DNA of 64,000 nt, from positions 3,782,001-3,846,000 of the forward strand of contig JAKSGN010000006.1 in assembly GCA_024180945.1 (NCBI GenBank), read 5' to 3'. A model generated the notes under the pieces. The model had not been told where the DNA came from, did no database searches, and saw only the letters and a list, made by a program, of their open reading frames with translations. Below, one piece after another: positions 1 to 64,000 of this stretch. Source of the stretch: Macrophomina tecta. Taxonomy: Eukaryota; Ascomycota; Dothideomycetes; Botryosphaeriales; Botryosphaeriaceae. The translations under genes were made by a program, and so were the position numbers. How positions within the stretch are numbered: the stretch's first letter is position 1; each line of letters starts with the position of its first letter.

Positions 1-1427
1 CCAGCGTCGGTGACATAGTTATCGACCTGCTGGTCAGTGAGGCCCCGAAATGCTGTGAGAAGTGAGTCTGCTGCCCGTCTTGCGAAGCCACGAGAAGCTG
101 AACGCCAACTAAGCCTTCCAGCTTTCTGAAGCTCTGCAAGATCAAATACTTCAACTACGCCCCCGTCCACTCAGTCCAGCGCGATTTCTCCTTCCAGACC
201 GGCGACCCCATTGGGCCAGACTCAAAGGATAGCGACGGAGGTTCGTCCATATGGGGCGTGCTGGACCCTTCCACCCCCTCCAAAAAGACGTTTCTACCCG
301 AGTTCCACCCGAGGCTTAAACACGTCGATAGAGGCACCGTGAGCATGGCCACTGTGCCATCCTCGACCGATCCGGATGCGCGCCTGGCCGGGAGCCAGTT
401 CATTGTCACACTTGGCGAGAACCTAGAGTACCTGGACGGCAAAGCTGCCGTATTTGGATCTGTCGTGGAGGGATTTGACGCGCTGGAAAAGATCAATACC
501 GCATTCATCGACGATAATGGACGCCCGCTGAAGGACATCAGGATAAGGCACACTATAGTCCTTGATGACCCCTTCTCGGATCCTCCTGGCCTGGTTGCGC
601 CTCCGGAGAGCCCCGTGCCTACCCAGGCACAGCTGGCGACAGTACGCATCCGGGACGACGAGGAATTGGATGAGAACATGGATCAGGAGCAAGTCGAAAG
701 GTTGCGACGAGAGAGGGAAGCGCGTGCGCAGGCTTTGACTCTCGAAATGATGGGTGACTTGCCGTTCGCTGAAGTCAAGCCACCGGAGAACGTTCTGTTC
801 GTGTGCAAGCTAAATCCAGTCACACAAGATGAAGACCTGGAGCTTATCTTTTCCCGCTTCGGCACGATTCTGTCATGCGAGATCATCCGCGATAAGCAAA
901 CAGGTGATAGTCTGCAGTATGCCTTTATCGAGTTTGAGGACAAAAAGTCCTGCGAGCAGGCCTATTTCAAGATGCAGGACGTCCTGATCGACGACCACCG
1001 CATCCATGTGGACTTCTCTCAGAGTGTCTCAAAGCTCTCCAATGTGTGGCGTGACGCAACGAATGATAAGCGTAAGCGGGCACATGGAGGCGGCTTCGGC
1101 GGCGTTGCAAGTCTGGAGAAGAAGAGGCAATACCGCGCCGAGTATCCGGATGACCGTGACAGAGGCTCTAGAAAGTACGGCTTGGTATTCGACAGGGACG
1201 ATGGACGCCGCCGGCGTGATAGAAGTAGAAGTCCAAGGCGGGACAGGGAAAGAGACTATCGCAGATCTGATCATGGTGATGGTGACAAATATCGTAGCAA
1301 AGACGACCGCGATAGCCGCAGAAGAGACAGGAGCCGCGATGGGTACCGCGATGATCGGAGGCGCGACAGAAGTCGAGACCGCTACAGGCGTGATGGTCGT
1401 GATCGCGACCATGACCGACGCAGATAG
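1..1427 (+). CDS. cyp6: Cyclophilin-type peptidyl-prolyl isomerase with RRM (PPIL4/Cyp6 type), 5' end outside window
   Basis: Predicted nuclear peptidyl-prolyl cis-trans isomerase of the PPIL4 family, which works with RNA-processing complexes. The coding frame is already open at base 3 (residues [10 protein letters not shown]) and passes a 60-bp intron at 62-121 to reach FLKLCK and then FSFQTGDP and GGSSIWG, the usual N-terminal cyclophilin blocks. About six codons including the ATG must lie left of the window. After the cyclophilin fold comes one RRM (RNP2 LFVCKL, RNP1 LQYAFIEF) and then a C-terminal tail rich in Arg-Asp, Arg-Ser and Lys. This domain order is diagnostic of PPIL4 and separates it from single-domain cyclophilins. 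The stop is at 1425-1427. The gene is convergent with the arabinitol dehydrogenase gene. About 454 residues are visible. Confidence 0.93.
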
Positions 1428-3206
1428 AGACGGCATTGGCCGATGAACTATTGCTGGTCATACGGAATGCGGGTTGTTTTTCGAAAAGTTGCCAATCTTA
1501 AACTTGATTTGAGAAAACCCCTTAAGGTACATAACGACCACTGCGTCAATTGATGGGACTGTCCGAGAGAACGGGTCTTGTGCTAATTCTGATGAAAGGG
1601 GAAGTGTGTTAGAATTCCAACATTTGGTGACGTTATCGATCTATTTGAGAACATCCCCTCGCTGAGGTGGGCCAATAAGTTACACGAACAGCGTTTTTGG
1701 TCTACTGGGCAAGCTGAATCCAAATTCATATGATGGTAAGAACCAAAAATATCTTCAGGAAGCTGTCACCTCACTTCAACCAGTTTGCTTTCCCGATGAG
1801 GACGCGCCTCTGTACGATAACCTCTCCAGTGGCAGACTGCTCGCATAGCCTGGCATATTAGGATCACGTCATGATCTCTGAGCACGTATTGCTTGACGAA
1901 AGGTGTTGATGCATAAAGTTGTACTGTGTTGAGGTCTGCCCGAAGGTGGGCCCTGGCTATCCGACTACCTAACTAGTTAGACTAGCGCCTTAACTTCCTT
2001 CCCTACTCACTTCACTCGTCCTCACCTCCTCAGATATCCTCCTCCTGACATGGTACTTCTTCATACCTTCGAGACTTTTTTTTTTTTTTTTTTTAGCATG
2101 GTTGGTGGGAATGCTCATCTGACTGAAATAATAGATGCGCGGCGCTTGATATATTAGACCCTGCAATGTTAATTAGACGCTCAATCCTGGCCGACCTCAG
2201 CTCCTACACCTAAGCTTAGCCTTTCAAGATATTAGGCCGTGTCTGTGGGCTTCTTAGGTCCAATTTCGCACAATATTAGAATAGCAGAGGCTACTTTTCA
2301 GCAAATAATCACTTCATCTGGAGGCACCACGTTGACGCGTCAGATTCTTGCCAGTGGTTACTACTGAGGCTGCGCGGAGCAAGCGCGCAGATATAGATAC
2401 TAGAGATTCCCGCAATTCACTCCGTGATGGTGGCCGTCACATAACGGAGGGATTCAACATTATCCAGACCCACGTTCAAAGAGGAGCACACCAAAGACCG
2501 AAGCGTTCCGTTTGGGAGCGGCGTATATACCGGTGCCTCAAGATACGAGGTAGTTGTGGGCATGATAGACCTAAATTGTATTGAAAATGCGGAAATTTTT
2601 CCATGAAAAGACTTTTGTATTACATCCATGGACTTCAGTGTCATGGAAGGAATATGCTCACTTTGGCCCCTCATTACTAGGCTCATTCGAACGAATGCCA
2701 CATAAAGAACAGTTCCTGTAGGGACTGAGAACCATCCTCATTAACAGATGACCGAGTGCATCTGCTGCCACTTATGCTGTCTTGGAGATGATAAATGTCA
2801 ATCGGCCGGCAGCTCTGTGAATGAGCAATGAACGCTATCGACATATCAATGCTGCCTAAGAGGTAAAAATGGTGAGATAGTATGCGTCCCGAATACTTGG
2901 ACCCGCTGGCTTCGTTGTGTGCAGCGCAGACGAAGGAGAGATGGATGGATGTAGTAGACGTAGGCGGAAGGTTACAGTCACATAACAAGACCATATAAAA
3001 CGCAGGATTTCCGTTTTTCATCCGAAGCAGCAGGCCAGTCTATAACAAAAAGTGCTCGCCAGATGTCAATCTATGCTCATGAAAAAAGTCACCGCCACTC
3101 TTAACCCCGTCTCTTCTCACCACTCCCAAAAACCCAGAACACCATGCAGAACCCACACCACAAGAACCACCACTTTCCTCGAGACAGAGATGAAATAGAA
3201 AAGAAT
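1428..3206. other. Intergenic, no gene supported
   Basis: Convergent 3' region between the cyclophilin and arabinitol dehydrogenase genes. It holds a poly-T run near 2076-2094 and only short open frames (for example 2348-2584 plus and 2683-3021 minus) with no recognisable protein signature. Confidence 0.6.
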
Positions 3207-4416
3207 CTAATCATAGCTCTGAATCTGCACCTTGATGGCCCCCGTCTTCGGATCACTCGCCGTCTCAAACGCCTTAACCGCATCCTCCAGGCTAAACCGA
3301 TGCGTTACCAACTTCTTCAAATCAATCACACCACCCGCCAACAACCGAATAGCCCTGGGCCACTGGTTGCAGTAGCGGTACTGGAACTGCAGGTCAACCT
3401 CCCGGGTGCTCAGGCGCATGAACGGGATCTTGATCTCGCTCTTGCCGACGCCGATGACGAACACCTTTCCGCCGAACTTAGCCGCCTGAATAGCGCCGGC
3501 GATGCTGCTCTCGACGCCGGTGCACTCCATGGCGACAGCCGGCTCATTTCCGTCCATCTTCTCCCTAACAAAGTCCGCAAACTGTTCGGGCGTATGGCTG
3601 AACTCGACCTTGTGCGTGCGCACATTAGGCACGAGCTCCTTCGCGAACTGCAGCCGGCCCTCATCGATATCGGTAACGACGAGGGGTGCCGCGCCGGCCG
3701 CGCGGCAGCACAGCAGGGTGACCAGGCCGATGGGGCCCGCCCCGCAAACGAGCACGGGGTCGCCGAGCTGGATGTTGGCGCGGGACATGCCGGCGAGGGC
3801 GACGGCGAGGGGTTCCAGCATGGCGCCGTCCTCAAAGCTAAGGTTGTCGGGCAGCTTGTGGCACCAGATGGCCGGGTGGTTGACGTAGCGGCGCAGCAGC
3901 CCGTTGACCGGCGGCGTCGACAGGAACTGGTCGTGCTCGCAGCCATTGTAGCGGCCCGTCAGGCACGGCCCGCACTTGTGGCACGGGATGTTGGGTTCGA
4001 CGGCGACGCGGTCGCCCGGCTTGAGCGTCTTGACCGACGGGTGCGCCGCGACAACGACGCCCGAGGACTCGTGGCCGAGGATGTGGTCGCCCTTCACGAT
4101 CATGGGGCCGATGCAGCCGGCGTGCCAGAAGTGGACGTCGGAGCTGTGAAGCGGTTCTTGTTAGCGGCTGGAGGTCCGAGAGATGTATGAAAGACGAGGA
4201 GGAGAGGGCAGGCGGCGGAGGAGTCGCATACCCGCAGATTCCAGTGCTCTTGACCGCAATGGTCACTTCGCCCTCCTTCAGCGCTTCCCCGCTCTTGACC
4301 TGCTCCAGCGACGGCTGGGCCTCAGCAACCCACAGGTCATGGCTGGGGTTGGTGTATACGCCAATGTTCGGCTTCGAAGGCTCCACGGCCGCGGTGCTGG
4401 TCATGGTGGTCGACAT
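3207..4416 (-). CDS. lad1: L-arabinitol 4-dehydrogenase, zinc MDR family
   Basis: Predicted cytosolic NAD-dependent oxidation of L-arabinitol to L-xylulose in the fungal L-arabinose pathway. Two exons: 4416-4232 and 4143-3207, with an 88-bp intron at 4144-4231. The product is 373 residues, the usual family length. Visible signs are [15 protein letters not shown] with the catalytic Zn ligand Cys61, GHESSG (His86, Glu87), the structural-zinc cysteines 116/119/122/130, the Rossmann motif CGAGPIGL, and the C-terminus [15 protein letters not shown]. The segment [27 protein letters not shown] and the [10 protein letters not shown]-terminus are closer to characterised fungal LAD than to xylitol dehydrogenase. 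The start is the first in-frame ATG (4416); the frame upstream has only a TTG. A xylitol or sorbitol dehydrogenase role is possible but less likely. Confidence 0.9.
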
Positions 4417-5359
4417 TTTGGGGACAAGGTAGGCCAATTGGCGGGGCAGAGGCAGGAAGGGGGAGAGCAGAGGGGCAGAGAGGGGTGGGAGATGAGAAAA
4501 TGGAGGATGGAGCAGTGCCGATCACGACTTGCAGAGGAGAGGAGAAAGATAAGCTTTTGGATCATGCAGGGGATGAGAGATCCCGCGGTGGGAGAGACAG
4601 AAATTTTGGTCGCTCTGGAGCTTTTGGCGGCGGGAGTTGAAGGAGCAAGCTGGACAGCTGGCTGGACCGTTGGTCCCAGCTTCAATGGGCCCACGCGGTG
4701 ACACGGCCGCCCACCGGAGGGTGGGAGGCACGGAGGCGGAGCCCCACGTCCACGAGACCACAAGCCCACGATGTCTGGAGCACTGGGCGGCGTTGGAGGC
4801 TGGCCATTGGCCGCATCGACTCGGCGCTTCGCGTTGCCGCAGTTGGACTGAATTTTTCCGCCTGTGGATCACAGAAGCGTGGGTCCAGTGGTGGCGGCCG
4901 GGCGGCAGGTCGTGGGGCAGGGCCAAGCGCGTCCACCGCGGGGTAGCAGGTGACGTCGCAGAAAGAGGGGCTCAACCCTCGCACAGGCCCCGGCCCCAAT
5001 TTAGCCGTGAGCCCTTCACAGTACTGTCACCAGGCAATTCCAGAAGTTCGTCCAAAGCCACTCGGTCTATTCCCTGTGCTGATCGTGAAGACATGTCCCG
5101 TTCCATGGTCCACCCCGAAAAGAGAAAACTCCGATATCCTTCACGTACCTCGGCCAAAGAAGAGCAGATGAAAACTCGCTCCGTCGTGAAGAGAAACGCC
5201 CTCGCAATTTTCGTAAGCGCCATAGCCATGCTGTCCAGCCCCCAATTAAATAGTGTTTTGTGCTTTCATGAAACCGAAAGTGTCGTTAAGCAGTAAGCCA
5301 AAAAGAGCGAGCTAAGAGCCCGCCGAGGACTGTGCCACAGATATCAGTGCAGCGCGTCA
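4417..5359. other. Promoter region of the arabinitol dehydrogenase gene
   Basis: 943 bp between the LAD start and the 3' end of the Kelch-BTB gene, both on the minus strand. Open frames here are GC-rich shadows. The interval holds a GGCTAAA motif (listed separately) and CCCCAC-type sequences such as near 4742, which on the minus strand read GTGGGG, the core recognised by CreA-type carbon repressors. Confidence 0.5.
5000..5006 (-). promoter_or_regulatory. GGCTAAA motif, possible XlnR/Xyr1-type site
   Basis: On the minus strand the sequence reads GGCTAAA, 584 bp upstream of the lad1 ATG. XlnR-type regulators of pentose catabolism bind GGCTAA(A/G) in Aspergillus. One 7-mer is weak evidence on its own; the context (a pentose gene) is what makes it worth noting. 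Confidence 0.3.
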
Positions 5360-7643
5360 TTACGAGATCTCCATGCCTTCATCCTCGTCATTCTCACCTT
5401 CTTCAATCTCATCCCCCGTCAGCACTCCAGCATTGCGCTTGCGCCCCTCTCGTCCAGGGTACTTGATGCCAGCCAAGGCCCCAAGTGCTTCCAGTTCCTC
5501 CCCGTTCATAACACGCCCATGGTCGTCCACTTCATCGCAGAGTTCGAGTAGGCTGCGCTTCGGCAGAGTGCGGAAGCCCTTAGTACGGACAATCTTACCC
5601 CAGTACGTCATGCAGAAGTCTGCAGCTCTTTCCTTGAGCCAGTTCTCGCCTGCAGTGTTGGCACGCTCCCAGATGATCGCCGCGTGTTCTACATCCAGTT
5701 CCTTGTGCAGTCTGTTGACGCAGAGTATGCGCAGCCGAGGCATGACATATATATTGGCCATGACAAGCATGCCCGCCACATCGCGAAGGGACGGCCCGGT
5801 ATTGCCCCGAGGGGCAATGCTGTCCGTATAGAGGTAATGCAAAAAAGCTCGGACCGTACTATAAGGCTCTGGGATATGCATCTTCTTGGTGTGATACTCG
5901 AGCATCTGCGACGCATACATCCGAGCGAAATGCGGCCAACGCGCCTGCAGGATCATCTTGTGGACATGGATTGGCGCAGACTCTTGTGCGACTGATGCTT
6001 CGCCGACAACAGAAACGTCATCATCGTAATCATCGTCGAAGTCGCGCTCGGCCGTAATTTGGAAATCGGCACCGCTGCCAGTCTCTGGAGGTTGATCGAA
6101 AACCTTCGCCAGGTCCGCTCCGATTCCCGAGAGAGGCGAATTCTCATTCGCATCCGAAGATGGAAGTTTATGAACTTCAGCTCGCGTCTCGTGTGTAAGG
6201 GAGTTCCCGAGCAAGCCAAATTTGGTGAGATCGATGGGCAGCACGTCGCTCAGGTATTCACCCGTTGCATCGCCCGTGTTGGCAGGATCAGTCGGACAGC
6301 CGAGGAGCCATGCATGAGTGCCATCTTCGTTGAGAGTACAGTAGTGCCAGCGATAGTTTGGAGGAAACATGTCCTTGCCATCAGCCAGCTTGTGCCAGCG
6401 CAACGTGTCGAGATCTAATGTCGAGAGGCTGATATCGCATGATGACATGACCGACGCAGGCGTGACAAAATCAACAAGTTGGCCAGAGGTGAAGACGTGG
6501 AAATGGGTACCCAAGGCCTGAGTTGGGAGATTCTGGCTGGCAACGAACTTCAGCGAGGAAATGGCACCAGGGGCGAACAGAGGCCGATGGCCGGACATGT
6601 GAGCTGGATTGGTTTGGACACTGCTCGAGTTGGCGGCGTATCCAGTGTTTCCAGTCGTTAGCTGGTTGCGCCAGGACGATGAATTTGAGTCCCGAGTCCT
6701 TCCCACCGCTCCCCTACCAGGTGTCCCGTACGCCATGGCGGCCTCGAAGGCAGGGCTCCCGCGGATGTCGAGCCACCAAATTTCACTAGTCTTTTCCATA
6801 TCCTCCCCCAGTCCACCAAACACCCAGATCTTTCCGTCCCAGACCCAACTAGTGTGATCGTAGCGGGGGACGAAGCGCCACGTACGAGACCAGGTCCACG
6901 TCTTGAGATCAAGGTAGCAGATATCGTCAAGAACGTAGTTGTCCGCACCGCTCATACCACCCAGGATGAAGAGCTTGTCGTCGTGAATAACGGCGGAATG
7001 ACGGGCACGGCCCTTGGGAGGAGTACCGTGGATGTCGGGCTGAGTCCAGTGGGCGGTCTGTAGGTCGAAGATAATAACATCGTGGAGGTAGGTGCGGTGT
7101 TCATTCTCACCCCCGAAAACGAGCAACTTGTTACCCTGCCACAGGCTGGCAGTGTGGCCTAGCGGGAAAGTCAGCGAGGCGCCAAAAATGCGACGGTTTC
7201 GGCGCAGCACGTACCCATACGAACACCTGGAATGTCGCCATAATTATCGACCAGGTTCCACTGACGGGTCTGCAAATTCAGACGTAGTACATGGTTATAG
7301 ACTGCGAGGCGTCAGCTGTGTTGGGCCAGCAAGGCGTCGACATGGTTGACGGACCTTCGTCGGTGTATTGATCGAAGCCGCCGAACGCGTAAATTTGGTC
7401 GTTGCCGACGTATGTTACGGAGGCGTTGACCAAGCAGGCGGGTTTGGCACCGACAGTGGTGACGATCTTGGGGCGATAGCCTTCATTCTTCCCGCTGCGC
7501 CTGCGCAGCACGGGGCTGGCCGAGCTGGTCGACATGACGAAGGTTGTGTTGGAGGGGGTCGAGGAAACAGGAATGGTGGAGGAGGAGGGGGAAGAATGAG
7601 GTTGGCTGAGGGCGTGAAGAGCCGAATTGACGGCGTGGGCCAT
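5360..7643 (-). CDS. ral2: Kelch-repeat and BTB domain protein, Ral2-like
   Basis: Three exons: 7643-7355, 7301-7221 and 7158-5360, with introns 7302-7354 (53 bp) and 7159-7220 (62 bp). Splicing gives 722 residues and joins DQYTDE to VYNHVLRLN and GDIPGV to RHTASLW, restoring Kelch blades. The N-terminal half carries Kelch repeats (YAFGGFDQY, LLVFGG, LFILGG, IWVFGG). The C-terminal third carries a BTB/POZ domain at about residues 515-620 (IHVHKMIL, HYLYTD) with a BACK-like tail and an acidic end. Fission yeast Ral2 has this architecture and acts with Ras1 in mating and cell shape; a similar role here is inference. The ATG at 7643 is chosen because frames further upstream open only with TTG. 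The gene is divergent from OST5. Confidence 0.85.
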
Positions 7644-8013
7644 TGACCGCACAGTTCGGTGATGGTGGGTGATCAAACAGTCATAGAAAAAAAGAAAGCG
7701 ACGCCGGCGGATGAGCCTGGGCGAGGCGGACAGTGAAGTGATGCGCTCGAAGATGAGGCTGGCAGCGATCTCAAAGCGCTCCGTCCAAGGCAAGGTCAAG
7801 CCGCCGGGCCGCCACGCTGGGGGGTGCGCCGGGGGTCTGTCAGTCCCGGTCGGGCTGGCTGGGCTTGGCGCCGATTCTCCGCGCGCGGCCTAGCTTAGGG
7901 CTTCACGGTCCCAGCAACACCACGTATGCGTAACTACCCCAAGTTGCGATTATTCGGTGCGTCTGCCTCGAGCCTCCCCTCCCCAAGCCACGCTCTTTTC
8001 GCCACTACTCTCC
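7644..8013. promoter_or_regulatory. Divergent promoter region between Kelch-BTB and OST5 genes
   Basis: 370 bp separate the two start codons. No specific binding site was identified; the arrangement implies shared upstream DNA. Confidence 0.5.
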
Positions 8014-8415
8014 ATGTCTGCTCAGTCGCCACTGCTTGAGATCTGGGAGGCTTCTGCCGCCCAGCCCTACTATCCCGCCGTCTCCAAGAACGCTCAATTC
8101 ATCGTCGGCTTCTCGTTGCTTCTTGCTGGTACGCGCGTCGCGTCATTGCTGCTGCGCCGCTTGACTGACATCTTCGCACAGCATTCATCCTGACTGGAAT
8201 CTTCGGACTTAGTAGGAAATCCTCGTCGAGCTGTGCTAAAAGTACACCATCTGACAAGACAATAGCTCGGTCCATCGTCACCCTGCCCGTCCTCGGCGTC
8301 CCTGCCTCACTTGCATTCGGGTACTGTGCTCTGCCCTTGCCCAATCCGAACCACCGCTGACAGGTGTAGCTTTGGATCCGTGTACATGATCTGCGCGGTC
8401 GGCGTCTACGTTTAA
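8014..8415 (+). CDS. OST5: Oligosaccharyltransferase subunit OST5
   Basis: Small ER membrane subunit of the complex that transfers the lipid-linked glycan to Asn in N-glycosylation. Four short exons (8014-8128, 8182-8211, 8266-8320, 8370-8415) give 81 residues. The introns are 53, 54 and 49 bp. The spliced product has two hydrophobic spans, AQFIVGFSLLLAAFILTGIF and a second one ending FGSVYMICAVGVYV. The C-terminal GVYV is shared with yeast Ost5, and the length and two-helix topology fit the Ost5/TMEM258 family. The exons are too short to show as a long frame, so the call rests on splice sites and this similarity. It lies 143 bp upstream of RAD1 on the same strand. Confidence 0.85.
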
Positions 8416-8558
8416 ATACGGTTCCTTTTCTCATTCATCAGGGCCCCGTCGGGAGATTTGTGTACGTTAAGCTGGGTCATGCAATAACTTCGGGAATACA
8501 ATAAGCCGTAAAATTCCTTCCGCAAACGCTATCTCCAGGCAGCACCGCTCCTCCCACC

Positions 8559-9631
8559 ATGGCTGATGGTCCCCCAATCCTCAGCGCTGTGTCTAGCTCG
8601 GCACGTCAGCTATTCATTCTTTTGAGGTGCATTGGCTTCGCCCAGAAAGCACGCGTACAAATCAGCGAGGATGGACTCCGGTTCAGCGCTGAGGACAATC
8701 GTGTCATGCAAGGTATGCTGAAGTGACGGTTGTACGTCTACCATTTCTAACCTTGACAGGCTTCGCTTTCTTGGACAAGGCCTTGTTCACGACATTCAAT
8801 TTTGATCCGCCCCGCCCAAACTCACCCTTTGACGCCGACAATGATGACGGTACCAATGATGTCCCGGCCTTCACAATCTCCCTCCCTTCGCTCCTCGAGG
8901 CTTTGCAAATCTTCGGCCTCAGCGACCCAAACCAACGGAACCCCTATTCTACGTTCAGCTCGAGAGGTGGCACCAATGCCTTTGATAATAGAGTGCTTGG
9001 AATGACATCGGTGTGCCGTCTCTCGTATGAGACCCCGGGATCGGCGCTGAAAGTGGTCTTGGAGGAAGCTGGAGTGACGACCACCTGCGAGCTGACGACT
9101 TACGAGCTAGAAGAGGCTGAGAACGAAGACATACCTTTTGCACGGGACGAATTGGCGATGAAGATCATCATGCGCAGCTCTTTCCTTCATGACGCTGTCA
9201 CTGAGCTGAGCAGTACGAATCCGGAGAAAGTGGCTCTCAGGGCGAGTCCGACGGCACCGTTCTTCTCGCTAAGTGCCAGTGGGACACTGGGAAGCACGGT
9301 GGTGGAGTTTAGCAGGCCGGATGACTCCAAGCCATCGACAGTACGGGAGGGCCACGATCAGCCTGATGCGACGCTCCTCGAGACATTTCAAGTAGCTCAT
9401 CGTGTGTCCTACTCTTATCGATTTGCTCTGATCAAGTCGGCAGCACGAGCTATGGCGGCAGCAACGAAGGTTAGCATACGTGGCGACAACCAGGGAGTAC
9501 TTAGTCTGCAGTTCATGATAGAGGTAGAGAACGGGCAGATGAGCTTCGTAGACTTTAGATTCGTGCCGCTAATCCGCGAGGGCGGAGATAGCGTCGCGGA
9601 CAGCGAGGAGGAGCTGCATGAATCAGACTGA
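8559..9631 (+). CDS. rad1: DNA damage checkpoint protein Rad1 (9-1-1 clamp subunit)
   Basis: Subunit of the Rad9-Rad1-Hus1 sliding clamp that is loaded at damaged DNA and activates the ATR-type checkpoint. Two exons, 8559-8712 and 8760-9631, with a 47-bp intron 8713-8759, encode 341 residues, close to the family length. The intron joins NRVMQ to GFAFLDKALF. The N-terminus (LRCIGFAQKARVQI, DGLRFSAEDNRVMQ) and the C-terminal block (QGVLSLQFMIE, FVDFRFVPL) are typical of Rad1 and PCNA-like folds. The C-terminus is acidic (DSVADSEEELHESD). The start follows a good CCACCATGG context. I did not identify a PIP-box or other partner motif. Confidence 0.88.
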
Positions 9632-10503
9632 TGACTAGTCCCAAATGCCAAGATTCTGTGGCCGGCAGGGCGCTGTGCATGAACTCATGGGCACCTCTCC
9701 AGTTAATACTGTGTCTAGAGGGTTGACGCCGCGCCGTCCACGGCCCTGCCTCCCTACAGTTGTACTTTACTGCCTGGGCAACTGCTAGGAAAGGCAGGTA
9801 ACAGCTGTACTTTGAAAGACATAACGCGCAACTACGTAGGAAGTCGGAGGAAGACAGTGGATAGGCCGGCTTGACAAGCAACGGCGGGGGGAACGGTGCA
9901 GATGGTAGACACTGCATGGAGCTAGCCCTGTTCGAGGCCCGCGTTCTGTGATTCCGCCAAGCCTAAGCCGCAGAGAGCCGGACGCAATGGGGCGCCGGAA
10001 GGGCTGATTAGTGAACACCCGTCTGGCGCACCCCATCGCACCCCTCCGTAACTCCTCGCAGGGTGAACGTGTCCTACCTCCAGTCTTTCCTTCCCGCCCA
10101 TGTGGCTACGAACCTCAATCTCTGCACGAACCATCCCTCCACTCGCCACCGTTGCCTGTTCCGGGCCAATCACCGCTGCCTAGATCTATTCTCCCCCCGG
10201 TCGCGGGCGAACTCAACAAGCCGCTGTCCTGGCTGCGTCCTGACTTAGGTCTGCACGCCTGGGCCACTAAGCGCATTACCAAGGGGCTTTTGCGGAGGCA
10301 GCCACGCTATAAGCTCATGCCGCGACGTCGTTTATAAGCCAACCCGAACGCCGACGTGCGCTCTCTGCTTTCCTAAAGAGAGTCCGGACCCGCATCCAAG
10401 CTGTTCCTCTCAAATCGATCTTTGAGATTACCTATTCACTCCACAAGGCACGCCCCCGCTCTCCACGCCTTCCCCTGCCGATCGCGCCAGCTTCACTCTC
10501 ACC
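9632..10503. other. Intergenic, promoter of bZIP gene
   Basis: 872 bp between two plus-strand genes. The last 150 bp before the ATG are CT-rich, as expected of a fungal 5' leader. No further gene seen. Confidence 0.5.
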
Positions 10504-12828
10504 ATGGGCTCCGAGAGCGAGGAGCGCCCTTCCAAAAAGCGAGCCAGGAATTCTACTCCTGCTGAGCCCGGCATCAAGGGCAAGAAGCGGAGAGGCAGGC
10601 CCAAGGTGGACACGCAGGATGAGACCGCTGCTGATGTGAGTAATCATGAATCCGAATTCCGCTCTGGATCAGTCATCATGAATCCACACCCACGCATTAA
10701 CCGTCCAACGGGTGCTGCTATCTCAGAGCGACCCCAAAGCAGCACCATTCACCTTTCCCCAATCTCCTGCATTGCTCTGGCTGTTCTTTCATGTTCTCAC
10801 GTCTGCCCTATTCCAATCCACACCATGCCGACGCCCTACATGGTTCGCCGACTAACGCCGGCACAGCGTCGTCGTACGCAAATCCGCTTGGCCCAAAGAG
10901 CCTATCGCCAAAGGAAGGAGTCGACCATCTCTTCGCTACAGAAGCAGGTGGAGCAGCTCCAGTCGGTCATCGATGGCATGAACAATTCGTTCTTGCGCTT
11001 CAACGATCAGGCCATGGCCTCGGACATTTTCGCTCTGCGTCCAAGTCTAGCCTCGGAGCTGAAGCAAACCACCGAGACCTTCGTCAATCTTGCTAAGACT
11101 GCGAAAACAGTTGCGAGCGAGGATGAGCGGGAGGACAGCCAAGAAGCGGATGAGCCTCCCGCAGAGCAAGCAGCTACCACGCCCAACATTTCGAGCCGCA
11201 ATTACCAGGATATGCAACGGCCTCAGCAAGACACGACTCCAGCGCCTAACTTTGAGGCTCGAATCAATGCGCAATCAACGCACATCGGCTTGGGTTACTA
11301 CAAAATTCCTGAAGAGTCTGAGGCTACGGCCTATGGACAGAAGGTTGACCTTTATTCAGGCTTGGAGCTCCCTAATCTGCAAGCTTCGCATCTTCAAGCT
11401 TCTAGGGATCCTTCAGTTACTGAATCACGTCAGTTTCAGGCTCTCCCTCCCTCTTACCCCTTTGGCGGCATCGATGAACTCAACTCAGTAAATGTCTTTC
11501 GGCCGGAAGATTTCGCCCAGGAAGAAGACAGAAATTCTAAGAACGCATCGGTGGTTCCAGCGCGAACACGCAGTTACCAGCCTTTCACCAGGACCTCCAC
11601 TGTGCTGCCATCTCCCATGACTAGTTCCGTTCCACCGACCTTTACCTATTCCTTTCAAGAGACGACCTTTGCGCGTCGCTTGCAAAGAGCTTGTCTCGAA
11701 CGAGCATTCCATCTTCTTTCCACGGCCCACCTTCGGCCAAGTGACTTCAACCGCGTTTTCCGCCTATGCCGTCACTATTCGTCCCGTGAAGATCTCCTCA
11801 GCGACTTTAGGAAACTCCTCCAGCAGTCAGTCCTCCAACCGCTCGACTTCATCAATTCTCCTTTCCTTCATTTGGGTGGAGCTGGAACGCATTATCCCGC
11901 ACGCGACGAACATGGTAGGGCTATGCCCGATTCTGCCGATTCCGACTGGAACATCCGACGCATTGGGCCATGGGCAACCCGCGCACAGCGAGAGGAATTG
12001 CGGAGAAGCAACCGGCCTGAAGTCGTCTTCACACAAGAACTGGAGGAGGATATGGTGGCATATGGTGGCGAATGGTTCGACAGCCATGACGTTGAGGGTT
12101 ATCTCGAAGAATTGGGTGTGCATATTGACGCGCAGGCCTCTTTCGCCGAAGCTGCTGTCAGAACGCTTGACGCTCTTGCACGCGGGCCAACCGCACAGGC
12201 CGATTTTGCACATCCTGACTCCGAAATGGCTGTTCTGGGTGAGCCGCTCGACCAGTTCGCACCCAACCGTCTTGCCGCACCCTCCCTCGGCATGTCTCCC
12301 TCCTCGCAGTCTCCGCATGCGGCGACCAGCCCATCGCAAGCGAGCTTACCTGGAAGCGCTAGCGTGCCCAGCGCAACACAAAGCGGTCATTCCGCTTCAA
12401 ATAGTCCGAGTACGCCGGACAGCGTACATGTGGTACAGCCAGCAGAACGTATAGCGAATCAAAGCCCCGCAATGACTCTCGGCAATGACTTCCAACCCGT
12501 CGATCCCAAGAGCTATGACGAATGGGACCGCTACTACGATTTGAGTCTTGCGTGGATGGGAAGCAATCAGGCGGATTTGAGTGATTATGGGCTTGGTGAT
12601 GTGGCAACAGTGCAGCAGGTGGACGAGCGGAGACAGAATAGGACGGTGACCATCGACGTGCAGAGATTTATCAACGGTGAGCTCGACACCCATTTCGCAG
12701 TGGAGAATGCTGTGACTAACTTCTTGACAGGGCTGATCAAGCGTGGCGTCTGCATCGGCCGAGGTCCGGGTTTTCGCCGTGCTGACGTCCACTATGCCCT
12801 ACGGGCTGCAATCATAGAGGCTTTCTGA
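10504..12828 (+). CDS. bZIP transcription factor with N-terminal AT-hook
   Basis: Predicted nuclear DNA-binding regulator. Exons 10504-10635, 10867-12676 and 12731-12828 give 679 residues; introns are 231 bp (10636-10866) and 54 bp (12677-12730). Exon 1 carries an AT-hook-like KKRRGRPKV. Splicing brings it next to the basic region RRRTQIRLAQRAYRQRKE (from residue 45), followed by a zipper-like stretch (ISSLQKQVEQLQSVIDGM). The middle is Ser/Pro/Gln-rich. The C-terminus, joined across intron 2, reads RFINGLIKRGVCIGRGPGFR, a tail common to a group of uncharacterised fungal bZIPs. Both introns are multiples of three and lack in-frame stops, so unspliced RNA would also be fully open; intron status is inferred from GTGAGT/GTGAGC donors and CAG ends. 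Target genes are unknown. Confidence 0.8.
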   Translation: MGSESEERPSKKRARNSTPAEPGIKGKKRRGRPKVDTQDETAADVSNHESEFRSGSVIMNPHPRINRPTGAAISERPQSSTIHLSPISCIALAVLSCSHVCPIPIHTMPTPYMVRRLTPAQRRRTQIRLAQRAYRQRKESTISSLQKQVEQLQSVIDGMNNSFLRFNDQAMASDIFALRPSLASELKQTTETFVNLAKTAKTVASEDEREDSQEADEPPAEQAATTPNISSRNYQDMQRPQQDTTPAPNFEARINAQSTHIGLGYYKIPEESEATAYGQKVDLYSGLELPNLQASHLQASRDPSVTESRQFQALPPSYPFGGIDELNSVNVFRPEDFAQEEDRNSKNASVVPARTRSYQPFTRTSTVLPSPMTSSVPPTFTYSFQETTFARRLQRACLERAFHLLSTAHLRPSDFNRVFRLCRHYSSREDLLSDFRKLLQQSVLQPLDFINSPFLHLGGAGTHYPARDEHGRAMPDSADSDWNIRRIGPWATRAQREELRRSNRPEVVFTQELEEDMVAYGGEWFDSHDVEGYLEELGVHIDAQASFAEAAVRTLDALARGPTAQADFAHPDSEMAVLGEPLDQFAPNRLAAPSLGMSPSSQSPHAATSPSQASLPGSASVPSATQSGHSASNSPSTPDSVHVVQPAERIANQSPAMTLGNDFQPVDPKSYDEWDRYYDLSLAWMGSNQADLSDYGLGDVATVQQVDERRQNRTVTIDVQRFINGELDTHFAVENAVTNFLTGLIKRGVCIGRGPGFRRADVHYALRAAIIEAF

Positions 12829-15800
12829 GTACATATTAGAGTCCTGATGTCTCCCAACTCGCACACTCCCAACCTCGGCATGAGCCCCGGCACGAGCAGG
12901 CGAGCTGCGCGTTGCAATCTGCCAACAATCTAGATTGATCCGGAGATCTCCGCCATCCGCCTGAGCGACCGTCAATGACTACATTGAAAGGGGATCCAAC
13001 AGCACCTCCAGATCCTTGTTAAAATCCCCAGCAGCGCCGAGCCCGGGGCTGAAACGACAAGGTACGCGGGAAACCCGGGTAGGGAATATCCAGTGAGGAA
13101 AAAGATACTGTTCGTCTTGTGTATCAAGTATACTTGCCCATGACTTACGTATTTTTTTTTTTTTTAGCAGCTGCTACTACAAAGTATACGCAAGCTGAAT
13201 AAATTTGGATGGGTGCATTGCTGGCAACCCTGTCCCATAGGGATAGTCAGGGTCTGTGGAAGTAAGGAGAAATATTTTGGTGTCAAGTATATTCTTGGTC
13301 GCTGTCACAAAAGCTTTTGACCGGTCGGCTGGATAAGATGTTTGTCCAGTAGCGCAGATGTTATTTCTACTAGTCTGTCTTCATAATCCTTTGGTAATGG
13401 GACTTACGCAAGGGTAGCTGATGTGTCAGGCACTGTACGAGATGAATCTCGGAAGTATGTACAAGGACCCTCTCCACGGCCCTTCCCAAAGCATCTAACC
13501 TATATGCGCGGACGTAAATTTAAACAAAGTCTTCTGGGCACTCTTATCCTCAAATGTACTTCCTAGCTCTCCCCATTCGTATTGCACTTGCTGTCGCTGC
13601 AGCCTTGTGATTGGCCTGGCGGTTCCCCTCTCTCGGCGCTCCTGCTGACTCAGCCTTTTCTCATTGAGCCAGCCTTGTCCGCAAGAACCAGTTTCATCGG
13701 TCAATAGTGAAGCTCTCCGCATTTCTCCTGGTGGAGAATGTTCCTGGCTGTTACTCAACCACAATCTCGTCCTCCCCCGTCAAAATTCTGCCTGAATCCT
13801 CTCCTTTCGGGCGGCTGGTGATTCGCTGATGACTTGGGCAGCGTCCCGAAGCGCGATCGGGGGCGCTTATTCCTAGCTGGTGGTCCTAACATGGAGGCGC
13901 GGCGAGATGCGCTGAAGCTGCTAATGTGTTTCCGATGAGATCACCCGCGCTGACTTCACCAGTGGGTGACGGCGTTTTGGAGTGTAGGTATCCGAGTCCG
14001 GATTTCGTGGGCTCCGAGCGAGCTGCCGCTTGAGCTATTCCCCATATGGGTCGCGCGGCCACCCGTCCTTTAGGACGGTCGACGCTGGAGGTTATGTCAG
14101 TAGGCTTGGATCTTTGAGTTTGAGAAGGTTAAAACAGCGTACTTTGCGGTGCGGATTCAGTCATTTTGTATTTTGTCGGATGGGTAGGTATTTGAAGATG
14201 GTTCGGAGTTGGTCAACTCCGACGGGCTTGCAGGACGCACTGAGTGATTGGGCGGATATAGAGATGTTTTTCTTCTCTGCGCCAGACAGGTGCAGGAGGC
14301 ACGGTATTTAAGAAAGAGAGCAAATGCGAGTATCAGGGCGCCAAGGTGAAGCGCCATCATAACCAATCCTCAACTTCAAGGCTGTGCTCACCGCCGCCGC
14401 AGGCTTGGATAGACGGAGGCTACGAGGCGCAATATGAGTGGGCAATTCTGCCTTAGGGGCAACACAAATTACCAAGCCGCCTTCCAAGGCAATGACGGTA
14501 TCTCCTACTGATTTGAGAAGCGGGCGCTTTGAGTCAGAGAGAGAGTCTCCTTTTTTTTTCCCTCACAAGTTCTCCTTTTTCTTACGTGGCTTCACCGAGC
14601 TAGACTGGGTTCTAGAAACCATCCGTCGTTACAATCCCTTTCAGCTGGGCTGGGATGGGCAGGGAGGAAACGCGAAACGCGTACCCAAGGTGTGGCGACC
14701 GCCGGATAGCTGCAATCATCAGGGAAAAGGGGGCTGAGCGGCCCCTGCACAGCCGGGCAAGGCTTCATTCATGACGTTCCGCGGGATGAGGCTGGGAGCG
14801 CGAAAGGGAGGCCGCACGTACGGTGAAGTCACAATTTGGGGGTGGGGGGGCCAAAAAGAGGGAAAGGAAAAAAAAAACAGATACGGAGAAAAATGAAACA
14901 GCATCAAGAGGCACTCCGACGGCGATCATCCAAAAACCTAATGCAGGCACGGCAGGGCCGCGAGCATTCAGCGCGAAGCTGCAAGCACTGCAGGCGGAGC
15001 TGGAGTCGCTCACGGTTCCCTCGGTAACGTGCAGCTTACATACTGACAGGAGGGGTGGCTTGCTTTTCTTCTTGTCAGCGCGCGCCACGGCGCTCCCGGG
15101 TCGCGTCCGCGTGCATGAGCAGCGCCCAATCGCCCACCTTGCACGCTGTATGTTTGTAAGCCAGGTCTTACCAGCTGAAGTCCAAGGGTTGGAGGTATAA
15201 TTGCCTTCTTTGCCATCTCGGAGGCCCGCGCTGAGGTCGCCCGGCTTTTTGTTCGCCTTCGCTCGCCTTCGCGTCGCCTTGCGTTGCAACGCCCCGCCTG
15301 TGTCGCCTGTCGTGACTGTTGCCCCGAGATACCTGAGGCATAGTCCGCCTCGCTCTTTCGCATGCGCAGAGTCCCCATGGTGATACCGCTGAGTTTGTTG
15401 AGCGGTGGCGAAGTGATGCTATCGCGCCGGTCGGCAACCATCAGTGACTATCGCACGGATAATAGTGGCGAGTAGCTTTATGGATGATATTCAGCTGATT
15501 ATGCAATCGCCCTTGTGGTTAATTGCCAATAAACAATAGTATTGTCTGTTCCAGCGCCCGTGAAAAAGAAAAAGCCTCCCAAACGCCGCGGTCGAAGAGG
15601 TTGACGAGCGGAAAGTAATGCCGATACACACCACCACCATCCTGCGATATACCCCAACCCCATAATGATACATGTGGCTCTACAGGATTATGGATATGAA
15701 GGGAAACTACAGGCGTTCGCTGCCACATGGCGGTGACATTGCTGATATGACAGCACCTCGAATATCTCTTCGGAAAAAGTTGGTTGTGCTCACGGAGGTC

Positions 15801-18800
15801 CAAGCAACGAATATGTCTGCTGTGGAAACGATCAGTACTGAATCTCTGCAAAAGGGTGCATAATTCTGACTTATTTTTGGTTGTTTCACATAAGATTTGG
15901 AAACTCTGATCTAAAAGGAGGTATGGTAATGCTGGAGCTCGCAATGATTCATCCGGCACTACGAGGCCACTCCTCGTCGGCGGGTGTGTATGGACCTTCT
16001 AGGCACAGACGTCAATAATGATTACGAGAGGAGGGCAGTATGGGTTCCTGTATTACCTCCATCCTCGTGGTTGTGTCTCATAATATCGGAAAAGTCGATG
16101 GACATATGAGCGACAGGCGTCCGGTCGTGGCTCTGCATTCTTCTTGTGGGCTCAGATATGAGTCTGGACTGCCTTTGACAGCGGGGGTGTACTTCTTAAA
16201 TATAAAGTGTTTCGCAAAAGAGAGCTGCCACGGAAGGCGTTCTCTGGCATCCTCTGAAACTGCTCCTCTCACCCGTCGAGGCTTCACGCTCAGGGCGTTT
16301 GGTAGGGCTGCAGTTACCGAAGCAAGAGAGGGCGATGGGTATGATCAGCGCATACTGACGCAGGACCGCCCCAATAGTATAGAAGCTGGACTTTGCATGA
16401 GGCACAGAGACGTTTCGGTGTGCAGATTTCTAGCCAATGGCTAACAGTGCCTCTTTTACTGTGCCCGTGGCTTAGCTCGGGCGATGTGCGCGTCTGAGCG
16501 AAGCCAATTCCGCGCAATCCGTTATTTTCTCATCCGCTATAGCTGTCTATTCAACACGTCCGAGCAGAAACAACGCATAGACCGTCAGTAAGTGACAACG
16601 AGGTGACATAGCCGGGGCGCTCCATGGGCAGCATGGCACACCGAGTTTGGCATATCACCGAAGAATCGAATCCGTGGGATTTTTCTGCTGAGCAAACCCG
16701 CGCGTATGGCTTCCGCAGCCATCTGTTAGATGCCTGCTGCCGCAAGACGTCAAGTCACAGACCGACAAGTGCAGAAATTAGGGAATCACACATCCGCGGC
16801 CTTGTCCGGGGTTCCTCAACTCCAATCATCTCGAGTGCGGGATCGAGGCTTGTCCAAAAATGACGGCGCCCTCCGCAAGCCTTGCATTAGCATAGCCGCA
16901 CCGGCAGCCAGCTCTGTCCCGTGATAAATAGCGGTCTCTATAGCCCGATCACGTCCTGCGAGATGTATTTGCGCGGCCGTGTAACTCCTCACCGCCACCT
17001 CCCGCACACTGTGGAGGAACACTGCCACAATATGTGGGAGAAAAGATTCGACAGACAGTGATTGGCACTCGCTATGCTCTTACTCTGACGCAGCACAACT
17101 CTTTGGCACTGACTGACACGTAGCGCCTCGAAACGCAAGCCGGTGCCATTTCATTCTCCCAGCCACGCATTCTGCCCAAGTCCGTAGGCCAATCCAGCTG
17201 CTCCGACGCTCTGGACCATAGTTTCGCGAGCAGCCCCGGCCAGAGCCTGCTCCACAAGTAATGAAACAAAGTAGGGTGTGTCGACACGCGGCAGCGAATG
17301 ACACTGCTCGTGACGACCCTTTGTCTGCCTGTGTCATCGATGCCTGCTCATGCGTGAGGCGTACACGCTCAGCTCCCGGATCCACCCGTCCGGAGAACGG
17401 AAAGGGTCGAGCTAAAGGATTTCACGTGCGCATGCATTCCTTTGCTTCCTCGGCAGAGCCGCAATCTGGCGGGAAGTTCCCAAGCGAAAGACGTCCAAAA
17501 GAGAAAGCGAAAAAATAGCCATGGCAGCAGCCTAGGCGCCTCACAAAGCAGAGCCCCGTTTTTCCCACTACGCCTCTAACAATGGGGGGGAAAGCGGGGC
17601 AGGCAAACGGATGCCTCTTTTGCCTGAAAGCGTCCTGGAATGATTCTCAGCGGATGCGCCCGCCGAAGCGTTTCTGCTGACCGATGCGCCAGGCAGCGGC
17701 GCGGGCATCCCGGTCCGTTTGTCGTGTTTGATTGGCCACGCGTTTCAGAGGGCGTTGTCGAGGACGTGTGCGCCTGCGAAGCAGCCCGTTGGGGCCTCGG
17801 TGCGGGCGGACGGCCGTCTATGCGGCCGAGCGTAAGTGGTACACATGGGAACAGATGGCAGGGCACTGCGCTGCGCCACGCTGGGTGAGCTCGGAGGACG
17901 CCGCGCGGGAGAGTGAGAGCGAAACGGCGAGTAGGCCGGGCGGGCATGAGGCGGACGCACATCTAGCGGAAGTTTTGAACGAGCAAGTAACGTTGAAGGG
18001 ATTGGGCTTTGGGGGTGGTGGGGGGGAACGAAAAATGGGATTGGCGTTTTTACCCGGGATGGTGTGGCGCATCGGATTGCTTGTTTGGGTTAGAGCGATT
18101 TGGTCTGTCGTCAAGGTTGAATGTCTGAGACGTTGTGGAGAACAGCTTCCCGAGTGTGAGTTCTATTAAAGATAGATCTGTAAGTAAGTCAAGCGCATTG
18201 TCCGACAAAGTGTCCAGAATTGATTATGAGTGCGTCATAGGTACCAGTTACGCAGTGTCGACGCGGATGTCGCTCGTTGTTTTTGGTAAGTTGCAGACCG
18301 GCGTTGTAGCACTTTCTGCCTTGACGAAGCAGCTTTGTTTGTGCATTATTATTGGACTTGGGCTTCCCCATCGAGTTGATCGGCCCATCGAGGGGGAGCC
18401 GTGCAGTGTCAAATCCAGCGCTCTTGGTTTCCTTTCTGCTAGGTGGCCTTTGTTCTTACGCTCTCTTGCTCCGAGAATGGCGCGTTACAACGACTAGAGC
18501 TTTCTTCCATCAACTTTGACCAAAGAATGTTGCCGTGTCTCATAGTGTGAGGACCTCCACAATCGGGATATCTGTTTTGCGTCAGGGGGATTCCGGGCAG
18601 GCCCTTTTAGCATACCACCAGTGGCCGTGCTCTAGGTGTTAATGAGGGCGGTCACCTAAATGGGACCCGTTATCAGGAGTATGGAGCATCATGATTCATC
18701 CTGGGGCCACAGGCCATGGACCACATGGCCAGGCACCGGCGCAGCTCTAAGAACTATAAACATGTGTAAATATGGCGAGGATGCGGGCACACCTTTTCTA

Positions 18801-21800
18801 TTCGATGCTCAATTGATTACTTGTCTGAAATCCCACGGAACAATTACGACACTTTCACTGCCATCTTCACCCTCAGACTCACTTGGATAGGTGCTCATAC
18901 ATTTGAGCTTCCTTGGTGGAAAAGGGTTGGTATTCAAAAGGGCGTTCGGTGTAGCACCCGTAATCCACAAACAGAGAACCCGCTTTCTAAGCCATTACGT
19001 CCCACGTATACAACGAGAAATTGGAAGCAGGGAATATCAATTGAGTTCAGAGTAAAAGCATTATCCTGCAAAGCCCATCTTTTCAACGCCGAATTTCGAA
19101 GAGACGCTGGTCAGTGGTTAGCATAGCTAAAAGACTTCGTATGAGAGCGACAGGTTAACACCGATAGTTGAATTTCTGGTAATGACTGTAGAGCAAATAT
19201 ATCGGCGAAATTTATCTCCGGCCACCATCGCGGGGCCAGTTGCCTTCGCCAGAGCCTGCATGGTAGGTTTGGGTTAACAGTTGACACCAAAGAGTCATGC
19301 CTGTGATTTGAAGTGGGGTTGTTTTGGGGTATCCATACCGTTTCCTGAGTTTCCGGGCTTCATGGTGGAAATTCTGGAGATGGAGATGGAGTAAGCGAGG
19401 ATGGGATTATGATCTGAGTTCGGAAAGAAGCTATTTAGAGCGAGTGACAGAGTTGAATGTTGCTTTGTCGTTGCGGTGGATTGAACAATCATGCCGGATC
19501 CAGCAGCAGGTCTTTATATCAATCACTGCCATGGCCGCATCGCCGTTCGCCGACTTTACATTATCCGTATCGGGATATCCACGCCCCCCTTCTCAGCTCA
19601 TTGGTGACTCTATCATCAGTTTGGAATGGCCACTAAGGCCGACTAGCCTCCCAGGAAAGATTCAGGGCAACCAGAGGTGTTGAGAGGGTCTGTTTGGACG
19701 GTAGCTGGCCAAGGGAATTCTCGTTGCGCAAGTAATACTTGGTGTAATCGCACTTCAGCTGCTGAGTGGCTTTCCACGCAAGAATATTCCGCATACATGG
19801 TGCTGCGCTCAGCCCTAGTGCGTCCGGAAAAGTGGGCGACAGTGGCAGCCGCGCGCCTGCCGTGTCACCGGCCCACGCGTGCTTGTGTTTGGCTTCTCTC
19901 CCGCTGTCGCGACGTGGTGCCACCCACCTCCCGAAGAACTGTCGTTACTCGGGTGCGGTAGCCGGAAACAGGTGCTGAGGTCGCCTGCAGGTCTCGCCAC
20001 CCTGAAGAGAGGTCCCCGCTGTCCGGCTCGCTGCTCTGCCAGCTTCTGCTGGACATGCCGGAAAAAGGCAACGCTCACTCAAGCCCCGGAATACGCGTTG
20101 CTCGCTCGCCCTCACTTCTTCGCCCCGCGCCCGTATAGCCTTATTTTTAGCATTTGACGGATTCACCGCAACTTTGACGGGGCAAAACATTCCCCATTAG
20201 TATGATGCGTACTTTCTCCGGCTAGCCTGTTGGCACGCGACAGTCGGGGGTCGATGAAAGAGCTCAGGGACGGATCGCAAGCAGCTACCCGATAGACTAA
20301 ACACCTTCCCTTTGAATAGCAAAACCGACCTTTAAAAGTGTCACAGATCATCGCGGCGCTAAAATAGTAGAGCTCTTCGATTCAAGGGAGGCGGTGTTCA
20401 GATCTTATGCAGCAGTTTGGCGGAGACAGTCAGGCCACCTTCCCTTTGATTTCCGCGATGCTTCTGTATAGTCTACATTGTAGTTGTTCTCTCTTAGCAT
20501 GATGGACACGCATCTCGATATTATTTCCGCGGTTGGCCCCTCGCAGCAGTAGATAAACCATGGTGGAAACGAAAGAGCTGTCCCGACAGAGGTACGGACC
20601 GCATGATTGAACGTTGCAACCCCCGGTGCACTAGCATGTGATTATGCTGGCTGCAGGATTTATTCTCCGAACACGCGTCGCTGTTCTTCAGGCACCAGAG
20701 TGTTATGTCTTGGTCAAGGTTGCCACATCGCCCTGTCGTGCATCCTGCCCGCCATCGACGCGGGCTCGGTTGCGGTTCGCCCAGTCGCTTTGATGCAAGG
20801 GCCGATCAAGGCACCGCCCGAACACGTTCAAGCCAAAGAAGAGGGAGGGGGGTAATCCCTAGTCCATCATCACCTGTGGCTAGGTAACTGTCACAGAGAA
20901 CGAAGCTCCCGTGGCTGGCTGAGTCCGCAACGGTGAGGAGGTGCGGGAAGGGTTCAAATTGATCGGAAATCAATTGGCGTGATACTCTATTCATACCATG
21001 AGATACGCGTGATGTCATCTGTATGTGATTGAGCCCCAGAGAGTCTGCCGTCGTCGTATCTCATACGTGCTGAGGGCTCAAGTGCTTACCACTACAAACC
21101 TGAACCGCCGCTACGGGAAGCCAAACATCGGAGGGAAACGGCGGACTAGAACTGGCTCCGACCGCGGCAGGCTGGCACTCGACCGCTGATCGGGGAATAT
21201 TGTGCATAAATAAACCGAGAGCGCATGAGTATGCTCTTAAAAAGCGGAGTTATCGCATGAATGGGTGGATGAAAGCGGCGTACAGCACCTCCCAACAAAG
21301 GAGGTCTGGCAGCAGGCAGAATTTGAAGCATCTATCCGGGTGTTGAGCTGATCCGAAACGACTGGTAGAGGTGCCCTGACCAATGATCGAGCTCCTCACG
21401 TACATTTCCTCATCATTCGATGTGCAAGCAAGCGGTCGGCTGCAGCGACCTCTTGTGAGTCAGCAAGGAGAGGGGTGCTTAGGCAACGGACACGATCTGG
21501 AAGGGAGATCATCTGTGTCACAGCAGCCCAAGCAAGGGATTCGGATTATCTGCCTTGACATTGTGAGGGCTCAAAAGCCGAGAACATGAGGCAAATGACT
21601 TCCAGTCCTTCCGGCTGCTTGGACCGATACGAGGTATGATCGAAAAACCGGACGTACGGATGGGATCTGTCGAATACCAGGCCTCCCGCGATGAGCAGTT
21701 TTCCTCCATTAATGCACCCGGAAAATTTCTTGTGTCAGAGGGGGCCAATAGATGCGGATTGAAGCAGCCCTGATCCCGAGATCTGCGCTACCTTATCATG

Positions 21801-22261
21801 CAAGCTCCCTGTTCCTGTCACCGCCGTCGCGGGATGAGCAATCGTCTTACGGAGTTAGAGTCGCACGGATCCAGCACCTTCTGGGAACGCATGGTTCCGT
21901 TATAGCGGGCTCTACGAAAACCAGCTATACGTATCATTCCGCTGCACTGGGTCACCAAAACTGGGAAAGAGATCGAATAAAACAAGAGATATAATGTGGT
22001 GATCAACTGGAGACCTGCTGCTTTTCTTATTTATACATATGATAACTGTTTATACCAGAGTTCTTTGATGCCCGGGATCTCCTGATGAAGAAGCCGGCAT
22101 TCTGCGGACGGAAACTGAAAGTGCAGTCTTTGCTCGATGGAGCGTAATCCCAATGGGACCATTCATTTACCCCATTCGTAATGAATTGCAATGGCCAAGG
22201 GACAAAGTAGCAGCGTTGAATTGGAGTGCTTGTTGCACATGCTGCGGCAATTATTTGGACA
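12829..22261. other. 9.4-kb interval without a supported gene
   Basis: Base composition looks like the flanks and not AT-rich. Open frames reach about 145 residues (15519-15959 minus, 17732-18169 plus) but show no domain, no convincing splice-linked extension and no family resemblance. I saw no LTRs, terminal repeats or tRNA. A T-run lies at 13151-13165. Possible contents include long non-coding RNAs, distal regulatory DNA of the bZIP gene, or small genes I cannot recognise. Confidence 0.55.
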
Positions 22262-23408
22262 CTAATTAGTGGTACATCCTCCGCTGAAGTGGAAAGAATA
22301 TTTCTTGCCCGGACCGTCTGAACCATGAGCAAGTTCTCCGGCGACACTGCGGGACGCGAGTTTTCCGGCCGCAAGTTCGGTAAGAGCAGCCTCTCGGGCC
22401 TTCAAGTCAATCCAGTCTTGACAAGGGTGGAAGTTGGAAGCAGGACCATGCTTCCTTGGACCTTTATCGCCAGGGGGAAGAGTGGGAATGACCCCAGGAG
22501 CATTCGGTGGGGACGGTGGGCGGGAAGCCTCAGGTGCTTGAGATGTCGCTCCATCGGGAGAAGACGTGGTTTCGGCAGAAGGGGGAGCAGTTGCCTGTGA
22601 ATCGTTTCCGCAGCGGGGTTTCCCACTAAGGTTGAGGGGCTGCTGCTTCAAGAATTCAACTACCTTTTCCGCGCTCTTGTCGGCAGGGAAAACTGGATAG
22701 TCGAGCCAGACGATTTTCCCATGGTCGATCAACAGCGTAACGCGCTTGACCAGGCGCATATTTCCCCATTCGAACATGGGCAGACCCAAGGCTTCGCAAA
22801 ACTCGAATTTCTCATCACTCAGGAGGTGATAGCCCAGACGTAGATGCTCGCGGCAAACTTTCTGATGCTCAGTGCTTTGGGTGCTGAGGCCAAAAATCCT
22901 GGATATACCCAGCCCCTTGAGCTGCGAGGTTGCCGCCTTGAAAGAGCAGGCCTGAGGGGTGCAACCGCGGGCGCCGGGAATGGCGTCCCAGTCGGTGGGC
23001 ACGGGCTCCTTGGGCTTGCCGGTGCGCGGGTAACAGAAAATCACAGTGTAGCCCTTGAGCTTGGAAACGTCGACCACTTTGTCTTCAGTTGAGAGGAGCG
23101 GCACAGATGGCATGGTTGAGCCCCGCAGGTGGTCGCACTTGTGGTCGTCCACAGGCCTGGGCAGTCCTGGTGGAAGCACATCCTCGCTTGAGCCTGGTCA
23201 ATGTATCAGCCGCCAGCACTCGTTCTGAATCGGAACTGGGATTCAAGGAGCATACGGTCATATTGCTGTTGGGTCTGCTGCTCCATGGTCTTCTTCATGC
23301 ACTCCTCAAGGCCTGGAGAAGATGCGGTGTGCCAAGTTAGCTGTCGTGGGTCTCTCCGCCCATCTTAAGCACCCTCTCGGCACCTTCGGCACCCAAAGTC
23401 GACTCCAT
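22262..23408 (-). CDS. Peroxiredoxin, PrxQ/BCP-like AhpC-TSA family
   Basis: Predicted thiol peroxidase reducing hydrogen peroxide or organic peroxides. Proposed exons 23408-23384, 23312-23256 and 23193-22262, with introns of 71 and 62 bp, give 337 residues. The core motif ARGCTPQACSF places Cys105 and Cys110 five residues apart, as the peroxidatic and resolving cysteines of PrxQ/BCP. TVIFCYPRTGKP, GLSTQSTEHQ and YHLLSDEKFE are further family blocks. The thioredoxin fold ends near residue 200 and is followed by a long Pro/Ser-rich tail ending CTTN, unusual for a family of about 150-200 residues. The second intron is well supported (GTATGC donor, joins QQYDR to SSEDVLPPG); the first, and so the ATG at 23408, are less certain. 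Divergent from the flavoprotein gene. Confidence 0.75.
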
Positions 23409-23775
23409 GGCGGCCGAAAGCGTCGCAGCAGGCGTGAGATGGTGTTGGGAAGTGTTGGAGGTCAAAGAAAGCAGCGAGAAGCCTCCTCTGCCGATGACAG
23501 CAGGCCGAGTCATCAGGCACGACGTGAGTGGCCGGGAGTGAGGCAAGCTTTATCGATAAGGCGCGGAATGGCCGCGCTACGACGCAATGACGTCTTAAAC
23601 CGCCGGAATCAGGTCATCAGAATGCCTCTGATTCGCTGCGAGCCGGCCCAGGCCGTACAATCGATGCATCATCAACCAGCCGCAGCGACTCGCGCTCATT
23701 AAGTGTTCTCCCCCACCGGAAGCTGGTCCTTGTCTCGTGTCTACCCCTCCATCAGCCTCGCCCGCCTACGTGTTC
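23409..23775. promoter_or_regulatory. Shared divergent promoter of peroxiredoxin and AIF-like genes
   Basis: 367 bp between the two start codons. It contains TGACGTC at 23588-23594, a CRE/AP-1-like bZIP site of the kind often used in fungal stress response. Functional use is inference. Confidence 0.45.
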
Positions 23776-25656
23776 ATGCTCGCCCGCCGCCTCCCCATCT
23801 TCTCTGCTTCCGGCCGTCTACTTCCAAGACACTCTCCCCGCTTTCCTGCTTTCCACCCATTCCAATCGCTCTCCACCTCTGCATCCAGGATGGCGCAAGA
23901 GTTCAAGCTCAAGGGCATTGACTCCCTCAACCTCAAGAACGGCGACAAGCAGGAAGTCGAGGTCGAAGGCATTGAGAACGGCAAGGTCTTGCTCGTCAAG
24001 GTCAACGACCGCATCCGCGCCACTAGCGCAAACTGCACTCACTATGGCGCCCCTCTGGTGAAGGGCGTATTGACCGGTGAGGGTAGACTCACCTGCCCTT
24101 GGCACGGCGGTAATGACTTCATCACTCTCACCATCACGCTAGCATGAGCTGATAACACCTTTAGCTTGCTTTAATGTCGCAACCGGTGACGTGGAAGACG
24201 CTCCTGCTCTGGACCCCCTAGCTACCTTCGAAGTCGTTCAGAAGGATGGCGGCGTCTTCATCAAAGGTGACGAAGAAACAATCAAGGCGAACAAGAGGCC
24301 TCTCGACTTCAAGTGCTCCGCCCAGGGCAGCGAGAAGGTACTGGTCATTGGCGGGTAAGTGGGATAATGCCAAGGCGGAATTGTCGAGTTAACATGCTGA
24401 CAAATCCCTCAACCTACAGTGGTAGCGGCACTCTTGGTGCTGTCGAAGGTCTGCGCGGAGGCGGATACACCGGTCACATCACAGTCCTCTCTAAGGAAGG
24501 CTACAGGCCTATTGACCGCACGAAGCTCTCCAAGGCTTTGTTGGCAGATGTCTCCAAGGTCGCCTGGAGGTCGGAGGACTGGTATAAGAATGCCTCGATA
24601 GACATCATAAATGACGAGGCCTCGGGGGTAGATTTCGATGCCAAGAAGGTGTCGACCAAGTCCGGCAACACATACGACTATACCAAGCTTGTCCTAGCGA
24701 CCGGTGGTACTCCCAGATGGCTTCCCCTACCTGGACTGAAGGGTGATCTCGGAAACGTGTTTGTCCTGAGGTCTGTTCCTGATGCCCAGAATATTGTCAA
24801 GACCGTTGGCGAGAATGGCAAGAAGATAGTCGTCATTGGGAGCTCATTCATCGGCATGGAAGTCGCCAACTGTCTGGCAGGGAAGAAGAACGATGTTACC
24901 GTCATCGGTATGGAAAAGGCCCCGATGGAGCGGGTCATGGGTGAGAAGGTCGGCCAGATCTTCCGAGGTCTTCTAGAGAAGAACGGCGTCAAATTCCACA
25001 TGGAAGCGTCGGTCGACAAGGCTACCCCATCCAAGAGTGACTCCTCCAAGGTCGGCGCCGTTCACTTGAAGGACGGGACTGTTCTCGAGGCAGATCTTGT
25101 CATCGAGGGCGTCGGTGTCAGTCCTGCAACCGAATACTTGAAGGACAACAAGGCAATCGAGCTCCTGAAGGACGGCTCCATCAGCACGGACGAATCGTTT
25201 GCGGTCAAGGGCCTCAAGGATGTCTTTGCCATTGGTGACATCGCCACGTACCCGTACCACGGCCCCGGAGGCAATGGTTCGCCGATCCGTATCGAACATT
25301 GGAACGTTGCACAGAACGCCGGCCGCTCTGTAGCGAACTCCATCAACAACCCGGGCGCCAAGCCTAAGCCCTTCATCCCCGTCTTCTGGTCTGCGCTGGG
25401 AAGCCAGCTTCGCTATTGCGGCAACACGGTCGGCGGCTATGACGACGTTGTCATCCAGGGGGAGGCCGAAAAGCCGAGCTTTATTGCCTACTACACCAAG
25501 GGCGAGGAGGTTGTCGCGATGGCCAGCATGATGAAGGACCCCTACATGACCCAGACGGCAGAGCTGATGCGCAGGGGTAAGATGCCGACTAAGAGCGAGC
25601 TTCAGAAGGGCGTCGATATCTTGGAAATCAGCGTCCCGGCAGAGATCAGGATCTGA
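23776..25656 (+). CDS. Rieske [2Fe-2S] / FAD-dependent oxidoreductase, AIF-like (AIFM3 type)
   Basis: Predicted NAD(P)H flavoprotein with an N-terminal Rieske ferredoxin domain. Exons 23776-24109, 24165-24354 and 24420-25656 (introns 55 and 65 bp) give 586 residues. The Rieske ligands are CTH (Cys87, His89) and CPWHGAC (Cys107, His110), the second completed by the first splice. The FAD-binding VIGGGSGTLGAVEGL is completed by the second splice, and a second Rossmann motif (VVIGSSFIGMEVANCL) and the FAD block VFAIGDIATYP follow. The first 38 residues are Arg/Ser/Pro-rich and lack acidic residues, a likely mitochondrial presequence; an internal ATG at 23890 could start a cytosolic form. A GTG-led extension upstream of 23776 was not used. 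Confidence 0.88.
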
Positions 25657-28600
25657 CTCGCATCATTATTGTGAAAGGCTGCCGAAGGATAAAAGCTTTA
25701 AAGCAGCAAGTATGTAATGTGACGAAAATTTTACCTTCAAGGGGACGAATGAAATATGACCTCCGTGGCCAACTCATTCATTGCTCAGTGATGACGCTGC
25801 CGGCACGATCCGATGTCCATGCATGCGTCTGGAAGGTCGATAATAAGTATCGGAAAAGATGTGATCAAAGCACAAGGCCGGATAAATCGAATGAGCAAGT
25901 GGTCCTCCCGGACCATCAAATCAGACCACAGGGGGTGAAAGAGAGACAGATAGAGAGCTCCACAAGGCTGAACCCTAACGTCTCGGACCGGAAATGTCCC
26001 GCGAGATGACGTGCAGGAAGGCAAAACAAGAAGGGGACCCACACACTCACACACACGCAGCAGCTGCGGGCACGAACGTATCCGTACAATTTTCTTCTCT
26101 AGCCTCTTCTTGACTCGGGAGGATCGGAGGCGTGGTGGTCACTGCACCACACGGTACCTGTTGATCCTTACCATACTTCCCCTTTCAGGAAGCATACGGA
26201 GAGGGGCGAGACCGTGCGAGCGCTTGCTTGTTTCATTTACTCCACATGCAGAGCTTCAGATCAACGTTTGAAGATGCTTGTTGTTCTCATAATTCGAGAC
26301 CAAAGTTCTCCAGGCGCTCTCTCCGGGCAGCGAACGGAGGGAAGCAAAAAGCGGAAATGGCCGCGAGGCGGTGCCGAGCTTCCCGCACGTTCCCGCCCCG
26401 ACCGCTGCTCGCCTAGCTTCAAAGTAGAGCCGACCGCGCTTTGAGTTTCTGTGCTGTGAGTGCAGCGCTCCGTCGGAAAGAAGGGGGGCGGGAAAAAAGG
26501 GAATAAGGATCGCATGTTTTGCGTGCGCGTGTGAGAGGAAAGAATGCACAGAGCCGCATCTCCCACGCTAAAGCGAAATGACGTGCAGATAATCGGCGGC
26601 GGCTCTTGCGAAATGACTACCAGGAACGTAGTCTCGGGAAGTGGGCTCGGAGTTGGGATCTTTTTGGCATGATTTGTGTGACCGTGATCTATGCGGTATG
26701 AGCATTCATGAGTGCCGAAGGTGAAGATGGGTGTGTGATATATGCATGCTTGCAGGTACGTGTGTGAAGGGAACTGGTGGCCAATGCCTCCTGAAAGGAG
26801 GATTCAGGGGGTCGTCTATCATCCTTGGGCGGCAGAGCCCTCAAACATTGACGACGTAAGGGAAAGGCATAAAAATAGAGAGGATTGAGATGACAAGAGG
26901 GGCCGAGGGGTAGCTGTGTTTCAGTGAGAATGGAAATAGACGCCGCAGTAGGCGAGGCAGCAGGCTCTAGGCCGGATATAGGTAACTACAGGCTGTAGAC
27001 GAGAAGGTATAGAAGCTCAGTAGCCCCAACGTCTGTACAGGTATCCACCATCATGGCTGGGCTGTTCAGAGTGAGTCGTGTGGGCTGCCCTTCCACATCC
27101 CGGACGTACGAAGGTGGCTATTTCCGCTTAAGGTAGGCCGGTGGGATGTTGCACAGATGCCGACGCATGGAGATCACCCGCTTGGGAAGGTGGTGGGTGA
27201 ACTGGCGGTTCCCAGGGCGCGGTGGCGCGCATGACAGCTGGCGACGGGATCTAGAAGTACTCTAGAAGGACGCCGGCGGCAGCGGTTGATTGAAGCAGCA
27301 AGCACCTCGCTGGAGGCGGGCTCTGGACTGCCTGTTGAGACGCGGGATTGGGTGCCGACAGCGGGACCCGAGGCAGCCTCCGACGGATCGGCATTGAAAT
27401 TGCTTTTGCAGCGCCATGCTCGGGACGACCCGCTGTGAGCGCCAGCAACGCGTCGGCTTCGTGTCCGTCACGTGAATTGGGCCTCGACGGCGCGCCGAGC
27501 TGCCAACGGCGGGCGGAGAGAAGCTTTTGCTCCGGGTGTTTCAACGCATGAACGGGCGCTGGACGTGCTCGTCATGCGCGAGAGCCGACGTCATGGGGCG
27601 CTGCGTCGGGCGGCTGGGGTAAGCCGGACGGGTTGGCGGTGGGAGATTAACGTGCACGCATTGAGCGCGTTAGAGTTTCATGTGCGCTCTGAGTCCGTCG
27701 GAGCTGATTCCTGAATGGTGGGCAGCGCGCGCGCGACGCACAGAGCAGCAGCGGGCAGGGCTGGCGCCCAGCAAACGTTCTGGAAGAAAAAGCGCTCAAG
27801 CTCGACCTGGCTGGCCGCTGGGCGCGCGCGGGCGTTGCAGTGACGTGCGCCGCGCCGTGCGGGCAGTTGACGTAGAGCGAAGGAGTGCGATGGGATGCTG
27901 GCGCAACGTTGGGTGCGGTGGGAGAGTAGCAGTAGTTGGATCCAGCCACGGCCGGCGGGAGTTGTGCGTCTGAAACGCGAGTTACTAGCCGCTGCAGGGA
28001 CAGGGATGCGCAGGCGGCTCTAGGAGGTGCGCGATCTGCGAGCTCGCAGTCACGCCGGAAGCGCGCTCAGAGCCGTGGGCCTGGCGGCAAGTAGCAGCTC
28101 TCAGCAGCGGGGAGTGGCAGCGGGAGATCGCACGTGGAGACGGCCAGCGGCGGGCAGCGGGCAGCGGGCAGCGCAGCGGAAGGAGATTGGTGCCAAGGAA
28201 GGACCTTAATATCGTCGGCCGCGCAGCCTGGTCGTCGGTATGGCGACGCGGGCGGCGGCGGGTTGGCCAGGCACGGAAGGTGATGGCGGGCGCTGCTTTG
28301 CACGCTCTCCTCCTCCTCCTCCTCCTCCTCCTCCTCCTCCTCCTCCTCCTCCATACCGCGAGTCTGCTAAGAGCGCGCTCGCCTCGCACTGCAGCAGGCG
28401 CGCGCGGCCGTGAAACAACGGTCATCCCAGGCGGTCGGGTGCGGCCAAGTTTTTTCGAATGCGCGCCCTCCAGCTGCAGCGGCGGGTATCGCGATCGCCG
28501 ACAAGGCAATCTCATCGCGGCCAGGACATCCCCGGCGCCAGCCACAGGCGTCGCAGATTGCTGATGTCAAGCCGAGTCGAGCGGGCGTTTGGCTGGCGGC

Positions 28601-29187
28601 GGCGTGTGCGCCGGAATAGCCCCCCCTGAAGCCTGAAGCGCCATGATATGCTGGCAGCCCGAGGCCCTTTCCTCGCGCGCGACGCTGGAAACAGGGAGAT
28701 TAAGCGTGCGTCCGGGTCGCGCAACCAGCAGCCCAGCCGCCGCCGCACGCCAGACAACCAGACTCAGACAAGCCGACCTGCTGCAGCGCCAAAGACTCTC
28801 CACCACCACCTTCGCTCCCACGGCTCCCGCTGCCCACGCAGCCGCCAGCCAGCGCGCCCCCTCGCCCGCCCGCCGCCCGCCAGCACGCCAATCACCGCGC
28901 GCAGCCAAGGTCCACTCTCGCTAAGGCTCCCCGAGGGCAGCAGACTGACAGCTCGTCCCAAAGCTGCATCGCGCCGCCAACCCATGTGAAGGCCCGCCCA
29001 AGAGCTGCCGCAGTCCTTCCTTGACCTTGCACCACCACCGACCGCTCTTCTGAGCCCCCGTCCCGCCGCGAGCCAGCGCACCACCCCCCGACCGCGTCCG
29101 CCGAGCTCCTGCACCCCGTGCAGCGACTGCCAGCACGAGAGCCAGCGCGTTGCTGAACCCTGATCGCCGAGCCGGCGCAGCAGCACC
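25657..29187. other. Intergenic, GC-rich leader region of the kinase gene
   Basis: 3.5 kb with no supported gene. From about 27.2 kb the DNA becomes very GC-rich with many overlapping shadow frames. It contains short GCAGCGG tandem units near 28145-28180 and a CTC microsatellite. The last 300 bp are a C-rich pyrimidine leader typical of highly regulated fungal genes. Confidence 0.5.
28307..28352. repeat. (CTC)n microsatellite
   Basis: About 15 uninterrupted copies of CTC, 46 bp. Read as protein it would give poly-Leu or poly-Glu, which explains spurious open frames here. Confidence 0.95.
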
Positions 29188-32100
29188 ATGTCTTCGGCCG
29201 CCGTACAGCAGACCGGTCCCACCATTTCAGCCCGTGGCCAGTACCAGCAGCCGCCTCACGGCCGCGACCAGTACTACCAGCAGCCTGCCCCGGCGCAGAG
29301 CTCCAGGTCGGCGCGCCCGAACGGGAATGGCGAGCCCTCCACACCGCAACAATCGCAACATTATTCGCCGTCCAACTCCAACACCTCCGACATGACAACC
29401 CCGCGCGCGCAGCCCGCGTCCTCGTCCACCCAGCCCTCGCCCGTCATCGCCTCGTCTCCCTACAATGCCCACCAGGGCCCGGTGCCGCCGCCTCGCACTT
29501 CTTCCACCCATCGCACTCAAGCCCAGCCCGCACAAGACCCGTACCAGAGTCAACGATCTACAGATGAACGCCCGCCGTCGTCCCGCACCGCCTCGCAGAA
29601 TATGAGGGAAGATCCTGCCAGCGCCGCTGCAAACGCTGCCCAGCGCCGACGCCAGCCCTCCCGCGAGCAGCAAAATTACCAGAGCAGCGCCGCTTCTTCG
29701 TCATCCCGGACAAAGCAGACGCCCACCCACAGCCGCTCTGCCACCGCCGTCGGCACCCCGCCCATGGGTTCCAGCCTGCCCCGCGAGGAAAGCACGGTCA
29801 TTAACCGCCTGGTCATTGCGGATCCCCAAGAGGACATTGCCCGCGAGCAGGCCCGCATGGCGGAGACGCGGCCCGGTCCCACAGGCGCTGACATCACGCC
29901 AATCACCGGACTGGGTCTGGTGGGGAACGAAGGTGTCGACGATGGCGGCCGCGGTGCTGGCAAGAGTCGGCAGGACCACTCCAGGGAGAAGCGACGGGAG
30001 ACCAAGTTCGGCGACTACATCCTGGGCCAGACATTAGGCGAAGGAGAGTTTGGCAAGGTCAAGATGGGGTGGAAAAAAGACGGCGGCGTCCAGGTTGCCA
30101 TCAAGCTCATCCGGAGAGAAGTCCTGGGATCAAACCCCAGCCGGCTGCCCAAGATCTACCGTGAGATCTCCATTCTGCGCGGGCTGCAACACCCCAACAT
30201 TGTGCGCCTGCACGAGATGGTCGAGACGGAAAGGCACATCGGAATTATTCTGGAATACGCGTCCGGCGGCGAACTGTTCGATTACATTCTGAACCACCGC
30301 TACCTGAAAGACAATTCCGCGCGCCGCCTGTTTGCCCAGCTGGTTTCTGGCGTAGGCTACCTTCACAAGAAAGGTATCGTACACCGTGACCTCAAGCTCG
30401 AGAACCTTCTTCTCGATCGCAACAAGAACATCATCATCACCGATTTCGGTTTCGCAAACACGTTCGATCCCAACGATGAGCTTGGGGATGAAATAGAGTA
30501 TAATCTCGGGAACAAGGACTTTGTGAAAAAAACCGGACTGGAAATTGTCGGCGAGAATGGGCATCGCCGCGGTGATCTGATGCAAACAAGTTGCGGCAGT
30601 CCATGCTACGCCGCCCCAGAGTTGGTCGTCAGCGACTCCTTATATACCGGCAGAAAGGTGGACGTCTGGAGCTGCGGCGTCATTCTGGTAAGTTGCAAGG
30701 AAGGAGGCAGGCAACAGCCGATGTGGGTCTGCTAACACATATCCAACCACGTGTAGTATGCCATGCTGGCCGGATACCTGCCGTTTGACGACGATCCTGC
30801 CAACCCCGAAGGCGACAACATTAACCTCCTCTACAAGTATATCGTCTCTACCCCTCTCACCTTCCCCGAATACGTCACCCCGCATGCTCGCGATCTTTTG
30901 AAGCGCATCCTCGTCCCCGATCCCCGTAAGCGCGCCGACCTTTTCGAAGTTGCCCGGCACAGCTGGTTGAGCGAGTACGCGCATGTCGTTGGATTCATCA
31001 CAAGCAGCACTACTACTTCGAGTGACATCGCGAACACCACCGTCCCGCCAGGTAAGAGCTATATTATGCGCATTTCGAGATTACCCCGCGAAATGCAATC
31101 CTGCGGTCGCAATCAGCATAGTTTAAGACAAGCTAACCCCCGCGCAGAAGATCCGTACGAGGTGCCGCAACTCGCTCGCAGCGCATCGGTTCGGGAAGCA
31201 AGCAAGCAACACACCTCTGTCGCCGCCGTTGGAGGCCTGACCCAGAAGCATGGCCATATCGATCAAACCGAGACACCGGAAAAGCAGGGCAGACGGGATG
31301 CCAAACGCAGGACGGTGCAAGTCGAATATGTTGCACCCCACACACAAACTCAAAGAGGTGGGGAGGCTTCGACTGTCACTGCCGGTCCCACGGCACCCTT
31401 GGCGCAGGGTGGCGCGCAACGCACGCGCTCGAAGTTGGACAACCTGGGTCCCGTCGAAGTGCCAACATCCGATGGATATGCTTCATCGGTGAGCAGACAG
31501 CGCCGCCCTTCAACAGGATCTGCACAGCAGGTTCCGGCCGCCACTTCGCGCCAGAACCGCGAAGGACCCCGCTCTGTTTCAGATTCACCCTTTGGAAATG
31601 CCCCAGTCACTTCGTCCGCAAGACCATCTACTGGAGGTACACTCGGGGGGTCATCGAGGCTCCCCTCGCGTGGCAATTCCTATGGCCAGCCTGCGGCGGC
31701 TACAGTCGCTGCTACTAACGCTCAAGGCCGCTTTTCGCAGCCGAAGGGCAAGCAGTATGTTATCTCTGCACCCATGCCCCAGGACCAGGATCCTTCCGGC
31801 GCCATGGGCCAGCCGTCTACTCAAAGAATGCCATCTGGAGGCTACCAGCCACAACAAGAGGCTCAAAACCACACTTCCCGCACAAACAGCCACAAGCGAT
31901 CCAACACCGTCGGGGGTATTGGCGAGAAGATTTTCAGGACTTCGTTGTTCAGTGGAGGCTCCGGACAAAAGCCGCAAAAATCGTACCCTCCTGTCAGTAT
32001 GAACAACTCGATCAACAGCGGAGACAGTGCGGGCAACAGGAAATCGACCGAGTCGTCCCGGCGCCCGTCGTTGAGCTTCAGCCGTAAGGCAAGCGATGGC

Positions 32101-32766
32101 GGTCCTTCGGGAAGCAGGTCCTCCCGGAGATTCTCGTTGCTTCCAGCCTCGTTTTCCATGAAGTCCTTCACTGGTGGAAACAAAGAGTCATCCGGTGCAG
32201 CTGACCGGCGTTCGATTGGTGCGTCAGGGCGGCAACGAGCATCATCCCGGCCCCAAATGGCGTTCGGACGGGGCGAGAGCCCTTCGCCTAGCCAGAGCAC
32301 TGGCAATACCATTCCCATAACATACGAAGATCTCGACCGCCGTCGCACCGGTGAGACGACAGATGTTCGCCAGAAGCGTAGAAGCCAAATGTCGACTCGC
32401 GGGCCGACATCAGCACCGGCGGACCAGACGCAATTCCAGCCGCCGCAAACCAACTACCAGTACGAAGATAATGTAATGCAGCAATATCCGTCCAATTCGG
32501 ATCAGGCCAACTCGTACTACCACGGCAATGAGTCAGATCTTTCGTCGCAGGGACCGCAGTCGTTGCCGTACCGTTCCCGCAACAACGCGCCATTCGACAG
32601 CAATGAAGCGGTGTCGGAGCCACGGGAAGGGCGGGCACGCGTTCTCCAGAAGAACCGTCGTTTTGCCGACGCGTACGAGGACAACCAGCGCCACGTGGGA
32701 AGCTCGGGTGCGGCACGCCGTGTGATGGATCTCTTCCGTCGGCGCGGAAAGGCCAGGGGAGGTTGA
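29188..32766 (+). CDS. Serine/threonine protein kinase, Kin4-like (CAMK/SNF1-related)
   Basis: Exons 29188-30687, 30757-31051 and 31148-32766 (introns 69 and 96 bp) give 1137 residues. The kinase domain starts at about residue 274: glycine loop LGEGEFGKVKMG, catalytic Lys306 in VAIK, HRDLKLEN with Asp401, DFGFAN with Asp419, and APE at 476-478. The activation segment carries an extra stretch of about 27 residues between DFGFANTF and LMQTSCGSPCYAAPE. N- and C-terminal regions are long, Ser/Pro/Gln-rich and probably disordered; the C-terminus is basic (RRVMDLFRRRGKARGG). Kin4/Frk1 kinases act in the spindle position checkpoint in yeast; that role here is inference. The second intron is a multiple of three without stops, so an unspliced form would stay open. 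Other SNF1-related subfamilies cannot be excluded. Confidence 0.83.
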
Positions 32767-35217
32767 GTGGTGGTGCGTTGAAGTGTTGGGAGCCGTATAC
32801 CATCGAGGAAGTAGAGAGCCCCGGGGCGTTTGCGCCTCGAGACTTGTCTTTGCACACTTGAAAGCTCGAATTTGGACAGCGAGTCTAGCGAGGTGTACAT
32901 CGTTAGGCTGGCGCCAAGCAGAGCTGCACCGCTTCAGGGGAAAAGTGCAAAATGGATATTGGTGTCGCAGGCTTCAAACTTTTGTTTTGCGCGCCTTTTT
33001 TTTTTTTTTTTTATTGAGGGAGGTTGGAATTGTGCACATGGCGGGATTAAACAGCTTTCTTTTTTTTTCCTTTTTAATTTCCCTTTCTTGATTTCATGTC
33101 ACAACACGACTTTTTCTTGTTTTTTTTTTTTTTTCTTCTTTTCCAGCACTGTCATGGCTTTCATCTCAGAGTTGTATCCCTGGTTGCCGTGTTTGCATCC
33201 GGTGGGCGTTCAAAGGGGTTTTTGCTGGGGGGCCCGGCATCTGCGCGCGCGCGCGTGTGTGCGCTTGGTTGTTCTTAGTTACCCCCTACTACTGCTACAC
33301 TACTGCTACTACTACTACTTTCAGTCTCATTAAAACACAAACACACCGACAAATCACCGCCAAACATAAAAGGAATTCTGCGCAGCAAGAGAGAAAGAGA
33401 AGATTTTCGTGTTCCAATAATATTCCCCCCTCTCGAGAGGCATGTTCTGTACCATTCTTTTTTCTTCTTCTGCGCCAACAATCCTCAATCCGAACTTTAC
33501 TTTTTCTTTTCTTGGCACCTCTTCATACGGTTGGGGATAAAGGCATCAAGGCGCCCGGTGTAACGCGGGGTGCATGTAGTCGTCAGGCCTGGGGCAATCC
33601 ATAGGTACTTTTCCTCTATCTTATTGGGGCCCTCATTTAATATGACAGTGGTTGAGTCGAGTTGAGTTGGCGGGGCGTATGGTGCTGATAGTGTTTTCTT
33701 TATGGGAGTGCGCGAGTGTATGTGAAGAAAATTAACACTAAAAAATGAAAAAAAAAAAAATAAAAGAAGGAAGAGAAGGTGGTCAGCGGGACGGCATGGC
33801 TACTGCTACAGCTTTATGATGGCGCCGGCAATGGCTATGTGCAGATTCACGCCTGCCTTCTTTGTTTATTATTTTGGAAAAAAGAGACCAAAGAAGAAAA
33901 AAAAAAAAAAAAAAAAAGGAAGGAGAAGGAGAGGAGGAGGAGGAGGAGGAGAAAAGACTGCGTAGCTGCTGGTGAGGTCTAGTCGTTGCCGTATGTGTTT
34001 TGTGTCTCCATGTTTCTTTTGTTTTTACCAGTCAGATATTTGCAGACAGACAGAGAGAGCTGGTGGTGCAGACGATGGTCTAAGAAGCGTGGTTCAGTAG
34101 CGTAAGGGGCGGGCGGCAGCAATGTGGGGGAAGGAGAGGGAAATCAAGTAGCTCAGTAATTACGAGTGCAACTGTTTCTCTGCGAGGTATGTGGTGCAGT
34201 GGGTATTGGTGTCGGGAGAAAGGCTGGCCATCGGCGGGCGGCGGGCCGAGATGCAGCCAATGGGAGCTCGGGCGGATCCCCACGGGACTACTCCAGCTGC
34301 GCTCCACTGACTTCCCGCCCGCCGGTGGGACGATTGTGGACGCGCGATTTGAGCGGGGCTTGGCGCTCTGCGACGCTGCAGGAACACCAGCTCATGGCAG
34401 CACGACGACGCGGTGGTTGTGCGGGGCCGGCAGTGCAGCTGTGAGGAAGCGCGCGGCTCTTGCTCGTCGCAGGCAGGCTGCAGCGCTAGAAGCCGCGGCG
34501 GATGTTCTACCGCGAGGCAGCAGTGAGCGCTGTCTCGCACGGCAGAAGACGGCAGAGGTTGGCTTGGTGGCGCGGTGAGGCGTGGAGCTTAAGCATACCC
34601 CCGCAGCTCAGTCAAGCCTTTCCCTCCACCTCCTCTGCCCGCGAAAGTCGATCACTGTGAGCCGCCTCCGACTTCGCCGCCCGCTGTTGCTGCAGCTCCG
34701 TTCCGTTTGGCTCGAAGCCGGCAGACCCGCCCCCTAGCGCGAGCCTGCTTCCGCCGCCGCCGCCCTTAGCTCCCTCGATCAGCCATGGCCATCTGCGGTT
34801 TGGTGCTGTGGTGGGCCCTGTGGTGCTGGCGCGACTTTGCGTCTCCACCGCCGCTGGTGAGTGTCGTCTCATTGACTTGGCCGTCTCCGTCAATCGCCGT
34901 GGAGCCTCAGGTCCATCTCGCTGCCCCATTGGCGTAGCGCTTACCTGCCCTTCATCTGCCTCTCCTTCGCTTATGCAGCCCATGGCCCACCCTCGTCATC
35001 GCCGCGGGCTTTCTCGCCCTGTGCGCGGACAAGTGCACCACCATACCCTGCTTGGGTGAATGCTACCTCGCAGCACTGCTTGGCCTGCTCTGGTGCTTAT
35101 ATTGTCTTGTTTCCCTCCCCGGTCTTGGTCACGCACGCTCCATTCGCACTCCAGCATCCCGTCTGAAGGGCCGGTCTTGTTTCCTTGGTCTACTCTTGTC
35201 CCAATCTCCTGTTTCCA
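32767..35217. other. Intergenic with homopolymers and microsatellites
   Basis: 2.4 kb. It holds poly-T runs (32996-33013 and near 33121-33134), ACT/GCT triplets near 33285-33320, poly-A near 33898-33917 followed by GGA repeats to about 33950. No gene supported. A short open frame at 34785 with a donor-like GTGAGT could be a non-coding leader exon of the glucosidase gene, but I cannot show it. Confidence 0.5.
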
Positions 35218-38200
35218 ATGGCATCTTCGCCGCTGCCTGGCCTACGGGCACTGGCACGCTCGGTGCTGACCGTTGTGAGCATTGCTCAGGCACAATCGAG
35301 TCTGTCTTCTTCAGCTGGGGGGGACGGAGTGGCTGCGTCTGCGACGACAGTCACGGCTTCCGCCACCGCCTACCGCCCCAAGTTCACCGTTCCGGCTGAC
35401 GCCGACGTCGGGCAAAACCTCATCCCCAACATCGAAGACCCACAGGCCGTCGATGCCCAAACCGTTTGCCCGGGCTACAAGGCGTCCGGCGTGCGCCGAG
35501 ATGCTTACGGTTTCGCGGCAACCCTGAGCCTCGCCGGACATGCTTGCAATGTGTACGGCACCGATATCGAGACGTTGAACCTTACTGTGCAGTATCAGAA
35601 CGCCGATCGCCTTGCCATCAACATTAGTCCGGCCAATATCGATGCCTCAAATTCGTCGCATTACATCCTCCCCGAGCAAGTCATTCCGCGGCCGGTCCTG
35701 GACGCCGATGCAGACTCGTCCATTCAGGAAAACGACTTTCAGGTCGCCTGGAGCAACGACCCCAGCTTCTCTTTCACTGTCATTAGGCGGTCGACTGGTG
35801 ATGTCGTGTTCAGCACCGAAGGCAGTGTCCTGGTTTACGAGGATCAGTTCGTTGAGTTCGTAACTTCCATGCCCGAGGAATACAACATCTACGGCCTTGG
35901 AGAGCGCATCCATGGCCTGCGTCTCGGAACTAACTTCACCGCCACCATCTACGCTGCCGACGTTGGAGATCTCATTGATGACAACATCTATGGGAGCCAC
36001 CCTTTCTACCTCGACACCAGATACTTCGAGGTCGATTCTGCCACTGGGAACTTGACCTACGTTTCCAACGCTCCTGATGCCGCCTCGAATGCTTCCTTTG
36101 TCTCCTACTCCCACGGCGTTTTCCTCCGCAACGCCCACGGTCAGGAGATTCTTCTCAGACCAGACAACGTCACCTGGCGCACTCTCGGTGGTAGCATCGA
36201 TCTTTTCTTCTTCGACGGCCCGTCCCAACCAGAGGTCACGAAGCAGTACCAGCACGGCGCCGTCGGTCTTCCGGCAATGCAGCAGTACTTCACCTTTGGA
36301 TACCATCAGTGCCGCTGGGGATACGCCAATTGGTCCCAATTCGAGGAGGTTGTCGACAACTTCATCAAGTTCGAGATCCCGCTGGAGAACATTTGGCTCG
36401 ACATCGACTACATGCTGGAGTACAGGGATTTCACTTCCGACCCCAACACCTTCCCCGTGAAAGAGGGTCTCGACGTGCTGCAGCGCCTGCATGATGGCGG
36501 ACGGCATTTTATCCCCATTGTTGACAGTGCTATCTACATTCCCAATCCGGAGAACGAGACCGATGCATATGCCACTTACACCAGGGGTAGTGAGTCTGGA
36601 GCCTTCCTGAAGAATCCCGACGGCAGTGAATACATCGGCGCCGTGTGGCCTGGTTACACCGTGTTCCCTGACTGGTTGATCGACACGGCCGTTCCGTGGT
36701 GGTCCGACGAGCTGGTACGGTGGCACAAAGAGGTTCCCTTTGATGGAATTTGGATCGACATGTCCGAGGTCTCTTCCTTCTGCGTCGGCTCCTGTGGCTC
36801 CGCTAACCTCTCGCTCAACCCTGCGCACCCTCCTTTCTCTCTCCCGGGTGAGCCAGGAAACGTCATCTATGATTACCCGGAGGGCTTCAACATCACGAAC
36901 GCCACTGAAGCTGCATCGGCTTCATCTGCTTCCTCTAGCCAAGCCGCAGCAACATCCTCTGCTGCTTCAAGCTCAGGCACGACGAGCTATCTCCGGACTA
37001 CTCCCACTCCTGGTGTGAGAAACGTCAACTACCCGCCTTATGTCATTGACAATGTCCAGGGTGATCTGGCTGTGCATGCCGTTTCCCCTAATGCCACTCA
37101 CTTCAATGGCGTCGAAGAGTACGATGTGCATAATCTCTTCGGCCACCAGATCCTGAACGCCACATACCAAGGCCTGCTCGATGTGTTTCCCGGGAAGAGG
37201 CCATTCATCATCGGCCGTTCCACATTTGCTGGATCCGGAAAGTGGGCCGGACACTGGGGTGGCGACAAGTGAGTATATACACATATTCTACCGGAAGAAA
37301 TCTTGACTGACATGGATTTCGCGCCAGCTACTCCAAATGGGCGTACATGTACTTCGGCATCCCGCAAGCTCTGTCCTTCAGTCTCTTCGGCATCCCCATG
37401 TTCGGCGTCGACACGTGCGGCTTCAACGGCAATAGCGATGAGGAGCTGTGCAATCGGTGGATGCAGCTTTCCGCCTTCTTTCCCTTCTACCGCAACCACA
37501 ACACATTGAGCGCCAAATCGCAAGAGCCATACGTGTGGTCCTCGGTCATCGACGCGTCGAAGAAGGCCATGGCCATCCGCTACGCCCTGCTGCCCTACCT
37601 CTACACCCTCTTCCACGCCGCGCATTCCACTGGCGCCACAGTCATGCGCGCCCTCGCCTGGGAGTTCCCAGACGACCCGTCCCTTGCCAACGTGGACACT
37701 CAGTTCCTCCTCGGCCCCAGCCTCCTCGTCACCCCCGTCCTCGCCCCCAACGCCTCCACTGTCCGCGGTGTCTTTCCAGGCAGGGGCGCCGAGAAGTGGT
37801 ACGACTGGTACTCGCAGCAGGTCGTCGACGTCTTGCCCGGCGAGAACAAAACTCTCGACGCCCCGCTCGGCCATATTCCTGTCTTCGTGCGCGGCGGCAG
37901 CATATTGCCACTGCAGGAACCGCGGCTCACGACGAAAGAGGCGCGGCGGACGCCGTGGGCGCTGCTGGTAGCGTTGGGCAAAGGCAGCACGGCGAAGGGC
38001 GAGCTATACCTCGATGATGGAGAGAGCCTGAACCCGAATGAGACGCTGAGCGTGGCGTTCGTGGCAGAGAGGGACAGCTTGAGCGCGAGTGCGGTAGGGT
38101 TGTTCAGGGATGGGAATGCGTTGGCGAATGTGACGGTGCTGGGCGTTGCGAGCGAGCCCAGTGCTGTGAGGACTGGTGGCGTGGATGTTGGGAAGGGGAG

Positions 38201-38300
38201 GTGGGCGTGGAGTAGGACGAGTAAGGTGTTGAGTGTTACGCGGTTGGATGAGGTGGTGAAGGGTGGGGCGTGGGATGTGGATTGGACGCTTACCTGGTAG
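35218..38300 (+). CDS. agdC: Secreted alpha-glucosidase, glycoside hydrolase family 31 (AgdC-like)
   Basis: Predicted extracellular hydrolysis of terminal alpha-linked glucose from maltose and oligosaccharides; some family members also act on beta-glucosides. Two exons, 35218-37268 and 37328-38300 (59-bp intron), give 1007 residues. A signal peptide (MASSPLPGLRALARSVLTVV, likely cut after AQA) starts at the first ATG; the frame upstream opens only with TTG. The GH31 nucleophile Asp514 sits in GIWIDMSEVSSF. The general acid Asp683 sits in GHWGGDN, immediately before the intron. Many N-glycosylation sequons are present. A Ser/Ala-rich insert at about residues 565-590 splits the catalytic domain, a feature of fungal GH31 enzymes. 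C-terminal beta domains follow. Confidence 0.9.
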
Positions 38301-38692
38301 AGGAGGTGGGTGGGTGCATTAGAAGGCCTCGAGACGGGTAGGCCAGGTGTTACTGCTTTTCATGACGGGGGGGCTCTTTGAAAAGAGAAAGATGGCAATA
38401 GCACAAGAGCTTGGGAAGACGAGAAGACGGAAATGGAGATTGGACGAAAGTTCTTAATGACCGAGATGAGATTCAATGCAGATAAATGTGTCTTTCTTAG
38501 ATATCTTTATAAAAACCCCTCCATACTCCTTCAACGCTGAAAGATAGGGGCTTCCGAAGAAGAGCCATTGTGTATGGAACCAAAAGCCAACAAGCTGAAC
38601 GTGGTGGGAATCTGAGAGGAGATAAAGCTAAAATGGCATCAGCTATTGTATGTCCTGCTTGAGTGTCCAGTAGGGCGGGCACCCGAGACTTA

Positions 38693-38903
38693 CTATAGCG
38701 CTAGCCCTTGCTCGGTGATGGTCTTTTTTCGGCTCTCCTCAACGACCATTTGCATCCCGGGGCCACTGTTCCTGCCCACTGCCTGCATCGGAATGCCGTT
38801 GTGAGAGAGGAATTCGGCATAGCTTTCACACGTAGCTTGCGAACGTACCCTGGGAACCGGAGTAGCCCTGGTCAGTGAAAGTGGAGCTGGAAGAATCAGG
38901 CAT
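38693..38903 (-). CDS. Possible small two-exon gene, 53 residues, unknown function
   Basis: Proposed exons 38903-38832 and 38782-38693 with a 49-bp intron 38783-38831 (GTGTGA donor, CTCAC branch-like, GCAG end). The product starts MPDSSSSTFTDQGYSGSQ and ends EESRKKTITEQGLAL. It is hydrophilic with no membrane span. The second frame is also open upstream through AEFLSHNGIPMQAV, so an alternative is a single exon broken by a one-base frameshift. Not recognised; reported because both halves look protein-like and share a plausible splice. Confidence 0.35.
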
Positions 38904-40061
38904 TGCTTCGGCCTCCGACAAAGAAATCCACAAGTGGATGGTATTCTCTCAATTGATCAACGTGTCCTTTGAAAGAGCAGCGCAGTCGTCTTTGGCCCCC
39001 GGTGGATGCGTGCTGTGGTGCAGTGCAAGGCAAACCTTTTATACAACATGATGATGAGCAACGTTGTACGGATTCACTGACCAGTGAGCGAAGGCTCCGG
39101 CTGTCATCGCCGGTGAGAGGGCTTCGAGAATTAGGCATGAACTTTTGCGTCCTCCGTGGACGAAGCGTTTGCATGCTTTGTGGGCAGAAAAGAGGGAATA
39201 TTTGCTGGTCTCCTAAAAGGCCAGGCGGATGGTGTTTGACGGCGCCAATCAGAACAACGCTCGCCGGCCGGCCTTGTTGTGGCGCCTGAATGGCCCACCC
39301 TAATGGGGCGGGACACCTGCAGCCGTACTACGCAGAGATACACGTATCCCGTCAGACTCGGAGCGGCCATTCGCGGCCCTTCGACGAAGGCGGGGGCGGC
39401 GGGGGAGGGGGGCGGAGGGGGGGATAAGGCTTGGAATGACCCCGCAATGTTCCATACGGATGGGACGTCACAGCATCACCAATGTTGTTGTAACAGCTGG
39501 CCGTGCTCTGGTTTGCTTGCCAAGTCCTACCTGTGTGCACCTTGCATTACTGGCGAGCAAGCTCCAGCTTGAGGTACTTGCACTCGGCCTGGGCTCCGGC
39601 TTAGCGGAAGCGAAGGTCGACGAGGCTCAGATGCCCACCGGCTGGAAGTGAGTGGTGTAGCCAGGAATTGGCTGGCAAGAGCACTGGCAGGTGACATTGT
39701 TAAAGTAACCGCACGATCGACATTCCCGCAATGCCTTGCTCCGCCAGTTCGCGTACATCCCTCGCCTCGTAGACGGCCTGATGAGCGTGCCTCGTTCTTC
39801 GCCCCACCCGTACTGTACAGGCACTTCTCAATGCATCCACAGAATTACGCTCTACGCTTCCCAGTAGTGTATATCTATAGCCTTTAGTTTTTTACTGGGG
39901 TAGTACTAGAACCAGTAGGAGAAAAATTAATGAAAGAAAAGCAGGAGAAGACATAAAAAAATAGCGGCGGAAGGACAAGAGAAACAGAATATCTAATAAA
40001 GCGCCTGGGTAATTTAAGCGAAGCGCTTAACCAGGAAGGGACAGCGAGCTTAATTAGAGAA
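38904..40061. other. Intergenic, left flank of retrotransposon island
   Basis: No gene supported. The DNA turns AT-rich from about 39880 with a small inverted sequence near 40016-40030, which may be the edge of older repeat DNA. Confidence 0.45.
40057..40061. repeat. Target site duplication GAGAA (outer element, left)
   Basis: GAGAA directly precedes the left 159-bp LTR and recurs at 49102-49106 after the right one. Confidence 0.85.
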
Positions 40062-40220
40062 TATTGAACTTGGTGGAAAAATTAATAAGATTCTCGGTAA
40101 TAGACAGGAATAAGAAGGGGTGCCCTCTTATATCCGTACCACTAACGCTAGCTATACTACTAAGACACTTGTAAAGCTAACTAGTATAGTTATAACGCTC
40201 GTAAAACCGCTATTCCAACA
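40062..40220 (-). repeat. 3' LTR of outer copia-type element
   Basis: 159 bp, left copy. It carries all six TpG-to-TpA differences relative to the right copy. The minus-strand end reads CAATA instead of the expected CAACA. Confidence 0.88.
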
Positions 40221-40231
40221 CACCCCTTCAC
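40221..40231 (-). other. Polypurine tract of outer copia-type element
   Basis: Minus strand GTGAAGGGGTG directly adjoining the 3' LTR. Next to it is an 8-bp inverted repeat (CACGAGTT and AACTCGTG, 40229-40258). Confidence 0.6.
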
Positions 40232-40631
40232 GAGTTGGCCTAAAAGGGTAACTCGTGACACTTAGTATAGTGTTAATGTTAGTACAAGAAGGTAAAGTAA
40301 ATAAGTAGACGCCTAGCTAGTGCTGGCTACGCTCGGTACAAAGAAAATGTTAATAAATGCCGTGCTGGCTAGTCTAGTAGTTAATTAGTTGGTTAGTTTA
40401 GTGCTTAATCAGGGCACCTCCCGGTCCGGGTTCACTTAGTGGTAGTAAGTACTCTGGACGGCTATCTCCCGGCCGTTCGGTATATTAGATAGTATAGCTA
40501 TATAACCCGGCCACTCGGTACTTGGTTGGTTGGTTAGAAGAAGCTAAAAGCTAATATCCTCCTTATCGTTAATAACGAGGCTAGTTTGTTGTACGTCCTA
40601 GTATTAAATTACTTTCTTAAGTGCTCTCTCG

Positions 40632-40636
40632 ATAAG
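40632..40636. repeat. Target site duplication ATAAG (inner element, left)
   Basis: ATAAG precedes the left 436-bp LTR and recurs at 48275-48279 after the right LTR. Confidence 0.9.
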
Positions 40637-41072
40637 TGTAACGAGCGGGCCTCTGCCTCTAAGGATCCAAACACCAAAGAGGGAGAAAACCTGTCGAGGG
40701 GGTTTTCCTTGAGTGGGTACAAGAAGAGGGTGAGAGCAAGTCGAGCACGTGATGAGACTGAGCACTGCGTGCGAAGGCCGTGTTACTAACAATGTGCTGA
40801 ATTGTTATTGAAGTTGACCACGAAGGTCAAAGCTATCTAAGGAGTGTGGTTTATATACAAGTAGGAAAGTGTATACAATCTAGTGGTGCTGTTGCGAGCC
40901 CAGCTCCAGAGGGCTCGAGGTGAGCCGTTGTGAGCCCGGCTCGTAAGGGCTCGGTGGGTCCGTCCTTGGGTACTCACGTGCTGAGCCACGTGATTCCCTC
41001 TTTTCTTTGGAGTTCCCCGCAGAACGTCCTTTCCTTCCTTATTCCCTATACTGTGGAGGCTGCGCCGTAACA
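40637..41072 (-). repeat. 3' LTR of chromovirus
   Basis: 436 bp. On the minus strand it begins TGTTAC and ends GTTACA. It matches the right LTR except at position 40995. Confidence 0.95.
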
Positions 41073-44000
41073 CTATCCCCCCTTTTAGGATCTTCGGCCC
41101 GAAGATTTTCCTTGCGCGGCTATATCTTTTCGTTCCGTGGGGTTCCTGTGTCATTTCTCGTTGTAGGTCCTCATCATGCCGCCCAAACGTCCTCTTACTG
41201 ACAGTTTTGAGCCTTCTGCCAAGCGGCCGCATCGTACCACAATACGTCGTCGGGACTTGTTGCGTCGCATTCTCCGGGACGGCGTGGAGATGATTCCTTG
41301 TACTCACTGCCTGGAGCACCATACCGTGTGCTTTGCCTTGGAGGATGATCCCTCTGTTTGTGGCGCCTGCTTGAAGGCGCGTCGCACGGGTTGCGATGTT
41401 GCGGAAGCAAGTGCCTCGGGTTGTAGGTGTCGCATTATTCCGTTTTGTTCTCCTGACTGACTTTCGCAGTGGATCGTTTGGACCGGGAGTTCGATCGTAT
41501 CGCTGCCGAGGAAGATGCCACTCTGGAGAAGTTGGTGCGTCTGCGCAAGCAGCGCCGCTTCCTTCAGGAGCGTAGGTCCAAGATGATTCGGCAAGGGTTT
41601 GCATCGTTGGAAGAGTTGGAGAAGGCCGAGGCGTCCAGTTCGCCTGGGGGTCTTTCTGACCCTGAGAGTTCTGAGGGTCGGTCCTCGTCAAAACGGCCAC
41701 GTCACGAGTCGGTGGATCCTGCTGCGCCGCAGGCTGATCGTGCCGGTTCTGCCGGGGAACCTGCGCCGGATGCGAGGTCTCCGCGTTCTCCCGAACCTGT
41801 GAATCTTGCTCGTTTGTCTCAGTTTGCGACGGATCCGCTGGTTCTCGAAGGTTTTCCGTCGTTCTCATTCGGGGACGACCTCGTCTCCGTGGGAGGTCAG
41901 GATTTTGGCGATGGAATTCTGTGACCAGGTCTGGGTGTATGTCGTCTTTTGGCACCCACTGGTTGTCTTCGTTCCCGTATCCTTCCCATTTGACGAGATA
42001 TTTGAGCTGACGACCGAACCGTTTGCAGTCTAGAATCTTCTCGACTGGGTACTGGTCTTCTTCGGCGTCAGGGTTTTCCGGTATAATCTCTTCCTGAGTT
42101 TCTGGGATGGTGGCGTTTTCTGGTGCTGGCTCGAGCATCGCCACGTGAAAGGTGGAATTCATCCGTGTGTTAGGCAATTTGAGTCGATACGTGACTTCTC
42201 CGAGTTTTTCTGCAATTTCGAATGGACCGATTTTCTTGAAATCCAATTTGTCGCTCGGTCGTTTTGATTTGATGTTTTTCGTGAGGAGGTACACTTTATC
42301 CCCCCTTTTAAGGTTCGGTGCCGCCTGGTGCCGTTTGTTGTAGTATTTGGACATCATAATTCGTACATATTCGAGGTCGAGACTGATGGCTTTGTGCAAT
42401 CCTCTTAGCTGCTCGGCTTTGAGAACGCCTTTTTGGGCCAATTTCCTGCTTGGGATGGCCTCTCTATACGCGTCTGGTTCGAACCCATAGTTGGCAAAGA
42501 ACGGGGATACGTTGGTTGACTCTTGTTTGGCGCTATTATAGGCGAACTGTGCCATGGGTAGCCATGTGGCCCAGTCATCCTGTGGGTAGTTGATGTAACA
42601 GCGGAGATATTGTTCGAGAGTCCGGTTCATCCGTTCCGTCTGACCGTCGGTTTGCGCGTGTGCTGTTGTAGAGAGTTTGTTCTTTGCTCCAAGCTGGCGC
42701 ATAAGCGTTTGCCAAAATTCAGATCTCATCAGCTTGTCCCTGTCCGAAACCAATACTTCCGGCATTCCGTGATCCGCGAAGATGTATCGGAGAAACGTGT
42801 GGGCTAGCTGTTCTGCATTCGATGCCTCTAGGTAGGGCAAAAAGCATGCGTACTTCGTGAGTCTGTCGACAAAGACTAGGATCGAGTCGTACTTGACTCC
42901 TGTGAGCGGATCTCTGGACTCTGGCAGCTTCGTGATGAAGTCTAGTGTGATCCATTGCCATGGTCGTTCTGGTACTTCCAGGGGTTGTAGTTGTCCGTAC
43001 GGAGCGTGTGTTGCGGCTTTGCTTCGGATGCAAAGGTCGCATTGCGAAACTATACGCTGGACCATTTTCCGTAATCCTGGAAAGTAGAAGTTTTGCGTGA
43101 TCCTCTCGGTCGTTCTGTCGATGCCCTGATGTCCATGCGCGGGTGCTACGTGCATGTCCTTGACGAGTGCTTCTCGCAGTCTTGTCGGGACATAGATTAA
43201 TCCTTTGAAGAGAAGCGTTCCTTCTCTATCTCGAGCAACACGCGGGTCGTCCTCAAGCGCTAAAAGTTCCTGCGCGAAGGAGTCCTGAGCGTATGCTTCT
43301 CGGATTTTCTGATGCCACGGGTTTGACTCGATGCGAAGCATTGGGAAAGACTGTCTGGCGAGGGTGAGCGATCCATCGCTTGTCCACTGCAATACTGCAG
43401 GTTGCGGCTCGATTCTTCCTTCCATGTAGTCTACCCTCCTGCTGAGCGCGTCAGCGGCGGCGTTATCTACACCTTTTCTGTGTGTGATCTTGAAATTGTA
43501 GGATGCCAATTCTTGTGACCAGCGAACCTGTCGTCGGTTCAGCTCCTTGGTCGTGGTGAAGCGTGTGAGATTCTGATGGTCACAATGCACTATCACCTGT
43601 TGGTCGGCTCCTTCTAGGTAGTGTCTCCAGTGCTTGAATGCTGAGACGATAGCCAAGAGCTCTTTGTCATGAGTGTCGTAGTTGAGCTCTGCCGGGGTGA
43701 ACTTTCTTGAGTAGAACGCGATCGGATGCCATCTGCCTTCATCGTCAGGCTGGCTGAGACATGCTCCTAGGGCGAATCCTGACGCATCAGTTTCTACTTC
43801 GATCGGTTTGTCGGGATCGTATATCCCTAAGACGGGTGCTTCGCAAAACATCCTCTTCAGCGAATCGAAGGCTTGCTGCTGATCGTCTCCCCATTGGAAG
43901 CCATGCTCCTTCTGAGTGAGTCGCGTTAAAGGTTCCGTGACCTTTGAATAGTTCCAGATGAACTTCCTGTAGAAGTTTGCGAACCCAAGGAAGGACTGTA

Positions 44001-45867
44001 CTTCCTTGATCGTCTTTGGTACTGGCCATTCCCTGATGGAATCCAGTTTCGAGTCGTCCATACCGACGTGTCCGGGGGTGATGATAAAGCCTAAGAATTC
44101 TGTTCTTTGTACGTGCCATTCGCATTTCTCTGGTGCGATAGACAGATTCTTTGCTTGGAGGGTTTCTAGGACCTTTCTGACATGCTTCTTGTGTTCCTCG
44201 AGTGTTTCCGAGAAGATGAGGATATCGTCGAGGTAAGCCATGCAGAAGATATCTAAGTAGTCGCGCAGCGTGTCGTTGACGAGATTCTGGAAGGTTGCTG
44301 GCGCGTTGGTAAGCCCGAATGGCATAACCGTGTACTCGTAGAGTCCTAGCCTCGTTCGGAAAGCTGTCTTCCACTCTTCCCCTTCTTTGATTCTGACCAA
44401 GTGATATCCGTCCCGGAGGTCCAGCTTCGTAAAGTACTTCGCGTTCCCTAACTTGTCCTGGAGCTCGTCAATGCGCGGGAGCGGGTATCGGTTCTTGATC
44501 GTGATATCATTGAGCTGTCGATAGTCGACACAGAGGCGTAACTTGCCATTCTTTTTGGGGACGAAGAGGATCGGATATCCGGCGGATGACGTTGATGGCC
44601 GAATGTATCCTCGTTCGAGGTTCTTCTCGATGTATTCCCTCAAAGCCTCCATTTCCTTCTTCGATAAGGAGTAGATGGGCTTATAAGCCGGCTTCGTTCC
44701 TGGCCTGAGCGGAATCTCGTGGTCCCATGGTTGATGTTTGGGCAAGTCTCCCTTTCCTCTTTCTTGGCAAACGGCAACTAAGTCCCAATACTCTTCGGGT
44801 ACCGTTTCCATTTCTGGGATTGGAGGTGTTCCTTGTGGTTGCTGCCGCATCTCCAAACTACCGTGTTGTCCCCTTTTGATCCTCGCAGGATCGTCTCCTC
44901 CGATGGGAGTTGGACAGTCCTCATCCTTTGGCCTTTCCCGTTGGGCCCTGGCCAGTGCTCTCTGTTGCACCTGGGTTTCGGGAATACTTGACTCGGTAGG
45001 GCTTACTCCGCTTGAGGCGCTGCATTTTACCGAGGAGGCGGCGTTTTGCACGCTGCAGTCCTGGTCCTGTCTTAGGCCATCCTCAAGGTTGCCGTTGATG
45101 CTGCCGTCACTGGGCCTTACGCCATCGTTTGAGTCTTGCGTTTCTTCTGATGATTCGAGGGTATCGTTTCGCTCAGTAGGGCTTATTCCTGCGATAGGGT
45201 TGCATTTTACCGAGGAGGCTTCGCCTTCTGCGCCGCAGTCCTGGTTCTGACTTACACCACTATCGGAGTTGCCTACACAGTCGCCACGTTCAGGCCTTAC
45301 ACTGGCTACTTCCCGATTCATAGTAGGCAAGAGTCGCTGTAGGGTGTTCATTAACCCGTTTTCCATGCGTAACCCGAATTTTCGTAGGAGGTCGTCGATC
45401 TCTTCTCGAAAAACGATTTCGTCTCCTTCGCTGAAGTCGAAGATAGGTTTCTGGGTTCGGATCCAGGGCATACCTAGAATGATGTCGTGCCCGGGGATGC
45501 GTTGGACGTCGAGAGAGATCTGTTCCTGATGGTTTTTGATTTGGAGGGTTGCTTCCTCCGTTTCTATCTTTACCCAGCCTTCTCCGTAGACTGAGCTTTT
45601 CCCGTCGAATCCGCTGAGCGGATATGGCTCTTTCTTTTTTCGGTATAGGATCTTGCACTGTTCCACAAACTCGTTGTGTATAAAGTTTCCGCTCGACCCT
45701 GTGTCGATCAGTATCGAGATGGGACGTCCGTTGAGCGTTCCTTTCGTTTTGAATTGTCTCCAAAGATTTGGTCCGGTGAGAATTCCCGTATTCGATGTGC
45801 GTGATACCATGTGAAGGGACCTAGACTGTGGCCCCTGGGTCGATCCCAATGCCGTAGGGCCGTCTAG
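40837..45867 (-). CDS. pol: Chromovirus Pol polyprotein (PR-RT-RNaseH-IN-chromodomain), expressed by -1 frameshift
   Basis: Open from the gag/pol frameshift site to a stop inside the 3' LTR, about 1676 codons. No ATG is needed; the frame continues from gag. Residue numbers count from the TTG at 45849. Protease: DTGSSGNF at 50-56. A 60-residue unit in the linker is duplicated. Reverse transcriptase: VDYRQLND near 441 and AYLDD at 538-542. RNase H: VETDASG with Asp688. Integrase: zinc ligands His900, His907, Cys937, Cys940 and catalytic Asp970, Asp1036, Glu1072 (in DGQTERMNRTLEQ). Chromodomain: about 1265-1316 (VEKILDCKRFG, YLVKWEGYGNEDNQWVP), which in chromoviruses guides integration to marked chromatin. 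After it some 350 residues of tail remain open, lying opposite the plus-strand gene and passing through the polypurine tract; the true C-terminus is uncertain. Confidence 0.93.
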   Translation of the reverse strand, partial: LDGPTALGSTQGPQSRSLHMVSRTSNTGILTGPNLWRQFKTKGTLNGRPISILIDTGSSGNFIHNEFVEQCKILYRKKKEPYPLSGFDGKSSVYGEGWVKIETEEATLQIKNHQEQISLDVQRIPGHDIILGMPWIRTQKPIFDFSEGDEIVFREEIDDLLRKFGLRMENGLMNTLQRLLPTMNREVASVRPERGDCVGNSDSGVSQNQDCGAEGEASSVKCNPIAGISPTERNDTLESSEETQDSNDGVRPSDGSINGNLEDGLRQDQDCSVQNAASSVKCSASSGVSPTESSIPETQVQQRALARAQRERPKDEDCPTPIGGDDPARIKRGQHGSLEMRQQPQGTPPIPEMETVPEEYWDLVAVCQERGKGDLPKHQPWDHEIPLRPGTKPAYKPIYSLSKKEMEALREYIEKNLERGYIRPSTSSAGYPILFVPKKNGKLRLCVDYRQLNDITIKNRYPLPRIDELQDKLGNAKYFTKLDLRDGYHLVRIKEGEEWKTAFRTRLGLYEYTVMPFGLTNAPATFQNLVNDTLRDYLDIFCMAYLDDILIFSETLEEHKKHVRKVLETLQAKNLSIAPEKCEWHVQRTEFLGFIITPGHVGMDDSKLDSIREWPVPKTIKEVQSFLGFANFYRKFIWNYSKVTEPLTRLTQKEHGFQWGDDQQQAFDSLKRMFCEAPVLGIYDPDKPIEVETDASGFALGACLSQPDDEGRWHPIAFYSRKFTPAELNYDTHDKELLAIVSAFKHWRHYLEGADQQVIVHCDHQNLTRFTTTKELNRRQVRWSQELASYNFKITHRKGVDNAAADALSRRVDYMEGRIEPQPAVLQWTSDGSLTLARQSFPMLRIESNPWHQKIREAYAQDSFAQELLALEDDPRVARDREGTLLFKGLIYVPTRLREALVKDMHVAPAHGHQGIDRTTERITQNFYFPGLRKMVQRIVSQCDLCIRSKAATHAPYGQLQPLEVPERPWQWITLDFITKLPESRDPLTGVKYDSILVFVDRLTKYACFLPYLEASNAEQLAHTFLRYIFADHGMPEVLVSDRDKLMRSEFWQTLMRQLGAKNKLSTTAHAQTDGQTERMNRTLEQYLRCYINYPQDDWATWLPMAQFAYNSAKQESTNVSPFFANYGFEPDAYREAIPSRKLAQKGVLKAEQLRGLHKAISLDLEYVRIMMSKYYNKRHQAAPNLKRGDKVYLLTKNIKSKRPSDKLDFKKIGPFEIAEKLGEVTYRLKLPNTRMNSTFHVAMLEPAPENATIPETQEEIIPENPDAEEDQYPVEKILDCKRFGRQLKYLVKWEGYGNEDNQWVPKDDIHPDLVTEFHRQNPDLPRRRGRPRMRTTENLREPADPSQTETNEQDSQVRENAETSHPAQVPRQNRHDQPAAQQDPPTRDVAVLTRTDPQNSQGQKDPQANWTPRPSPTLPTMQTLAESSWTYAPEGSGAACADAPTSPEWHLPRQRYDRTPGPNDPLRKSVRRTKRNNATPTTRGTCFRNIATRATRLQAGATNRGIILQGKAHGMVLQAVSTRNHLHAVPENATQQVPTTYCGTMRPLGRRLKTVSKRTFGRHDEDLQREMTQEPHGTKRYSRARKIFGPKILKGGIVLRRSLHSIGNKEGKDVLRGTPKKRGNHVAQHVSTQGRTHRALTSRAHNGSPRALWSWARNSTTRLYTLSYLYINHTP
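41077..41086 (-). other. Polypurine tract of chromovirus
   Basis: Minus strand AAAAGGGGGG, four bases from the 3' LTR; the expected plus-strand DNA primer. Confidence 0.85.
41176..41924 (+). CDS. Antisense accessory gene of chromovirus: Zn2Cys6-like cluster plus coiled coil
   Basis: On the strand opposite gag-pol, between chromodomain and polypurine tract. Exons 41176-41422 and 41470-41924 with a 47-bp intron (GTAGGT donor, CTGAC branch, CGCAG end) give 233 residues. Cys42, 45, 52, 62, 65 and 73 have spacing C-x2-C-x6-C-x9-C-x2-C-x7-C, inside the fungal Zn2Cys6 consensus, although the usual basic residues between the second and third cysteine are absent. A basic N-terminal patch (TTIRRRDLLRR) precedes it. 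The intron joins it to a charged coiled coil (residues 83-135, LVRLRKQRRFLQERR), then a Ser/Pro-rich linker with SSKRPRHE, and an acidic, aromatic C-terminus. The layout resembles a small transcription factor. I recall similar cysteine-plus-coiled-coil proteins as repeated unnamed proteins in fungal genomes, but cannot name a family. Function unknown. Confidence 0.7.
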
Positions 45868-45873
45868 TTTTTT
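45821..45873 (-). promoter_or_regulatory. -1 programmed ribosomal frameshift signal at gag/pol junction
   Basis: Minus strand A AAA AAC (45873-45867) in the gag phase GCA AAA AAC, followed at once by the gag stop TAG (45866-45864). Pol lies exactly in the -1 frame and is open from the shift. Five bases downstream a hairpin can form: GGCCC (45861-45857) with GGGCC (45834-45830), enclosing TGGG/CCCA. The spacer TAGAC and GTCTA (45826-45822) can extend it across a small bulge. Heptamer, spacer and stem match the known design of -1 frameshift sites. Confidence 0.88.
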
Positions 45874-47747
45874 GCTAAGTGTTGGCGGGCTATTTCCTCG
45901 TAGAAGTAGAGGTCCCAGTCCTCAGCCGGGGTCGGCAATTCCTTCCACTGTGTCCAGTGTCCGCGCCTGATGAGGCGCCTCCAGTGGATTCGGTCATTGC
46001 AGACCTGGTATTCGAAGGTAGGCATGGCATATTTCTCCTTCGGGACCCATTGCAGGGTATTCTGCACCCTTGTTGCTGTTCCGTACAGGCCGAGGGTTAA
46101 CGCCATGCTACGCAAATGCGCGAGGTCCCGTTGCTGCTGTACTCCCCGGGCCTCATCTTCGAGCCAGGACGCTACTTCGTCGGCCGAGGCGAGGGGTGAT
46201 TCCTTCCAGGGGTGCCACATGCCACCTTCGTAGAATCGAGAGCTGAGCTTTCCCTTCCACACCTGATATTGCTGTGGTGGTAGGTCTATCCTTGATCCGG
46301 GGGTCCAGTTGATTGTCGGGGCAAGGCTGGGTTCGACACGCCTCGTGTCCCCGTACCTGCTCAAGTGTTCCGTGATTCGGTCGAGCATGGCTTGGTCCTG
46401 CCATTGTTCTGTGTTCCCGGCTTCGCTGGACTCGGGGGTGCTATCGTAGAGTTCGCCTGTGTCGCTGTTGACTAGCTCGTCGTCGTAGGGGAAGTCGTCG
46501 ATCAAGTCGTCGATTTCTAGTACTTCCTCGTTCCTAGTCATCATGCCAAATTGTCGAGGTTCGTGAGGGTACCATCCTGATATGTCCTTGCTGCTTTGGT
46601 GCGTTTGACAGTCATCGTTGTAGCAGGCTGTCCAGTGCAGCGTATCGTGGTTGTCTTGGCGGGATGCAACCGATGCTTCGCGCTGAGCGCTCGAGGTCTG
46701 CTTCTCCTCCTTTTTGTTGCGAGGGTTCTGCGGGCACTTGGGAGAGAAGTGCTTGTCACTGCCGCAGGTGATGCAGAGTCGATCCTTGTAGCGCTGCTTC
46801 TGCTCGTCCGTCCAATTTGGGTTAGGTCCTTTGGGCTTCTTGTTGTTGTTTCGACCCTTATTCCCTTTCTTGTCGTCTTGGCGGTTGGCGGCGTCTAAAG
46901 CCATAGCATCTCCTCCTTCCAACGTGGTGCGTTCTCGGCGTGGCTTGGTCGTGTTTGCTTGGTAGCCACCCTTTTTCTCGAACCACCTGTTGGTGCGTCT
47001 TCTGTCCATATCGGTAGCCAGGCGGATCAGTTCCGGGAGTGTTTCTGGTTCGTCGTGGTAGGACATGGCCTCTTTGATCTCGTCCTTCAGGCCGCGGTAG
47101 TACAGCTGTCGGAGCGTGTAGTCTGAGTGCTCTCCGGCGACGTAGGCTGCTTCTTGGAATTCGGCCGTGTAGTCGAGTACGGACTTTTTCTGCTGAATCC
47201 TGAAAAGGATCTGATTGGCGCGCTTGGCCTCGTCGATGGCACTGAAAGCGTCCTGCAGTTGTTTGGCGAATGTCCTGTAGTCGGAGAAGATGGCCTGGGT
47301 CTGAGGCGACCATTGCCATTGCGGCTTTTCTTGGGTCTCTCGTTTATAAGGTCTGAACCACTTTTCTGCTGCTCCTCGGAGGAAGGTACTGGCGTAGCGA
47401 ACCTTGTCTGCGTCGTTGCCGAATTGTCCTTTGGCGAAGTGCAGATAGTCTTCCAGCTGCATGAGGAAGCTCTGCGTCTTGGTACGCTCTCCGTGGTAAA
47501 GGTCCGGCTTCGGCACCTTGACCTTAGTGGTTGGGTCCCTTGCAGGGCTTGGCCCAGTGGTTTGATCCTGCCGACCCCTCAGGACGAGATTCTCGGCTCG
47601 TAGTTCCTGAATCATCTGCATGAGTTCTCTCATGGTGGGCTCCGTTTGCTCCTGTCGAGCGGGCTGAGGGGGCCCGGGAGTCGGTGTGTGAGGAACTGCT
47701 GGACGATCTTGTCCCGCGCTGATGTCCTCCATGTTGACCGAGTCCAT
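45864..47747 (-). CDS. gag: Chromovirus Gag
   Basis: 627 residues with ATG at 47747. It forms the capsid of the retroelement particle. Residues 35-60 are a predicted short coiled coil (MRELMQMIQELRAENLVLRG). The retrotransposon gag core follows (residues 80-250, including FLRGAAEKWFRPY and LRQLYYRGLKDEI). One CCHC zinc knuckle (Cys325, Cys328, His333, Cys338; CITCGSDKHFSPKC) lies after a Lys/Asn-rich stretch. The roughly 280 residues beyond the knuckle are acidic and Trp-rich (WHPWKES, RGHWTQWKELPTP), longer than in simple Ty3 elements. The frame ends ARQHLAKN at the frameshift heptamer. Confidence 0.93.
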   Translation of the reverse strand: MDSVNMEDISAGQDRPAVPHTPTPGPPQPARQEQTEPTMRELMQMIQELRAENLVLRGRQDQTTGPSPARDPTTKVKVPKPDLYHGERTKTQSFLMQLEDYLHFAKGQFGNDADKVRYASTFLRGAAEKWFRPYKRETQEKPQWQWSPQTQAIFSDYRTFAKQLQDAFSAIDEAKRANQILFRIQQKKSVLDYTAEFQEAAYVAGEHSDYTLRQLYYRGLKDEIKEAMSYHDEPETLPELIRLATDMDRRRTNRWFEKKGGYQANTTKPRRERTTLEGGDAMALDAANRQDDKKGNKGRNNNKKPKGPNPNWTDEQKQRYKDRLCITCGSDKHFSPKCPQNPRNKKEEKQTSSAQREASVASRQDNHDTLHWTACYNDDCQTHQSSKDISGWYPHEPRQFGMMTRNEEVLEIDDLIDDFPYDDELVNSDTGELYDSTPESSEAGNTEQWQDQAMLDRITEHLSRYGDTRRVEPSLAPTINWTPGSRIDLPPQQYQVWKGKLSSRFYEGGMWHPWKESPLASADEVASWLEDEARGVQQQRDLAHLRSMALTLGLYGTATRVQNTLQWVPKEKYAMPTFEYQVCNDRIHWRRLIRRGHWTQWKELPTPAEDWDLYFYEEIARQHLAKN

Positions 47748-47828
47748 TGCTGTTTCCTAAACTCGTTAGGGGGTGATACCTTACCCGATGAGACTTGATC
47801 TCGGAACCTTCCTCTCCTTGCAAGGATG

Positions 47829-47836
47829 GTGGTCAA
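47829..47836 (-). other. Chromovirus primer-binding site, possibly self-priming
   Basis: Two bases from the 5' LTR the minus strand reads TTGACCAC. No TGG start, expected when a tRNA 3' CCA end primes, is present. The 8-mer is complementary to GTGGTCAA in the LTR (48023-48016), which lies about 36 bases after the TATA box, near the expected RNA 5' end. Confidence 0.55.
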
Positions 47837-47838
47837 AG

Positions 47839-48274
47839 TGTAACGAGCGGGCCTCTGCCTCTAAGGATCCAAACACCAAAGAGGGAGAAAACCTGTCGAG
47901 GGGGTTTTCCTTGAGTGGGTACAAGAAGAGGGTGAGAGCAAGTCGAGCACGTGATGAGACTGAGCACTGCGTGCGAAGGCCGTGTTACTAACAATGTGCT
48001 GAATTGTTATTGAAGTTGACCACGAAGGTCAAAGCTATCTAAGGAGTGTGGTTTATATACAAGTAGGAAAGTGTATACAATCTAGTGGTGCTGTTGCGAG
48101 CCCAGCTCCAGAGGGCTCGAGGTGAGCCGTTGTGAGCCCGGCTCGTAAGGGCTCGGTGGGTCCGTCCTTGGGTACTCACGTGCTGAGCCACGTGATCCCC
48201 TCTTTTCTTTGGAGTTCCCCGCAGAACGTCCTTTCCTTCCTTATTCCCTATACTGTGGAGGCTGCGCCGTAACA
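47839..48274 (-). repeat. 5' LTR of chromovirus, with promoter
   Basis: 436 bp. A TATATAA box lies at 48059-48053 on the minus strand. A hairpin TTGACC-TTCGT-GGTCAA follows at about the expected transcription start. Confidence 0.95.
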
Positions 48275-48279
48275 ATAAG
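48275..48279. repeat. Target site duplication ATAAG (inner element, right)
   Basis: Matches 40632-40636. Confidence 0.9.
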
Positions 48280-48860
48280 CTACCTAGTCTTCGGATTTAC
48301 CAATGCCTTTACGCACTTAGTTATTATTTAGTTATTCGGCTTCCACCCCTCAGGTCTTGCTGCCTTATTTAGGTACGGACAGTCTGCCCAGTAGTGGACC
48401 TCATCGCATAGGCACCGAGGTGGTGCCTCACAGCCTCGAAGAGTAGCTGTAAAGGCTACGTACGTTGTTTACTAGTTTCGGGTTCGGTAGTAGCGACGGT
48501 AGTTCTCAACCATCTAATAGAGGCTTGGCATAATAGAGTCCTCCGTTTCGTACTTAACCATCTAAGCCGTTGCCCAGTGGATATCTATTTTCTCAACTAC
48601 TAAGACGAAGTCACGGCTTGCGCGTTGGCCGGCTACATCTAGAGGTTGAACGTATTCGTTGCTTAGGCCGTGGCCGTATCTGGAGGCTCTGAAAGCTCCG
48701 GCTCTAAATAACCGTCTGGTTTAGCTAGAAGGTCTGGATTGATAAGCTCCCAAATCTAATACTACTGTGCACGAGACTTAATCAGATAAAGCCATGTCTC
48801 CCACTAGCTAGGCTCTGAGAGAGTGATAGTGGTGTTACTGGTGCGGTTAGTAACGGCCAT
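48275..48860 (-). pseudogene. Relic copia gag, stop-ridden, interrupted by chromovirus
   Basis: Minus strand frame from ATG at 48860 reads MAVTNRTSNTTITLSEPS, then a TAG where CAG (Gln) is expected, then WETWLYLIKSRAQ, two more TAG, and IWELINPDLLAKPDGYLEP. This resembles the start of fungal Ty1/copia Gag. Several stops are TAG or TAA that could arise from CAG or CAA by C-to-T change; others cannot. The chromovirus lies at its distal end. Confidence 0.7.
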
Positions 48861-48931
48861 GGTAATTAGTAGAACGCTTAAGATAGCTAGAATAGATAAC
48901 ACAAGAATAATTTAGCAGCCCTAGCGGCTCC

Positions 48932-48942
48932 GGGCTCATAAC
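48932..48942 (-). other. Primer-binding site of outer copia-type element
   Basis: Minus strand GTTATGAGCCC directly after the 5' LTR. It is complementary to GGGCTCATAAC, the anticodon stem-loop of initiator tRNA-Met, as used by copia-type half-tRNA priming. Confidence 0.75.
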
Positions 48943-49101
48943 TATTGAACTTGGTGGAAAAATTGATGAGATTCTCGGTGATAGACAGGAATAAGAAGGG
49001 GTGCCCTCTTATATCCGTGCCACTAACGCTAGCTATACTACTAAGACACTTGTGAAGCTAACTAGTATAGTTATAACGCTCGTGAAACCGCTATTCCAAC
49101 A
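48943..49101 (-). repeat. 5' LTR of outer copia-type element
   Basis: 159 bp, right copy, keeping TG at the six sites that read TA in the left copy. Confidence 0.88.
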
Positions 49102-49106
49102 GAGAA
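49102..49106. repeat. Target site duplication GAGAA (outer element, right)
   Basis: Matches 40057-40061. Confidence 0.85.
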
Positions 49107-49651
49107 GAATCTCCACCTAACGACTTCACTGTAGAAACTAGATAGATTTCTAACTATTTAATTCAATTTTTTTTTTTTTTGAGACGGTTCTGGGACCATT
49201 ATCTTCGTAATATGATAGGCTTTCTCAAAGCAAGAGACTCAGTAAACGGCAGGCTCCTCTCATTCTATTGGACTTGATAAGAAGTCATGCAATGGCATTC
49301 TACATTGTACCATGCGGGTATTAAGCAGACTACCGCTGTGAGATCGTAACCGCGCAAATAAGGCGGCAAATTCGACTGCATAAGAAGACAAAGGGAATGA
49401 AAAAGAAAGGTATACCGTCAGGCAAGCTACGCAGCAGACCCACGAGCTGGAACTTTTCGCACAAGTGACACCTGCGCGCTCCGTAAAACCCCTCAACGCC
49501 CCCCTCACCAAAGGAGTAAGCAAGCAAGCGAGCGAGCAAGCAAGCCACACGCTTATATAGAAACTAAACCCCTTTTAACCCCTTGAACTCCGAACTGATG
49601 AACAGAGAAAGAGAGAGAGGAGAAGGAAAAACAAAGGAAAGGCGACCATCA
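49107..49651. other. Intergenic, right flank of retrotransposon island
   Basis: Contains a T-run near 49170-49181 and a GCAA/GCGA tetranucleotide repeat near 49517-49547. No gene supported. Confidence 0.5.
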
Positions 49652-51239
49652 TCACACAACATCGCCGGGATCCCTCCTCGCGGCGGCCCTCCCGGCCGAG
49701 TGCAGCTCGCGCTGACTCTCGCTGTCCTCGCGCTCACTGCTCTCGCCCCTACTCCGCTCCCTCGCGACGACCTGCCACCAACTCCTCCTCTTCTCGCCGC
49801 GCGGGCCTGCGCCCGCGTCGCCCACCCTTTCCTCCACAACCTGCACCTCCGTCCCCTTCGTAATGCCGGCCCGCCCGTCCGGCAGCAGCGGCGGACTGTC
49901 CCCGCCGCTGGCCTTGGTCACCTTGGTCACCATCTCGAAATCGCCGTCCGTCTCGGTGCGCAGCAGGCTCCACGGGCCGCCGCGCGAGCCGGAGCGGCCG
50001 CGCGAGTGGTCGCTGGGCCAGACGGTGTTGTTTTGCTTGTGGATGCCGCCGGGCGTGAGCTGCTGCGAGGGGTTGGGCGTGGCGCGGCCGCCCGTCCCGC
50101 CGTAGGAGCCGAATTTGGAAGTCAGCATGCGGAAGAGCGGGCGCAGGGTGGCGAGCGAGCCGGCGGTGATGGCGAGGCCTTGTTCCGTGTCGGACCAGAT
50201 GGCGATGTCAACAGTGGCCCCTGTTGTCGGAGAGGCGGAGGTTAGTGTTTTGTTTTTCTTTCTTTCTCTTTCCTGATTTTTTCTTTTTAGGGGGGCGCGG
50301 GCAAGGGTGGGAAGACTGAGGAAGGGGGGAGCGGGAGGTAAGTCTTACAGAGGAAGTCGGGGTTTCTGAAGTCCTTGACGTAGGCCATGCGGACGAGCAC
50401 TGCGGATGAGGCGCTGGAGACGGAAGGGTTAGCCGTGCTCGCTCTTGCTTGTTGGCGGTGTGGGAGCGCGAGATGGTGCTTACATGCAGGCCATGCTGAG
50501 AATTGGCACGAGGGCGACCTTGACACTCTTCCGCATGTTGAGGTTCCAGATCAGGAAGATGGGCAGGATACCGAACGTAAAGTCGCAGATGGCGGAGACG
50601 GTGCCGTAAAGGTAGGTCAAGGCGATGATTATTTCGACGTTGATGCAGGTGCCCTTTTCGCCGATGTTCTGGGTCCAGAAATGCGAGATGGGGTTGCACT
50701 GGAAGAGGGTGACGAAGAAGAACACGAGGCCGGTCACGGCTGTCAGGGACATGACGGTCCAGATAATCCAGACGTGGATGCGGTGGACGGTCAGACGGAG
50801 TAGGAAATAGCCGATACTGATTTTGGCAGAGATCATGGTCAGGCAGTAGGCGACGTAGCAGAGCCACCAGTACTGGACATGGCATTAGAGAAGTTCGGAG
50901 ACACGGCGTAGACGGAGAGTGCTCACTCTCATAGCCTTCATAGCGTCTTCAGGGTCCAAGTCCGCCATGTGCCGACCAGTTCCGTAGTGAATCCCGCCGA
51001 TTACGCATGTTGCGAACATGATGTGGGTAAGCTGGGGAGGGTGAATGATCAGTGTCATGAGTCTCAGCGGGCGGCACACTGAGGCTTACTGTCGCGGCTA
51101 CCATGAACCAATCGTCGATTCCAAAGGCCTTTACTAAGCCCAATCGTACGTAGACTCGTAGTACTGTAGACACGAAGGCCATGCTGACCATGACGGCGCA
51201 GACGTACAGGAGCTCCGGCCCTCGGTTTTCGACGGCCAT
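49652..51239 (-). CDS. Fungal rhodopsin-domain seven-helix membrane protein (Pth11/SAT4-like superfamily)
   Basis: Five exons (51239-51090, 51031-50927, 50872-50484, 50413-50349, 50220-49652), introns of 58, 54, 70 and 128 bp, 425 residues. Splicing restores the family blocks: AFGIDDWFMVAAT in the first loop, GGIHYGTGRH, then YWWLCYVAYCLTMISAKISI, the Cys-containing FQCNPISHFW, CDFTFGILPIFLIWNLNM, and NPDFLWATVDIAIWSDTEQG followed by ITAGSLATLRPLF. About seven hydrophobic spans precede a cytosolic tail of some 140 residues rich in Gly, Arg and Ser (STOP at 49652). Members are often plasma-membrane sensors or of unknown role; no CFEM domain is present, so this is not a classical Pth11. The ATG at 51239 is the first in frame. 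Confidence 0.88.
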
Positions 51240-54200
51240 GGCTGCGGTAGACGGAGGAGAGGGGCCGGCCGAAGAAGAGGAGAAGAAGAAGAAGAACAAG
51301 AGCAAGGGCTGGTGGCGAGTAGTTATCTCACAACCCAGAAGTGTGGTTCATGAGGCGTAGGCGAGTGACTCGGATCAAGCGGTGGTGGTCAAGAACCAGG
51401 ACGGGGGGATCGGAAGGCAGCTCAGCCCGGGATGGGCGCCGATAAAGTACAGATTGGAGGCGTAAGGTGGCTTTTGCGATCCGCAGGAGTACCCTGAAGA
51501 TGGGCGGGAGATGTGTGGGCGAGCCGGGGGCCGGGGTCTCAGGCCGACCAAGAGGGTTTTCTGCGTTTGTGCACCGCTGTTTCCTAGCACTGGCGCCAGC
51601 GGGCTGGGAGGCGTCTGAACAGGAACAGAAAAAGAGGGAGTCGAGCAAGTGCCGAACGCGGTAATATCAGGACGCAGAGGCCCAACGGATTTTCCGCTCT
51701 AGCCATGTCTGGAGCGTGGACCGACGAGACAAAGGCGTCGGGCTTGATCCCCTGTACAGATCTCTTGCCGCTTCGGCGGCGGGTGCGGAGGGGTTCATGG
51801 CAGCTCTGGGCTGGACCTGGGCTGCCCAGGGGCGGCGTGGGTGGGATGGCAGCAGCACTGGAGAGCCATGTGCGGGATCGGCAGACTGACAGGACGATGT
51901 GCCAGCCAGAAGCAGTATGGCCGATCAGCCGCCGCGCATGGCTGCTCGCTAGCCGCGTGCTAAGCAGGGCACCGGGGGCTGACATGCCCCTTTGTGGCTC
52001 GCGGATTCGCCGATCGCCTTGACACTGCCGACGAGCTCTTTTCCGAAGGGCGGCGAGCAGCCCGCCAGGGGCAGCATCGCCCGCCGGCTGCCCAATCCGA
52101 CCGCTGATGATGGACGGGGTCTGTTTCAACGGGGCCTTGCTTTTCCGCCGCCCGCAGGCCCGGTCGAGCAGGCCGCGTCTACGTCTCAGCCGAGGTCCAG
52201 GAACATGACTTGGGGCCGCAGAGCTTGATAACCTTAACCTCCTCGTCGGTGCGGCAGCCCTCGCCTCCTGCCAGGCTGCTGCTGAGGGGATGCCATGTGG
52301 CCGCCCTCTGCCATCAGCCGGCACGAGCAGCTTGACTGCGGTCGCTAGCCGTCCTCGCCCCGGCAGATGCGTTGCGCAGGCTCGGGGCCAGGCAGTTCGG
52401 CGATCGCTGCCCGTTTCACTGAGTGAAGGGCAGGCTTGTGCGGCCGGTCGAGGACATTAGTCCTCTTTGCGCCGTAGCCGGCGGAGGGGCGGATTTGACG
52501 GCGCATGGGGCAGGCGAGGCGCGAATTCTAGAGCGACGGGGCGGATGAAACGGTTGGCGGGTGGCGGAGGGAGGTGGAGAACGGGCTCTCATGCATGTTT
52601 TGGGGGCTAGTCTTTCTGGACTGTGCGAGCCTCACAGGCTCGGTTCGAAGCCGAAGCGGCCTTGTGCCTGTGCCTGTGCCTGTTCCCTTGCCTGGCTTGC
52701 GTCTGCAACACGTGCCGCTCCCGTGCAGACCTCGCCCTATCTCTATACAGCATAGGTTGGTAGCGGCAATTCTGTTCATTTCACAACATACTTTTCGGGG
52801 GGGGGCTCTGGCTGGGTCAGCAGAGACGAAGGGGCCATGATTCCTTTTGCATCGGATCCTACTCCGAGCCCAAGGATCTATTGATGCGCGTCCGCTGCGA
52901 GAAGATCGGCAGATCCTATTGCACCACAGTGCTAGCCTCTACGCCCTCTATATCGCCATCTTGGCATTGCTACTCCGCCTATTGTACTCTGCCCTTCTGA
53001 GGCCTCCCACCTGTCGGGTCTGTCGAGCCAGGAACAGGGGCCACGCCTCCCGCCACGGCTGGGTGGCCTATCTCCTCATTGGGAAACACAATGGACCTCC
53101 TGCATACCGCATCTGCAAAAACACTGTGGTTCCGATTTCGATCCCGTCCCAGCGTCTGCTACTATTACGCCAAAGATCCTTGAACCCCGCCAGCATCCAG
53201 TCATCTGATACGGCAGATGAGGCTGGACGCACCATGGGTTTCTGTGCCTCACTGGCTCGACTGGGGAGTAGTGTCCTGTTGCGGATACGCTAAGCTTTGC
53301 CGCAGGATGGACTAACGGTGGCTGGGCCCAATGAGGCAAGCGAACGATGCTGAATCCCATTTCTGGCCAAATGGTGATCCTCACCACGGTCCACGGAGTG
53401 AACTTGGCTGGATAAACTTTCTTGAAATGATTATTATGCGGCATCTCCTGCTGCCGTTTACCATCTGAAAGTTTGGCACCTCATTATTGTAATGGCGTGT
53501 TGCTTCCCCGGGAAATGGACGGACTGCCACCATTTGGGCCCTAGGATGTCGCTCGAAACCTTCCAGGATTTGGCGGCGTGTCAGATGGGCTGATTTTCTA
53601 AGCACCATCTCCTGATTCCGCAGGACCAGCTGAGCCACAGCAGCCTCATCGTTCTCAAGGAGTCGTTCATGATGTCGCACTACCGTATACCGAGGCCCGG
53701 ATTTACGCATCTCCGCGGGACAAGGGACCAAGGAACATGTCTGAAGAAGAGCCAGGGGTCTGCAAAGTCGGCCTCGAAAACCTATGTTCTCGTTCAGAAC
53801 GATAGCGGGGGGCGCCAATGATCCGGCTACGGAGACTCCAGGCGTGAGCTGAAGAATTCGATGACGCTACGCACCAGAAGAGGTCTTGTAGCAGGCTAAC
53901 TGACTGAAGACTTCCTCCTGGCCGATTTCGGCAATTATTGGGCCATTTCCAGGACACGTGGAAAAGAAAGTCGGCAACGTCATCATCACCTTTGCCAGAT
54001 GGAGCCGATGGGATACAGTGGAGGTAATGGCCGAAAGGGGCAAATGCGAAGGTGTTGACTCCAGAGGTGTGTCAGCAGGGCACAATGCGGGAGCGGTGGT
54101 TGTGGAGGCTAGCGCAGCGTCCCGGCAACGGCGCGGAAGATAGGGCGCGTCGGATTCAGCCACCAACGGCCGGAGAACAGTGAAAGGCGTGGAGATGTTC

Positions 54201-54693
54201 GAGGAAGCATGGGGCCGTGAGTGGCGGGCGTCGAGGGGTGGGAAGGCAAACGCTAATCGATAAGGGTAGCTTATGACATCACTGTGCGCTTTCAACCACT
54301 GCAGCGCCGCGCCAGATCAACCGCCAGCCCACGGGCTGCTGCGGTCATAACGGCGTCTGGGTGGACCTCCTCCCTATAACATGATCACTATTCCTTTCTG
54401 TCTGCCTGACAAAGCTCCGCTATCGAATTGGCTACAGCCGATCTCACACCAGTTTCCCATTTGCGCGATTCATGACGTCGCCGCTTTGTTTCGCCCGCAG
54501 AGCCTCGTTCTGCTGCCATGTGGGACGCCGGTTATGTCATGGTGATGGCCTCTGCCTCGACTCCGCAACACCTTAACTTAAACCGTATTTCCCCTCCAGC
54601 TCCAGGCCCCGCTCTGTGCAACCCTCTCCTGAACACCCTCTGCTCCTGCAATTCTTAGTTTGATACCCCCTTCTCCCCTGACAGCCCGCAATC
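51240..54693. other. Intergenic, no gene supported
   Basis: 3.4 kb between divergently placed genes. Open frames such as 51584-52324 minus (246 codons) are compositionally biased and lack family signatures. The frame at 53381-53818 minus has only a TTG start. Short CCTGTG repeats near 52665-52685. Confidence 0.5.
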
Positions 54694-56150
54694 ATGGCTA
54701 TGTCCCAAGCTGCCTTCAAGGCCGAGCAGATCATCGGCCACGGCGACAACGCAACCACTGCCCAGGACATCACCAACCCGGACCGTGACCACACCAAGTA
54801 TGGCGACCCCAGCGAGAAGATGAAGGCGCTGGCCTGGATGGGCAAGAACAAGGTCGAGGTCATCGAGGCCTCCAAGCCCAAGATCGTCGAGCCGCGCGAT
54901 GTCATCCTGAAGGTCACCGGCAGCACCGTCTGCGGCAGCGACCTGCACTTGCTCCACGGCACCGTTGTCGAGCTGCAGAAGGGCGACATCCTCGGCCACG
55001 AGTTCTGCGGCGTCGTTGACGAGCTGGGCCCTGAGGTCAAGGGCCTGGAAAAGGGCCAGAGAGTCGTCGCCTCCTTCCAGATTGCTTGCGGAGAAGTACG
55101 TTGATCACCACCTCAACTCCTCGCCCTCCCCGCCTTCTACTAACCCCCCTTACAGTGCTACTTCTGCAAGAACAAGCTCTCCTCGCAATGCGAGAAGACC
55201 AATGCAAACACCATCGAGAACGCCATGTACGGCAACCGCACCGCCGGCTTCTTTGGGTACAGCCATTTCACTGGAGGCTTTGCCGGCGGCCAGGCCGAGT
55301 ACGTGCGCGTGCCGTACGGCGAAGTCAACTTGCTCAAGCTCCCCGACGACGTGCCGGACGAGAAGGGGCTCTACCTCTCGGATGTCTTGTCGACTTCGTG
55401 GAACTGCGTGGTCGACACCCAGGTCTACGAGGGGGACGTGGTTGCCATCTGGGGCGGCGGTCCCATTGGCCAGATGTGCATCGAGTTTGCCTTCATCCAA
55501 GGCGCGAAGCGCGTCATCGTCATCGACCAGAACTGGAGGTTGGATTTCCTCAAGCAGAAGTACCCCAAGGTCGAGACGCTGGACTTCTCGAAGCTGGGCA
55601 AGGGCGAGAGCGTGGCGAGCAAGCTCAAGGAGATGGTCGACAACTGCGGCCCCGACGTCTGCCTCGAGTGCGTCGCTGGCGAATACGCAAAGGGATGGGC
55701 CCACTACTTCGAGATGATGCTGGGCATGGAGACCGACACCAGTGAGATTGTCAACGAGATGATCACCAGCGTGAGGAACTTCGGTCGCTGCGGCATCACC
55801 GGTGCTTATGTCGGCTACGTAAGTGCTCGCGGCTCCAGTCCTTCAAAGAATGACACTGACTGTTCTTTAAGACCAACCACTTTAACATCGGAGCGCTCAT
55901 GGAGAAGGGCGTCCGCCTGATTGGCAACGGCCAGGCACCTGTCCAGCTGCACTGGGAGAAGCTGCTCAAGATGATCCAGGAGGACAAGATTCACCCGCTC
56001 GACATGGTCTCGCACCGTGTCGACATTGCAGACATGGACAAGGTCTACTACAAGTTCGAGGCGAAGGAGGATGGTATGCAGAAGGTGTTCGTGCAGACGA
56101 GGTTCTCGGCGCCACCCTGCGAAGGCAGCCCTCAGTTGACGAGATTTTGA
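54694..56150 (+). CDS. Zinc-type alcohol dehydrogenase-like protein (MDR, formaldehyde/threonine dehydrogenase group)
   Basis: Predicted NAD(P)-dependent oxidoreductase. Exons 54694-55095, 55156-55818 and 55872-56150 (introns 60 and 53 bp) give 447 residues. Visible are TVCGSDLHLLHG (catalytic Zn Cys), GHEFCGVVDELG (His-Glu), structural cysteines 132, 135, 138 and 146 completed across intron 1, and the Rossmann motif AIWGGGPIGQMCIEF. The length, GYSHFTGGFAGGQAEYVRVP and the C-terminal HRVDIADMDKVYYKFEAKEDG resemble fungal proteins annotated as glutathione-independent formaldehyde or alcohol dehydrogenase-like. The substrate cannot be told from sequence. The N-terminal 45 residues before the GroES-like fold are longer than usual. 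Confidence 0.85.
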
Positions 56151-57168
56151 GCGGAGGGTGAATTGACTGCATTATGAAGTAAACGAGAGAACGGCTGTGG
56201 TGGAAATTGCGCTTCAAACGGGTTGATTAAGTTGGCATATATATACCTTTTTAGTAGAACGCACCTGGAAGACTAATGCTGAGAGCGCTGAAAGTGAAAG
56301 TGGTGCCAGCGGCTTCATATACGTCTGCGATGGTTTGTGTACCTTGATGGATGGCCCGGGGGAATCCTGGTGCAAAGCCGCATCACTACGGGCAGCTTCG
56401 GCTGCACGACGTCCCCAAATGCCAACAGGGGATGATCGGGCTCCATTGGTGGGCTGGCCTGCATTAGCCGCGGATGCGGTTGTAGCAGCGATGACGCAGG
56501 AACGGCCACAACATAATCGGCCAGTGCTTAGCAGAGCCCAAACGAACCCAGGAATTGAAAACACCAACAGAGCAACGAGAGAGTGGCCCGGAGGCCAAAT
56601 CGCCAGACCACCGTCTAGACCCGCAGTGGGTATCCAGGCACACAAGCTTTGAGGCTTAGCAGCCTCCGGCCCGCCGCCGATCTTGGTTTCTGAGGGTCCG
56701 GTCGCAGCGGTGACGTCGGTGGGCCGCGACACCAAACTGCTCCCGCCGCCGCCCAGCAAATAGCAGCGCGCCTCCATCTCTCGAGTCTGGGACCTAAGCC
56801 GCTGCCGCGTGCTGCTAAGCAGCCGCCCCTCTTGCCGGCGCCTACCGAAGCCACCTGCAACGATACCAGCCTGTACATCGTCATGGCGCATGCAGCTGCG
56901 AAAGCCACCCTCTGCCCGCGACGCCGCTGTCTTCCGCTCGCTGCCTCGACTTTGCTGACAGCCGCGCTGCCTCCTTTCAGTCGCCTTGTTCCACCCATTG
57001 CCTCTTTGGGCCATTTCTCTCCATCTCCTTGGATTCCCTCCGATGAGCCCAGCCCTTCTTGTCTCCGCGTTGGGATACATTCCACCACCATCGCCATCCC
57101 CTCCGCCCGCAGGACCTCTCGCGGGGAAAAATAACAAAAACAGATAAATCCGTCCTGCATCACCGACA
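56151..57168. other. Intergenic, promoter of PAF-AH-like gene
   Basis: 1.0 kb. A long minus-strand frame (56214-57389) overlaps the start of the next gene but has low-complexity Leu/Arg/Gly composition and no domain, so it is treated as non-coding. Confidence 0.5.
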
Positions 57169-59667
57169 ATGCCATCCTTCCCCGCCCACATCACCGGCCG
57201 CAAAAGCGACGCCGCCGTCCCCGCCCTCGACAACGCCAAAACCCGCCGCTCCCGCCGCCGCAAGAGCAGCAGCACCAGCAGCAGCACCAGCACCAACGCC
57301 CTCCCCACCACCGGCACCGTCCCGCGCGCCTCCAAGCCCAAAGCCCGCCCGCCCACCAGCCTCCGCGACAAGCTGCACCTCTTCCACACGCCGCTGCCCG
57401 CCTACTCCGGCCCCTACAGCGTCGGCACCATGGACGTCGAGCTGCCCGCGGCCGCGCCCTCGCCCTTCGCCGCGCACATCCACCGCCACCACCTGCCGCT
57501 GCTGCGCCTCGAGACGGTGCTGTTCACGCTCTACTACCCGGCCAGCGGAGCGCGCGCCCGCCCGCCCGACGGACGCAGCAAGTGGAGCCGCCCGACGTGG
57601 CTGCCGCGGCCGAGGAGAGAGGTCGCCAAGGGCTATGGCAGGTTCGCCGGCATGGGCGAGGGCGTCCGCGCCGTGGCCTGGTTCGCCGGCACGACGATGC
57701 TGACCAAGGTGCCCGCGTGGCGCAATGCGCCCGTGGCCCACCATTGGCCGCCGCCGAGGGGAGAGGAGGCCGAGGGGGAGGGGATGGAGGTGCCGTTTGA
57801 GGTTGGGTCGGAGGGCGATGAGGAGGGGTGGGAGGAAGAGGAAGAGGAGGAGGAGGAGGAGGAGGAAGAAGAAGAAGAAGAAGAGAGAGAGCAAGGAGGG
57901 GTGCCGGGGGGAGAAGGGGCGAGCGAGAGGAAGAAGAGAAAAAGGATGCCAAAATTTCCGTTGCTGGTCTTTAGCCACGGGTTGGGCGGGAATCGCACGG
58001 CGTATTCGAGTGTTTGTGGCGAGTTTGCGAGTTATGGGTTCGTGGTTTGCGCACTCGAGCATAGGGATGGGAGTGGGCCAAGGACGTTTGTGAATCATCC
58101 GCATAACGAGCCGTGTGTGAAGGCTACGGCGCCAGTGATGGCGAGGAGGCGGTTTGAAGAGAAGGATAGGCGGCGAAAGGAGCGGGCGGAAGGTCGGGAT
58201 GCGAGGATGTCTTCGCCGGCGAAGCAACAAAACAGCGGGGCCGTGACGCCTGGAGAAGAGAAAGTGGCCGGGACCGGCCGAGGACGAGGTAATGAGGGAA
58301 TGCCCCACGAAGATGAAGACAGCGTCATGACCTTCAGACAGGAGGACTGTCGCTGTCCCGTCGACCACACTACCAAAGAGTGCTTGGATGGCTACGATGT
58401 CATTGACTACATCTTCCCCAAGGACAACCCGATAGACACCTCGCCACATGCTGAGAAAGGAGTAGACACTGAGCTCCGAGCAGCACAGATCTCGCTCCGG
58501 CTAGCCGAGATCGAGGAAGCATATAACGTTCTCCGCGAAATCCAACGCGGCAATGGTGCTCGCATCGCAGCTGCTAACCTGCGGACTAAAGGCTACGTCG
58601 GTGCCAGCTCTCGCGGTCTGGAAGGCGTAGATTGGGGTAGTTGGAAAGGCCGGTTCCACATGAAAGACGTCACTGTGGTCGGGCACTCCTTCGGCGCGGC
58701 GACCATGATCGAGATGCTGCGGGGCAAGCAGCGCGAGCGGTTCTCCTGGTGTGGACAGGGAATCATGTACGACATCTGGGGCGCCGCCGTTCTGCCCGAT
58801 GTAGCCGAAGATACCAATTCCCACCCTCACTCCTCAGACGGCCGTAAATCCGAGGAGGGGAGACAAACCTCAGATTCCTCCTCCTCCTCCTCCTCCTCCT
58901 CCTCCACCACCACCAACAACAACAACAACAGCACCAAAACCACCGCCACCCCATCTCCCTCTTCTTCTGCCACCGCCAACGACAGCAGCACCAGAATAGC
59001 CGCCAAATTCGACAACTCCACCAACAACGACAACGTAATCTCCGCCCCGCTCCTCGGCATCAACTCCGAAGCCTTCATGTACTGGCCGAGCAACTTCGAC
59101 ACCGCCGCCTCGCTCGTCAACTCAGCCCTCTCCGCCCCACACCCCTGCCCGGCCTGGCTGCTCACCCTCCGCGGCACCGTGCACGTCTCGCAGTCCGACT
59201 TCTCACTGCTCTACCCCAACGTGTGCTCCTTCTTCCTCAAGCAAACCGCCAACCCCCGCCGCGCCATGGACCTCAACGTCGACGCCTCCCTCGAGTTTTT
59301 GGCGAGGGTCCTGCCGTCGCGCTTGACGAATGGGCTCGTGAGAAGGATATTGGGCGCGAAGGGTATGGCCGCCGGCAGGGCGGAGACGGGCGGCCGCGAG
59401 AGGAGGCTGTTGGATGCGCCGGTGCAGCGGGACGTCCCAGATGTGAGGCGGCCGGAGGATAAGTGGATCGGCGGTAGGCTGAAGGTGCCGCATGAGTTCC
59501 GGAGCAGGGTCGTACCGAAGTTGACGAGGAAGGTGAAGAGGCAGAAGGGGAGGATTATGGAGGGCGAGGAGGATGAGGGCGCGTGGGAGGAGGTGTGGAT
59601 GCATGTTAGTTGTGGGGAGGATGTTGTGGAGGGATGGAGGAGGGAGAGGAGAGGGAGGGGAGGGTGA
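57169..59667 (+). CDS. Platelet-activating factor acetylhydrolase-like esterase/phospholipase
   Basis: Single-exon gene of 832 residues. An alpha/beta hydrolase of the PAF-AH (PLA2 group VII) family, which cleaves short or oxidised acyl chains from phospholipids. Visible are the oxyanion-side FSHGLGGNRTAYS, VVGHSFGAAT with nucleophile Ser507, likely acid Asp535 in IMYDIWGAAVLP, INSEAFMYW and likely His672 in GTVHVSQSDF. No signal peptide or clear membrane span. The domain is split by low-complexity inserts: poly-Glu (about residues 222-242) from GAG/GAA repeats, and Ser/Thr/Asn runs (about 568-605) from TCC and AAC repeats, making it much longer than the human enzyme. The assignment of Asp535 is by analogy with the human enzyme. 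Confidence 0.85.
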   Translation: MPSFPAHITGRKSDAAVPALDNAKTRRSRRRKSSSTSSSTSTNALPTTGTVPRASKPKARPPTSLRDKLHLFHTPLPAYSGPYSVGTMDVELPAAAPSPFAAHIHRHHLPLLRLETVLFTLYYPASGARARPPDGRSKWSRPTWLPRPRREVAKGYGRFAGMGEGVRAVAWFAGTTMLTKVPAWRNAPVAHHWPPPRGEEAEGEGMEVPFEVGSEGDEEGWEEEEEEEEEEEEEEEEEEREQGGVPGGEGASERKKRKRMPKFPLLVFSHGLGGNRTAYSSVCGEFASYGFVVCALEHRDGSGPRTFVNHPHNEPCVKATAPVMARRRFEEKDRRRKERAEGRDARMSSPAKQQNSGAVTPGEEKVAGTGRGRGNEGMPHEDEDSVMTFRQEDCRCPVDHTTKECLDGYDVIDYIFPKDNPIDTSPHAEKGVDTELRAAQISLRLAEIEEAYNVLREIQRGNGARIAAANLRTKGYVGASSRGLEGVDWGSWKGRFHMKDVTVVGHSFGAATMIEMLRGKQRERFSWCGQGIMYDIWGAAVLPDVAEDTNSHPHSSDGRKSEEGRQTSDSSSSSSSSSSTTTNNNNNSTKTTATPSPSSSATANDSSTRIAAKFDNSTNNDNVISAPLLGINSEAFMYWPSNFDTAASLVNSALSAPHPCPAWLLTLRGTVHVSQSDFSLLYPNVCSFFLKQTANPRRAMDLNVDASLEFLARVLPSRLTNGLVRRILGAKGMAAGRAETGGRERRLLDAPVQRDVPDVRRPEDKWIGGRLKVPHEFRSRVVPKLTRKVKRQKGRIMEGEEDEGAWEEVWMHVSCGEDVVEGWRRERRGRGG
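57832..57890. repeat. GAG/GAA trinucleotide repeat in coding sequence
   Basis: Imperfect GAA/GAG run encoding about 20 glutamates within the PAF-AH-like gene; likely length-polymorphic. Confidence 0.85.
58874..58935. repeat. TCC then AAC trinucleotide repeats in coding sequence
   Basis: TCC copies encode poly-Ser, followed by ACC and AAC copies encoding Thr and Asn, between the nucleophile and His regions of the PAF-AH-like protein. Confidence 0.85.
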
Positions 59668-60186
59668 CGGATGTGGGAGTGTGGTGGGAAGAGGTGGGGG
59701 GTGAGGGAAGGTGAGAGTTCCAGAGTAGAAGTGGTTGGTGGCGTTCAGGTCTCCAGATTGGGGAGTATCACCTTGTTGATGTTGATAGAAGTTCGTGTAG
59801 TAAGCCTCAATTTATTCGGCTCCATGGCGAGGTCCATTCCTGCCCGCTCTCAACCGGTGCAAACCCAATTTCGAGCCACCGCACCATGGAAGAAGCTTGG
59901 GCTCAAATCATCACCCCACCCAACCCCATCCGAGACGATTTTGCGGCGAGTGCAGGAATTAGGAAAAGAATAAACGTGGAGAATGCTCAGGATCGGCGGT
60001 TCAGAGTGCGAGGTTGTGTTCCCGGTGAGGGTCTTCGGAACCCACTTAAGAGTAATTTACCCGGCAGGCTTAGCACCAGCGCAAAAACCCGATGCTCCGA
60101 GGCCATTCTCCAGTGTACGGGCCTTTGCAGATTCACACGCTCAGCATTGCGGAAATCAAGAACCAAGGGCTAGGAAGGAGCCGTAC

Positions 60187-60212
60187 GGACCTTCGGGATT
60201 CGAACTCCCGGA
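60187..60212 (-). other. tRNA 3'-half-like sequence (T-arm and 3' acceptor strand)
   Basis: Minus strand carries a perfect T-arm, stem CGGGA/TCCCG with loop GTTCGAA, followed by seven bases AAGGTCC. No matching 5' acceptor GGACCTT or D-arm lies within 120 bp upstream, so it is at most a tRNA fragment. Confidence 0.3.
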
Positions 60213-61739
60213 GTCGGATGGCATAGCTTTAGTCGTTTATTCTTTTCTTCTTGTCTTGTCTGCTTGGGCGTGACATAGAGCGGAGGAACAAGTATCCTTG
60301 AAGGAAAGGGATGCGAGGGCACTTTTGTGGTGCGAAGGGAGCCGGAAAGGATCGGCTCAAGCATCTTCTGCCAACGCGCGGTTGCTTGCAGTCAGGTCAT
60401 TGCACCGGCCATTCACTGATGGCGAATGCAATATCCCTCATCGGCATAAGATGTCATTGGCAACAACAGCCAATCGAGATAGAAGAGGCCACGACGCATA
60501 AATGTGATGGCTCAGATCTTTGGCTGGATGTTGACCAATCGCGGCTGCAGATTTCCCGAATTCAAGCAGCCCTGACTGAATCCGGTATCTCAGAAATGTG
60601 CTTCTTCATTTTGGGCCCTGGGTGCTGTACCCTTGTCTGTTTCATTGGCCTGGATTGCTTGCCAGCAGCAAGCGTCATGCAAGCCACTGATTTCCGGTTC
60701 TCAGGTAAGCACTCCCATCGACACATGTGGTATGGTTCACCTTATTGGATCGCATAAAACGGTATTTGGAGTGTAAGTAGCTAAAATATAGGAATAGTAG
60801 GTAGAGCAAAGAAGGGAAAAGGGTTAACTATATGGACAAGCTCGACCTGAGTGGATCGTGAGTAATAGTTGTCAAATAACCAGGTGGGAGGGTAAATGCA
60901 CGTGCAATGGGTAGTGTATTTGACGAAGGATATACGCAAATCTTTCCATCCTGCCTATCTAAGTTACGGCGATACATCTATGCGCGAGCTGGTATACTGT
61001 GATGGCCGACACACTCACGTAATGAACTAAGAAGGACACATGTGAGGCTCCCACGGTGAACGCAGTGTGTTCATATGTCTATTCTGTTTGACTTAAAAAA
61101 GAATGAAAAGAGCAAAAGGGAAAATTCACAGCTCATCAAGTAACATTCGAACAATGCGGGGGGTTGGGTTCAGATTCCAGTTCGTATTGCCGCCGGAGCC
61201 ATGGCGGGACATGCACCGGCAAGGATACAACATAAGACGCTGAAGGATCCCTCGCAGAATGGCTATTCAGCATCTGTACTAGCTAACTCCGTCTTTGGCC
61301 CATTATGCTCCGAATGAGGGGTTAGATAAAGTATGGCATGACGTGTATAATCGATGTGCCCCGTATAGCAGCAAGGTGGCTTTACGCATGTAATAGGTGC
61401 GCTCCTGTTTGCGAACTCCATGACACTATTCACGCCGTGCTTCAGTGAGCCATCCAGTTGCAAGCTCCTGTCTGTCCTCAATTCGTTGATTGGCCCGTCG
61501 GCGTGCTGACGGTAGTATAACCTGGTGTTGACCTCGGCCGCCTCCTCGTTCGGCCTATGCAAGGGAAGCAAGCGCAACGGTAGGAAGGTGCCCAATCTAC
61601 TTCGTGTACGACGAAAAACATTTGAGTCGACACGGCGTAGAAGTGGTCCTACTAGATCTCGAAAACTGCTGCCGATCCGATGTCTATACCGATAAATTCA
61701 TCGAGTAAGAGCGGCGGGGGTTTGGGTGGGAGGAGCGAG

Positions 61740-62040
61740 TTATGCGCTAGTGAATAAGAATATATGTCCTATTCGTAATATCTATATATCCTTAGCCAAT
61801 GCAAGTCCTACAGAAGGAATTCAGAGTCTATATTCCGAAAAAAGAGCTTACTAGCGTTACTAGGCGGCTATATATGGTTAATACCGTACCAGAACCTAGG
61901 CTAAATATACCGAGCTTGACGTAGATGAAATAATGTTTATCGTCTCGCTACTAAGAGCATAGTTCGAACTCGCTATAGTCGAAGTAAAGTGATACTATGC
62001 TATTACTATAGTGGAGCAAGCTCATCTCTAGCTGGATTTC
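61740..62040. repeat. AT-rich, RIP-like decayed transposon relic
   Basis: Abruptly rich in TA dinucleotides (TATATA, CTAG, TTAATA) compared with neighbours. In one plus-strand frame (about 61900-62030) runs of plausible protein (ELDVDEIMFIVSLLRA) are broken by TAG and TAA, as expected of a mutated element. Source element not identified. Confidence 0.4.
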
Positions 62041-62452
62041 GGTCGTGCTTGAAGTCATTTCTCGAGAGCCAGGCTACCATTAGCCCGGTATCAACCGTGG
62101 CGTCCATGGTGGCGACGAGCATGGAGCGCATGCAAAGCGTGCCATGTGAGATATAACAAAGGACGGTCTGCAGGTCAGCGTGTCCAGTAGCCGTTGGTCT
62201 AGATGCCGTGATGTATCCTGTTAGATGATGTGTGAGATGCAGCCGCGTCTCCGACCATCCGGGGCGGGAGCCAACAAACCAATTGCATTTTCGTAAATAG
62301 ATCTAAACCGTGCCGCGCGCAAGAGACACAACCATATATACACGCACGCTGTTTTTCTTTCTTTCCATCTACCCCTACTCTCCAACATGCTAAATCCCGG
62401 TGAAGGACACTTCTTTTTCTCATCTCTCTTATCATTCATCTTCAAAATACCT

Positions 62453-64000
62453 CTAAGCGGAGCCTTCGCCATTCATCGTAGCCAACCTAATGACCACCGC
62501 CCGCCTATGAGCCTCCAACTCCTCAACCTTAGCCAACTGCATAACAGCGGGACCAACATTCTTCAGGCCCTCGGCAGTCAAGTTCGAAGCGGTGATGTGC
62601 TTGACGTAAGAGGCGAGGTTGACGCCGGAGTACTGCTTGGCGTAGCCGTAGGTAGCTGTGTGAATATTAGCTTGTGTATCTCATGATAGGTTTGTGAACT
62701 GCGACTTACGCAACGAGTGATTAACACCAGCGGAGTAATCGCCCACACTCTCCGGCGTCCACGGGCCGATGAAGACACTACCAGCATTTTCGACCATCTG
62801 TGTCACCTTCTCCGCATCCTGAACCTGAAGAATCAAGTGCTCAGGCGCGTACATGTTGCTCAGGGTCATGGCCTCGTTGATGTCCTTTACGATGAGGGTG
62901 ACTGAGTGCTCGATGGCACCCCTGACGATGTCGACACGCGGCAGGGCCATGGCCTGTTTGTGGAGCTCGTCCTCAATGGCCTGCATTTCCTGTTCGTTGA
63001 GATCGACGGCAATGAGAACGACCTGGGAGTCGACGCCGTGCTCGGCCTGGGACAGCAGGTCGGAAGCGACGAAGGCGGGGTTGGCAGTCTTGTCGGCAAT
63101 GACGAGGACCTCACTGGGACCAGCGGGCATGTCGATACTGACACCGGCGCTGGTGTCGTTAGAGACGATCATCTTGGCGGCGGTGACGAACTGGTTGCCA
63201 GGGCCCAGGATCTTGTCGACCTTTGTGACGCTTTCGGTACCATAGGCCATGGCGGCGACGGCCTGAGCACCACCAGCCAGGACGATGCTCTCTGCACCAA
63301 CCTTGGCGGCGCAGTAGACGATCTCGGGGGTGACGGAGCCATCAGCGCGCGGCGGGGAGGCAATGACAATCTTCTTGCATCCAGCGACCATGGCAGGGAC
63401 ACCCAGCATCAGAGCAGTGGAAGGCAGAACGGCGGTACCCCCAGGCACGTACAGACCAACACGCTCAATGGGACGGACGAAGCGCGAGCACTTGACACCA
63501 GGCATGGTCTCAACCTCGAGCGGCTTGTCCTCCTTTTGAGCGGCGTGGAACTTGCGGATGTTCTCGAAAGAGACGTCAATGGCCGCAATGGTCTCCGGAG
63601 GAAGCTGCATCATGCTGCGGGGGAAGGGTGCCTTGAGGACGGGAGAAGTGAGAGAAGTTGCCTTCTCAAATTTGTGAGTGTACTCCAGAACCGCGGCATC
63701 TCCACGCTCGCGGATGTTCTGGATAATTGGGTTTACGATGCCAAGAATCCTATCTGCCGAGCGCTGCGACGGCCTCTGAAGGGCTTTCTCAACAGACTCA
63801 GGGGTGTGTTCAGCAGTGATGATGCGCTTCATCAGGATCTTTCCATCCTTGGTTCCAGCGGGGTCGTCCTGGCTCTTGGGAATTGATGCTGCCTCTTTTA
63901 CAGCCTCCTTCGCCCCACTGTTCTCCGTGGCCGCACCATTGGTGACGCCCAACTTCTCCGCCCAAGGACCCTTCGCGTCACCCTTTCTCCTCTTGATCTT
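62453..64000 (-). CDS. HIS4: Histidinol dehydrogenase domain of HIS4-type histidine biosynthesis protein (N-terminus outside window)
   Basis: Catalyses the last two oxidation steps of histidine synthesis, histidinol to histidine. Exons 64000-62710 and 62655-62453 with a 54-bp intron at 62656-62709 that joins NHSL to PTYGYAKQYSGVN. The frame is open at the right edge (KIKRRKGDAKGPWAEKLG), the linker that in fungal HIS4 connects the PRA-CH/PRA-PH modules to histidinol dehydrogenase, so the gene is probably the fused trifunctional type; the other modules lie beyond 64000. Visible family blocks are VGLYVPGGTAVLPSTALMLG, GGAQAVAAMAYGT, KILGPGNQFVTAAK, AGPSEVLVIAD and LLSQAEHG (zinc-site Gln/His), and later APEHL. 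The TTG at 63952 is not a start. Confidence 0.92.

What the first reader, a model, noticed from the sequence alone, without database searches (positions are those of the whole stretch)
41176..41924. Retrotransposon carries a spliced antisense gene with Zn2Cys6 spacing and a coiled coil
Directly seen: on the strand opposite gag-pol, after the chromodomain, two frames join through a 47-bp GT-AG intron into a 233-residue protein. Its six cysteines fit C-x2-C-x6-C-x9-C-x2-C-x7-C, the spacing of fungal binuclear zinc clusters, and a charged coiled coil follows, as in Gal4-type regulators. Ty3/gypsy elements normally encode only gag and pol. Inference: the element may carry its own regulator, acting on its LTR, on antisense control or on host genes. 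The weak point is the lack of the usual basic residues between Cys2 and Cys3.
Basis: partly seen in the sequence, partly recalled or inferred. Interest (0 to 1): 0.8.

Follow-up and report, generated by a model that had tools for sequence, protein, structure and literature searches.

The report
Retrotransposon antisense regulator with matching LTR sites
A fungal jumping gene carries, on its opposite strand, a small spliced gene for a likely DNA-binding protein, and both that protein and the repeated short sites in the element's own control region switch together between otherwise near-identical copies, which suggests that the element brings its own private switch.

Summary
On the strand opposite gag-pol, exons 41176-41422 and 41470-41924 join through a 47-bp GTAGGT...CTGAC...CAG intron into 233 aa with C-x2-C-x6-C-x9-C-x2-C-x7-C. 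Against a divergent copy, indels are multiples of three, dN/dS is 0.26, and the wobble class shifts at the intron. It is a relative of BRTN, the known antisense gene of Botrytis Boty elements; the family profile's nine best PDB matches are Zn2Cys6 regulators, though Pfam's cut-off is not met.

Beyond the finding: in this genome, elements with pol 96-98% identical carry at least five antisense-gene types (A-E). The zinc and coil halves differ between types, and so does a U3 block about 30 bp from the TATA-like box. Each block holds a type-specific pentamer array: two modules of opposed direct pairs (0 of 110 shuffles, 0 of 110 tandem-module nulls and 0 of 322 host segments reach any of the five scores). 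A second element family gave two more types: one fits the pattern, one has a different array.

Best reading: a self-encoded dimeric regulator of its own LTR, co-diversifying with its sites. Binding, expression and direction of effect are untested.

The parts
41176..41422 (+). Antisense gene, exon 1 (basic N-terminus and six-Cys zinc cluster)
   Evidence: Open frame, conserved in own-genome copies and the P0001 relative; wobble-class excess at class 0
41299..41394 (+). Zn2Cys6-like cluster, residues 42-73
   Evidence: Pattern; PDB profile; model and fold search of the relative P0001; profile comparison
41423..41469 (+). Intron, 47 bp, GTAGGT...CTGAC...CAG
   Evidence: same junction in P0001; equivalent 44-47 nt introns can be read in types B-E
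41470..41924 (+). Antisense gene, exon 2 (long helix about residues 80-124, then acidic/aromatic tail)
   Evidence: Helix in the P0001 model; tail charge; wobble-class excess at class 2
40637..41072 (-). 3' LTR of the element (TG..CA)
47839..48274 (-). 5' LTR of the element
40886..40952 (.). Type-A U3 array: eight half-sites related to GAGCC as two modules of two opposed direct pairs, 10-bp spacing
   Evidence: Score 37/40, 0 of 110 shuffles and 0 of 110 tandem nulls, 0 of 322 host segments; coordinates
48088..48154 (.). Same array in the 5' LTR
40848..40857 (-). TATA-like box of the sense promoter (TATATAAACC on the element strand), 3' LTR copy
   Evidence: function inferred
48050..48059 (-). 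TATA-like box, 5' LTR copy
   Evidence: function inferred
40837..45849 (-). pol open frame (protease, RT, RNase H, integrase, chromodomain, then a tail overlapping the antisense gene)
45864..47747 (-). gag
41073..41089 (-). Polypurine-tract-like sequence next to the 3' LTR
   Evidence: Sequence; function inferred
40632..40636 (.). Target site duplication ATAAG (other copy 48275-48279)
   Evidence: Read from the flanks printed

Best explanation
The gene is a member of the BRTN family of antisense genes of fungal chromoviruses. It encodes a small dimeric DNA-binding regulator: a Zn2Cys6-type cluster, a coiled coil for pairing and an acidic, aromatic tail. I propose that the protein binds an array of paired pentamers in U3, just upstream of the sense TATA-like box of its own LTR, and so controls transcription of gag-pol and perhaps, from the 3' LTR, of itself. 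The zinc half, the coil and the array have changed together into specificity types while pol stayed nearly constant. Shown here: the gene, its selection, its family, the arrays and their co-variation. Inferred: zinc binding, dimerisation, DNA binding, and that the array is the target. Direction of effect is open: I favour activation (acidic tail, UAS-like position) at about 60:40 over repression (copy-number or immunity-type control) or anti-silencing.
For: Selection: dN 0.25, dS 0.96, ratio 0.26 over 230 codons against L020, the other frames of the same aligned codons 0.40-1.40; indels of 6, 21, 3 and 6 nt; substitution excess moves from class 0 to class 2 across the intron (p 0.022, 0.001). 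Antisense to pol in 23 of 23 loci with a pol match, 30 examined of 44 matches. Domain. Types: five proteins with six Cys and a 44-47 nt intron at the same place on elements with pol DNA 96-98% identical. U3: the LTR part with the TATA-like box is 93-98% identical between types over 192-255 bp; of the rest only 20-39 bp beside the polypurine tract match. Arrays: 37, 33, 40, 35, 38 of 40 for A, E, B, C, D; best of 1100 nulls 32, best of 322 host segments 32, best of 35 gag-pol segments 30. Out-of-sample type H of another element family: 35/40, 0 of 150 shuffles. U3 and exon-1 types agree in 36 of 36 assignable loci of 38 (details in the report). Between two type-C variants with zinc exons 67/70 identical, 0 of 30 half-site bases differ against 19 of 90 others (Fisher 0.0033).
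Against: No expression or binding data for this gene. Array and gene lie about 0.2-0.3 kb apart, so co-variation could be plain linkage; the 36 loci are not independent and four are the type references themselves. Type G does not fit the pair grammar (30/40; 3 of 150 shuffles reach 30), although it has GGATCA five times, four at exact 17-bp steps. Simpler counts are weaker: pentamer repeat pairs in the U3 blocks exceed shuffles, but 7%, 20% and 5% of 322 host segments reach the counts of A, E and B, and E's commonest pentamer is not above shuffles (P 0.25). CGG triplets, the usual Zn2Cys6 half-site (recalled), are not enriched in the LTR. Type A has no basic residue between Cys2 and Cys3. Pfam cut-off not met. 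The grammar was seen by eye on the five types before it was scored on them; only G and H are out of sample, one for and one against. The two modules are partly tandem duplicates. B and C, 44% alike in the zinc half, differ in spacing (8 and 18).
Confidence: 0.6

Rival explanations
1. The antisense protein is a real DNA-binding protein, but the U3 arrays are sites for host transcription factors; the protein acts elsewhere (host promoters, or steering the integration complex), and array and gene change together only because they are neighbours.
For: Gene and array are adjacent; gag also varies between types, so divergence is not confined to U3 and the antisense gene; B and C are fairly alike in the zinc half yet differ in array spacing.
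Against: Half-site and spacing change with the zinc and coil halves while the neighbouring LTR part stays 93-98% identical and the intervening 5' UTR stays alike (78-90% by a gapped alignment that can overstate); two pairs of closer zinc clusters have alike half-sites (A/E GAGCC and GTCGC, same 10-bp spacing; G/H GGATCA and GGATA).
Confidence: 0.22
2. Repressor or immunity-type control: the protein shuts down its own LTR, and new types spread because resident copies cannot repress them, as with phage immunity regions. (A variant of the best explanation, with the sign reversed.)
For: Pol constant and regulator plus sites variable is the pattern expected; several types have multiple identical exon-1 matches: A 5, B 13, D 5.
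Against: Acidic aromatic tail, net negative in 58 of 58 family members examined, looks more like an activator; the phage parallel is recalled.
Confidence: 0.25
3. The function is antisense RNA (double-stranded RNA with the pol 3' end, small RNAs); the protein matters little.
For: Convergent arrangement; small RNAs from retrotransposons studied in Botrytis (PMC8365987, passages).
Against: Purifying selection on amino acids, frame kept across the intron, six Cys kept through 19-56% identity between types.
Confidence: 0.07
4. Chance open frames opposite pol.
For: The pol frame is also open across the region, so opposite frames can be open together.
Confidence: 0.01

Closest known systems
BRTN, antisense gene of Boty-like elements (Botrytis, Sclerotinia; Zhao 2011, cited in PMC7264820 and PMC8365987; original not held)
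   Same: Antisense, downstream of pol of a chromodomain Ty3/gypsy element (PMC7264820 and PMC4227169 passages); homologous protein: P0034, named 'Putative BRTN', is in the family recovered, E 9.6e-28.
   Different: This host is a Dothideomycete (taxonomy, host inferred); zinc exon and coil exon are separated by an intron; 0 basic residues in the C2-C3 loop; U3 arrays and types are described here and I saw no report of them for Boty in the passages read.
Zn2Cys6 (PF00172) regulators such as GAL4, PUT3, LEU3, HAP1
   Same: Cys spacing, two short helices after the CxxC motifs in the model, long helix after the cluster; best PDB matches.
   Different: Below Pfam's cut-off; longer C3-C4 loop than the 30 domains of this genome listed; basic loop missing in type A; encoded by a retroelement.
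VANC proteins of Arabidopsis VANDAL transposons (PMC5735166, passages)
   Same: Element-encoded proteins and their short tandem target motifs evolve together and differ between related elements.
   Different: DNA transposons (recalled), anti-silencing action; no sequence comparison made here.
crapaud of Podospora (PMC10787394; abstract, sections 8 and 12, passages)
   Same: LTR retrotransposon with 14 subfamilies differing mainly in U3 while the internal region does not follow them; reason left open.
   Different: A figure legend names two ORFs (gag and pol); the word antisense occurs 0 times in the main text.
HTLV-1 HBZ and plant antisense ORFs of Grande and Retand (PMC11963269 and PMC7264820, passages)
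   Same: Antisense gene next to the 3' LTR encoding a likely nuclear, regulatory protein.
   Different: No homology was seen or tested; HBZ details beyond these passages are recalled.

Membership tests
BRTN antisense genes of Boty-like elements | Homology to BRTN | tested here: met
   Profile of P0016, the type A and E proteins and P0001 recovers P0034 'Putative BRTN' at E 9.6e-28; a family profile without P0001 scores type A 118.7 bits
BRTN antisense genes of Boty-like elements | Antisense to gag-pol, between chromodomain and 3' LTR | tested here: met
   23 of 23 loci with a pol match, 30 examined
BRTN antisense genes of Boty-like elements | Carrier element belongs to the Boty lineage by pol | not tested
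   No Boty pol sequence was at hand
Zn2Cys6 (PF00172) | Six Cys with CX2CX6CX5-12CX2CX6-8C (spacing recalled) | tested here: met
   6, 9, 7
Zn2Cys6 (PF00172) | Score over the curated Pfam cut-off | tested here: not met
   10.4 bits against 21; 30 of 55 family members match at E up to 1, best 0.001; of types B, C, D only D matches, 12.5 bits
Zn2Cys6 (PF00172) | Fold of the zinc cluster | tested here: inconclusive
   First 19 of 21 Foldseek matches are Zn2Cys6 proteins, but E 0.37-4.7; best structural Z to one of them 4.3; the model is of the relative P0001
Zn2Cys6 (PF00172) | Basic residues between Cys2 and Cys3 | tested here: not met
   0 in type A; 30 domains of the same genome have 3-6
Zn2Cys6 (PF00172) | Binding of two zinc ions and DNA | not testable with these tools
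   Needs biochemistry
Ty3/gypsy chromovirus | RT-RNase H-integrase order and chromodomain, LTRs | tested here: met

The most novel reading that the evidence does not exclude
Fungal chromoviruses carry a swappable specificity module: an antisense-coded Zn2Cys6 dimer and its own operator array in U3. Half-site and spacing co-evolve with zinc cluster and coil, so that elements sharing one pol split into mutually insulated regulatory types, comparable to phage immunity types. This would also explain unexplained U3 subfamilies such as those of crapaud.
Probability: 0.45. Interest if true: 0.87.

Novelty: new variant of a known kind. Interest (0 to 1): 0.76.

Why it matters
Antisense genes of LTR retrotransposons have been known in plants and in Botrytis for years without a function (PMC7264820, sections 5 and 7), and U3 diversification of a fungal retrotransposon has been described without a settled cause (PMC10787394, section 8). 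The arrays link the two: they name, for each antisense protein, the pentamer, the spacing and the place where it should bind. An open question becomes a simple binding experiment with built-in cross-controls (protein A on array B, and the reverse).

Tried and rejected

Selection effects to keep in mind: the 55 rows of alignment A4 were chosen from 108 database proteins largely because they show the six-Cys pattern (67 of the 108 do; 58 of 75 of at least 160 aa), so invariant Cys columns there are by construction. Searches scored only the best 7997 and 7995 candidates. Genome DNA searches score only the best 40 candidates, so copy numbers are lower bounds. The half-site positions used for the L082/L016 comparison were chosen by me from the type-C array.

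Full report
What is there. The window holds a recent Ty3/gypsy chromovirus on the minus strand. The LTR repeat differs at one base in 439; read as TG..CA its copies are 40637-41072 and 47839-48274, and the target site duplication is ATAAG. gag and pol are open frames, pol with protease, RT, RNase H, integrase and chromodomain. On the plus strand, between chromodomain and 3' LTR, lies the gene of the finding. The genome (54 Mb, 37 contigs, unnamed) looks like Macrophomina: the closest database protein, MPH_01402 of M. phaseolina MS6, is 94-95% identical over 131 aa and reads across the same splice junction. That identification is inferred.

Is it a gene. The region has at least 40 matches in the genome. 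Of 11 divergent copies compared, 10 carry an excess of C-to-T/G-to-A changes with CpA the commonest context, as RIP leaves; L020 does not (68 against 63 in the reverse direction). Against L020 the antisense frame shows dN 0.25, dS 0.96, ratio 0.26 over 230 codons, no stops in either copy, while the other five frames of the same aligned codons give 0.40 to 1.40 with 1-17 stops. All four indels are multiples of three (6, 21, 3, 6 nt). The substitution excess sits at position class 0 in exon 1 (44/82 against 31/83 and 22/82) and at class 2 in exon 2 (53/149 against 25/148 and 27/149), which is the shift the intron demands; neither is the pol wobble class. In 30 loci examined (of 44 matches), pol was found in 23 and ran opposite to the antisense gene in each. 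Expression is not tested; a Monilinia transcript similar to both truncated Pol and BRTN is mentioned in PMC5987419 (passage), strand not stated there.

What family. Three protein searches led from Macrophomina and Botryosphaeria to a family of roughly 190-aa proteins in Botrytis, Sclerotinia, Monilinia, Lachnellula and others (Leotiomycetes, recalled), among them P0034, named 'Putative BRTN', and P0033, whose cluster name reads 'Zn(2)-C6 fungal-ty...'. brtn is the antisense gene of Boty-like retrotransposons (Zhao 2011, seen only as cited in PMC7264820 and PMC8365987; the paper is not held). Of 108 database proteins collected, 67 carry the six-Cys pattern, 58 of 75 among those of at least 160 aa. 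Pfam's Zn_clus is matched in the right place but under its cut-off (10.4 against 21 bits for exon 1; 30 of 55 members at E up to 1; of types B, C and D only D). A profile of the family has GAL4, PUT3, LEU3 and LAC9 as its nine best PDB matches, E 0.011 to 0.93. A model of P0001 with the family alignment (mean pLDDT 84, zinc region 84-91) has a short helix after each CxxC and a 45-residue helix after the cluster; the first 19 of 21 Foldseek matches are Zn2Cys6 proteins, none with E under 0.3. Profile against profile, the family scores 19.7 with 30 Zn_clus domains of this genome; 30 controls with the Cys columns kept reach at most 15.4, 30 fully shuffled ones 17.5. I take the cluster as a divergent Zn2Cys6 relative.

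Beyond the finding: types. A pol search found many copies with pol DNA 96-98% identical whose antisense region did not match the window over exon 1. Reading such loci gave three more antisense genes, types B (L081, L085), C (L082) and D (L083, L084); L020 is type E. All have the six Cys in exon 1, a possible 44-47 nt intron at the same place, and a coil in exon 2. For B the search listed longer introns first; I took the 47-nt one, which joins at the M that starts the database relatives P0002 and P0015. Identity of N-terminus plus cluster is 56% for A/E, 44% for B/C and 19-38% for the other pairs; tails are 29-78% identical. Exon-1 matches at 100% number A 5, B 13 and D 5; three type-C matches have equal scores. 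So the elements share pol but differ in the DNA-binding half of the antisense protein.

Beyond the finding: U3 arrays. Between types the LTR has a constant part that holds the TATA-like box, 93-98% identical over 192-255 bp; of the block between it and the polypurine tract, only the last 20-39 bp match between some types. The 100-bp 5' UTR of the antisense gene is alike again (78-90% by gapped alignment). Each variable block starts 24 nt from the TATA element with an array of one pentamer. Type B has GTTCA eight times without a mismatch, as four direct pairs spaced 8 bp, with alternating orientation. A has GAGCC (spacing 10), D TGCTC (9), C TCAGT (18) and E GTCGC-like (10). I scored the pattern 'direct pair, opposed direct pair, repeated' out of 40: A 37, E 33, B 40, C 35, D 38. 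Per type 0 of 110 dinucleotide shuffles and 0 of 110 nulls that keep the tandem duplication reach it, the best null being 32. Of 322 host segments of the window the best scores 32, of 35 gag-pol segments 30. Simpler counts are less telling: pentamer repeat pairs exceed shuffles in all five, but 7%, 20% and 5% of the host segments reach the counts of A, E and B. The pattern was noticed on these five types first, so they are not an independent test.

Out-of-sample test. A second chromovirus family, with 48% amino-acid identity to the window's pol over the compared 170 residues, has two antisense types, G (L093) and H (L094), with pol pieces identical at 179 of 190 residues. Their LTRs align in one 798-bp match at 79%; a stretch beside the TATA-like box is diverged, and so is a second stretch further up in U3. 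H fits the pattern, 35/40 with 0 of 150 shuffles. G does not (30/40, reached by 3 of 150 shuffles); it has GGATCA five times, four of them exactly 17 bp apart, a count that 4 of 1000 shuffles reach. One for, one against the exact pattern; both have an array in the predicted place.

Linkage. Of 38 loci, 36 could be assigned a U3 type and an exon-1 type. In 35 the best types agree; in L089 a type-A LTR lies in the locus as well and type C is the second match, in agreement with its type-C exon. Four of the 36 are the reference loci themselves, many others are related by descent, and gene and array are neighbours, so this is weaker than it looks. Two mosaics show that other parts do exchange: L016 joins type-C U3, zinc and coil to a tail that reads like the window's from residues ADRAG on, and the window's gag is 100% identical over 1201 bp to two elements that carry type-C genes by position; the other type-A copies are not among the gag matches listed (40 scored of 171 candidates). 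Between L082 and L016, whose zinc exons are 67/70 identical, 0 of 30 half-site bases and 19 of 90 other bases of the block differ (Fisher 0.0033); L016 also fits the pattern, 35/40, 0 of 150 shuffles.

How it most likely works. A dimer held by the coiled coil would place two zinc clusters on a direct pair; four such dimers would sit upstream of the sense TATA-like box, in the position of an upstream activating sequence. In Zn2Cys6 regulators the cluster reads the half-site and linker plus coil set the spacing (recalled); here both halves of the protein and both features of the array change together. The tail is acidic (net negative in 58 of 58 family members examined, mean -8.2 in the last 60 residues; -6 in type A) and has W or F in the last 45 residues in 58 of 58, as activation regions often do (recalled). 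I therefore favour an activator of its own LTR at about 60:40 over a repressor or an anti-silencing factor. A repressor would explain the splitting into types more readily, as in phage immunity. No step from binding onward is shown.

Place in what is known. It is a member of the BRTN family by homology and by position. It works like, but is not shown to be related to, VANC of VANDAL elements, whose proteins and tandem target motifs evolve together (PMC5735166, passages). The U3 pattern resembles crapaud, whose 14 subfamilies differ mainly in U3 for an unsettled reason; the word antisense does not occur in that paper's main text (PMC10787394, abstract, sections 8 and 12). In the listings I saw no title or abstract that describes an antisense zinc-cluster gene paired with LTR arrays; most subscription papers are not in that library, the Boty paper among them.

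Noticed in passing
40837-41907 (-): The pol frame stays open for about 356 codons past the chromodomain, through the whole antisense gene and into the 3' LTR; it is open across the antisense gene in L020 too. With random synonymous codons it would be open in 0.2-4.5% (window) and 0.04-0.6% (L020) of simulations, by codon table. Unexplained.
   Followed up: partly
46200-47400: The window's gag is 100% identical to two elements that carry type-C antisense genes by position, so this element looks like a mosaic.
   Followed up: partly
L016 (G000:C36:242283-245629): Natural mosaic: type-C U3, zinc exon and coil joined to a type-A-like tail.
   Followed up: partly
L093, L094: A second chromovirus family of the same genome has BRTN-like antisense genes of two types with different U3 arrays.
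   Followed up: yes
G000:C18:699602-703235 (L005, L010): A type-A copy is interrupted in exon 2 by an insertion of about 2.7 kb; the two parts of the match overlap by 9 bp, as a 9-bp target duplication would.
   Followed up: no
L004 (G000:C31:7661-11592): A 31-bp insertion that repeats the neighbouring sequence shifts the antisense frame in exon 2 of an otherwise identical stretch.
   Followed up: no
40746, 40975, 40987: Three CACGTG palindromes in one LTR, against 16 in the whole window; ACGTG also recurs in the U3 of the other types.
   Followed up: no
40062-40220 and 48943-49101: A 159-bp direct repeat, 96% identical, flanks the element outside its LTRs; the element may sit inside another repeat.
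   Followed up: no
45021-45093 and 45201-45273: A 73-bp direct repeat (75%) in pol, 5' of the RT.
   Followed up: no
P0004 (Botryosphaeria dothidea SLS57_006002): A database gene model joins an NmrA-like part (PF05368) to a BRTN-like coil and tail, probably a retrotransposon piece fused into a gene model.
   Followed up: no
L095 (G000:C1:324900-326900): An old copy with a degenerate zinc region, whose coil and tail are nearly the annotated protein MPH_13986.
   Followed up: no
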